This document shows positions 1-39,804 of a DNA stretch of 39,804 nt, piece by piece. Origin of the DNA: Bacillota bacterium (lineage in GTDB: Bacteria; Bacillota; Limnochordia; Limnochordales; ZCTH02-B6); the NCBI GenBank assembly GCA_017578085.1, contig PKQR01000006.1:1-39804 (forward strand). The letters are read 5' to 3'. A program made the position numbers and the translations under genes. Below the pieces are notes generated by a model. The model saw nothing but the letters and a program-made list of their open reading frames with translations. It made no database searches and was not told the DNA's origin. Position 1 is the first letter of the stretch; each line of letters opens with the position of its first letter.

Positions 1-464
1 ACGAGCCGACGACGGCGCTGGATGTGACGATCCAGGCCCAGATCTTGGACTTGATGCGGCGGCTCAAGGAGGAGCTCGGCACCAGCATTCTTCTCATCAC
101 CCACGACTTCGGCGTCGTCAGCGAGTTTTGCGACCGGGTGATGGTGATGTACGCCGGCAAGGCGGTGGAGACCGGGCCGCTGGAGGAGATCCTGAACAAT
201 CCCCGCCACCCTTACACGCAAGGGCTGCTCGCATCGATCCCGCGCCTTGGGGACCGCAGCTGCCGGCTCAAACCCATTGAAGGCACGGTGCCCGAGCTGC
301 ACGCCCTGCCGCCGGGTTGCAGCTACTGCACCCGCTGCCCGCTGGCGGACGAATATTGCGCAGCGGTTTCGCCGCCGCTCAGGGAAATTGCCCCCCAACA
401 CCACGTGGCGTGCCACAAGGCGGAACCCGCAGGGCAGGGAGCGACGGAGGCGGTGCCAGGATGA
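1..464 (+). CDS. Peptide ABC transporter ATPase, OppD/DppD type (5' truncated)
   Basis: This is the C-terminal part of an ATP-binding subunit of an oligopeptide/dipeptide importer; the start lies before the window. The visible frame opens within the Walker B/D-loop stretch ([13 protein letters not shown]), continues through the H-loop ([10 protein letters not shown]) and the MVMYAGK segment, and ends in the oligopeptide-transporter C-terminal region ([11 protein letters not shown], then a Cys-rich [15 protein letters not shown] stretch) that marks the OppD/DppD family rather than a generic ABC ATPase. Its TGA stop overlaps the ATG of the next gene by four bases (ATGA, 461-464), so the two are translationally coupled and probably form the two nucleotide-binding subunits of one importer. 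Substrate cannot be read from the ATPase. Confidence 0.93.
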
Positions 465-1495
465 AGCCAGCGGCAGCGGCTGCGCCCGCCGCCCAAGGTC
501 GAGACGAGCCCCTGGTGCAGGTGCGCGGCCTCAAGCAATACTTTCCCGTCCGGTCCAACTGGGTGAACCGGTTTCTCGGCAAAGGAAACCGTTGGTTGCA
601 CGCGGTCGACGGGGTTGACCTGGATATCGCCCAGGGCGAAACCTTGGGGCTGGTGGGGGAGTCGGGGTGCGGCAAGTCCACCTTGGCCCGCAGCATCTTG
701 CGGCTGCATGAGCCGACGGCCGGGTCAATCCGGTTTGCCGGCCGGGAGATCACGGCCCTGTCCCCGGCGGAGATGCGCCAGATGCGCCGGGAGATGCAGA
801 TCATCTTCCAGGACCCGTTCGCGTCCCTCAACCCGCGCCGCACTGTGGAGCAGATCGTGGGCTTGCCCCTGCAAATCCAAGGGGTGCCCCGGCCGGAGAT
901 CCGCAAGAGGGTGTTGGAACTTTTGGCCAAGGTGGGCCTGTCGCCGAGCCATATCGATCGCTACCCGCACCAGTTCAGCGGTGGGCAGCGGCAGCGCATC
1001 GGCATCGCCCGGGCGCTGGCCGTCAACCCCCGGTTTGTGGTGGCCGACGAGCCGGTCTCGGCCTTGGACGTCTCCATCCAGGCCCAGATCCTCAATCTGC
1101 TCCAGGAGCTGCAGGCGGAGCTGGGCCTTACCTATCTATTCATCTCCCACGACCTGGCGGTCATAAGCTACGTCAGCGACCGCATCGCGGTCATGTACCT
1201 GGGCCGCATCGTGGAGCTCGCGCCCACGGAAACGCTGTTTGCGCAGCCGTTGCACCCCTATACCCGCGCCCTGTTGTCCGCGGTCCCGCGCGTCGGCAGC
1301 CGCGGGCAAGTGCGGGAGCGGATTTTGCTCTCCGGCAGCCCCCCGACGCCCATCGACCCGCCCAAGGGATGCCGGTTTTACAGCCGCTGCTACCTGAAGG
1401 AAAAGAACGAGACGTGCCGGCACGTGGACCCGGAGCTCGCGGAATTGACCCCGGGGCACCGGGTGGCGTGCCACGCGGTGGCGGGCACGTTGTGA
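461..1495 (+). CDS. Peptide ABC transporter ATPase, OppF/DppF type
   Basis: This 344-residue protein is the second ATPase of an oligopeptide/dipeptide importer, acting at the inner face of the membrane with the OppD-like partner upstream. Visible motifs are Walker A GESGCGKS (about residues 65-72), Q-loop [13 protein letters not shown], signature [15 protein letters not shown] (about residue 172), Walker [12 protein letters not shown] (about 192), H-loop FISHDLAVI, and the C-terminal [12 protein letters not shown] and GCRFYSRC segments. The ATG at 461 overlaps the upstream stop; a longer in-frame opening from 317 would run through the upstream coding sequence and is rejected. The loop [21 protein letters not shown] between the first strand and Walker A is typical of OppF. 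No permease or binding-protein gene is inside the window; they are probably upstream of position 1. Confidence 0.95.
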
Positions 1496-1520
1496 CCCTG
1501 TGCGTATCGAGGTGACGGGC

Positions 1521-2315
1521 ATGCAGGTCGTTTCCGCTCCCGTAATCGGCATCACTCCCGCCTTTGACGACGGGACCGACGTGGATTCGGTGCGTCCCAA
1601 TTCGGCCGTCCATTTCGTTGACGCCGCCTACGGCCAAGCCCTGGAGCGGGCCGGGGCGGTTGCAGTCGTGTTGCCGGTGACCGAATCGCCTGCCTCCATC
1701 GAGCGCTACGTGGACGTGGTCGACGGCCTGGTGTTGTCCGGTGGCGGCGGCTACCTGCGCCGGCGCCATCGCGAGCGGCCCATCCTGCCCGACCTCAAGA
1801 CCCTGTCCCCGCGCCGTTACCGCTTTGAGGCGGCTCTCTTGCGCCGGGCATTGGAGCGGGACTTGCCGGTGCTCGGCATCTGCCGAGGACACCAGATGAT
1901 TGCCCGTGTCAGCGGGGGGAAGATCTATTCCCAGATCTCCGGGCGCGTTCCCGGGGCGCAGGAGCACTACCTAGGCGAGGGGCACGGCAGGCGTCCCGTG
2001 CATGACATCTACATTGAGCCGGGGACGCTCCTGCACGCCATTCTTGGCACGACCACCGCGGGTACGAACAGCCTCCACCGCCAGGCGGTGGCGCGGGTGG
2101 TGCCGCCGTTTGTCATAAGCGCCCGCGCCGGCGACGGCGTGGCCGAGGCGCTGGAGAGCCGGGGCCACAGGTTCGTGGTCGGGGTCCAGTTTCATCCGGA
2201 GCTGCTGCTGGATTCCGTGCCCATATGGCGCCGCCTGTTTGAGGCGTTTGTCGATGCGTGCCGGGAGACCTGGTCGCGGGGTCCGGGGCTGATTTCGGTG
2301 CCGGCGGGGAGTTGA
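1521..2315 (+). CDS. Class I glutamine amidotransferase-like hydrolase, peptidase C26 (gamma-glutamyl hydrolase family)
   Basis: This 264-residue protein belongs to the C26/PuuD-like family, which hydrolyses gamma-glutamyl amide bonds such as those in gamma-glutamyl-GABA. It begins VIGITPAFDDG as PuuD homologues do, has the oxyanion-hole loop LSGGGG, the nucleophile elbow GICRGHQ with Cys121, and the catalytic His225-x-Glu227 in QFHPELL, so the triad is complete. I chose ATG 1521 because GAGGTGA at 1509-1515 lies five bases before it; a GTG at 1500 in the same frame has no site. It follows the peptide-transporter ATPase by about 25 bases and is probably cotranscribed, which suggests that imported gamma-glutamyl compounds or peptides are its substrate (inference). 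It is cytosolic, with no signal peptide. The exact substrate is not determined. Confidence 0.85.
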   Translation: MQVVSAPVIGITPAFDDGTDVDSVRPNSAVHFVDAAYGQALERAGAVAVVLPVTESPASIERYVDVVDGLVLSGGGGYLRRRHRERPILPDLKTLSPRRYRFEAALLRRALERDLPVLGICRGHQMIARVSGGKIYSQISGRVPGAQEHYLGEGHGRRPVHDIYIEPGTLLHAILGTTTAGTNSLHRQAVARVVPPFVISARAGDGVAEALESRGHRFVVGVQFHPELLLDSVPIWRRLFEAFVDACRETWSRGPGLISVPAGS

Positions 2316-2414
2316 GGGGCGCAACGGGGCAACGGCAGATGGATTCTAGGCCACGGGGGCCGTGCATACGCCCATGTGCCGCGCGCACAATAGCGCGGCG
2401 AGGGGGCACCGGAT

Positions 2415-2615
2415 TTGGACCGCCGCGAGGAAATTCAACAGATTCTGCAGTTTGTCGCTGAGCACCCTGAGTCTTACGCAAGCCTGGCCGTATGTCGGCG
2501 GGCGCTGGACGTGGGGCTTGAGCGGGTGACGGGGCAGACCTTGAGCATGCTGGCGCAGTACCTGGAAGACGCGCCGGACGACGAGATCGACGCCTTCTAC
2601 AGCATCGTCACGTAG
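2415..2615 (+). CDS. Small protein of unknown function, 66 residues
   Basis: A short reading frame starts at TTG 2415 behind GCGAGGGGG (about 2398-2406), a good ribosome-binding site at normal distance, and ends with TAG at 2613. The product is acidic and probably all helical (MDRREEIQQILQFV..., ending DDEIDAFYSIVT), with no signal peptide, membrane segment or cysteine motif. I do not recognise the family. A small hairpin (CCGCGC/GCGCGG) sits just upstream of the ribosome-binding site. The gene lies between the C26 hydrolase and the riboswitch promoter, so it may be the last gene of the transporter operon. It is supported by its start site and protein-like composition but not by a known homologue. 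Confidence 0.55.
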   Translation: MDRREEIQQILQFVAEHPESYASLAVCRRALDVGLERVTGQTLSMLAQYLEDAPDDEIDAFYSIVT

Positions 2616-2681
2616 GCCGACGTGCCTCGCTGCTACCGGGAGCTGCCCGGACCGCCAGCGCAATGGGCGCGCCGCGCGCCG

Positions 2682-2710
2682 TTGACAATGTCAGGCAGAA
2701 CCTATATCAT
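2682..2710 (+). promoter_or_regulatory. Sigma-A promoter driving the riboswitch leader
   Basis: A perfect -35 TTGACA (2682-2687) and a near-consensus -10 TATCAT (2705-2710) are separated by 17 bases. Transcription should begin near 2717, placing the whole c-di-AMP aptamer and its terminator in the 5' leader of the AtuA-like operon. The surroundings are markedly more AT-rich than the rest of the window. Confidence 0.85.
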
Positions 2711-2749
2711 AATGGTAAGAAAATTACATACACCTCTAGCGCAAGCACG

Positions 2750-2925
2750 AAAGGGCGCTTAATTTTGCCTCTGGAGGCAAAAACGGGGGACCCAATCGTT
2801 GTCCTGGGCACCGGGGACGGTGGCAACCGGCGGGAGTTCCGGCCCAGGGCAGAGGGTGAATCCTGGCGCGCCAGGTAGGGCTACTTTTTCGGCCCGAACC
2901 CGCTAGCTAACCTCGTCAGCGTGGA
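2750..2925 (+). promoter_or_regulatory. Cyclic di-AMP riboswitch (ydaO/yuaA type)
   Basis: The leader carries the conserved blocks of the ydaO/yuaA aptamer in order: the 5' P1 strand CGCT (2756-2759); a 9-bp hairpin TTTTGCCTC/GAGGCAAAA (2763-2782); ACGGGGGACCCA (2783-2794); a variable stem CCTGGGC/GCCCAGG (2803-2809 with 2842-2848); GGGTGAATCC (2854-2863) with hairpin CCTGG/CCAGG (2862-2875); AGGTAGGG; GGCCCGAACCCG; and the signature AGCTAACCTCG closing on AGCG (2918-2921), the 3' P1 strand. This aptamer class binds c-di-AMP and usually turns genes off when the ligand is high. A terminator hairpin starts four bases after P1. The controlled gene is the AtuA-like protein at 3001. A short open frame crossing this region (2663-2878) is not a gene. 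Confidence 0.93.
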
Positions 2926-2977
2926 AAAAGCGTGCGGTAGGCCGCTTTGTGCCGCGGCTCCGCTCGCTTTTTGTTTT
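2925..2977 (+). terminator. Riboswitch-associated intrinsic terminator
   Basis: AAAAAGCG-T-GCGG (2925-2937) pairs with CCGC-T-CGCTTTTT (2960-2972), a 12-bp stem with one T/T mismatch, and the T-rich run continues as TTTTTGTTTT to 2977. It lies between the aptamer and the ribosome-binding site of the gene at 3001, the usual expression platform for transcriptional control. I could not identify a clear competing antiterminator by eye. Confidence 0.8.
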
Positions 2978-3000
2978 GGCCCAAGGAGGCGCTCGCGGCG

Positions 3001-4443
3001 ATGACGAGCGGCGGCGACAAACTCAATGCCAACGGTTTCCGCATGTCTCGGCTCGGGCAGCGCGAACCCCCTATTCCAGTGGGGCTCAGGCCGGTGAAGC
3101 TTTTGACCCCCACCGGTCACCTCGGGTTCACACCCATCGAACCCGAGAGCTTTTGGAAGGGCGTCGCCCAGCGCCCGGACGCGATCATCGCCGACTCGGG
3201 CAGCTGCGACATCGGCCCGCACCCATTGGGGGCGGATGAAGCCGCCAGCCCCCGCACCTGGCAGGAGCACGACCTGGAGCTGATGTTGACCGCCAGCCGG
3301 CGCCTGGGGGTGCCGATGATCATCGGCTCGGCGTCGGATACCGGCACGGACCGGGGCGTCCGTGAGTTTGCCGCAATTATCCGGGAGCTGGCCCGCAAGC
3401 ACCGCTTGCCCCGCTTTCGCCTGGCCACCATCTACAGCAGCCAAGACCTCCACGACTTGAAGCGGCGTGTCGAGACCGGCGCATGGACCGCAGGGCTTGA
3501 CGGTCGGCCGCCGTTGACGGTGGAGGACCTGGAGCAGACCGACAACGCCGTGGCGGTGATGGGCGTGGAGCCCATCCTGGAGGCTCTGCGGCAGGGAGCC
3601 GACGTGATCATTGCCGGCCGCGCCTGCGACCCGGCCATCTTTGCGGCGCCCTTGAGGCTGGCCGGCTACGATCCGGCCGTCGCGTATTTTGCCGGGAAGC
3701 TGCTTGAGTGCGCGTCGTTCTGCGCCGAGCCTTTCGCAGGGAAAGAGAGCATCCTGGGCACAGTGGACGGGGACGGGATTGTGCTTGAACCCATGAGCAG
3801 TTACCAGCGGTGCACGCCCGCTTCCGTCGCGGGACACGCCATGTACGAGCGGGCAAATCCGTTGCGGGAGTACGTGCCCGGCGGCTACGTGGACATGAGC
3901 GACTGCGTCTACGATGCGGTGGACGAGCGGCGGACCCGCGTCCGGGGCCCGCGCTGGGTGCCGGGCGAGCGCTACGCGGTGAAGCTGGAGGGCGCGGGCA
4001 AGGTGGGGGAGCGGGCGCTGATGATCGTGGGCATCCGGGACCCTAACACCATCGCGCGCCTGGACGACGCCATCGCGTGGTCCCGGCGCAAAGTGCGGGA
4101 GCGTTTTGCCGGCGAGCAGTACCAGGTCTTCTACCACGTCTACGGCAAAAACGGCGTCATGGGCGAGCTGGAGCCCATCAGGGAAATCCGGTCCCACGAA
4201 GTGTGCGTGGTGGTGGAGGGGGTCGCGCCGACCCGGGCGGAGGCGATGGAGCTCACCAACCTGGCCGGGCGCAATTTCCTGTACGCCCGTATCCCCGGGC
4301 TCAAAGGCACCGCGGGCGCCGCAGCCTTCATGAGCGACGAGGTGCTGCCGGCCAGGGCGGCTTACCGCTGGACGCTCAATCACGTGATCGCGGTCGACGA
4401 CCCGCTGGAACTATTCCGGTTTCAGTTTGAGGAAGTCGGGTAA
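3001..4443 (+). CDS. AtuA-like protein (acyclic terpene utilisation AtuA / DUF1446 family)
   Basis: This 480-residue protein matches the long AtuA-like (DUF1446) family. Family-typical segments are LLTPTGHLGFTP near the start, ADSGSCDIGPHPLG, PMIIGSASDTGTDRGV, GADVIIAGRACDPAIFAAP, GKLLECASFCAEPF, HAMYERANP, VKLEGAGKVGERALMIVGIRDP, YGKNGVMGELEP and IPGLKGTAGAAAF. AtuA was named from terpene catabolism in Pseudomonas, but the biochemical role of this family is not established and no other terpene genes are here. ATG 3001 is chosen because AAGGAGG at 2983-2989 precedes it; a longer opening from 2947 would include the terminator. The DUF4387 gene follows, the usual partner of this family. Expression should be controlled by the c-di-AMP riboswitch upstream. 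Confidence 0.85.
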   Translation: MTSGGDKLNANGFRMSRLGQREPPIPVGLRPVKLLTPTGHLGFTPIEPESFWKGVAQRPDAIIADSGSCDIGPHPLGADEAASPRTWQEHDLELMLTASRRLGVPMIIGSASDTGTDRGVREFAAIIRELARKHRLPRFRLATIYSSQDLHDLKRRVETGAWTAGLDGRPPLTVEDLEQTDNAVAVMGVEPILEALRQGADVIIAGRACDPAIFAAPLRLAGYDPAVAYFAGKLLECASFCAEPFAGKESILGTVDGDGIVLEPMSSYQRCTPASVAGHAMYERANPLREYVPGGYVDMSDCVYDAVDERRTRVRGPRWVPGERYAVKLEGAGKVGERALMIVGIRDPNTIARLDDAIAWSRRKVRERFAGEQYQVFYHVYGKNGVMGELEPIREIRSHEVCVVVEGVAPTRAEAMELTNLAGRNFLYARIPGLKGTAGAAAFMSDEVLPARAAYRWTLNHVIAVDDPLELFRFQFEEVG

Positions 4444-4473
4444 TGGCAGTTGGAACACGGGGGAGGCACAACG

Positions 4474-4818
4474 ATGGTCCGGCTTGGCGATATGGCGTCC
4501 ACCGTCCGCAGCAAGAACGCCGGTCCTGACTGCATTACCTTTGACATCATCTTTCGCGATGCCCAAACCTATGAGCGGGTCAAGGCCAGCGGCGCGTTGT
4601 CAGCCGAGCGCATCTGCCGGCTGTATGGGCTGGAGCCGGAGCGGCTGGTGCATTTCGGCGCCTTTGACCCGGCCCTGGCCTTCAAATTTACCATCCGCCG
4701 GGCGCGCCCGTCCGGCAGTCCTGGGGAAACGGATGTAATGGGCAGCCAGATGTACCCGCCGCTGTTGGACTTAGAGCTGCCCGCCAGCGTGCTGCAGCAG
4801 TCCCCGCCAGCCGCCTAG
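4474..4818 (+). CDS. DUF4387 family protein
   Basis: This 114-residue protein is the small partner found next to AtuA-like proteins in many genomes (DUF4387). Family-like features are the N-terminal ASTVRSKNAGPD and FDIIFRD segments, the central RICRLYG, and the conserved C-terminal run FDPALAFKFTI followed by GETDVMGSQMYPPLLDLEL. Start ATG 4474 follows GGGGGAGG (4459-4466) by seven bases; an in-frame TTG at 4450 is less likely. It begins 30 bases after the AtuA-like stop, so the pair is one operon under the riboswitch. The molecular function is unknown; it may form a complex with the larger protein (inference from constant pairing). No signal or membrane segment is present. Confidence 0.8.
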   Translation: MVRLGDMASTVRSKNAGPDCITFDIIFRDAQTYERVKASGALSAERICRLYGLEPERLVHFGAFDPALAFKFTIRRARPSGSPGETDVMGSQMYPPLLDLELPASVLQQSPPAA

Positions 4819-4907
4819 CGCCCGTGCGCCCCTGGTGACGCGGCTCCGGAAGGCGCTTCCTTCCCTGGCTCGCTTCGGGTAAACTAGACGGGAAGGGAGG
4901 AAGCACC

Positions 4908-6017
4908 ATGACGCACGCAAGCCGCGGCATGGGAAGCGCGGGCGAGGAACAGCACACCGGGCGCGTCCGGTCCCTGGTATGGCGGGACGGCGCCCTCCAT
5001 TTGATCGATCAGCGCCACTTGCCGCTGGCCTTTGAGACGGTCGTTTGCCGCACGGCCGCGGAGGTCGCGGACGCGATCCGCAGCATGGTGGTACGGGGAG
5101 CGCCTGCCATCGGCGCGGCCGCGGCCTACGGGATGGTCCTTGGAGCACGGGAACTTGCCGGCCGCGGGGCTGACGTGCGCGGCGGGCTCCAGGAGGTGGC
5201 GAACCTCCTCAAGGCTGCCCGCCCGACGGCCGTCAACCTGTTTTGGGCCGTGGACCGCATGCTGTCCGTCCTGGAGCGTTGGCCGCAGCTTTCCGATGAA
5301 GAGCTTGTCGACAAGCTTGAGGCGGAGGCGTCTGCCATCGCGGACGAAGACGCGCGCACCTGCCGCGCCATCGGCGCCCACGGAGCCGAGTTGCTCGAGC
5401 CGGGTGGCGTGCTGACGCACTGCAACACCGGCGCCTTGGCAACCGTGGATTACGGCACCGCCCTCGGAGTTATCCGGGCCGCCCATGCCGCCGGCAAACA
5501 GATTCACGTCTACGCGACCGAAACGCGGCCGTTCCTGCAAGGCGCGCGGCTCACCACGTGGGAGCTCTTGCAGGAGGGCATCCCGGTCACCCTGATCACG
5601 GACAACATGGCCGCCTACGTCATGGCCCAGGGGCTCGTCAAGAGCGTCATCGTGGGCGCGGACCGGATTACGGCCAACGGCGACGTGGTCAACAAAATCG
5701 GGACGTACGGCCTCGCGGTGCTGGCCAAGGAGCACGGGATACCCTTTTATGTGGCCGCGCCGGTGTCCACGCTCGATCTGAATCTGAAACACGGGTGGCA
5801 GGTGCCTATCGAGGAGCGGGATCCTAAGGAGGTCACCCACGTGCTCGGGCGGCGCATCGCACCCGAGGGCGTGCCCGTCATCAACCCGGCCTTTGATGTG
5901 ACGCCTAACCGTTATGTGACGGCCATCATCACCGAACACGGGGTCGTGCGTCCCCCGTTTGAAGAGGGATTGGCCCGGCTGGCGCAGCCGGAGAAGAGGG
6001 GAGCCACGAGCGCATGA
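4908..6017 (+). CDS. mtnA: S-methyl-5-thioribose-1-phosphate isomerase
   Basis: MtnA converts methylthioribose-1-phosphate to methylthioribulose-1-phosphate in the methionine salvage pathway. The 369-residue length is normal. The N-terminal region contains MVVRGAPAIGAAAAYG, the catalytic cysteine lies in LTHCNTGALAT (Cys172) and the catalytic aspartate in VGADRITANGDVVNKIGTYG (Asp252). ATG 4908 is preceded by GGGAAGGGAGGAAG. The stop overlaps the ATG of gltX by four bases (6014-6017). No other salvage gene (mtnK, mtnB and so on) is adjacent, although speE, whose reaction generates methylthioadenosine, is 1.9 kb downstream on the opposite strand. The 89-base gap after the DUF4387 gene has no clear promoter or terminator, so read-through from the riboswitch operon is possible. 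Confidence 0.95.
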   Translation: MTHASRGMGSAGEEQHTGRVRSLVWRDGALHLIDQRHLPLAFETVVCRTAAEVADAIRSMVVRGAPAIGAAAAYGMVLGARELAGRGADVRGGLQEVANLLKAARPTAVNLFWAVDRMLSVLERWPQLSDEELVDKLEAEASAIADEDARTCRAIGAHGAELLEPGGVLTHCNTGALATVDYGTALGVIRAAHAAGKQIHVYATETRPFLQGARLTTWELLQEGIPVTLITDNMAAYVMAQGLVKSVIVGADRITANGDVVNKIGTYGLAVLAKEHGIPFYVAAPVSTLDLNLKHGWQVPIEERDPKEVTHVLGRRIAPEGVPVINPAFDVTPNRYVTAIITEHGVVRPPFEEGLARLAQPEKRGATSA

Positions 6018-7543
6018 AGGAAGTGCGGACCCGCTACGCCCCGAGTCCCACAGGTTACCTGCACGTGGGCGGGGCCCGGACGGCCTTGTTCAACTGGCTG
6101 TTCGCCCGCCACCACGGCGGCACGTTTGTGCTGCGCATCGAGGACACGGACTTGGAGCGTTCTACCGAGGAGTCGACCCGCGCGATCATTGAAGCCCTGA
6201 AGTGGCTGGAAATTGACTGGGACGAGGGTCCCGGCGTGGGCGGGCCCTATGGGCCGTACGTGCAGAGCCAGCGCTTGGAGATTTACCGCAAGTATGCGGA
6301 GCAGCTTTTGGCCGAGGGCAAGGCCTACCGGTGCTACTGCACGCCCGAGGAGCTCAAAGCGCGCCGGGAGCAGCTGTTGGCGCAGGGCAAGGCGCCCATG
6401 TACGACCGGCACTGCCTGCACTTGTCGGAAGCCGAGCGGGAGCGGTTGGCCAAAGAGCGGCGATCGGTCATCCGGTTCTTGTCGCCCGACGAGGGTGAGG
6501 TGCGCTTCTACGATCACATCCGCGGGGAGTGCGTTTTCGAAAACAAGGTCCTGGACGATCTCGTGATCCTCAAGTCCGACGGCTGGCCCACCTACAACTT
6601 CGCGGTCGTGGTGGACGACCACCTGATGCGCATCAGCCACGTCATCCGGGGCGAGGACCACCTGACCAACACGGCCCGTCAGATTCAGCTGTATCAGGCG
6701 CTGGGGTGGGAAGTGCCCGAATTTGCCCATGTGCCGCTGATTTTGGGCACCGACCGCACCCGCCTGAGCAAGCGCCACGGGGCGGTGTCGGTGGGCCATT
6801 ACCGGGATGAAGGCTTTCTGCCCGAGGCGATGGTCAACTACCTGGCGCTGTTGGGCTGGTCCTACGACGATCGGACCGAGATCTTTACCAGGGAGCAGCT
6901 GATCCAGTACTTCTCCCTCGAGCGGGTGTCCAAGCACGGCGCCATCTTTGACCTTAAGAAGCTCGAGTGGATGAACGGGGTCTATATTCGCGAGATGCCA
7001 CTGGAGCGGCTGGCGGAGCTGGCCCATGAGCGCTTGAGCGCCGCGGGGCTCGTGCCCAAGGAGCTGGACGACGCGCTCCGGCAGCGCTTGGTGCAGATCA
7101 TGGAGCCGCTGCAGACCCGCATCAAGACCTTGGGCGAGATCGTGCCGGCTACCCGGTTCTTCTTCACCGACGACCTGGAGTTCGACGAGAGCGCGGTGCA
7201 GAAGTTCCTGCACCGGGACTACGTGCCGGGCTTGTTTGCCCGCCTCATCGCACGGCTTTTGGAGCTGGACCCGTGGGACCGCGCGGGAATCGAGCAGCTG
7301 TTCAAGGGACTGGCGGAAGAGTACAACGCCAAGCTCGGCGACGTCATCCAGCCGGCCCGGGTCGCGCTGACGGGGACGTCGGTCAGCCCGCCCATCCACG
7401 ACGTCATCTTTATCCTGGGCCGCGAGCGCACGGTGGAGCGGCTGCGCCGTGGTGTCGACATGGCCAGCGCCGCTTTGGCGGCCTCCCAGGCGGACAAGCA
7501 TTCCCCCGCCGACGCGCCTTCGGCCCGGGCGGCAGACGCATAG
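6014..7543 (+). CDS. gltX: Glutamyl-tRNA synthetase
   Basis: This 509-residue class I aminoacyl-tRNA synthetase charges tRNA-Glu with glutamate. The HIGH motif appears as LHVGGART (His17 to Gly20) following RYAPSPTGY, RIEDTD follows, and the KMSKS-type motif is RLSKRHG (residues 250-256). The remaining length fits the bacterial anticodon-binding helical domain. In Bacillota the enzyme usually also mischarges tRNA-Gln for later amidation by GatCAB; no GlnRS gene is in the window, so a non-discriminating enzyme is likely but unproven. Translation is coupled to mtnA through an ATGA overlap. The gene ends just before a strong terminator and is followed by tRNA-Gln on the opposite strand. Confidence 0.97.
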   Translation: MKEVRTRYAPSPTGYLHVGGARTALFNWLFARHHGGTFVLRIEDTDLERSTEESTRAIIEALKWLEIDWDEGPGVGGPYGPYVQSQRLEIYRKYAEQLLAEGKAYRCYCTPEELKARREQLLAQGKAPMYDRHCLHLSEAERERLAKERRSVIRFLSPDEGEVRFYDHIRGECVFENKVLDDLVILKSDGWPTYNFAVVVDDHLMRISHVIRGEDHLTNTARQIQLYQALGWEVPEFAHVPLILGTDRTRLSKRHGAVSVGHYRDEGFLPEAMVNYLALLGWSYDDRTEIFTREQLIQYFSLERVSKHGAIFDLKKLEWMNGVYIREMPLERLAELAHERLSAAGLVPKELDDALRQRLVQIMEPLQTRIKTLGEIVPATRFFFTDDLEFDESAVQKFLHRDYVPGLFARLIARLLELDPWDRAGIEQLFKGLAEEYNAKLGDVIQPARVALTGTSVSPPIHDVIFILGRERTVERLRRGVDMASAALAASQADKHSPADAPSARAADA

Positions 7544-7552
7544 GCCGACAAA

Positions 7553-7597
7553 TGCGAGGGCTTGGGCAGTCTGCGTGCCCGGCCCTCGCACCTTTTT
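7553..7597 (+). terminator. Intrinsic terminator after gltX
   Basis: A long hairpin has outer stem TGCGAGGGC (7553-7561) with GCCCTCGCA (7582-7590) and an inner GGGCA/TGCCC stem, followed by CC and five Ts (7593-7597). It begins ten bases after the gltX stop. Confidence 0.85.
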
Positions 7598-7626
7598 CGG
7601 GTGGGAAACGGGCGGGGAAAAAAGAC

Positions 7627-7654
7627 ACGGCACCTCTCGTGAGGTGCCGTTTTT
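7627..7654. terminator. Bidirectional terminator between gltX and tRNA-Gln
   Basis: A perfect 10-bp stem ACGGCACCTC/GAGGTGCCGT (7627-7636 with 7641-7650) with a TCGT loop is followed by Ts to 7654 on the plus strand and preceded by six As (7618-7623), which give a T-run on the minus strand. It can stop gltX read-through and also end the tRNA-Gln transcript, whose CCA end is a few bases away. Confidence 0.85.
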
Positions 7655-7656
7655 GC

Positions 7657-7730
7657 TGGCTGGGAGACTAGGATTCGAACCTAGACTACCAGGGCCAGAA
7701 CCTGGCGGGCTGCCGTTACCCCATCTCCCA
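7657..7730 (-). tRNA. tRNA-Gln (anticodon CTG)
   Basis: The minus strand folds as a 74-base tRNA with encoded CCA. The acceptor stem is TGGGAGA/TCTCCCA, and the discriminator is G73. The D-stem is GGG/CCC. The anticodon stem CCAGG/CCTGG encloses loop TTCTGGC, giving anticodon CTG for glutamine CAG codons. The T-arm is CTAGG-TTCGAAT-CCTAG. The T1-A72 pair and G73 are glutamine-tRNA identity features. Confidence 0.95.
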
Positions 7731-7757
7731 GCGTGTGGTGCCCTCGCACCGACGCTT

Positions 7758-7786
7758 ATTGTAGCACACACCCCAGCGCAGATCAA
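7758..7786 (-). promoter_or_regulatory. Sigma-A promoter of tRNA-Gln
   Basis: On the minus strand TTGATC (7781-7786) and TACAAT (7758-7763) are separated by exactly 17 bases, about 30 bases upstream of the tRNA 5' end. Confidence 0.8.
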
Positions 7787-7874
7787 GGTGCCTTGCCGAG
7801 GGATCTTGCACGCGCCCGCGATCGCGCGGCGGGCCGTCGAAGCCGCCCGCCGCGCGAAGAACCCGGCAAGGATT

Positions 7875-8717
7875 TTACACCAGGCCCAGCAGTTCCTGGA
7901 CGTAGCGGGGGAGGGCAAAGGCCGCCCGGTGCAGTTCCAGGGTGTAGTAGCGGGTCGGGAAGGGCAGCGGCGCGTCCTCCGGGAGGCGCGGCTGGCTAGG
8001 ATCCGGCCCTTTGCTGCCGACGGTGAAGCTCCACTCGCCCAGGGAATACACGGGCACGGTGGCCAGGTAGACATAGGCCCGCGGCGGAAAGGCGCGCCCG
8101 ACCGCCGTGGCCGTCTCCCGCACCAACTGCGGCATGCAGAAGGGCGATTCCGTCTGGGCGACCATCAGGCCGCCGTCGTCGAGGGCCCGGTAGACGTCGC
8201 GGTAAAACTCCTCCCGGAACAGGCCCACCGCCGGCCCGACAGGGTCGGAGGAGTCGACGATGACCACATCGTACTCGCCCTGCACCTTTTTCACGTGCTC
8301 GATGCCGTCGCCGACGATGACGTTGACCCGGGGGTCGTCGAAGCTGGCGCTCAGCTCGGGCATATACTCCCGGCACAAGGCGATCACCCGCTCGTCGATC
8401 TCCACAAGGTCGACGCGCTCGACGCTGGTGTGCTTCACCACTTCCCGCACGGTGCCGCCGTCGCCGCCGCCAATGATCAGGACCCGGCGCGGGTTAGGAT
8501 GGCTCATGAGCGGCACGTGCGCGATCATCTCGTGATACACGAACTCGTCCTTGACCGTCGTCTGCACGATGCCGTCCAGAACCAGCATGCGGCCGAGGCC
8601 TGGCGTGTCGACGATCGCGATGTCCTGATAGCGGCTCCGTTCCCGGTGCAGCACACGGCTGACGCGGATGCCGATATACAGGTCATTGGATTCGATCTCC
8701 TTCAACCAAAGCTCCAA
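7875..8717 (-). CDS. speE: Spermidine synthase (polyamine aminopropyltransferase)
   Basis: SpeE transfers an aminopropyl group from decarboxylated S-adenosylmethionine to putrescine, giving spermidine and methylthioadenosine. The 280-residue product starts MELWLKEIES like Bacillus SpeE and carries LVLDGIVQTTVKDEFVYHEM, the nucleotide-binding GGGDGGTVREVVKH, LVEIDERVI, VDSSDPVGPA and TKYYT-like TRYYTLELHRAAFALP. I place the start at TTG 8717, because GGAGG (8726-8730) lies eight bases upstream and the family N-terminus begins there; a longer frame to 8864 would overlap the tRNA-Glu gene and promoter. No speD or speB is adjacent. Its product methylthioadenosine would feed the pathway containing MtnA, encoded nearby. 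Confidence 0.95.
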   Translation of the reverse strand: MELWLKEIESNDLYIGIRVSRVLHRERSRYQDIAIVDTPGLGRMLVLDGIVQTTVKDEFVYHEMIAHVPLMSHPNPRRVLIIGGGDGGTVREVVKHTSVERVDLVEIDERVIALCREYMPELSASFDDPRVNVIVGDGIEHVKKVQGEYDVVIVDSSDPVGPAVGLFREEFYRDVYRALDDGGLMVAQTESPFCMPQLVRETATAVGRAFPPRAYVYLATVPVYSLGEWSFTVGSKGPDPSQPRLPEDAPLPFPTRYYTLELHRAAFALPRYVQELLGLV

Positions 8718-8796
8718 CCGTCCGACCTCCTTTTCCTTCTCACCGGGTACATTCGCTATATACCCCCCGTATCCTGTCCGCAGGGCAAAACACCCC

Positions 8797-8825
8797 TTTA
8801 CAAGGCACCCGGCGCGTGCTAGAAT
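8797..8825 (+). promoter_or_regulatory. Sigma-A promoter of tRNA-Glu
   Basis: TTTACA (8797-8802) and TAGAAT (8820-8825) are 17 bases apart, about 31 bases before the tRNA. It lies back to back with the upstream region of speE. Confidence 0.82.
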
Positions 8826-8856
8826 GAAACTCGGTCTGAGGCCGCAACCATAGCGT

Positions 8857-8932
8857 GCCCCCATCGTCTAGCGGCCTAGGATGCATGGTTCTCAGCCATG
8901 AGACAGGGGTTCGAATCCCCTTGGGGGTACCA
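8857..8932 (+). tRNA. tRNA-Glu (anticodon CTC)
   Basis: A 76-base tRNA with encoded CCA. The acceptor stem is GCCCCCA/TGGGGGT with a G1-T72 wobble, and the discriminator is A. The anticodon stem CATGG/CCATG encloses loop TTCTCAG, giving CTC, which reads GAG. The T-arm is AGGGG-TTCGAAT-CCCCT. It is transcribed alone between its own promoter and terminator. Confidence 0.95.
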
Positions 8933-8935
8933 GAG

Positions 8936-8967
8936 GAGACCCGCCCATGAGGTGGGTCTCTTTTTTT
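8936..8967 (+). terminator. Intrinsic terminator of tRNA-Glu
   Basis: GAGACCCGCC (8936-8945) pairs with GGTGGGTCTC (8951-8960) through one G-T wobble, followed by seven Ts (8961-8967), four bases after the CCA end. Confidence 0.9.
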
Positions 8968-9155
8968 GCGCGTTTCCGGTTGCCAACTCCGGCCTTTTCG
9001 CAGCCAGCGCCGCTCCTCAGCAACGTTCTTCCCCGGACGCCTGGAATGTAGCCGCCAGGCCCGTCATAGGTATGGAACGCAAGCCGCCGGGACAGGCAGC
9101 CGCCGGCGGCGCCCGTCATCGCCGGTTGCTACGTCCGTTGGGGAGGGGGAGCGGC

Positions 9156-9686
9156 ATGACTCTCATGCAAGTGTTTTCCGCTCGGCGCGTCGCCATGGCC
9201 CTTGCGGCAGCGGCGATGCTGGCTGCGGCGTGGTTCGCACCGGAGCTCGTCCTGCGGCGGCGCGCGGAAACCTTCCAGGCAGAGTTGAGCGGCTTCCAGG
9301 AAGTGCCGCCCATCCTTACCGCCGGAACCGGCACTTTCCGGGCGGAACTCGCGCGCGACGGGCAGTCCATCGGGTTTGAGCTGGCCTTTTCGGGTTTGCG
9401 GGCGCCGGTTACCGTCGCCCACCTGCACTTCGGGCAGCCGGGGGTCAACGGTGGGGTGTTCGCGTTCCTGTGCGGCGGCGGCGGAAAGCCCGCATGCCCA
9501 CAGCAGGGCGGGAGCGTCCAGGGAACGATTTCTCCCGCGGACATCGTGGCCGTGCCCGAGCAGGGACTGGCGGCCGGGGACTGGGAGGGCGCACTGCGCA
9601 TCCTACGGGCCGGCGCGGCTTATGCAAACGTGCACAGCACGCAATTCCCGGCAGGCGAGATCCGGGGACAGGTGCGTGGACGGTGA
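9156..9686 (+). CDS. CHRD-domain protein, membrane-anchored or secreted
   Basis: This 176-residue protein has an N-terminal hydrophobic segment (about residues 10-28, rich in Ala/Leu) after a short basic start, so it is either anchored outside the membrane or exported. The rest is a CHRD domain (named from chordin): FQAELSGFQEVPP, a GTGTFRAEL strand, HLHFGQPGVNGGVFAFL, and the closing YANVHSTQFPAGEIRGQV. The function of bacterial CHRD proteins is not known. ATG 9156 follows GGGGAGGGGG (9140-9149). The 223 bases between tRNA-Glu and this start hold the tRNA terminator and no promoter I can defend. It stands alone, converging on the isocitrate dehydrogenase gene. Confidence 0.85.
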   Translation: MTLMQVFSARRVAMALAAAAMLAAAWFAPELVLRRRAETFQAELSGFQEVPPILTAGTGTFRAELARDGQSIGFELAFSGLRAPVTVAHLHFGQPGVNGGVFAFLCGGGGKPACPQQGGSVQGTISPADIVAVPEQGLAAGDWEGALRILRAGAAYANVHSTQFPAGEIRGQVRGR

Positions 9687-9721
9687 CCGGAAAAGAGCTG
9701 CTTGGACGGTGACGGAATCAG

Positions 9722-9744
9722 GCCGGCCCGAGCAAGGGGCCGGC
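9722..9744 (+). other. GC-rich hairpin between converging genes
   Basis: A perfect 8-bp inverted repeat GCCGGCCC/GGGCCGGC (9722-9729 with 9737-9744) lies after the CHRD gene. It has no T-run and is probably an RNA stabilising or accessory hairpin next to the terminator at 9769. Confidence 0.45.
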
Positions 9745-9768
9745 GGTGGCGTCGCCCTTCCGCAGCGC

Positions 9769-9808
9769 GCCGAGGCCTCCCCGGCAAGGGAGGCCTCGGC
9801 CGTTGTTT
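9769..9808 (+). terminator. Probable terminator after the CHRD gene
   Basis: A perfect 13-bp stem, GCCGAGGCCTCCC (9769-9781) with GGGAGGCCTCGGC (9788-9800), is followed by CGTTGTTT. The T-run is interrupted but the stem is very strong. On the minus strand no T-run follows, so it fits the plus-strand CHRD gene best. Confidence 0.6.
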
Positions 9809-9868
9809 CTTCTCCAGCGTACGCCTAGTCTCCTGGTTCGTTCTCCAGCCGCCTGGGGACTAGCCCTC

Positions 9869-11317
9869 TCACTGGCCCTGGTCCAGCGAGTAGGCCCGCT
9901 GGCCGTCGAAGAGGTAGAGGTTCTCGAGCTTGATCCACTCGAGGCCCGCCCCTTCGATGCGCCCCAAAAGGGCCCGGATGTCCTGATGGGACGCCGTGCC
10001 CGGACCCTTGATGCCTTCGAAGCGGCAGCGCCAGTGATCCACGGTGAAGGTTTCCGGGTAGCCGCCCGGGTACACTTTGACGCCCCGGTTGGAGATCATG
10101 ACCAGCTTGAACTCGGGACCGGCCAAGGCTTCCAGCTTCTTGCCCAGCTCTTCCGCGGACAGCGTCTTGTTGTAGAGGAAGACGTCGACGCCGTCCAGCT
10201 CCCGCTTGGGCTCAGGCCGCACGCTGACCCGTGCGACAGGGGCCACCTTGCGGTCCTTGCCCTTGGTGTAGTCCACCGGGGGCAGCGTCTGAGGAAGCTG
10301 GCCGAGGCGTTCGACGACGGCCTGGGCAAATTCCTTGGTGCCCACCCACGGCCGGTCCTTGGCGATGTCGTAGGTGTAGATTCCGTCTTCGATGGTGCGC
10401 AGCCAGGCGTTGTGGATCCGGGTGGCGACCTCGTACTGGCCGATGTGCACCAGCATCATAATGGCGCCGTGCAGGAGCCCCGACGGGTTGGCCACGTTCT
10501 GCCCGGCCCGGCGCGGCGCGCTGCCGTGGATGGCCTCAAACATGGCGCAGTGGTCGCCGATGTTAGCCGACCCGGCCAGGCCGACGCTGCCCGCGATCTG
10601 CGCGGCCAGGTCGGACGCGATGTCGCCGTACAGGTTGGGCATGACCACCACGTCGAACTGCTCCGGCGTGTCGGCCAGTTTGGCCATGCCGATGTCGATG
10701 ATCCAGTGCTCCTTCTCGATGTCCGGATACTCGGCCCCGATCTCGTCGAAGATCTTGTGGAAAAGGCCGTCGGTCATCTTCATGATGTTGTCCTTGGTCA
10801 TGCAGGTGACTTTGCGGCGGTTGTACGTCCGGGCGTACTCAAAGGCGTAGCGGATGATCTTCTCCGTGCCCGGCCGGCTGATAAGCTTGAGCGCCGAGGT
10901 CATGTCGGGCGTCTGCTGGTACTCGATGCCGGCGTAGGTGTCTTCCTCGTTCTCCCGGATGATGACCACGTTCATGTTGGGGTGCTTGGTCGGGATGAAC
11001 GGGTGGTACGACACGCACGGGCGCACATTGGCGTAAAGCCCCAACACCTTACGGGTCGTCACGTTGAGGCTCTTGTACCCGCCGCCTTGGGGGGTGGTGA
11101 TGGGCCCCTTAAGGAAGACCTTGGTGCGCCGCAGCGACTCCCATGCCTCTTCGCCGATGCCGCTGGTGTTGCCTGCGAGGTAGACCTTCTCGCCGATCTC
11201 GATGAACTCGGGCTCGATCTCCGCCCCGGCTTCCATGAGGATGTGGAGCGTCGCGTCCATGATCTCCGGACCGATGCCGTCGCCCTTCGCTACTGTGATC
11301 GGAACCTTGCCTGGCAT
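9869..11317 (-). CDS. icd: Isocitrate dehydrogenase, long form with C-terminal extension
   Basis: This 482-residue TCA-cycle enzyme oxidatively decarboxylates isocitrate to 2-oxoglutarate. It shows VAKGDGIGPEIMD at the start, the substrate loop GPITTPQGGGYKSLN, RENEEDTYAGIEY, MPNLYGDIASDLAAQ and the coenzyme loop AIHGSAPRRAGQNVANP. After about residue 340 there is an extra domain of about 140 residues (from the VARVSVRPEPKREL linker through YLFDGQRAYSL), which resembles the long isocitrate dehydrogenase of Thermus thermophilus rather than the shorter Bacillus enzyme. ATG 11317 follows AAAGGAG; an open frame running on to 11797 is rejected because it passes through the promoter. Coenzyme choice (NADP is usual for the Thermus type) cannot be settled by eye. 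Confidence 0.92.
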   Translation of the reverse strand: MPGKVPITVAKGDGIGPEIMDATLHILMEAGAEIEPEFIEIGEKVYLAGNTSGIGEEAWESLRRTKVFLKGPITTPQGGGYKSLNVTTRKVLGLYANVRPCVSYHPFIPTKHPNMNVVIIRENEEDTYAGIEYQQTPDMTSALKLISRPGTEKIIRYAFEYARTYNRRKVTCMTKDNIMKMTDGLFHKIFDEIGAEYPDIEKEHWIIDIGMAKLADTPEQFDVVVMPNLYGDIASDLAAQIAGSVGLAGSANIGDHCAMFEAIHGSAPRRAGQNVANPSGLLHGAIMMLVHIGQYEVATRIHNAWLRTIEDGIYTYDIAKDRPWVGTKEFAQAVVERLGQLPQTLPPVDYTKGKDRKVAPVARVSVRPEPKRELDGVDVFLYNKTLSAEELGKKLEALAGPEFKLVMISNRGVKVYPGGYPETFTVDHWRCRFEGIKGPGTASHQDIRALLGRIEGAGLEWIKLENLYLFDGQRAYSLDQGQ

Positions 11318-11359
11318 ACGTTGACTCCTTTCGCACGTGGTGCCTGTTGGACAGTACCC

Positions 11360-11389
11360 AATATAACCCAAAATCGAAGTTCCTGTAAA
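11360..11389 (-). promoter_or_regulatory. Sigma-A promoter of icd
   Basis: On the minus strand TTTACA (11384-11389) and TATATT (11360-11365) are 18 bases apart, in a locally AT-rich patch, about 43 bases before the icd start codon. Confidence 0.75.
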
Positions 11390-11552
11390 GGACAGGCGCC
11401 GGACGACGGCGGCGCCCCGGGCCTCGGGCAGACCCCGCTGCCGGCCCGGCCGGTACGTTCCGGGCGCAAGGCGCGGGCGGCGGATGTTGCCAGTGTAGCG
11501 GTCCCCGGGATCGTCCAAGACTAGGGCTGCACCACCAGCGGGAGTGATGGCG

Positions 11553-12017
11553 ATGGCTAAGTTGTCGTGGGACGCCATCCGCCGGGCCCTCGGGATCCCC
11601 GAGCCGGCACCGGAGGACGGGCGCCGGGGGCCCAAGGAAACCGGCGACGGCCGGGACGATGCCCAGGCCGCCGTGCGGGCGGAGAAGGCGTTGGATGTGG
11701 AATTGTCGGAGGAAGTGTCGGTTTCGCCGGCATCGGCTCCGGGCGGGGGGCAGGTCACCATCACGTATTCGGGGCGCCTGGCGCAGCAGGGCGTCAAGCA
11801 GATTTACCTGCATTACGGCACTGGCCCGGGCCATTGGCGCAACGTGCAGGAAACGCCCATGATGCAGGTGGGCCCGCAGCGGTTTCAGGCGTCGGTGCCG
11901 GTGCCTTCCCAGGGGCGGCTTGAGTTCTGCTTCCGGGATGACCGCGGTCAGTGGGACAACAACGGCGGCCGCAACTGGAGCGTCCCCGGTCACCCTGGCG
12001 GCCCGTCAAGTCCTTAA
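11553..12017 (+). CDS. Starch-binding module (CBM25-like) protein without signal peptide
   Basis: This 154-residue protein has a charged, probably disordered N-terminal 55 residues (GIPEPAPEDGRRGPKE...) and a C-terminal beta-sandwich resembling carbohydrate-binding module family 25: VTITYSGRLAQQGVKQIYLHYG, W in GHWRNVQ, a core PQRFQASV, FCFRDDRGQWDNNGG and a final NWSVP. Such modules bind starch or glycogen chains, usually as parts of secreted amylases. Here there is no catalytic domain and no signal peptide, so it may bind intracellular glycogen (inference). ATG 11553 lies eight bases after GGGAG; GTG 11544 and ATG 11547 in the same frame are less well spaced. The 235 bases upstream hold the icd promoter on the other strand. 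Confidence 0.75.
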   Translation: MAKLSWDAIRRALGIPEPAPEDGRRGPKETGDGRDDAQAAVRAEKALDVELSEEVSVSPASAPGGGQVTITYSGRLAQQGVKQIYLHYGTGPGHWRNVQETPMMQVGPQRFQASVPVPSQGRLEFCFRDDRGQWDNNGGRNWSVPGHPGGPSSP

Positions 12018-12084
12018 GGCCGGCGCCTGGCGCCCGTCTCACCCGGCGTCCCTGCCTATACGGCCAAGAGCCCTGGGCCTCGGC

Positions 12085-12564
12085 TCAGACGGGCAAAGTG
12101 GCGGTCGCTTCTACGTAGAGGAAGTACGTTTCCCACGTGATGGAGCTCATGACGGCCCGCAGGTGCCAGTCGCGGTTTTCCACGGTGATGCGGCGGCCGT
12201 CGATCACCTTTTGAATTAGGAGATGGTCAATCTCCTGAACCGGCCGGCCGATGACATGGTCCTTCACCAGGTCCCGGACGAACCGCCGCAGCTCCAGTTC
12301 GGTGCGCTCGTCGCCGCGGAAGTCCACCAAGTGCACTACCACGTCCTTGGCCTGCAGGCGGCTGGCCGGCTGCTGCAGCAGCCGCTGGTACTTGTCCTCC
12401 AGGTCCGCGAGGCGGTCGGCCAGCGAGGCGTTCTCCATGGACAGCGCCTCCAGCCGCATGCCCAGCGCCAGGGTGGCACCCAGGGCACCCAGCAGCGTGC
12501 CCAGTAAAAAGCCCGCCGCCAGGCGGGTCATTTGTTCCCTTGTCCAGGTGAAGAAGCGGATCAC
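12085..12564 (-). CDS. ytrI: Sporulation membrane protein YtrI
   Basis: This 159-residue protein resembles Bacillus YtrI, a mother-cell membrane protein needed for full spore maturation. It has one transmembrane segment (about residues 15-35, LAAGFLLGTLLGALGATLAL), then a coiled coil (about 38-65, ENASLADRLADLEDKYQRLL), then a soluble domain with strand-rich DVVVHLVDF and ITWETYFLYVEATATL. GTG 12564 is chosen because it follows GGGAGG and overlaps the ytrH stop as GTGA; the family length agrees (about 165). It is cotranscribed with ytrH, divergent from dnaE, the neighbourhood also seen in Bacillus. Sequence similarity is modest, and the assignment rests on topology plus context. Confidence 0.78.
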   Translation of the reverse strand: MIRFFTWTREQMTRLAAGFLLGTLLGALGATLALGMRLEALSMENASLADRLADLEDKYQRLLQQPASRLQAKDVVVHLVDFRGDERTELELRRFVRDLVKDHVIGRPVQEIDHLLIQKVIDGRRITVENRDWHLRAVMSSITWETYFLYVEATATLPV

Positions 12565-12893
12565 CCGCCACGGCCTCCCGTGAGGCCCATGACGACCCAG
12601 AACCCGGTTTGCGCGCCGAGAAACCCCGCCATAATGGCGCCCAATTGCCGCACCAGGTGCACGACTTCGCCGTTGAACAGACCCGAATCCAAAGCCCTCA
12701 GCGTGGGAAAGGTGCCGCCCATGGCCACCACGATTGCCCACAGTTTCACGTCCTGCGCCAGCGTCTGCATGCGGTGAAAGGGCGACTCGGGATAAAAGAG
12801 AGCGGCAAGCCCTCCCAAGAGCGATCCGCCCAGCATGACGCCGAGGGCGGTGAAAAAGGGCAGCACCACGCCTTTGACGATCTCGCCCTGCAC
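12561..12893 (-). CDS. ytrH: Sporulation membrane protein YtrH
   Basis: This 110-residue protein has three likely transmembrane segments: VVLPFFTALGVMLGGSLLGG, a weaker one through VKLWAIVVAMGGTF, and GAIMAGFLGAQTGFWVVMG. The order and the motifs ALGVMLGG, KLWAIVVAMGGTF and GAQTG match Bacillus YtrH (113 residues), which is made in the mother cell under sigma-E and is needed for spore resistance. I prefer GTG 12893, eight bases after GGGAGG (12902-12907); ATG 12914 has no site. It overlaps ytrI by four bases. A CATACATC element (minus strand, near 12975) resembles a sigma-E -10, but I see no good -35, so no promoter is called. Confidence 0.85.
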   Translation of the reverse strand: MQGEIVKGVVLPFFTALGVMLGGSLLGGLAALFYPESPFHRMQTLAQDVKLWAIVVAMGGTFPTLRALDSGLFNGEVVHLVRQLGAIMAGFLGAQTGFWVVMGLTGGRGG

Positions 12894-13029
12894 GGGCCCG
12901 ACCTCCCGCCCCATGCATACGGAAGGGGAGCGCGGTTTATGCCACGGCAGTTGGCGGGTGCCGAGGGCCGTCGATGTATGGTATACAAGGAAGAAAAGAA
13001 TGGTCGTAGTGCCAGGGGCAGGAGGCCGG

Positions 13030-16000
13030 ATGGGCGCCGACTTCGTTCACCTGCATACCCATTCCCATTACAGCCTTCTCGACGGCGTGCCCTCGCCGGC
13101 GGAGCTGGTGCAGCAGGCGGTCGCCTTAAAGATGCGGGCGCTGGCCTTGACGGACCACGACGCCCTTTTTGGCGCCGCCCGCTTTTACCGGGCCGCCCGG
13201 GAGGCGGGTCTTCATCCCGTGCTTGGCTGCGAGCTGACCGTCGGACCCGCCGGACACCACCTGACCGTTTTGGCCCGCAACGAGCAGGGGTACCGCCACT
13301 TGTGCCGCCTGGCGACCCTGGCCGCCACGGCAGCGGCGGGCCGCCCGGGCACTCCCGCGGGCACGGCCGCCGCGGGGCCCGGGGGAGTCCAGCGGGACGA
13401 TCTGTGGCGCTGGGGCGACGGCCTCATCGTTTTGAGCGGCTGCCGCCGGGGAGAGATCCCCGCACTCCTGGCGTCCGGCCGCCGGGAGGAGGCCCGGGCC
13501 GCGGCGCGGGCGTTTCGCGAGCGGTTTGGGCCCGATGGGTTCTTCATTGAGCTGCAGGACCACGGCTTGCCCGGACAGGGGGAGCTCAACCGCGAGCTGG
13601 TGCGACTCGCGGCCGAAGAAGGGCTGCCCGTGGTCGCCACCCACAACGTGCACTACGCCTTACCGGCGCAGGCTGCCGCCCGCTCGGCCCTGTTGCGCCT
13701 GGCCGCTGGCCCGCACGCGAATGTCGCGAGCGATCCCGGCGGGCTGCACCTGGCTGCCGCTGAAGAAATGGCGGTGCGGTTTGCACACCTGCCTGAGGCC
13801 ATCGCCAACACCGTGCGCATCGCCGAGCTATGCCAGGTGGACCTGGAACCCAAGGCCCTGCGGCTGCCGGCATTTCCGGCGGACGGGCAATCCCCGGACG
13901 AGCTCCTGGAGCGACTCGTGCGCCAAGGAGCGGCGGAGCGCTACGGCCAGCCGTTGCCCGGCGAGGTTGAGGCGCGGATCCGGCATGAGCTGGGCATCAT
14001 CCGCCAGTTGGGGCTGGCGAGCTACTTCCTCTTGCTCTGGGACGCGGTCGGCTGGGCGCGCCAGGAGGGGATCGCCATCGGTCCGGGCCGGGGCTCGGCG
14101 GCCAGCAGCGCCGTTGTGTACTGCCTCGGCATTACCGACGTGGATCCGATCGCGCACGGGCTCGTGTTTGAGCGGTTTCTCAATCCGGACCGGTCCGCGC
14201 CGCCCGACATCGACATCGACGTGTGCGACTTCCGCCGGGGGGAGCTGTTGGACTACATTCGCCGCCGCCACGGTCCGGACCGCGTGGCCCACATTGCCGC
14301 CTTTGCCACCCTGGCTGCCCGCGCCGCCCTGCGGGAGATGGGGCGCGCGCTGGACGTCCCCAAGGAAGACGTCGACCGCCTCGCCGCGCTCATCCCGTCC
14401 GAGCCCGGCATGACGCTGGCGGAGGCCCAGGCGTCCGTGCCGGCGTTGGCGGAGGCTCTTAAGGAGCCGCACCTTGAGCGGCTGTGGCGGCTGGCCCAGG
14501 CGGTGGAAGGCGCCCCTAGGCACCTGTCGGTGCACGCGGCCGGGATCGTGGTGGGCGACGGCCCCCTGGCCGACCAACTGCCCCTGGTCTACACGGCCGG
14601 CGACACCAGCGTGATCCAGTACCCGATGGAAGATGTGGAAGCCCTCGGGTACTTGAAAATCGACTTTCTGGGCTTGCGAACCCTTACCGTCATCCAGCGC
14701 TGCCGGGAGCTGGTGGCCCAGCGGGGCGGGCATGTGCCGGACCCGCTGCCTTTAGACGATCCCGCCGTCTACAGGATGCTGGGGCAGGGCGGGACCGACG
14801 GCGTTTTCCAGCTGGAAACGCCGGTCTTCCGCCGGCTGGCGGAGCAGCTGCGGCCGGCGAAGTTTTCGGACCTGGTGGCCTTGCTGGCCTTGGGACGGCC
14901 CGGGCCCGCGCAGCGCATCGACTCCTTTGTGCGGCGCCGGCACGGCCGGGAGCCCGTACACTACGCGCACCCGCGGCTTCAGCCGCTGCTTGAGGAAACG
15001 TACGGCGTCATCCTTTACCAGGAGCAGGTCATGCGCATCGCGATGGAGCTCGCCGGCTTCACGCCTGCTGAGGCCGATCTCTTGCGCCGGGGCATGAGCA
15101 AGAAGCAGCCGGAGCTGTTGGCCAAAGCCCGCATGCGCTTTGTGAACGGTGCCAAGGAGCGGGGCGTGCCGGAGCGGGTGGCGGAGGAGGTGTTTGACGA
15201 CCTCGAGCGGTTTGCGGGGTACGGTTTCGCCAAGAGCCACTCGGTGGCCTACGCCCTGATCAGCTATGAAACCGCCTACTTGCGCTGCCACTTCCCGGCG
15301 GAGTTCATGGCCGCGCAGCTCTCTTCGGTGAGGGGCGATCCCGACCGGATCGCCCGGTACGCGGCAGCTTGCCGGCGCATGGGGGTGCGGCTGCTGCCGC
15401 CGGATGTGAACGCGAGCATGAGCGACTTCACCGTCACCGCCGACGGCGCCATCAGGTTCGGCTTGGGGGCCGTGAAGCATGTGGGGTATGCGGCGGCGGA
15501 AGCCATTGTCGCCGCCCGGGGCGACCGCCCCTTCCGGTCGCTGCAAGACCTCATCCAACGGGTCCCGTCCCGCCATCTGCCGCGGCGGGTGCTGGAGGCG
15601 CTCATCGAGTCGGGCGCCTGCGACGGGCTTGGCCAGAGCCGCCGCGAGCTGCTGGCTGAGATCGGCCAGGCGGTATACGCGCCGGCCGCGACGGCGGGGC
15701 CTGCTGCCCAGGCTTCCTTTTTTGGCCAGCCGCCGCCGGTTGGCCCAATGACCCCGGTTTCTGATATGCTTGGTGTGGATGTGCCCGCCCTGGTGGTGGA
15801 AGTCACCCAGGATGCGGCCACCCAGCTCGGGCGCCTGCTGTCGGTCCTGAGCAGGTTCCCCGGGGATGCGCCGGTGGTCCTGCGGGTGAGGGGCGCCGGC
15901 GCGACCGTTGAAGTGCTGGCCGGTGAGCAGGTGCGGGTGAGCCCAGGGAAACCGCTGCTTGCGGCTTTGCGCGCCCTTGCCCGGGAGGGCTGGCTCACCG

Positions 16001-16038
16001 GCGTGACCCGGGCGCCATACAATCGATCTCAGGGATGA
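13030..16038 (+). CDS. dnaE: DNA polymerase III alpha subunit DnaE, lacking the OB-fold region
   Basis: DnaE is a replicative polymerase; in Bacillota it works beside PolC. The 1002-residue product has an N-terminal PHP domain (FVHLHTHSHYSLLDG, ALTDHD, VLGCEL, VATHNVHY), GPGRGSAASS, the catalytic aspartates in PDIDIDVCDF (Asp393, Asp395) and KIDFLGLRTL (Asp545), FQLE, and FAGYGFAKSHSVAYALISY, then a helix-hairpin-helix region. After SFFGQPPPVGPM (about 900) it goes almost directly to the C-terminal LLSVLSRFPGDAPVVLRV segment; the roughly 100-residue OB-fold usual in DnaE is missing. ATG 13030 gives the usual family N-terminus with AGGAGG four bases upstream; ATG 13000 with AAGGAAG is a possible alternative. 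Confidence 0.93.
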   Translation: MGADFVHLHTHSHYSLLDGVPSPAELVQQAVALKMRALALTDHDALFGAARFYRAAREAGLHPVLGCELTVGPAGHHLTVLARNEQGYRHLCRLATLAATAAAGRPGTPAGTAAAGPGGVQRDDLWRWGDGLIVLSGCRRGEIPALLASGRREEARAAARAFRERFGPDGFFIELQDHGLPGQGELNRELVRLAAEEGLPVVATHNVHYALPAQAAARSALLRLAAGPHANVASDPGGLHLAAAEEMAVRFAHLPEAIANTVRIAELCQVDLEPKALRLPAFPADGQSPDELLERLVRQGAAERYGQPLPGEVEARIRHELGIIRQLGLASYFLLLWDAVGWARQEGIAIGPGRGSAASSAVVYCLGITDVDPIAHGLVFERFLNPDRSAPPDIDIDVCDFRRGELLDYIRRRHGPDRVAHIAAFATLAARAALREMGRALDVPKEDVDRLAALIPSEPGMTLAEAQASVPALAEALKEPHLERLWRLAQAVEGAPRHLSVHAAGIVVGDGPLADQLPLVYTAGDTSVIQYPMEDVEALGYLKIDFLGLRTLTVIQRCRELVAQRGGHVPDPLPLDDPAVYRMLGQGGTDGVFQLETPVFRRLAEQLRPAKFSDLVALLALGRPGPAQRIDSFVRRRHGREPVHYAHPRLQPLLEETYGVILYQEQVMRIAMELAGFTPAEADLLRRGMSKKQPELLAKARMRFVNGAKERGVPERVAEEVFDDLERFAGYGFAKSHSVAYALISYETAYLRCHFPAEFMAAQLSSVRGDPDRIARYAAACRRMGVRLLPPDVNASMSDFTVTADGAIRFGLGAVKHVGYAAAEAIVAARGDRPFRSLQDLIQRVPSRHLPRRVLEALIESGACDGLGQSRRELLAEIGQAVYAPAATAGPAAQASFFGQPPPVGPMTPVSDMLGVDVPALVVEVTQDAATQLGRLLSVLSRFPGDAPVVLRVRGAGATVEVLAGEQVRVSPGKPLLAALRALAREGWLTGVTRAPYNRSQG

Positions 16039-16667
16039 GGACAACGGGGGTGATCGCGGTGAAAGATGTAGTGCTGCGCCTGTTTGCCGAACGCGGGGTT
16101 GACATCGAGGAGATCGGGCGCATCGTGTACGAACTGCAGCGGCCCTACTCCGACTCGATTTCGCTGGAGCAGTGTATCGAGAGCGTCCTGCGGGTCATCG
16201 AGAAGCGGGAGGCCCAGCACGCCATCATCACCGGGATCGCTTTGGACATGTTGGCGGAGCAAAACGCCTTGCCGGAGCCGCTCAACTCCATCGTGCGCCG
16301 GGATGAGCCCCTGTACGGCGTCGACGAGGTGCTGGCCTTGGCGGTGACCAACATCTACGGCTCCGTCGGGCTGACCAGCTTTGGGTACCTGGACAAGCTC
16401 AAGCTGGGGCTGATCGGGCGGCTCAACGACAAGGAGAAGGGCAAGGTCAACACGTTCCTGGACGACTTGGTCGCCGGGGTGGCCGCGGCGGCCGCCGCGC
16501 GCATCGCGCACCAGCGGGTGGGTGACGCCGTCGACAACGGGGTTGCCGGCAGCGGCAGCTCCGGGGGGGTTGCCGGCCGCGGCGGTTCCGGGCGCGAGGG
16601 CGCGAGCCCAAGCGCCAGCCCTAGCCCGAGCGCGAGCCCCCAAGTGCGGGAGGCGGCGTCTGGTTGA
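16035..16667 (+). CDS. Phosphatidylglycerophosphatase A-like protein (PgpA/YutG family)
   Basis: This 210-residue protein matches the soluble YutG/PgpA-like family: AERGVDIEEIGRIVYELQRPY, a central EKREAQHAIITGIALD, and GVDEVLALAVTNIYGSVGLTSFGYLDKLKLG then VNTFLDDLVAGVAAAAAARIAHQ. PgpA dephosphorylates phosphatidylglycerol phosphate; whether YutG-type members do so is less certain. The last 45 residues are a low-complexity Gly/Ser/Pro/Ala tail with alternating SPSASPSPSASP, not part of the fold. ATG 16035 overlaps the dnaE stop (ATGA); GTG 16059 behind GGGGGTGA is an alternative start. Its stop codon lies inside the -35 element of the mtrB promoter. Confidence 0.82.
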   Translation: MRTTGVIAVKDVVLRLFAERGVDIEEIGRIVYELQRPYSDSISLEQCIESVLRVIEKREAQHAIITGIALDMLAEQNALPEPLNSIVRRDEPLYGVDEVLALAVTNIYGSVGLTSFGYLDKLKLGLIGRLNDKEKGKVNTFLDDLVAGVAAAAAARIAHQRVGDAVDNGVAGSGSSGGVAGRGGSGREGASPSASPSPSASPQVREAASG

Positions 16668-16693
16668 CACCCTTCGCGGCAGCGGGATATAAT
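16664..16693 (+). promoter_or_regulatory. Consensus sigma-A promoter of mtrB
   Basis: TTGACA (16664-16669) and TATAAT (16688-16693) match consensus exactly with an 18-base spacer. The -35 overlaps the TGA stop of the upstream gene. The predicted start near 16700 leaves a leader of about 90 bases before mtrB, containing a GGCACC/GGTGCC inverted repeat near the ribosome-binding site. Confidence 0.9.
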
Positions 16694-16791
16694 TGTCCCG
16701 CAATCGTGATGGTAACGGGCTTTTTGGACAGGCAGGGCACCGTGAGCGGGCCCCGCCTTGTCGTGTTGGTGCCGGCGGGGGGGCACGGGCG

Positions 16792-17019
16792 ATGAATGAG
16801 GACGCCATCCGGGGCGACTTCGTCGTCATCAAAGCGCTCCAGGACGGTGTGACCATCATCGGCCTGACGCGAGGCAAGGAAACCAAGTTTCACCACAGCG
16901 AAAAGCTGGACAAGGGCGAGGTCATGCTGGCGCAGTTCACGGAGCACACCTCCGCCATCAAGATTCGCGGCCGCGCGGAGATCTTGACGCGCCACGGCCG
17001 CATCGAGGCCGGCGCCTGA
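16792..17019 (+). CDS. mtrB: trp RNA-binding attenuation protein (TRAP)
   Basis: TRAP is an 11-subunit ring that, when loaded with tryptophan, wraps RNA carrying (G/U)AG repeats and shuts down trp gene expression. The 75-residue product has the same length as Bacillus MtrB and is nearly collinear with it: [47 protein letters not shown]. The three RNA-contacting residues of Bacillus TRAP (Lys37, Lys56, Arg58) are present as Lys38, Lys57 and Arg59. ATG 16792 follows a GGCGGGGGGG stretch. Unlike Bacillus, where mtrB follows folE/mtrA, here it follows the PgpA-like gene and precedes accDA. No TRAP target (11 spaced GAG/TAG triplets) was seen in the window. Confidence 0.97.
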
Positions 17020-17087
17020 CGCGCTCCGGCCACCGGCGGGAGTCGGCGCCCCGCCACGGGACAGCCCTTAAGGGGAGAGACGGGGCC

Positions 17088-17282
17088 ATGTGGACGGTTG
17101 TATACATCGCGCGCAATCGCGCCGCCGGCCAGCGGGTGTGCGAGCTGCTGCAGCGGGAGGGGCTCCTGGTCAAGATGCGGCCGCTCGGAGACGGGGCGGA
17201 CAAGGACGCCGTGGAGCTCCTGGTTCCCGAAGCTGAGGCAGAGGAGGCCCATGAGGTGTTGGCCAGCGTCCTCGGCCGCTAG
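17088..17282 (+). CDS. Small conserved protein between mtrB and accD
   Basis: A 64-residue reading frame starts with ATG 17088 after GGGGAGAG and ends 17 bases before accD. The sequence MWTVVYIARNRAAGQRV...LLQREGLLVKMRPL...AVELLVPEAEAEEAHEVL has a beta-alpha-beta pattern like that of small signal-transducer-like or DUF2007-type proteins, in which two strands flank helices ending in an acidic helix. I do not know its function. The position just upstream of accD suggests it is part of the acetyl-CoA carboxylase operon; a regulatory role would be speculation. Confidence 0.75.
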   Translation: MWTVVYIARNRAAGQRVCELLQREGLLVKMRPLGDGADKDAVELLVPEAEAEEAHEVLASVLGR

Positions 17283-17299
17283 AGGCAGGACCCACTGAG

Positions 17300-18190
17300 A
17301 TGCCTGTGTTCAAGGATCTTTTTCGTTCCAAATCCCGCTACGCAACGGTGAAACCGGCCCAGGGGGACGGGGAGCCGGCGCGCACCCAAGCGGCGCGGCC
17401 CAAGGAAGTCCCCGACGGGCTTTGGGTCAAATGCCCGGGCTGTCAAAACATCCTCTACCAGCGGGAGCTCGCCCGCAACTTGAAGGTGTGCGCCCGCTGC
17501 GGGCACCACTTCCACGTGGGCGCGGTGGAGCGCCTCTCCCAATTGCTGGACAGCCTGGACACATTTGAAGAATGGGACGCGGACTTGAGGACCGTGAACC
17601 CGCTGGGGTTTCCCGGATATGAAGAGAAGCTGGCCCGCATGCAGGCGCAGACGGGCTTGAGCGAGGCCGTGGTGACCGGCGAGGGAAGGCTTGACAAGCA
17701 CCCGGTCGCCATTGGCGTGCTGGACTTCAGCTTCTTCAGCGGCAGCATGGGTTCGGTGGTCGGCGAGAAGCTTACTCGCCTGTTTGAGCGCGCCCTCGAG
17801 CGGCGCATTCCCGTGATCGTCGTGTCGGGCGGGGGCGGCGGCGCCCGGATGCAGGAGGGCATCCTCTCCCTTATGCAGATGGCCAAGACGAGCCAGGCCG
17901 TAGAGCGGTTTGGCGAGAGCCGCCAGCCGTATATCTCCGTCCTGACAAACCCGACCATGGGCGGGGTGTACGCCAGCTTCGCCTCGTTGGGCGACTATAT
18001 CCTCGCCGAGCCGGGCGCGCTGATCGGTTTTGCGGGTCCGCGCATCGTGGAGCGGACGATCCGCCAGTCCTTGCCCAGCGGGTTTCAGACTTCCGAGTTT
18101 GCCTTGAAAAACGGCATGGTGGATATGATCGTGGAGCGCAAGGACTTGCGGCCCACCCTGGCGCGCATCCTGCGCCTGCACCGAGCCTAG
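17300..18190 (+). CDS. accD: Acetyl-CoA carboxylase carboxyltransferase, beta subunit
   Basis: AccD and AccA together transfer CO2 from carboxybiotin to acetyl-CoA, making malonyl-CoA for fatty-acid synthesis. The 296-residue protein has the N-terminal four-cysteine zinc ribbon (CPGCQNILYQ and CARCGHHF, residues about 45-70) and the crotonase-like core with VSGGGGGARMQEG, SLMQMAKTS, LTNPTMGGVYASFASLGD, LIGFAGPRIVE and LPSGFQTSEF. ATG 17300 is preceded only by a weak AGAGGCAGG site. accA follows within 13 bases, so the two subunits are probably made together. The biotin carboxylase and carrier genes (accB, accC) are not in this window. Confidence 0.97.
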   Translation: MPVFKDLFRSKSRYATVKPAQGDGEPARTQAARPKEVPDGLWVKCPGCQNILYQRELARNLKVCARCGHHFHVGAVERLSQLLDSLDTFEEWDADLRTVNPLGFPGYEEKLARMQAQTGLSEAVVTGEGRLDKHPVAIGVLDFSFFSGSMGSVVGEKLTRLFERALERRIPVIVVSGGGGGARMQEGILSLMQMAKTSQAVERFGESRQPYISVLTNPTMGGVYASFASLGDYILAEPGALIGFAGPRIVERTIRQSLPSGFQTSEFALKNGMVDMIVERKDLRPTLARILRLHRA

Positions 18191-18203
18191 GAGGCGCTTG
18201 CGG

Positions 18204-19205
18204 GTGGTCAACGGCGTGTTTGAATGGGAACGGCCCCTGATTGAACTCGAGAACCGCATTAAGGAGCTGCAGGCCTTCACTAAGGAAAAGGGCATCGACT
18301 TCAGCGAAGAGCTGGCCACCCTGGAGCGGAAGGCCGACCGGCTGCGGGCCGAGATCTTCAGCAACCTGACCCCGTGGCAGCGGGTGCAGCTGGCCCGCCA
18401 TCCCCGCCGGCCCACGACGCTCGATTATATCAACATGATCTGTACGGATTTCATCGAGCTGTCCGGGGACCGCTGCGTGCGGAACGACGAGGCCATGGTG
18501 GGCGGCATCGCGCTGTTGGACGGCATCCCGGTCACCATTATCGGTCCCCAAAAGGGGCGGGACACCAAGGAGAATATCCGCCGCAACTTTGGCCTGCCGC
18601 ACCCGGAGGGCTACCGGAAGGCGCTGCGGCTTATGATACAGGCCGAGAAGTTCGGCCGCCCCATCGTCACCCTCATCGACGTGGTGGGGGCTTACCCCGG
18701 CATCGAGGCCGAGCAGCGGGGACAGGGCGTGGCGATCGCGGAGAACATCCGGCGCATGTCGTTCCTGCGGGTGCCCATCGTCTGCGTCATCACCGGCGAG
18801 GGCGGCAGCGGCGGGGCGCTGGCCATCGGCGTGGGCGACCGGGTGCTCATGATGGAAAACGCTTGGTACTCGGTCATCTCCCCGGAGATGTGCGCCGAGA
18901 TCCTCTGGAAGGACACCAGCCGCGCCCCCGAGGCCGCGGCCGTGCTGAAGATCGGTGCCCAGGACTTGCTGGAGCTGGGCGTCATCGATGAAGTGATCCC
19001 CGAACCGCTGGGCGGCGCCCACCGGGACCGCGAGCTGGCGGCCCAAAGGCTCAAGGAGGCTGTCGTCCGCCACCTGCGGGAACTGCTGCCCTTGAGCGGA
19101 GATGAGCTCGTTCGCCGCCGTCTGGAGAAGTACCGCCGCATGGGCCGCGTTGCCCAAGTGACCGAGGAGCGGCTGCAGGCGGTTTCCGAGAGCCCGCGCG
19201 ACTGA
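18204..19205 (+). CDS. accA: Acetyl-CoA carboxylase carboxyltransferase, alpha subunit
   Basis: This 333-residue subunit partners AccD. It has the N-terminal helical FEWERPLIELENRIKELQ, PRRPTTLDYI, GDRCVRNDEAMVGGIA, GPQKGRDTKENIRRNFGLPHPEGYRKA, the core TLIDVVGAYPGIEAEQRGQG, the oxyanion-loop region TGEGGSGGALAIGVGD and MMENAWYSVISPE. I prefer GTG 18204, nine bases after AGGAGG (18189-18194); TTG 18198 in the same frame is only three bases from it. Length is normal for bacterial AccA (about 315-330). Confidence 0.96.
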   Translation: MVNGVFEWERPLIELENRIKELQAFTKEKGIDFSEELATLERKADRLRAEIFSNLTPWQRVQLARHPRRPTTLDYINMICTDFIELSGDRCVRNDEAMVGGIALLDGIPVTIIGPQKGRDTKENIRRNFGLPHPEGYRKALRLMIQAEKFGRPIVTLIDVVGAYPGIEAEQRGQGVAIAENIRRMSFLRVPIVCVITGEGGSGGALAIGVGDRVLMMENAWYSVISPEMCAEILWKDTSRAPEAAAVLKIGAQDLLELGVIDEVIPEPLGGAHRDRELAAQRLKEAVVRHLRELLPLSGDELVRRRLEKYRRMGRVAQVTEERLQAVSESPRD

Positions 19206-19253
19206 CGGACCATGCGCGGTGCCGCGGGGTTGAAGCGCCATGGAGGGACGAGT

Positions 19254-20702
19254 GTGCGTCGCACCAAGATCGTCTGCACCATCGGACCTGCCAGCGAAGG
19301 ACTCCTTGAGGAATTGATCGCCGCCGGGATGGATGTCGCCCGGCTCAATTTTTCCCACGGCACCCTCGAAGAGCAAGAACGGCGCATCATGCGCCTGCGG
19401 GAAGCCTCGGCCGCGCAGGGGCGGCCCATCGGTATCCTGCTGGACATCCAAGGTCCCAAGGTCCGCATCGGCGCCATCCAACCGGATCCGGTCATGCTGG
19501 AGAGCGGCCAGCAGTTCACTTTCGTTCACGATCCCCTTGTGGGCGACGGGACGCGGGTTTCGGTGACGCAAGTCGAGCTCCACCGCCTCGTGCAGCCCGG
19601 CAGCACCATCTACCTGGACGATGGGCTCCTTGAACTGCGGGTGGAGCGGGTGGAAGGGACCGCCGTCCATTGCCGCGTCATCGTCGGGGGCTGGCTCCGC
19701 TCCCACAAGGGGCTGACGTTGCCGGGCGTCGACCTGGACCTGCCGGCTTTGACCGAGACGGACGCGGAGCATATCCGCTTCGGCGTCGAGCGGGGCGTCG
19801 ACTTCATCGCCGCATCCTTCATCCGCAGGGCGGAGCACGTGGCCGCGGTCAAGGAGGTCATCCGCGCCGCCGGGGGGCGCCAGCCGGTCATCGCCAAGAT
19901 CGAGAGCCACGAGGGTGTAAGGCACCTCGAGGAAATCGTCGCCGAGGCGGACGGCGTCATGGTGGCGCGCGGGGATCTGGGGGTCCAGATCCCGCCCGAA
20001 GAGGTTCCATTGGTGCAAAAGCGCATCATCGAGACGTGCAACCGGATGGGCAAGCCGGTGATAACGGCCACCCAGATGCTCGAGTCCATGGTCCACAACC
20101 CGCGGCCAACCCGGGCGGAGGTAACCGACGTGGCCACGGCCATCTTTGACGGTACCGACGCCATCATGTTGTCCGGGGAAACCGCGATCGGGAAGTACCC
20201 GGTGCAGGCGGTGCGGGTCATGGACCGGGTGGCCCGGCGAACCGAGAGCGCGATCCAGTACGACCAATTGGTGGCGGCGCGCCGCAGCGGGCCGTCGGCG
20301 TCCATCGCCGAGGCCATCAGTTACGCCACGTGCCGGGTCGCCACCGACGTGGGCGCGGCGGCGATCCTGACGTCGACCCAGTCGGGCGCCACCGCCCGCA
20401 TGGTGTCCAAGTTCCGGCCCAGCGCCCCGATCCTGGCTTTGACGCCTAACCCGGAGGTGGCCCGCCAGCTGACGCTGGTCTGGGGAGTCCAGCCCATCGT
20501 GGTGCCTCGTACGGAGAAAATCGACGACATGATCGACGTCGCCGTAAACGCCGCCTTGGCAGGCGGGTACATCCGCAAGGGAGACCGGGTGGTCATCACG
20601 GCCGGCGTCAAGACGGGCGAACCCGGCTCCACCAACCTGCTGCAGGTGTACACGGTCGACGGCGACAGCCGCGCCCCGGGCGCGGACGGCCCGGGACGGT
20701 AG
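19254..20702 (+). CDS. pyk: Pyruvate kinase
   Basis: Pyruvate kinase makes pyruvate and ATP from phosphoenolpyruvate and ADP. The 482-residue product begins MRRTKIVCTIGPAS and shows ARLNFSHG, LLDIQGPKVRIG, the active-site segment AKIESHEG, DGVMVARGDLGVQIP, KPVITATQMLESM and EVTDVATAIFDGTDAIMLSGETAIG. It ends with a standard C-terminal domain (about residues 350-480) and lacks the extra PEP-utiliser-like domain found on pyruvate kinases of Bacillus and Geobacillus. GTG 19254 follows GGAGGG (19242-19247); a longer frame from 19212 is unlikely. It follows accA by 48 bases and is probably in the same operon, linking pyruvate supply with malonyl-CoA synthesis. Confidence 0.97.
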   Translation: MRRTKIVCTIGPASEGLLEELIAAGMDVARLNFSHGTLEEQERRIMRLREASAAQGRPIGILLDIQGPKVRIGAIQPDPVMLESGQQFTFVHDPLVGDGTRVSVTQVELHRLVQPGSTIYLDDGLLELRVERVEGTAVHCRVIVGGWLRSHKGLTLPGVDLDLPALTETDAEHIRFGVERGVDFIAASFIRRAEHVAAVKEVIRAAGGRQPVIAKIESHEGVRHLEEIVAEADGVMVARGDLGVQIPPEEVPLVQKRIIETCNRMGKPVITATQMLESMVHNPRPTRAEVTDVATAIFDGTDAIMLSGETAIGKYPVQAVRVMDRVARRTESAIQYDQLVAARRSGPSASIAEAISYATCRVATDVGAAAILTSTQSGATARMVSKFRPSAPILALTPNPEVARQLTLVWGVQPIVVPRTEKIDDMIDVAVNAALAGGYIRKGDRVVITAGVKTGEPGSTNLLQVYTVDGDSRAPGADGPGR

Positions 20703-20753
20703 CGCCGCCGCGGGGATAGGACGCACGAACATGGCCGCAGGGAGGAATGACGG

Positions 20754-21878
20754 GTGATCATCGGCGTGCCCAAGGAGCTGAAGGAAGGCGAGAATCGCGT
20801 CGCCATGACGCCGGCGGGGGTCTACGAGCTGACCAAGGCTGGCCACACGGTGCTGGTGCAGCGCGGTGCGGGCGCCGGCAGCGGCTTGCTGGATGACGAG
20901 TACACCGCTGCGGGGGCGGAGCTCGTGGACGACACCGCCGAGGTCTACGCGCGGGCGGAGATGGTCGTCAAAGTCAAGGAACCGGAGCCCCAGGAGTTCC
21001 CGTACTTGCGGGAGGGCCAGATCCTTTTCACCTACTTGCACCTGGCCGCGTTTCCGGAGCTGACCCGGCGCCTGTTGGAAGCAAAGGTGACGGCCATCGC
21101 CTATGAAACCATCCAGCTGCCCAACGGCGCCTTGCCGCTCCTTCGGCCCATGAGCGAGGTAGCCGGGCGCATGGCGGTGCAGGTGGGGGCGCGCCTTTTG
21201 GAAAAGACCCAAGGCGGGCGTGGCGTGCTGCTTTCGGGCGTGCCGGGGGTCCCGCCCGCGGACGTGGTCATCATCGGCGCGGGCACCGTCGGCACCAGCG
21301 CGGCCATCGTCGCGCTGGGCATGGGCGCCCAGGTCACCCTGATCGACAAGGATGTCAACCGGCTGCGGTACCTTGAGGAGATTCTCCACGGGAACCGCAT
21401 TACCGTCGTGTCCAACCGCTACAACATCGAGCGGGCGGTGGCCTACGCGGACCTGGTCATCGGGGCGGTGCTGGTGCCGGGGGCGCGGGCGCCGCGGCTG
21501 GTGACCGAGGACATGGTGCGCCAGATGAAGGAAGGGTCGGTCATCGTCGACGTCGCCATCGACCAGGGCGGCTGCGTGGAGACGGCCGACCGGGTGACGT
21601 CTCACCGGGAGCCCACCTACGTGAAGCACGGCGTCATCCACTACGCGGTGCCCAACATGCCCGGCGCTGTGCCCCGCACGTCCACGTGGGCGCTGACCAA
21701 CGCCACCTTGCCCTACATCCAGCAGGTGGCCGACAAGGGCTTCATCAAGGCTGTGCAGGAAGATCCGGCGCTGCGCAAGGGCGTCAACTGCTACGCGGGG
21801 TGCGTGACGCTGGACGCGGTGGCGGCAGCCCACGGGCTTGAGTGCGTGGAGTTGCGCCAGCTGGTGCCGGGCCTGTGA
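20754..21878 (+). CDS. ald: Alanine dehydrogenase
   Basis: This NAD-dependent enzyme interconverts L-alanine with pyruvate and ammonia. The 374-residue protein is collinear with Bacillus Ald: MIIGVPKELKEGENRVAMTP, with substrate and catalytic residues Arg15, Lys75 and His96 at the expected positions, SEVAGRMAVQVGA, the Rossmann loop IIGAGTVGTSAA, DVAIDQGGCVET and VPNMPGAVPRTST. GTG 20754 is eight bases after GGAGG. It follows pyk by 51 bases, so its substrate pyruvate is made by the neighbouring gene product. In spore formers Ald supports growth on alanine and sporulation. The aminotransferase gene begins 15 bases after its stop. Confidence 0.97.
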   Translation: MIIGVPKELKEGENRVAMTPAGVYELTKAGHTVLVQRGAGAGSGLLDDEYTAAGAELVDDTAEVYARAEMVVKVKEPEPQEFPYLREGQILFTYLHLAAFPELTRRLLEAKVTAIAYETIQLPNGALPLLRPMSEVAGRMAVQVGARLLEKTQGGRGVLLSGVPGVPPADVVIIGAGTVGTSAAIVALGMGAQVTLIDKDVNRLRYLEEILHGNRITVVSNRYNIERAVAYADLVIGAVLVPGARAPRLVTEDMVRQMKEGSVIVDVAIDQGGCVETADRVTSHREPTYVKHGVIHYAVPNMPGAVPRTSTWALTNATLPYIQQVADKGFIKAVQEDPALRKGVNCYAGCVTLDAVAAAHGLECVELRQLVPGL

Positions 21879-21893
21879 GGAGACAGGCTGATC

Positions 21894-23255
21894 ATGTCCA
21901 TTGAAATGCCGGCGCTGGACCGGGACTACGCGGCCGCCTTTCCCCGATCCCGGGAACTGTTTGCTGAGGCCCTGTCCCGTTTGCCGTCGGGCATCACCCA
22001 CGACGCCCGCTGGATGGACCCGTTTCCCGTCTTCGTGGAGCGGGCGCAAGGCGCGTACAAGTGGACGGTGGACGGCCGGCGGCTCATCGACTACTGGATG
22101 GGCCACGGGGCCTTGCTGCTGGGCCACGGGCATCCGGCGGTCACCGCGGCCATCGCCGAGCAGCTCCAACGCGGCACCCATTTCGGCGCCAGCCACCCGC
22201 TCGAGCTCGAATGGGCGCGCCTCATCCAGGAGATGGTGCCGGGGGCGGAGCTGGTGCGGTTCGTCAACTCGGGCACTGAGGCGACGCAACTGGCTATGCG
22301 CCTGGCGCGCGCCTACACCGGGCGCACCAGGGTGGCCAAGTTCGCCGGCCATTTCCACGGTTGGCACGACGAGGCCGTCAGCGGCTACAAGGGCCCATAC
22401 GGTGTTACCGCCACCACCGGGGTGCCCCAGGAAGTGCTGTCGACCACCATCGCGCTGCCCGCGGGCGATGCGGCGGCGCTGCGGCAGGCTCTCGGCCGCG
22501 GCGATGTGGCTGCGCTCATCGTGGAGCCTTCCGGCGGCAGCTGGGGCGCGGTTCCCCTGGACCGGGATTTCCTCCAGCTCGCGCGCGAGGAAACCGAGCG
22601 CACCGGCACTCTCTTGATCTTTGATGAGGTGATCACGGGTTTCCGGCTCGCGCCGGGCGGCGCCCAGGAGTATTACGGCGTGCGGGCGGACCTGGTGTGC
22701 CTGGGCAAGATCGTGGCCGGCGGCCTGCCGGGGGCAGCGGTCGCGGGCCGGGCCGACGTGCTGGCGTATCTCGCCTACCGCGATCCCGAGTGGAACCGGA
22801 CCAAGAAGATCGCGCACCAGGGCACCTTCAACGCGAATCCCCTCACGGCGGCCGCGGCCGTGGCGACGTTGCGGCAGATCAAGGACGGCGAAGCCATCCG
22901 CCGGGCCAACGCCCTTTGCCGGGCGTTGGGCCAGGGGCTCAACCGGGCGCTGGCCGAGTCCGGGGTACGGGGCTGCGTGTACTGGCAAAGCTCCATGTTC
23001 CACATCGCCCTAGGGCTTGATGCCGAGCCCAGCCCCACAGGCGAGCCGCCGCGCGGCGTGGAGCCCGGGGTGCTGGAGCGGCTGGCGAAAGGGCCTGAAA
23101 CCCTGGCCCTGCGCAAGGCGATGCTGCTGGAAGGCGTGGATCTAATGCGCAGCGGCGGGTTTTTGTCCTCCGCCCACACCGAGCAGGACGTGGCCGAGAC
23201 GGTGGCCGCTTTCGGACGGGCGCTCGCGCGCCTGAAGCGGGAGGGCCTGGTATGA
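21894..23255 (+). CDS. Class III aminotransferase, HemL-like (glutamate-1-semialdehyde aminomutase family)
   Basis: This 453-residue PLP enzyme belongs to the class III aminotransferases nearest to glutamate-1-semialdehyde 2,1-aminomutases. Visible features are the N-terminal LPSGITHDARWMDPFPVF and VDGRRLIDYWMGHGALLLGH, FVNSGTEATQLAMRLARAYTGR, KFAGHFHGWHD, LIFDEVITGFRLA and the lysine-bearing CLGKIVAGGLPGAAVAGR, then HQGTFNANPLTAAAA. True HemL is about 430 residues and sits in heme operons. Here the neighbours are ald and an AIR-synthase-like gene, so a different amino-acid substrate is possible. ATG 21894 follows GTGAGGAG, which overlaps the ald stop. Confidence 0.85.
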   Translation: MSIEMPALDRDYAAAFPRSRELFAEALSRLPSGITHDARWMDPFPVFVERAQGAYKWTVDGRRLIDYWMGHGALLLGHGHPAVTAAIAEQLQRGTHFGASHPLELEWARLIQEMVPGAELVRFVNSGTEATQLAMRLARAYTGRTRVAKFAGHFHGWHDEAVSGYKGPYGVTATTGVPQEVLSTTIALPAGDAAALRQALGRGDVAALIVEPSGGSWGAVPLDRDFLQLAREETERTGTLLIFDEVITGFRLAPGGAQEYYGVRADLVCLGKIVAGGLPGAAVAGRADVLAYLAYRDPEWNRTKKIAHQGTFNANPLTAAAAVATLRQIKDGEAIRRANALCRALGQGLNRALAESGVRGCVYWQSSMFHIALGLDAEPSPTGEPPRGVEPGVLERLAKGPETLALRKAMLLEGVDLMRSGGFLSSAHTEQDVAETVAAFGRALARLKREGLV

Positions 23256-23270
23256 CGCGTCCGGTTGCGG

Positions 23271-23301
23271 CCGTGCGGGCAGCGGACGAGCGCCCGCACG
23301 G
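23271..23301 (+). other. Strong intercistronic hairpin
   Basis: A perfect 10-bp inverted repeat, CCGTGCGGGC (23271-23280) with GCCCGCACGG (23292-23301), lies in the 100-base gap between the aminotransferase and AIR-synthase-like genes. No T-run follows, so it is more likely an mRNA stability or processing element than a terminator. Confidence 0.5.
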
Positions 23302-23355
23302 TGGACAAGCGCGGGGCGGCCCGCGCGCATCCGGGAAACCGTGGGAGGGGCAGCG

Positions 23356-24351
23356 GTGAAGGTCGGCAAGCTTTCCGCGGCCGAGCTGCGGGCCCGGGTG
23401 CTTCCCTACCGGGGCGCTGCCCGCCGGGAGGTGCTGGTGGGGCCGGGCGTCGGGGTGGACTCGGCCGTTCTTGACCTCGGCGGCGACGTCTGCGTGGTCA
23501 GCAGCGACCCGATCACCGGTGCCGGCCAAGGCGCGGGGCGCCTGGCTGTCATCGTGGCCACCAACGATGTGGCCGCCCACGGGGCGCGGCCGGTGGGCGT
23601 GGTGGTGGTGCTGCTCTTGCCCGAAGGGGCCGCCCTTGACACCTTGGAGGCGCTCATGCGGGAGATCGACGCCGAGGCCCGGAGGCTAGGCGTGGCCGTC
23701 CTGGGCGGCCACACGGAGATCACTTCGCGGGTCAAGGACGCGGTCGTCGTGGTCACCGCCATTGGCCGCGCGGCGCGGGACCGGTTTGTGTCGGCCCACG
23801 ACGCCAGGCCCGGGGACTTCCTGGTGGTCACCAAAGGCGTCGGCCTGGAGGGTACGGCCATCTTGGCCACCGATTTCGGCGCGCCGCTGTCGGCAGTCCT
23901 GGGCGAGGACGTGGTAAAGCGGGCGGCGGCGTTCACGCAAGAGCTGAGCGTCGTCGAGGAGGCGCTTGCGGCAGTGGCGGCCGGCGCCCGGGCCATGCAC
24001 GACATCACCGAGGGGGGCCTGTTGGGCGCGGTGGAGGAGATGTGTGAGGCGGCGGGCGCCGGTTGTGAGCTGTGGGAAGACCGCATTCCGGTGCGGGAGG
24101 AGACCGCCGCCATCTGCCGACACCTGGGGCTTGACCCGCTGGGCCTGCTCGGCTCCGGCAGCCTCCTGGTAGCCGCTCCCGACGGTGAGGCGCTCGTCGC
24201 GGCGCTTAAGCGCGCGGGCGTTCCCGCCGCCTGCATCGGCCGGCTGGTGGATAAAGCCGACGGGAAACGCATCAGGGGCCGCGACGGTCACTGGCGGCCC
24301 CTGGCGGCGTATCCGCAAGATGAACTTTGGCGCTTCCTTGAGTCGCAATGA
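23356..24351 (+). CDS. AIR synthase-related protein (HypE/PurM superfamily)
   Basis: This 331-residue protein has the two-domain AIR synthase fold of PurM, HypE, ThiL and SelD. Signs are the N-terminal acidic cluster VGPGVGVDSAVLDLG, ATNDVAAHGARPVGVVVVLLLP, GHTEITSRVKDAVVVVTAIG, GDFLVVTKGVGLEGTAILA, MHDITEGGLLGAVEEMCEAAG and LLGSGSLLVAA. It lacks the C-terminal PRIC-type cysteine motif that HypE uses to carry the cyanide precursor; it ends DELWRFLESQ, and no hydrogenase gene is present. It is therefore probably a kinase-like or ATP-using enzyme of unknown substrate. GTG 23356 lies five bases after GGGAGGGG. Confidence 0.85.
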   Translation: MKVGKLSAAELRARVLPYRGAARREVLVGPGVGVDSAVLDLGGDVCVVSSDPITGAGQGAGRLAVIVATNDVAAHGARPVGVVVVLLLPEGAALDTLEALMREIDAEARRLGVAVLGGHTEITSRVKDAVVVVTAIGRAARDRFVSAHDARPGDFLVVTKGVGLEGTAILATDFGAPLSAVLGEDVVKRAAAFTQELSVVEEALAAVAAGARAMHDITEGGLLGAVEEMCEAAGAGCELWEDRIPVREETAAICRHLGLDPLGLLGSGSLLVAAPDGEALVAALKRAGVPAACIGRLVDKADGKRIRGRDGHWRPLAAYPQDELWRFLESQ

Positions 24352-24423
24352 TTCCCGGGCCCCGGTTGAGCTCCGGGAGCCAGGCTGAGCCCCGAGGTTC
24401 GGCGCGAGTTCCGGAAAAGCCCC

Positions 24424-26232
24424 TCAGCCCAGAGCTTCCAGCTCGTTCAGCATCTGCTCAAACACGTCCATAACCCGCAGGATCGGCTCCGGCTTCGTCA
24501 TGTCGACGCCGGCCCGACGCAAGAGGTTCAGCGAGTAGTCGGACCCGCCGGACCGCAGCAGGTTGAGGTAGCGCTCCACCGCGGGCTTGCCCTCCTCGAG
24601 GATGGCCTGCCCGAGAGCCGTGGCCGCGGCGAAGCCGGTGGCGTACTTGTACACGTAAAAGGCCCGGTAGAAGTGGGGGATGCGCGCCCACTCGATGGCG
24701 ATCGGATCGTCCGCGATGAGCTCGGGACCGTAGTACTCCTTTACCAGCCGGTGGTACGTGTCGCACAAAAACTGCGGGGTGAGGGCTTCGCCGGCTTCCA
24801 CGTGCTCATGAATGATCTTTTCGAACTCGGCGAACTTGACCTGGCGGAAGACAGTGGTCCGCACGGTGTCCAGGTACTTGTTGACCAAGTAACGGCGCTG
24901 GGCCTTGTCGTCGGTTTCCCTGAGCAGGTAATGGAAGAGAAGGTGCTCATTCAGGGTGGAGGCGACTTCGGCCACGAAGAAGGTGTAGCGGGAGTACACG
25001 TAGGGCTGCGACATATTGGCTAAGTAGCTGTGGCACGCGTGCCCGAACTCGTGGGCCAGGGTGAACAGGTTTTCAAGGTTCGGCTCGTAGTTCATGAGGA
25101 TGTAGGGGTGTACTCCGTACGCGCTGATGGAGTAGGCGCCGCTGCGCTTGCCCTCGTTTTCCAGGACGTCGACCCAGCGGTTTTCCAGCCCTTCCTTGAC
25201 GATCCGGATGTACTCGTCGCCCAAGGGCGCAAGCGCCCGCACCATCGTCTGGCACGCCTGCTCGTAGGGGATGTGCATGTCGGCTTCGGGCACGAGCGGC
25301 ACGTAGATGTCGTAGATGTGCAGCTCGTCGACGCCCAAAAGCCGCTTGCGGATGCCCATGTAGCGGTGGAGCAGGTCGAGGCGGGAGCGGATGGTGTCGA
25401 TGAGGTTGGTGTACACCTCCACCGGGATGTTTTCCTCATGAAGCGCCATGTGCAGGCTCGACGGGTACCGGCGGGTGCGGGCGTAAAAGACGTCCTTGCG
25501 GACGCTGGAGGCGAGCGTCGCCGCCACCGTGTGGCGCCAGCGGAAGTAGGTGTTGTGCAAGGCCTCGAAGGCGTCCTTGCGCACGCGGCGATCGGGGCTT
25601 TCCATAAAGCGGATGTAGCGGCCGTGGGTCAGCTCCACCAGCTCGCCGTTTTCGTCCTGGATCGCGGGGAACTTCAGGTCCGCGTCGTTGAACATGTCAA
25701 ACACATTGGCCGGCGCCTGCGCCACTTCGCCCGCCGCAGCAAGGATGGCTTCCTCGGGCGGCGAGAGCGTATGGGGCTTGAAGCGCACGATGTCCTCCAA
25801 GTGATGCCGGTAGAGGGCCAGCTCGGGGCTGTTGAGGTACTCTTGCAGCCGCTCCTCCGGCATTTGCAGGATTTCGGGCTCGATAAAGGAGATGGCGGTG
25901 CGCAGTTCCACGTAGAGGCGCTGGCTGCGGTCGTAAAGCGCCTGGTACTTGGCGTTGGTGCTGTCCTCGTCCATCCGGGTGAAGGCGTAGACGTACAGCC
26001 GCTCCAGCCGTTCCTCGGTCTCGTCCCGGAGCTTGAAGCACTCGGCGAGCCGCGCCGGCGACTGGGCCAGGGTGCCGGCGAAGGCCTTCAGCTGCGGGAT
26101 CGCTTCCTTAACCCTTCGAAAGTCTTCCTCCCACATGTCATCGGTCGGGTAAAGGTCTTCAAGCCGCCAGCGCATGGCCTCAGGGATCTCGGCGCGCTTG
26201 GGCAGCCTCTTGGCCACGGCGGGGTTGCTCAA
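24424..26232 (-). CDS. pepF: Oligoendopeptidase F (M3 family metallopeptidase)
   Basis: PepF is a cytosolic zinc peptidase that cuts medium-length peptides. The 602-residue product has the N-terminal MRWRLEDLYPTDDMWEEDF segment typical of the family, the zinc motif HEFGHACHSY (His394, Glu395, His398), the later ligand region FVAEVASTLNEH, and YVYKYATGFAAATALGQAIL near the end. The start is TTG 26232 (MSNPAV...), nine bases after GGGAG; the overlapping frame from 26446 is a different frame. It is convergent with the AIR-synthase-like gene; the 72-base gap between them holds no clear terminator. Together with the oligopeptide importer ATPases in the window it fits peptide use. Confidence 0.95.
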   Translation of the reverse strand: MSNPAVAKRLPKRAEIPEAMRWRLEDLYPTDDMWEEDFRRVKEAIPQLKAFAGTLAQSPARLAECFKLRDETEERLERLYVYAFTRMDEDSTNAKYQALYDRSQRLYVELRTAISFIEPEILQMPEERLQEYLNSPELALYRHHLEDIVRFKPHTLSPPEEAILAAAGEVAQAPANVFDMFNDADLKFPAIQDENGELVELTHGRYIRFMESPDRRVRKDAFEALHNTYFRWRHTVAATLASSVRKDVFYARTRRYPSSLHMALHEENIPVEVYTNLIDTIRSRLDLLHRYMGIRKRLLGVDELHIYDIYVPLVPEADMHIPYEQACQTMVRALAPLGDEYIRIVKEGLENRWVDVLENEGKRSGAYSISAYGVHPYILMNYEPNLENLFTLAHEFGHACHSYLANMSQPYVYSRYTFFVAEVASTLNEHLLFHYLLRETDDKAQRRYLVNKYLDTVRTTVFRQVKFAEFEKIIHEHVEAGEALTPQFLCDTYHRLVKEYYGPELIADDPIAIEWARIPHFYRAFYVYKYATGFAAATALGQAILEEGKPAVERYLNLLRSGGSDYSLNLLRRAGVDMTKPEPILRVMDVFEQMLNELEALG

Positions 26233-26430
26233 AGGCGCTCACTCCCATCATTGTTGGTTTGTCCTGCCCGCATATACGACCTGTACTTTTCCGCCTTTCC
26301 GGCAAGATTCCTCGTTCTAGAGCTTGTTGCCCGACGTGTGCCGCCCCGGCGCCGCCGGACGTCCAGCAAGCCCGTAAGGGGCAGGGGACGCCACGAGCTC
26401 CACATAAAGATGAAGAGAACGGTTTGGATA

Positions 26431-26459
26431 TGGCCAAGAGCCCCAATCTGTGCTATGGT
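26431..26459 (+). promoter_or_regulatory. Possible extended -10 promoter of uppP
   Basis: TGGCCA (26431-26436) and TATGGT (26454-26459) are 17 bases apart, with the extended TG-C before the -10. Each hexamer matches consensus at four of six positions. It is about 31 bases before the uppP ATG. Confidence 0.45.
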
Positions 26460-26489
26460 GAAGCGCGGGTTCGACTGGAGGCCTAACAA

Positions 26490-27296
26490 ATGACCGTATT
26501 GGAAGCCATTGTCCTGGGCTTGCTCCAGGGGTTGACCGAGTTCCTGCCCGTCAGCAGCTCCGGGCACCTGGTGATCGCCCGGCATCTGCTGGGCGCCAAT
26601 GCCGAAGCGCTGACCTTTGACGTCTTCGTGCACTTTGGCAGCCTGCTGGCGGTCCTCGCGTTTTTCCGCGAGGAGCTCGCGCAGATGGCTGCGGGCGTGT
26701 TGGGCCTGCGCCGGCCGGGTGCGGACGCCGGCAAGCGGCTGTTTTGGCTGTTGGTCGTCGCCTCCGTGCCCGTGGGCGTCGTGGGGCTCTTGTTCCGGGA
26801 CGCCATCGAGCGGGCTTTTGCGTCAGTGCTGGTGCCGGCGGTGATGCTGTTTGTCACCGGCGCCCTGCTCATGTTTGCCGACCGGGTGGGAGGCCTGCGG
26901 CAAAACACCCGCCCGGGCTTGGTGCACGCCATCGCCATGGGCATCGGCCAAGCGTGCGCCTTGTTGCCGGGCCTGTCCCGTTCCGGCACCACCATGAGCG
27001 CCGGCATCCTTGCGGGCCTTACCCGGCAGGCAGCGGCCCGCTTCGCCTTCTTGATGTCGATCCCGGCGATTCTGGGCGCAACGGCGCTGGAAGTGGTGTC
27101 CTTGTGGCGGGACGGCGCCCGGCTCAGTGACGGTTTCGAGGTAGTGCTGGCGGGGACCGCCGCGTCGGCCGTCAGCAGCTACCTGGCCATCGCTTTCCTG
27201 CTGCGCTTCCTCCAGCGCGGCCGCCTGGCCCCCTTCGCCGTCTACACATGGGTGATCGGGGCCCTCGTGCTGGGGCTGACACTGGCGGGCCGGTAG
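26490..27296 (+). CDS. uppP: Undecaprenyl-diphosphatase
   Basis: UppP (BacA family) dephosphorylates undecaprenyl diphosphate at the membrane so the lipid carrier can be reused in cell-wall synthesis; it also underlies bacitracin resistance. The 268-residue membrane protein contains LLQGLTEFLPVSSSGHLV near the N-terminus and PGLSRSGTTMSAGIL in the middle, the two family motifs carrying the catalytic Glu and the Ser/Arg residues. About seven to eight hydrophobic segments are visible, ending YTWVIGALVLGLTLAGR. ATG 26490 is nine bases after GGAGG. It is a single gene closed by a strong terminator. Confidence 0.97.
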   Translation: MTVLEAIVLGLLQGLTEFLPVSSSGHLVIARHLLGANAEALTFDVFVHFGSLLAVLAFFREELAQMAAGVLGLRRPGADAGKRLFWLLVVASVPVGVVGLLFRDAIERAFASVLVPAVMLFVTGALLMFADRVGGLRQNTRPGLVHAIAMGIGQACALLPGLSRSGTTMSAGILAGLTRQAAARFAFLMSIPAILGATALEVVSLWRDGARLSDGFEVVLAGTAASAVSSYLAIAFLLRFLQRGRLAPFAVYTWVIGALVLGLTLAGR

Positions 27297-27326
27297 CCCT
27301 TGCGGCAATTCATCAGGTAAACAAGA

Positions 27327-27364
27327 AACCCCGGGAGCACCAACTGCGCCCCGGGGTTGTTTTT
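27327..27364. terminator. Terminator after uppP, probably bidirectional with tRNA-Leu
   Basis: AACCCCGGG (27327-27335) pairs with CCCGGGGTT (27350-27358), then GTTTTT follows on the plus strand. On the minus strand the hairpin is followed by TTTCTTGTTT, so it may also end the tRNA-Leu transcript. Confidence 0.85.
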
Positions 27365-27369
27365 CGCGC

Positions 27370-27455
<86 letters not shown>

Positions 27456-27527
27456 TCACTTGGGTGACCGAAACCTGCCGGGCCGGCTGAAACCGTCGCT
27501 TCAGCTCGAGCGCGGCGGGCACGATTC

Positions 27528-27556
27528 ATCATAACACAGCCCCTGGCCGGATTCAA
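27528..27556 (-). promoter_or_regulatory. Sigma-A promoter of tRNA-Leu
   Basis: On the minus strand TTGAAT (27551-27556) and TATGAT (27528-27533) are 17 bases apart. The tRNA 5' end is about 72 bases downstream, so the precursor would carry a 5' leader of about 65 bases. The rest of the 232-base gap up to 27687 holds GC-rich inverted repeats but no recognisable gene. Confidence 0.75.
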
Positions 27557-27687
27557 GAGCAGTCGCTGCCAGTGGCTGGCATGGCCCGGGCCGATGTACC
27601 GGGCGACGGGGAAAGGGGCCGGAGCCAGAGGGCGTCCCCGGGCCGGTGAGCGGCGCGGCCGCGCCATGAGCGCGACCGCGCCCGGCG

Positions 27688-28992
27688 TCACGCGTTTGCG
27701 GCTTCCATCAGCTCATTCAGCAGGTACTCCAGGACCATAACCTCGGCGTATTTCACGGCCGTGTCCCAATCTTGATCCAGCAGCGCCCGCACCAGCTCAG
27801 GTTCCAGGCCCCAGCGGGCCGCCGCGAGTTCGGTCAGCCGCGACTTGCCGTACTCGGTGAGCGCGGGCCAGTCCTGGGACACGACGGCGTCGGCTTCTTC
27901 GGGCGTCAAGCCGTACTTCAGCAGCTGGTTGTACAAGGATACCTTCAGTTCATCCCCGGCCCGCTCCCAGTCCTGGGCCAAGATGGCCGCCGTCTGCTCC
28001 GGGGTGAGAAGTTCCCGAAGGAGGACGGCGATGGCCTCCATGGCCTCTTCGGCGGTGGTCACCTCCGGCCCCGCCGCGACGACCACCTTGAGTTGTCCGG
28101 TGGGGTCGGCCGCGACCCGCACCGTGTCGTCGACCCGCAGCGCTTCGGCGCCGGCCTGCTGCCCGTTGCGCACGATCCCCGTGTCCGGAGCCAGCACGAA
28201 GGCCGCGGCCTCCCCGCCGTCAGGGACGACGCTCAGGCTGCCGCCCGGCACGTTGACCTGCGCCAGCCGGCCTGAGCGGATGTCCAGCCGGCTGGCCGCG
28301 TCGATCCATTTCCGCGCCTCCGCGTGCGTCGCCGGCTGTTCAGGCCGGACCATACCGCCGGCTTCCTCGGGGATCAAGCCCAGCCGGTGCGCCATGGCCA
28401 CCGCCGGGAACGCCCGGTGCAGCGGGGAGATGTCCTGGAACATGCTTTCCGCAGGCATGAGCGCTGCGGCCGCGTCCTCGAGATCGAGGGCCCGCACGAT
28501 GGCAGTGGCCAAACCGGCGCGGGTTACCGGCGCCGCCGGATCGGTACCCGGATCAAGTAGGTTGACCGGTTCGGCGCCGGACAGGGCCGGCGCGGCCGCC
28601 GGGTCGAAAGCGGTTTGCATCAGGGCCAAGAGCTCGCCCCAGGTGAGCGGGGAGGCCGGGCCAGCGGCGGCGCTGTCGGCAGGCTGCCGGTCCTCAGCTG
28701 GTGGCCCCTCCGAGGCCGCCTGCGATCCGTCGCGCGACGACGGCGTTGTCTCGCTTCCGGCATCCGCCGGCGAGGTGCCGTCGCGCAAGGCGCCGGCGCC
28801 CGACTGGCCGTCGGCCGGAGCGCCATCGGTCAAACCGCCGGCGCCTGCTGGATCCACGGGCGGCTGCTCCGTTGTGTTGTACGCGGCTTGGCTGCCGGTC
28901 TTCACGTAGGACGCCGCAACGGCGAAAGCGGCGAGGACCAAGAGCACGGCCAAGCCGATGATGGCTGCGCGCTGGGCGTTAGTGTTGAACAT
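27688..28992 (-). CDS. Membrane-anchored SLH-like protein with C-terminal tandem helical repeats
   Basis: This 434-residue protein starts with an uncleaved-looking signal anchor (about residues 9-30, AAIIGLAVLLVLAAFAVAA). A long Pro/Ala/Gly/Ser-rich linker follows (about 35-115). Next comes an SLH-like region: PVTRAGLATAIVRALDL, FQDISPLHRAFPAVAMAHRLGLI, and RPEQPATHAEARKWIDAAS. Then there is a small beta domain (VNVPGGSLSVVPDGGEAAAF to VRVAADPTGQLKVVVA). Last are three tandem units of about 33 residues, each holding a Leu-x-Pro-Glu start and a Gln-Asp-Trp core (LAQDW, VSQDW, LDQDW). It probably sits on the outer face of the membrane and contacts the wall. The start ATG 28992 follows GGGAGAG. 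Function unknown. Confidence 0.8.
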   Translation of the reverse strand: MFNTNAQRAAIIGLAVLLVLAAFAVAASYVKTGSQAAYNTTEQPPVDPAGAGGLTDGAPADGQSGAGALRDGTSPADAGSETTPSSRDGSQAASEGPPAEDRQPADSAAAGPASPLTWGELLALMQTAFDPAAAPALSGAEPVNLLDPGTDPAAPVTRAGLATAIVRALDLEDAAAALMPAESMFQDISPLHRAFPAVAMAHRLGLIPEEAGGMVRPEQPATHAEARKWIDAASRLDIRSGRLAQVNVPGGSLSVVPDGGEAAAFVLAPDTGIVRNGQQAGAEALRVDDTVRVAADPTGQLKVVVAAGPEVTTAEEAMEAIAVLLRELLTPEQTAAILAQDWERAGDELKVSLYNQLLKYGLTPEEADAVVSQDWPALTEYGKSRLTELAAARWGLEPELVRALLDQDWDTAVKYAEVMVLEYLLNELMEAANA

Positions 28993-29121
28993 GGGTCTGC
29001 ACTCTCCCTGCCCCTATCGTCGGTGAGGGTGGATCGCGATATCTATCACAAAGGGCGATTCCCCGCCGTCGGGGCCAATCCTTTAAGTAAGTCCCGGCAG
29101 GCGAGGGGGGGCGAGGTAGTC

Positions 29122-29161
29122 CAGGCGCGGTTCAGGCAGGGCAGGCGCGGATCAGGCGGGA
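29122..29161 (+). repeat. Two-copy 20-bp imperfect tandem repeat
   Basis: CAGGCGCGGTTCAGGCAGGG (29122-29141) is followed directly by a second copy with about three differences (29142-29161). It lies between the SLH-like gene and the polA promoter; a regulatory role is unproven. Confidence 0.6.
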
Positions 29162-29192
29162 TAGGGTGGGGGATAGTCATCCGGCCAGGAAG

Positions 29193-29222
29193 TGGATCTC
29201 GCCGCTAAGCCCATGCTATACT
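29193..29222 (+). promoter_or_regulatory. Probable extended -10 promoter of polA
   Basis: TATACT (29217-29222) is preceded by TG-C, an extended -10, while the -35 is poor (TGGATC, 29193-29198, 18-base spacer). It is about 89 bases before the polA start. Confidence 0.5.
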
Positions 29223-29310
29223 GGACGCAGCCCGGGCCGCGCACAGGTTCGGTCCCCCCGCTGGGCCAGCCGGGCGCGCAGGCGACTCCAACACGCCGGG
29301 AGCGAGGACC

Positions 29311-32268
29311 ATGCCCCAGGAGCCGATGGACAGCCGCACAGCGCCCGCCCAGGCGCCAAAGGCCGATGCCAATCCCGCGGACAAGCGCGAGAAGCTGGTG
29401 CTCATCGACGCTTACAGCCTCATCCACCGGGCCTACTACGCCCTGCCCAGCCTGACCACGTCCAGCGGTGAGCCGAGCAACGCGGTCTACGGTTTCGCCA
29501 TGATGTTGCTGGCGCTCTTGGACGAAGAGCAGCCCGACTACGTGGCGGCCGCCTTTGACCGGGCGGGTCCGACTTTCCGGGACGAGCTCTTCACCGACTA
29601 CAAGGCCCACCGGCCGTCCATGCCCGAGGACTTGCGCCCGCAGATCGCCAGGGTGGAGCAGCTCCTGGGTGCCTTGAACGTGGCTGTGTACGGCGTCGAA
29701 GGGTACGAGGCCGACGACATCATCGGCACCTTGGCCCTCCAAGCGCGGGACCGCGGCGTGGACGTGCTGATCGTCACCGGCGACCGGGACTTGCTGCAGT
29801 TGGTGGACGATCGGATCACGGTGCTGCTCACCCGCAAGGGCATCCGGGACATGGAGAGGCTGGACCCCAAGGGCGTTGAGGAAAAGCTGGGCGTCCCGCC
29901 GGAGCGGGTGCCCGACCTCAAGGGGCTGATGGGAGATGCCTCCGACAACATCCCCGGCGTGCCCAAGGTCGGGCCCAAGACGGCGGTGCAGCTGTTGCAG
30001 CAGTACGGGACCCTCGAAGAGGTGCTTGCCCACGCGGAAGAGATCAAGGGCAAGCTGGGGGAAAACTTGCGCGCCTACCAGGACCAGGCGCGGATGAGCA
30101 AAGAGCTCTCCAAGATCCGCACCGACGCGCCGATCGGTTTTGACCCGGACGCGCTGCGCCGCCAAGCGCCCGATGTGCCGAGGCTCGTGGCCTTGTTCCA
30201 GGAGCTTGAGTTCAAGGCGCTGCTGGACCGCCTGCACAAGGCGGGCGTCGTGTCGCTCGCCGGTGCGGCGGGCGCACGGGCTGCGGGCGGGCCCAACGGC
30301 GCGCCCGGCGAGGCGCCTGAAACGGGCGCGGCGGCCGGGGCCTACGGCAGCGTTTCAGCTCCCAGCGCCGCGGCGGATCCGAGTGGTCCGGCTTCCACCA
30401 GTGTGACCGCATCCGCCGCCCCGGTGCCGGTCCTCGCCCGTACGCTGGAGGCGCTTCAGGCCGAAGTCGCTGCCCTCCGGTCCGCTCCCCCCGAGGAACC
30501 GCTGGTAATCGGACTGGCGGCGGTGGGACCCGACCGCATGCAGGCGGCCATTGTCGGCATCTCCCTGGCCCGTGGCGGGCGGACGGTGTATGTGCCCATT
30601 GGCCACCGGGGCCTGGCCGTGGGGCATCAGGTGCCGTGGCCCGCGGTGCGGGAAGTCATAACGCCGCTGTTGGCGGATCCAAGAGTGCCCAAGTGGTGCC
30701 ACGACGCCAAGCGCCTGTGCATCATCCTGCGGCGCCACGGCGCGGACCTGGCCGGGGTTGCCCACGACGTGATGCTGGCTTCGTACCTCATCAACCCCGA
30801 GCAGGGCGACCACTCCATGCCCGATGTCGCCATGAAGTTCGCCGACCGGTACCTGGTGTCGTGGAAGCAGCGGCTACACGACGCGGGTACAGGGCGCCGC
30901 GCCGTCGAGGTGGATGACTTGGCGCCGGAGGAAGTCGCCCAGCACTTGGCCCAGGAGGCGGAGGTCATCCGGGAACTGGGCCCGGTCCTGGAGGAGCGGC
31001 TGCGCCGGGACGGCCTTTGGGAGCTGTACCGGGGAATGGAGCTGCCCCTCGTGGACGTGCTGGTGACGGCCGAGATGAACGGCGTCCGCCTGGACACGGC
31101 TTACCTGGCCCAGCTGTCCCGGGAGATGGACGCCCAGATCGACCGGCTGACGCGGGAGATCTACCGGCTCGCGGGCGAAGAGTTCAACATCAACTCGCCC
31201 AAGCAGCTGAGCCGCATCCTCTTTGAAAAGCTGAAGCTGCCCGTGCTCAAGCAGACGAAGACCGGTCCCTCCACGGACCACGAAGTGCTGGAGGCGCTGG
31301 CGGCCGAGCACGAACTGGTGGCGCTGCTGCTGGACTACCGCCAGGTGACCAAGCTCAAGAGCACCTACGTGGACGCTCTGCCCTCCCTGATCCATCCCGA
31401 AACCGGGCGGGTGCACACCACCTTCAACCAGGCGGTGACCGCGACGGGGCGGCTGAGCAGCGCCAATCCCAACCTCCAGAATATCCCCGTCCGCACCGAG
31501 GAGGGGCGGCGCATCCGCAAGGCCTTTATCCCCGAGGGGCCCGACTGGCTGATGCTCAAGGCCGACTACTCGCAGATCGAGCTGCGGGTGCTGGCCCACA
31601 TGTCCGGCGACGAGGTGCTCATCGACGCGTTTCGCCGGGGGCAGGACATCCACACCCGCACGGCCTCGGAAGTGTTCGGCGTGCCGCCCGAGCAGGTCAG
31701 CCCGGAGATGCGCAGCGCGGCCAAGGCCATTAACTTTGGCATCGTCTACGGCATCAGCAGCTTCGGCCTTGCCCGGGGCACGGGCTTAAGCCAACAGGAC
31801 GCCCAGCGCTACATCGAAGACTACTTCCGCCGCTACCCGGGCGTCCGCCGGTACATCGACACGGTCATTGAAACCGCCCGGGAGCGGGGTTACGTCACGA
31901 CCCTTTTCGGCCGCAGGCGCTATTTGCCGGACCTGCGTTCCCGCAACTGGGCCCGGCGCAGCTTCGCCGAGCGCACCGCGATGAATACCCCCATCCAGGG
32001 CACGGCAGCCGACATCATTAAATTGGCCATGGTCGAGGTCCACCGGCGCCTGCGGGCGGAAGGCCTGCGGGCGCGGCTGGTGTTGCAGGTCCACGACGAG
32101 CTGGTGCTGGAGGTGCCCAAGGAAGAACTGGAGCGCACGGCGTCCCTGCTCCGGGACTCGATGGTCAACGTGGTCCAGCTGGCCGTGCCGCTGGTCGTGG
32201 ACGTGGAGGCCGGCCCCAACTGGCTTGATACGGAGCCGGTGCCCTTGGAGGGGGCGGCCCATGCCTGA
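29311..32268 (+). CDS. polA: DNA polymerase I
   Basis: PolA fills gaps and removes primers in replication and repair. The 985-residue protein has a 5' nuclease domain (from LVLIDAYSLIHRAYYALP near residue 29 to about 300: DRAGPTFRDELF, GYEADDIIGTLA, LIVTGDRDLLQLVDD, LKGLMGDASDNIPGVPKVGPKTA), a Pro/Ala/Gly-rich linker (about 315-375), a degenerate 3'-5' exonuclease-like domain and a polymerase domain with motif A DYSQIELRVLAH (Asp752) and motif C QVHDELVLEV (Asp929). The proofreading site looks inactive: the first acidic motif reads VIGLAAVGPD instead of DTET. ATG 29311 follows GGGAG; ATG 29326 is also possible. It overlaps mutM by eight bases. Confidence 0.97.
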   Translation: MPQEPMDSRTAPAQAPKADANPADKREKLVLIDAYSLIHRAYYALPSLTTSSGEPSNAVYGFAMMLLALLDEEQPDYVAAAFDRAGPTFRDELFTDYKAHRPSMPEDLRPQIARVEQLLGALNVAVYGVEGYEADDIIGTLALQARDRGVDVLIVTGDRDLLQLVDDRITVLLTRKGIRDMERLDPKGVEEKLGVPPERVPDLKGLMGDASDNIPGVPKVGPKTAVQLLQQYGTLEEVLAHAEEIKGKLGENLRAYQDQARMSKELSKIRTDAPIGFDPDALRRQAPDVPRLVALFQELEFKALLDRLHKAGVVSLAGAAGARAAGGPNGAPGEAPETGAAAGAYGSVSAPSAAADPSGPASTSVTASAAPVPVLARTLEALQAEVAALRSAPPEEPLVIGLAAVGPDRMQAAIVGISLARGGRTVYVPIGHRGLAVGHQVPWPAVREVITPLLADPRVPKWCHDAKRLCIILRRHGADLAGVAHDVMLASYLINPEQGDHSMPDVAMKFADRYLVSWKQRLHDAGTGRRAVEVDDLAPEEVAQHLAQEAEVIRELGPVLEERLRRDGLWELYRGMELPLVDVLVTAEMNGVRLDTAYLAQLSREMDAQIDRLTREIYRLAGEEFNINSPKQLSRILFEKLKLPVLKQTKTGPSTDHEVLEALAAEHELVALLLDYRQVTKLKSTYVDALPSLIHPETGRVHTTFNQAVTATGRLSSANPNLQNIPVRTEEGRRIRKAFIPEGPDWLMLKADYSQIELRVLAHMSGDEVLIDAFRRGQDIHTRTASEVFGVPPEQVSPEMRSAAKAINFGIVYGISSFGLARGTGLSQQDAQRYIEDYFRRYPGVRRYIDTVIETARERGYVTTLFGRRRYLPDLRSRNWARRSFAERTAMNTPIQGTAADIIKLAMVEVHRRLRAEGLRARLVLQVHDELVLEVPKEELERTASLLRDSMVNVVQLAVPLVVDVEAGPNWLDTEPVPLEGAAHA

Positions 32269-33085
32269 GCTGCCCGAGGTCGAAACCGTCCGCCGGCAGC
32301 TGGAGGCGGAACTGCCCGGTCGGCGGATCCGGGGCGTGCGGGTACTTTTGCCCCGCACGCTGAAAAACATCACCCCCGGAGAGCTGGAGGAGCGCCTCAA
32401 GGGACGGCGCTTTGCCTCCGTTGAGCGGCGGGGAAAGTTCCTCCTGCTCCGTCTGGACGACGGGGCGTCCCTCATCATCCACCTGCGCATGACCGGCCGC
32501 CTCACGGTGGTGGACGCGGCCGAACCCGACGGTCCGTATACCCGCGTGGCCGTCGCCCTTGACGACGGCCGTGAGCTGCGCTTCCACGACATGCGCACCT
32601 TCGGTACGTGGCACTACGTGGGCGAAGGTGCCGATTCTTTGCCTCCCGGCCTTAGGAGCATGGGTGTCGAGCCGCTCTCCGACGCCTTTTCCCCGGACGC
32701 CCTAGCCGCCATCTGCGCCGGCCGGCGGGCGCCGGTCAAGGCGGTGTTGCTGGATCAGCGCCGCATCGCGGGGATCGGCAACATATACGCCGATGAAGCA
32801 TTGTTCCGGGCGGGCATCGACCCCGGCCGCCCGGCCGGGTCGTTGACCGAGGAGGAGCTGGCACGGCTGCACAAGAGCATCCGGGACGTGCTCACCGACT
32901 CATTGGCCAAAGGCGGCACCACCGTGCGGGACTACGTCAACGGGCGCGGCGCGCCCGGCGAGTTCCAGCGCTATCTGGACGTCTACGGCCGCGCCGGCGA
33001 GCCCTGCCGGCGGTGCGGCACCCCCATCGTTCGCCGCAAGCTTGCAGGCCGGGGCACCCACGCCTGCCCCCAGTGCCAGCGCTAG
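32261..33085 (+). CDS. mutM: Formamidopyrimidine-DNA glycosylase (Fpg)
   Basis: MutM excises 8-oxoguanine and ring-opened purines and nicks the site. The 274-residue protein starts MPELPEVETVRR, supplying the catalytic N-terminal Pro2 and Glu3 once Met1 is removed. It has the lysine in ERRGKFLLL, HLRMTGRL, RFHDMRTFG, the helix-two-turn-helix segment RRIAGIGNIYADEALF and a C-terminal zinc finger with four cysteines (CRRCG and CPQC). ATG 32261 follows GGAGGGGGC and overlaps the end of polA. The polA-mutM-coaE order is the same as in Bacillus, a conserved repair cluster. Confidence 0.98.
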   Translation: MPELPEVETVRRQLEAELPGRRIRGVRVLLPRTLKNITPGELEERLKGRRFASVERRGKFLLLRLDDGASLIIHLRMTGRLTVVDAAEPDGPYTRVAVALDDGRELRFHDMRTFGTWHYVGEGADSLPPGLRSMGVEPLSDAFSPDALAAICAGRRAPVKAVLLDQRRIAGIGNIYADEALFRAGIDPGRPAGSLTEEELARLHKSIRDVLTDSLAKGGTTVRDYVNGRGAPGEFQRYLDVYGRAGEPCRRCGTPIVRRKLAGRGTHACPQCQR

Positions 33086-33107
33086 GGCGGGGCGGGAGGA
33101 GGGCGCG

Positions 33108-33797
33108 GTGCGGGACATGACCAGCGACAAGATGGGCGCGGCCGGGAAGCGGGGCGTCGTCATCGGCCTGACGGGGGGCATCGCCAGCGGCAAGTCCACC
33201 GTGGCCGCTATGTTTGCCGAACTGGGCGCGGTGATCGTCAGCGCCGACGCGATCGCCCGGGAAGTGGTGGAGCCCGGGGAGCCCGCCCTGGAGGAGATCC
33301 GGGCCGCCTTCGGTCAAGAAGTGTTTTTTCCCGATGGGCGGCTGGACCGGCGCAGGCTAGGGGAAATCGTCTTTGCCGATCCCGAGCGGCGACGGGAGCT
33401 GGAGGCCATCCTGCACCCCCGCATCCGGGCCCGCATGCGGCAACGCATCGAGGCGGCGGTCAAGGACGGCCGGCATGTGGTGGCGGAAATACCGCTTTTG
33501 TTTGAAAGCCAGGCTAGCCGGGCGCTGGTGGACGTCACCGTCGTCGTCTACGCGGACCGGGATCAGCAGTTAGCGCGGCTTATGTGCCGGGACGGCTTGA
33601 CCAGGGAGCAGGCGGAGGCGCGGCTCTCCGCCCAGCTCCCCCTCGAGGAGAAGGCCCGCATGGCCGACTATGTGATTGACAACCGGCGAGATTTGGCCCG
33701 TACCCGCGAGCAGGTGCGGCGCGTATGGGAGGAGCTGACGCGGGGTGAAAACCATCGCCCTGATCGCTCACGACAACAAGAAGGACGACATGGTTGA
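33108..33797 (+). CDS. coaE: Dephospho-CoA kinase
   Basis: CoaE phosphorylates dephospho-CoA in the last step of coenzyme A synthesis. The 229-residue protein has the P-loop [13 protein letters not shown], the [11 protein letters not shown] substrate motif, [22 protein letters not shown], and the lid [37 protein letters not shown] 33108 is eight bases after GGGAGG; ATG 33117 is an alternative. The C-terminus continues about 17 residues past the usual end ([17 protein letters not shown]) because the frame runs 53 bases into mgsA, so that tail is probably not functional. Confidence 0.95.
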
Positions 33798-34116
33798 GTT
33801 CGCCCGCCGCAGGCGGGACATTTTGGCCCGGTGCCGGCTCATCGCCACCGGGACGACCGGCAAGGTGATCGCCGAGGCGACCGGGTTGACCATCGAGCGG
33901 ATGTTGTCTGGCCCCTATGGCGGTGACCAGCAGATCGGGGCACGGGTTGCGGCCGGGGAAGTGGACGCGGTCCTGTTCCTGCGGGACCCGCTCACCGCCC
34001 AGCCCCACGAGCCGGACATCACGGCGCTCTTGCGGGTATGCGACGTTCATAACGTGCCGCTGGCCACCAACCTAGCGACGGCCGAGCTCATCATCGCCTC
34101 CCTAGGGGGCGCATAA
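33745..34116 (+). CDS. mgsA: Methylglyoxal synthase
   Basis: MgsA converts dihydroxyacetone phosphate to methylglyoxal and phosphate, a bypass of lower glycolysis used when phosphate is short. The 123-residue protein shows [13 protein letters not shown] at the N-terminus, TGTTGK for phosphate binding, [13 protein letters not shown] with the catalytic Asp61 (Asp71 in E. coli), [13 protein letters not shown] with Asp81, His88 and Asp91, and [15 protein letters not shown] 33745 lies within coaE behind GGGAGGAG (33727-33734), an overlap of 53 bases that suggests translational coupling. Confidence 0.96.
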
Positions 34117-34156
34117 GTTTCCGCCAGGATGGCAGCCCCGGGGAGGGTGCGCGCCT

Positions 34157-34753
34157 TTGCCCAACCGACTCGCTGCCAGCCGCCTTTTGTGGCTGGCCCT
34201 GGTGGCGGTGCTGCTCGCGGCTTTCTTCCTGAAGCCGGCACTGCGCCGCCTATTTCCCATCCCTTACGCACGGGAAATCGCGGCGGCTGCCCAGGAGAAC
34301 GCCCTGGACCCGTTCCTGCTCGCGGCGCTGGTGCGCGTGGAAAGCGGGTTTAACCCCCGTGCCGTCTCTTCGCGCGGCGCGCGCGGCCTCATGCAGGTCA
34401 TGCCCGACACCGGGCAGTGGATTGCGTCGCAGATGGGCTGGAGCGCGTTTGACCCTGATGACCTGTTTGAGCCCGAGCTCAACCTGCGCATGGGAGCCTG
34501 GTACCTGCGGGCGCTTCTGGACCAGTTTGACGGGCGCCCCGTGGTGGCCCTAGCGGCGTACAACGCCGGGCGGACGCGGGTGCAGGAGTGGCTGGCCCAG
34601 GGCCGATGGGACGGGCGCGAGGAGACGCTGGAAGACATTCCTTTCGGTGAAACGCGCCATCACGTGCGGCGGGTGCTCACCACCTTGGAAACGTACCGCT
34701 GGCTCTACGACGGCTCTTTTCAGCAGGTTTCACCGGACTTGAACCGAATGTAG
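34157..34753 (+). CDS. Lytic murein transglycosylase, SLT type, membrane-anchored
   Basis: This 198-residue enzyme cleaves peptidoglycan glycan strands with formation of 1,6-anhydro ends. An N-terminal transmembrane segment (about residues 8-26, SRLLWLALVAVLLAAFFL) places the SLT domain outside the membrane. The catalytic glutamate is Glu62 in RVESGFNPRAVSS, followed by GARGLMQVMPDTG, the AYNAGRTRVQEWL motif and a closing Y-rich helix (RRVLTTLETYRWLYDG). TTG 34157 lies nine bases after GGGGAGGG. It is cotranscribed with mgsA, as lytic transglycosylases often are downstream of coaE in Bacillota. Confidence 0.93.
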   Translation: MPNRLAASRLLWLALVAVLLAAFFLKPALRRLFPIPYAREIAAAAQENALDPFLLAALVRVESGFNPRAVSSRGARGLMQVMPDTGQWIASQMGWSAFDPDDLFEPELNLRMGAWYLRALLDQFDGRPVVALAAYNAGRTRVQEWLAQGRWDGREETLEDIPFGETRHHVRRVLTTLETYRWLYDGSFQQVSPDLNRM

Positions 34754-34781
34754 ATCCGATTTCCGAAAGGGAGGGCCCGTC

Positions 34782-35819
34782 GTGGGCTGGAGACTTGAAA
34801 CGGTGCAAGACGTGAAAAACTGGCACGTCGACGGCCGCGCCCGGTTTCACTCGGCAACCCATGAGGAGATCGCCGCGGGCGCGACGACAGACATCTATTT
34901 CATCAAGACCCTTCAGATCCTGAGGCACCTTGGCCTCGCGGACAAGCCCGTAGTGGCTGAGATTTTCCCGCGGCAGGGCGGCGTGCTCTGCGGGGTGGAG
35001 GAGTGCTGCCACCTGCTCAAGGACGCGGGCGTCGAGGTCTGGGCCTTGCCCGAGGGCTCGGAGTTTGGCCCCAAAGAGGTGGTGATGCGCATCATCGGCC
35101 CGTACGGGCGCTTTGGGGTGTATGAGACAGCGCTCCTTGGGATGCTGGCCAGCGCCACCGGTTGGGCGACCGCCGCCCGGCGGGCCAAGCAGGCCGCGGG
35201 GGACAAGCCCGTCATCTGCTTTGGTGCCAGGCACGTGCACCCCGCCGTCGCCCCGGTCATGGAGCGGGCGGCCATCGTGGGCGGCGCGGACGGCGCGGCC
35301 TGCATTCTCGGAGCGAAGCTCCTGGGGCGGGAGCCCATGGGCACCATGCCCCATGCGATGCTCCTCATCATCGGCGACACGGTGGAGGGCGCCCTGGCCT
35401 ACGATGCCGTCATGCCGCCCGATTCGCCCCGCACGGTGCTGGTGGACACATTCAAGGACGAGGCCGAAGAGAGCCTGCGGGTGGCGGAAGCCCTGAAGGA
35501 GCGGCTGCAGGGGGTGCGGTTGGACACTCCCGGGGAGCGGGGCGGGGTGACCGCGGGGCTCGTGGCCGAGGTGCGGGCCCGGCTTGACCAGGCTGGGTTT
35601 CGTCATGTCAAGATCTTGGTCTCGGGTGGCCTGAATCCGGAGCGCATCGCGGAGCTGTCGGCCGCGGGCGCGGACGCCTTTGGCGTCGGCAGCTACATCT
35701 CCGGCGCGCCTCCCATTGACATGACCATGGACTTGAAGGAAATTGACGGCCGGCCCGTGGCCAAGCGGGGCCGCATCCCCGGGCGTACGCCGGCGCCGCG
35801 GCTAGTGCGGATGCTCTAA
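34782..35819 (+). CDS. Nicotinate phosphoribosyltransferase
   Basis: This 345-residue enzyme belongs to the shorter NAPRTase branch (archaeal/Thermotoga/Bacillota type), which joins nicotinate to PRPP in NAD salvage. Features are [146 protein letters not shown] and the KRGRIPG end. Quinolinate phosphoribosyltransferase is related but is shorter and lacks this N-terminal region. GTG 34782 follows AAAGGGAGGG. Confidence 0.88.
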
Positions 35820-35880
35820 TGGGAGGAGAGGAGGCCCGCGCCGAGAATTTTTTACGATAATGCCTAAAGGAGGGACGTCG

Positions 35881-36876
35881 GTGGCTCCCCTGTTGTCGGT
35901 ACGCAACCTGAGAGTCGGATTCCAAACCGAAGATGGCCTCGTTCTAGCAGTCGACGGCATCAGCTTTGACCTGGAGCGGGGCGCCACCCTCGGCATCGTC
36001 GGCGAGTCGGGCTGCGGCAAGAGCGTGACGTCGCTGTCCATCATGCGCCTCATCCCGAGCCCCCCGGGCAAGATCCTCGGCGGCCAGATCCTCTTTGAAG
36101 GCGAAGACCTGCTCAAGAAGTCGCAGGCGGAGATGCGCCGCATCCGGGGCAACGAGATCTCCATGATCTTCCAGGAGCCGATGACGTCGTTGAACCCGGT
36201 GTTCACCATCGGCGACCAGATCATGGAAGCCATCATGCTCCACCAGAAGCTGGACAAGAAAGCGGCCCGGGAAAAGGCCATCGAGATGCTGCGGCTCGTG
36301 GGCATCCCCTCGCCCGAGAAACGGGTGGACGAGTACCCGCACCAGTTGAGCGGCGGCATGAGGCAGCGGGTCATGATCGCCATGGCGCTGTCGTGCAACC
36401 CGAAGCTCTTGATCGCCGACGAACCGACCACGGCGCTGGACGTGACCATTCAAGCGCAGATTCTGGACCTGATGCGCAAGCTCCAGGATGAGCTCGGGAC
36501 CGCCATCATCCTCATCACCCACGATCTGGGCGTCGTCGCGGAGATGGTGGACGAGGTCATCGTCATGTACGCTGGCAAGATCGTGGAGCGGACCGACGTC
36601 CGGTCGCTGTTCCGCAACCCGAAGCACCCTTACACGGAAGGGCTCCTGGGCTCCCTGCCGCGCCTGCACGCCGATCAGGAGCGGCTGCAGACCATCGAGG
36701 GCGTCGTGCCCAGCCCCTTCAACATGCCGAAAGGGTGCCGGTTCCACCCCCGGTGCCGCTACGCCCAGCCCATCTGCCAGCTGTACGAGCCGCCGCTGAT
36801 GGACGTGGGCGGCGGGCATCTGGCCGCGTGCTTCAAGCATACGGACTTTCAGGTCGTCGAGGAGAAGGTGAGCTGA
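35881..36876 (+). CDS. Peptide ABC transporter ATPase, OppD/DppD type (second copy)
   Basis: This 331-residue ATPase is a full-length OppD/DppD homologue: Walker A GESGCGKS (about residues 41-48), [13 protein letters not shown], signature [15 protein letters not shown], Walker [13 protein letters not shown]-loop LITHDLGVV and a C-terminal [15 protein letters not shown] plus [18 protein letters not shown] 35881 is placed behind AAAGGAGGG (35866-35874); ATG 35860 would lie before that site. It is followed one base after its stop by an OppF-type gene. The upstream gene is a nicotinate phosphoribosyltransferase, and no permease or solute-binding gene lies within the window on either side. Confidence 0.95.
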
Positions 36877-36877
36877 G

Positions 36878-37942
36878 ATGGGCCAGGCACAGGCAGCGGC
36901 GCCCCTTTTGGAAGTTAAGAACCTGGTCAAGCACTTTCCCATCACGAAGGGGATCATCTTTTCCCGCCAGGTCGGCTCGGTCAAGGCGGTCGACAACATC
37001 AGCTTCCATATCAATCCCGGCGAGACGCTGGGGTTGGTAGGGGAAAGCGGCTGCGGCAAGTCCACCACGGGGCGGCTTATCCTGCGGCTCATCGAGCCCA
37101 CTTCGGGCGAAGTGAAGTTCAACGGCCGGGACATTCTCAAGCTGCGCAAGGACGAGATGCGGGAGCTCCGCAAGGAGATGCAGATCATCTTCCAAGACCC
37201 GTACGCGTCCTTGAATCCGCGCATGACCGTGGGCGACATCATCGGGGAACCCCTGCTTATCCACGGGCTGGCCAAGGGCCGGGAGCTGGAGAAGCGGGTG
37301 CGGGAGCTCTTGGAAGTGGTAGGATTGAGCGCCTACCACGCCCGCCGCTATCCCCACGAGTTCAGCGGCGGCCAGCGGCAGCGCATCGGCATCGCCCGGG
37401 CGCTGGCGGTGAACCCGAAGCTCATCGTGTGCGACGAGCCGGTTTCCGCGCTGGACGTGTCCATCCAGGCGCAGGTCATCAACCTGCTCAAGGACCTGCA
37501 AAAGGAATTTGGGCTCACGTACCTGTTCATCGCCCACGACCTGGCCGTCGTCGAGCACATCAGCGACCGGGTGGCCGTCATGTACCTGGGCAAGATCGTG
37601 GAATTGGCGGACAAGCGGGAGCTGTACAGGAACCCCTTGCACCCGTACACCCAGGCGCTGTTTTCGGCTATTCCCGTGCCTGACCCCGACTTCCAGCGGG
37701 AGCGGATCATCCTGCAGGGCGATGTGCCCAGCCCCATCAACCCGCCCAGCGGCTGCCGCTTCCACACCCGCTGCCCCTTCGCGGAGGAAGTGTGCCGGCA
37801 CAAAGAGCCGGAGTTCATCGACGTGGGCGGCGGGCACTACGTGGCGTGCCACTTCGCCACGCCCGAGTACATCGCGAAGGGTGAGAACCCGACGGCGCAA
37901 AAGGCTGTACGCCGGATGAACAGCCAGTCGTCGGCCGCCTGA
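36878..37942 (+). CDS. Peptide ABC transporter ATPase, OppF/DppF type (second copy)
   Basis: This 354-residue ATPase pairs with the OppD-type protein just before it. Visible are the OppF-type loop [18 protein letters not shown], Walker [22 protein letters not shown], signature [15 protein letters not shown], Walker [13 protein letters not shown]-loop FIAHDLAVV and the C-terminal [12 protein letters not shown] with [15 protein letters not shown]. It is clearly more than a duplicate of the gene at 461 because the loops and linkers differ. The 124-base gap after its stop has a short GCCTGG/CCAGGC repeat but no T-run, and converges on the amidohydrolase. Confidence 0.95.
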
Positions 37943-38066
37943 CGAACGCGGATGGCCTGGCACCCAGACTCCAGGCGATGGTTCAGCGCGGGCGAAATTG
38001 GGCCGGGCGGCGAGGGGAGCGAGTGGTGTCGCGCATCCCCCCGCCGCCGTGATCGCCGCCCGGCGG

Positions 38067-39053
38067 TTAGTGCTCCTCTACCGGGATGCCGAAGACCCGG
38101 GCAGCGTTCTTGTAGTAAATCCAGGGCAGCACGTCCTCAGGCAGGTTGATACCCCGCAGGATAGGCGGCCCGTCCGCATCCGGGTCCTCGATGGGCAGGG
38201 GGCAGACGACGTCGGTTTCCCAGAAGAGCTGGTGGATCCAGTAGCGGGACGTGTAGCGGAACGGCTCCGGGTCCTTGATGGCTACCTGGTCGGTGCCAAA
38301 GAGGATGCGGTCTTTGTACTGCTTGAAGAAGTCCCGGGCCGCTTCCGGCTGCTTGCCCAGCTCCCGCACGATCCACTTGGTGGCCGACGTGTCCAGGTAC
38401 AGGTTGGGGTAGCGTTCCAGCAGCTCGGCCAAGTGGTCCAGGTGCTCGGGGTCCCCGCCCATGTGGGCGGCCAAGAACGGGATGCGGGGATGGGCCGCGA
38501 GGCGGTGCTCCAGCTGCGGGTACTGGTCCGCTTTGGTCCCATAAAGCTTCACGTCGGTGTACACCCGCTCAAACCAGACGTCGGGATCGGACACGTGGGT
38601 GAGCACGCCTAGGCCCTGTGCTTCGATCTCCTTGAAGATGGGGTCCAGCAAGGGATCGTCCATGCGCTTGCCGGTGCGCGCCACAAACCGCGGGGCGAAC
38701 CACATCTTGATGATCCGCGCTCCCTTGGCCGCCGCCTGCCGCACCAGCTGCACGTTCCGCTCGACGAACCGTTCCGGATCCGAGAGGTGCTCGAACTCGA
38801 GCCGCGGGATCATCTCGGTTTCGGGATACGCCTGCTTGAGCTGGAGGGCGTCGTCCAGCGTGCTGATGGCCGCGAGGCGCGTGATCCCGTAAAGGCGCGC
38901 CGCCTCGTACAGCGGCGCCGCGACGGGGCCTGCCGGCGCATGGGCATGGATATCCACAATGGGGCACGGGACCTTGCGTTTCGGCGGGCGGGCGAAGCCC
39001 TCGGCCCGGGCCCGTTCGACCAGTTGCACGTCCAATTGCACGTTCACAGGCAT
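38067..39053 (-). CDS. Metal-dependent amidohydrolase (amidohydrolase-2 family)
   Basis: This 328-residue TIM-barrel hydrolase resembles the amidohydrolase-2 family, which includes decarboxylases of the ACMSD type and TatD-like hydrolases. Metal-binding features are the HxH pair in VDIHAHAP (His36, His38), LTHVSDPDVWF, LAAHMGGDPEHLDHL, YLDTSATKW and ILFGTDQ with the C-terminal aspartate. ATG 39053 follows GGGAGGCG; the longer frame up to 39353 would run through the promoter of the next gene. The substrate is unknown. It is divergent from an aldo/keto reductase; a shared pathway is possible but only inferred. Confidence 0.85.
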   Translation of the reverse strand: MPVNVQLDVQLVERARAEGFARPPKRKVPCPIVDIHAHAPAGPVAAPLYEAARLYGITRLAAISTLDDALQLKQAYPETEMIPRLEFEHLSDPERFVERNVQLVRQAAAKGARIIKMWFAPRFVARTGKRMDDPLLDPIFKEIEAQGLGVLTHVSDPDVWFERVYTDVKLYGTKADQYPQLEHRLAAHPRIPFLAAHMGGDPEHLDHLAELLERYPNLYLDTSATKWIVRELGKQPEAARDFFKQYKDRILFGTDQVAIKDPEPFRYTSRYWIHQLFWETDVVCPLPIEDPDADGPPILRGINLPEDVLPWIYYKNAARVFGIPVEEH

Positions 39054-39129
39054 GATCGCCTCCCTGACCCCACTGATTCGGCGCCGCCCGGCGAATTCTT
39101 TCCGCCAACAACGCTTACGCCGCCCATCC

Positions 39130-39157
39130 TTGCCCTTAGGTATTCCTGTGCTAGAAT
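39130..39157 (+). promoter_or_regulatory. Probable promoter of the aldo/keto reductase gene
   Basis: TAGAAT (39152-39157), preceded by the extended TG-C, lies 16 bases after TTGCCC (39130-39135). It is about 38 bases before the start codon at 39196. Confidence 0.6.
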
Positions 39158-39195
39158 GGTCTTGACTTGCCAGGACATGCATGAGGAGGGAGACG

Positions 39196-39804
39196 ATGGA
39201 AGTTGCCAAGCTAGGGACTTCGGGCATAGAGGTCACTCGGGTCGCCCTGGGCACGTGGGCCATCGGCGGCTGGCTGTGGGGCGGCACCGACGTGGAGCAG
39301 TCGGTCCGGGCCATCCACGCCGCGCTGGACATGGGGATCACCACCGTGGACACGGCGCCCGTCTACGGGTTTGGGCTTGCGGAGGAGATTTTGGCTGAAG
39401 CCCTTGCCCGGCGGCAGGTGCCCCGGGAAAAGGTCATCATCGCCACCAAGTTTGGCATGGAGTGGGACGACAAGCAGAACACCTGGCGCAACGCCAGACC
39501 CGAGCGCATCCGCAAGGAGATCGATGACAGCCTCAGGCGGCTGCGCACGGACTACATTGACCTCTACCAGATCCACTGGCCCGACCCCAACACCCCCATC
39601 GCGGAAACCGCCCAAGTGGTCAAGGAGCTTTATGAGGCGGGTAAGATAAGGGCCATCGGCGTGTGCAACTACTCGGTGGAGCAGCTGGAGGAGTGGCGGC
39701 GCCACGCCCCCCTGCACTCGGTGCAGCCCCGCTACAATCTCCTTGAGCGCCAGATCGAAAAGGACGTGCTGCCCTACTGCCGCGAGCATGGATTGGCGGT
39801 GCTG
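39196..39804 (+). CDS. Aldo/keto reductase (3' end beyond the window)
   Basis: The reading frame stays open to the end of the window, giving the first 203 residues. The sequence is that of an NAD(P)H-dependent aldo/keto reductase: LGTSGIEVTRVALGTWAIGG, catalytic Asp52 and Tyr57 in VDTAPVYG, Lys85 in IIATKFG, His127 in YQIHWPD, then GKIRAIGVCNY and VQPRYNLLERQIEKDVLPYC. All four active-site residues are present. ATG 39196 follows GAGGAGGGAG. The carbonyl substrate cannot be predicted. The gene is divergent from the amidohydrolase. Confidence 0.92.
   Translation, partial: MEVAKLGTSGIEVTRVALGTWAIGGWLWGGTDVEQSVRAIHAALDMGITTVDTAPVYGFGLAEEILAEALARRQVPREKVIIATKFGMEWDDKQNTWRNARPERIRKEIDDSLRRLRTDYIDLYQIHWPDPNTPIAETAQVVKELYEAGKIRAIGVCNYSVEQLEEWRRHAPLHSVQPRYNLLERQIEKDVLPYCREHGLAVL

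Follow-up and report, generated by a model that had tools for sequence, protein, structure and literature searches.

What does a c-di-AMP riboswitch do in front of genes for an AtuA-family protein and a DUF4387 protein? According to excerpts of two papers, known c-di-AMP riboswitches mainly control ion, osmolyte and amino acid transporters and wall genes (PMC9960051, PMC7266159). In the window, the whole 39,804-nucleotide stretch of DNA that was analyzed (table 1), a functional ydaO-class OFF riboswitch probably controls the AtuA-DUF4387 pair, which is most likely a C-C lyase of the CmlAB type. The riboswitch class is ordinary; the unexpected part is its conserved target, a predicted lyase whose type was solved only recently. 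The aptamer, the promoter-like site, the terminator, the protein families, the fold match and the conservation of leader and pair were computed directly.

Table 1. Positions of the features in the window.
Feature	Position	Strand	Basis or remark
Two oligopeptide/dipeptide-type ABC transporter ATPase genes	1..1495	+	first cut by contig end, named by eye; second by profile
Peptidase C26 / class-I amidotransferase-like hydrolase	1521..2315	+	without own c-di-AMP riboswitch
Sigma-70-type promoter-like site TTGACA-17-TATCAT	2682..2710	+	11/12 positions
c-di-AMP (ydaO/yuaA) riboswitch aptamer	2746..2937	+	RF00379, cmscan
Loop CTTTTTC, 5' side of loop-tail helix (pseudoknot)	2884..2890	+	pairs with 2924-2930
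Aptamer 3' strand, possible antiterminator partner of 2923-2937	2900..2912	+	transcript folding, window only
Tail GAAAAAG, 3' side of loop-tail helix	2924..2930	+	overlaps A-rich terminator foot
Intrinsic terminator	2925..2977	+	stem 2925-2972, T-rich tail 2968-2977
Ribosome-binding site AAGGAGG	2983..2989	+	sequence
AtuA-family protein, CmlA-like subunit	3001..4443	+	PF07287, 109.5 bits (cut-off 22.8)
DUF4387 protein, CmlB-like subunit	4474..4818	+	PF14330, 122.4 bits (cut-off 27)
mtnA	4908..6017	+	adjoins gltX here, in G001 and in G004; outside the conserved riboswitch unit
gltX	6014..7543	+	like mtnA, outside the conserved riboswitch unit

The sequence-only reading had claimed a consensus promoter, a ydaO/yuaA aptamer, a terminator and an AtuA-like plus DUF4387 gene pair. 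All four were recovered, the pair with both Pfam scores over the gathering cut-off, and the coordinates were correct to within some tens of bases. The promoter-like site was the sole match in a promoter scan of positions 1400-5100 (0.3 expected), and TTGACA was also present in the aligned leaders of two relatives (G002 and G004). The RF00379 covariance model matched over its full length (1-134); the score was 74.7 bits (gathering cut-off 38, E 1e-15). In this alignment one variable stem of the window aptamer was long, with 57 bases versus 6 model positions. The aptamer fold was absent from the minimum free energy (MFE) structure of the whole leader (z -1.3; 23 of 200 shuffles were equally stable). 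When positions 2920-2980 were folded, the terminator hairpin 2925-2972 reached -28.6 kcal/mol (z -3.1; 1 of 200 shuffles equally stable), though a simple pattern-based terminator scan did not list it. Both terminator arms were recognizable by eye in five aligned leaders. Judged by its sequence, the aptamer would be expected to bind c-di-AMP.

Loop and tail of the window leader can form seven pairs, a helix that we take to be the pseudoknot of the solved c-di-AMP riboswitch structures. Among 31 leaders of the window's order, the best run between a loop and its own tail comprised at least five Watson-Crick pairs in 29, compared with 44% of swapped combinations, and the mean was 6.1 pairs versus 4.5. 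This difference is only moderate because many of the loops are alike. The best runs of 25 of the 31 leaders share one register. The pairing is kept in the G004 leader as CGTTTTC with GAAGACG, as seen by eye in the alignment, whereas the script chose another run. With its full-model aptamer, loop-tail pairing and terminator directly after the aptamer, the window resembles the ydaO/kimA riboswitch (RF00379), but the genes downstream are a predicted C-C lyase pair and not a transporter or wall gene.

Folding of the growing transcript, for the window only, indicated a competitor of the terminator. With the transcript ending at 2940, positions 2929-2937 of the terminator 5' arm paired with 2900-2908 at a probability of 0.74-0.81, and with the end at 2960 at 0.66-0.72; at 2952, where a local hairpin competes, the pairing was weak (0.24-0.39). 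At 2958 a different upstream pairing appeared in the MFE structure; it gave way to the terminator core at 2966 and to the full terminator at 2972. In the proposed mechanism, RNA polymerase would initiate at the promoter-like site. As long as c-di-AMP is low and the aptamer unfolded, its 3' strand (2900-2912) would hold the terminator 5' arm, and transcription would continue; at high c-di-AMP, the folded aptamer would retain this strand, the terminator would form and the AtuA-DUF4387 pair would be off. Since the folded aptamer requires strand 2900-2912, the ligand should free the terminator, and the polarity suggested by this model is transcriptional OFF. In the kdpFABC riboswitch of Bacillus thuringiensis, as described in an excerpt of the source, the aptamer is likewise followed by an intrinsic terminator, and c-di-AMP shuts transcription off (PMC6488665). 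That riboswitch controls potassium uptake and was bench-tested, whereas the window's switch is known from sequence computation. The c-di-AMP riboswitches on C. glutamicum nlpC and B. subtilis ydaO are also described, in the source excerpts, as repressing.

According to the survey of the window's order, RF00379 gave 31 matches across all 14 genomes (one below the cut-off), and DUF4387 occurred at eight loci in seven of them. At five of these loci the complete riboswitch-AtuA-DUF4387 unit was found (G000, the window's genome, and G001, G002, G004 and G005; the G001 leader is cut by the contig end), while the other three (a second copy in G005, G008 and G013) had no RF00379 in the 6-8 kb examined. 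The five genomes belong to two families, with AtuA identity to the window's protein down to 74%. In a tree of 25 rows (23 of 42 loci, the window and L049), the five AtuA proteins formed one clade (100/99), adjoining the gene of an archaeal assembly (L107). Outside the order, none of 39 AtuA relatives (L107-L145) carried RF00379, the upstream DNA being as short as 257 bases (L116). In the rest of the class, 24 genomes had DUF4387, and none of the 14 searched for RF00379 had both on one contig in a comparison by eye. In the phylum outside the order, 80 of 90 DUF4387 genomes were searched and 61 had RF00379; among the best 150 of 154 matches, two lay within 5 kb of DUF4387, one 3' of it (G228) and one on the opposite strand (G400), and none lay upstream of DUF4387 in its direction within 35 kb. 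Thus the leader is kept in relatives within the order, in line with the regulon extension that had been put forward. If a predicted lyase pair is under such a conserved switch, the direct RNA regulon of c-di-AMP would reach a metabolic enzyme.

Two readings compete with a maintained OFF switch. The tail 2924-2930, partner of the aptamer loop, doubles as the foot of the terminator stem, and because of this overlap the opposite polarity has to be considered: ligand-stabilized loop-tail pairing would occupy the A-rich 5' foot, and c-di-AMP would raise expression. For an osmolyte, breakdown at high c-di-AMP would be the more sensible arrangement. The terminator core, however, still folds at -23.4 kcal/mol without the A-tract, and the B. 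thuringiensis, C. glutamicum and B. subtilis riboswitches repress, so that an ON switch appears quite improbable. Little probability was likewise given to a captured leader, in which the pair arrived by horizontal transfer beside an old c-di-AMP leader and its control has no adaptive meaning. Capture had been named as the alternative in the sequence-only reading, and a single origin of the leader-pair combination does fit the tree, in which the nearest row is the archaeal-assembly gene; the lack of RF00379 on the relatives outside the order also agrees with it. It fits less well with an aptamer and terminator that are still recognizable in five leaders from two families at this degree of AtuA divergence, or with the second c-di-AMP riboswitch found on the neighboring C26 gene in two of the five genomes. 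Because aptamer and terminator are still recognizable in all five, the leader looks like a maintained switch.

The gene pair had been called catabolic-looking and of unknown function. The pair itself was confirmed, but this description needs revision, since the proteins matched CmlA and CmlB of the citramalate lyase in PDB entries 9erq and 9evf (36.5% identity; compared by PDB names, titles and sequence matches). ADP and pyruvate appear in the title of 9evf. As in CmlAB, both subunits are present, the genes are adjacent and the large subunit has the same fold. Most likely the two proteins make up a C-C lyase of the CmlAB type, and lyase activity is predicted for them. Of 93 residues invariant in the window's AtuA subfamily, 61 are common to CmlA; the other 32 are not, and for this reason the substrate may differ from citramalate. 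Literature searches found no paper mentioning DUF4387 and none joining citramalate lyase with AtuA or CmlAB with citramalate, and neither AtuA nor DUF1446 was among the matches listed for the c-di-AMP riboswitch or ydaO. Citramalate lyase is mentioned in four papers since 2022, and c-di-AMP together with citramalate in two papers. For this AtuA-DUF4387 subfamily, which occurs in several phyla, the riboswitch would be the first hint at a physiological role, and it makes the function of the pair testable through the solute that shifts with c-di-AMP or potassium.

A methylaspartate route from glutamate to citramalate was considered and rejected. The best match to methylaspartate ammonia-lyase (PF07476) in the window's genome had 23.8 bits, below the cut-off of 27. 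Four of the 14 genomes of the order, all of family f3, were just over the cut-off (28.5-32.9 bits), and these matches were read as enolase-like cross-hits because 11 of 14 control genomes also gave matches, two of them over the cut-off. AtuA-family proteins were formerly known as DUF1446. In Enterobacteriaceae, according to a figure legend, methylaspartate ammonia-lyase has a DUF1446 gene downstream of it (PMC4682846), a likeness by family name; unlike that locus as given in the legend, the window's genome has no methylaspartate ammonia-lyase above the cut-off.

Upstream of the leader, the whole stretch of ABC transporter genes matched two further loci (L035 and L044). The C26 gene scored 92.5 with NCBIfam PuuD, below the cut-off of 266. 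The G004 locus runs from ABC transporter genes through a riboswitch, the C26 hydrolase and another riboswitch to AtuA, DUF4387, mtnA and gltX; G001 has the same order, split over two contigs whose join was inferred. The second riboswitches of G004 and G001 precede the C26 gene at L035:7641-7805 (minus strand) and L044:4421-4587 (plus strand). In the window, 25 bases separate the ABC stop at 1495 from the C26 ATG at 1521, and the 38 bases between the aligned stretches correspond to 323 bases with a riboswitch in G001. No clear T-tract was present in the 110 bases after the two C26-linked riboswitches, so control there may be translational. When 42 AtuA loci were compared by tblastn of stretches, DUF4387 was found at 41, a dipeptide permease at 22, an AAT-type hydrolase at 18, a D-glutamate-cyclase-like protein at 4 and C26 at 3, including G004 itself; C26 lies immediately before AtuA in L107 and, by tblastn, in L138. 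Because a dipeptide-type ABC transporter, an amide hydrolase and a lyase cluster, the substrate is suggested to be an imported amide- or peptide-like compound, hydrolyzed and then cleaved.

For 30 leaders and the window, the reading frames that come first downstream were also inspected, and all but three were classed. AtuA followed five leaders, an octopine-dehydrogenase-like gene nine (three Pfam-tested, the rest by eye, L040 inferred from the near-identical L037), betaine-type transport about seven (one tested, the others judged by eye, with L048 doubtful), a peptide-binding protein four (one tested), C26 two (one by Pfam, the other by tblastn) and a sulfate-type permease one (tested). The octopine-dehydrogenase-like genes stand behind the riboswitch in nine of the order's genomes, with examples at L065:3308-4447, L039:4820-7920, L043:6099-7868 and L052:3772-4914 (minus strand). 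They are followed by a B12-binding-domain protein in G010 and G009, and by a frame that looks penicillin-binding-protein-like by eye in G005 and G008. Since riboswitches stand on the C26 hydrolase, the CmlAB-like pair, octopine-dehydrogenase-like genes (some with the B12-binding protein) and a peptide-binding protein, it may tentatively be proposed, at somewhat less than even chances, that c-di-AMP in this order steers a small-molecule metabolic branch, in which it would tune how an amide- or opine-like solute is taken up, hydrolyzed and cleaved, alongside betaine transport.

The same census bears on a more classic c-di-AMP physiology, in which the pair would serve to produce or eliminate an osmolyte or a potassium counter-ion. 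Betaine-type transport, peptide-binding protein, sulfate-type permease and octopine-dehydrogenase-like genes among the targets would suit it; an OFF switch is odd for an osmolyte substrate, as the breakdown enzyme would be expressed while osmolytes are gathered, and this role is considered rather unlikely. Still more doubtful is an extension of the switch over the whole AtuA-DUF4387-mtnA-gltX run, tying c-di-AMP to methionine salvage and glutamyl-tRNA synthetase. The gene order is identical in G000, G001 and G004, the promoter scan was empty between 4818 and 4908, and the window's genome (90% complete) has one gltX match. In G002 and G005, however, the unit consists of riboswitch, AtuA and DUF4387, and what reading-frame composition marks as the next likely gene lies on the opposite strand. 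It is also unlikely that an essential gene would be controlled by nothing but an OFF switch. Ahead of mtnA, the 90 bases at 4818-4908 contain a block conserved in G000, G001 and G004, and this block could base-pair with the ribosome-binding site. It is possibly a promoter or leader, the former being considered because its fold was no better than that of shuffles (z -0.9). The read-through to mtnA and gltX raised by the sequence-only reading is weakened by these observations.

Further gene neighborhoods were noted among the more distant relatives. In the archaeal assembly (a Thermococci record; L107:1911-5238), C26, AtuA and DUF4387 are adjacent and followed by a DcuC-type carrier; either the module is shared between domains of life or this contig was misbinned. 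A D-glutamate-cyclase-like protein lies near AtuA-DUF4387 in L108, L109, L113 and L123 (PF14336 tested in L108 and L113), a hint of a glutamate-like substrate, and TRAP transporter genes lie near the pair in L108, L109 and L123.
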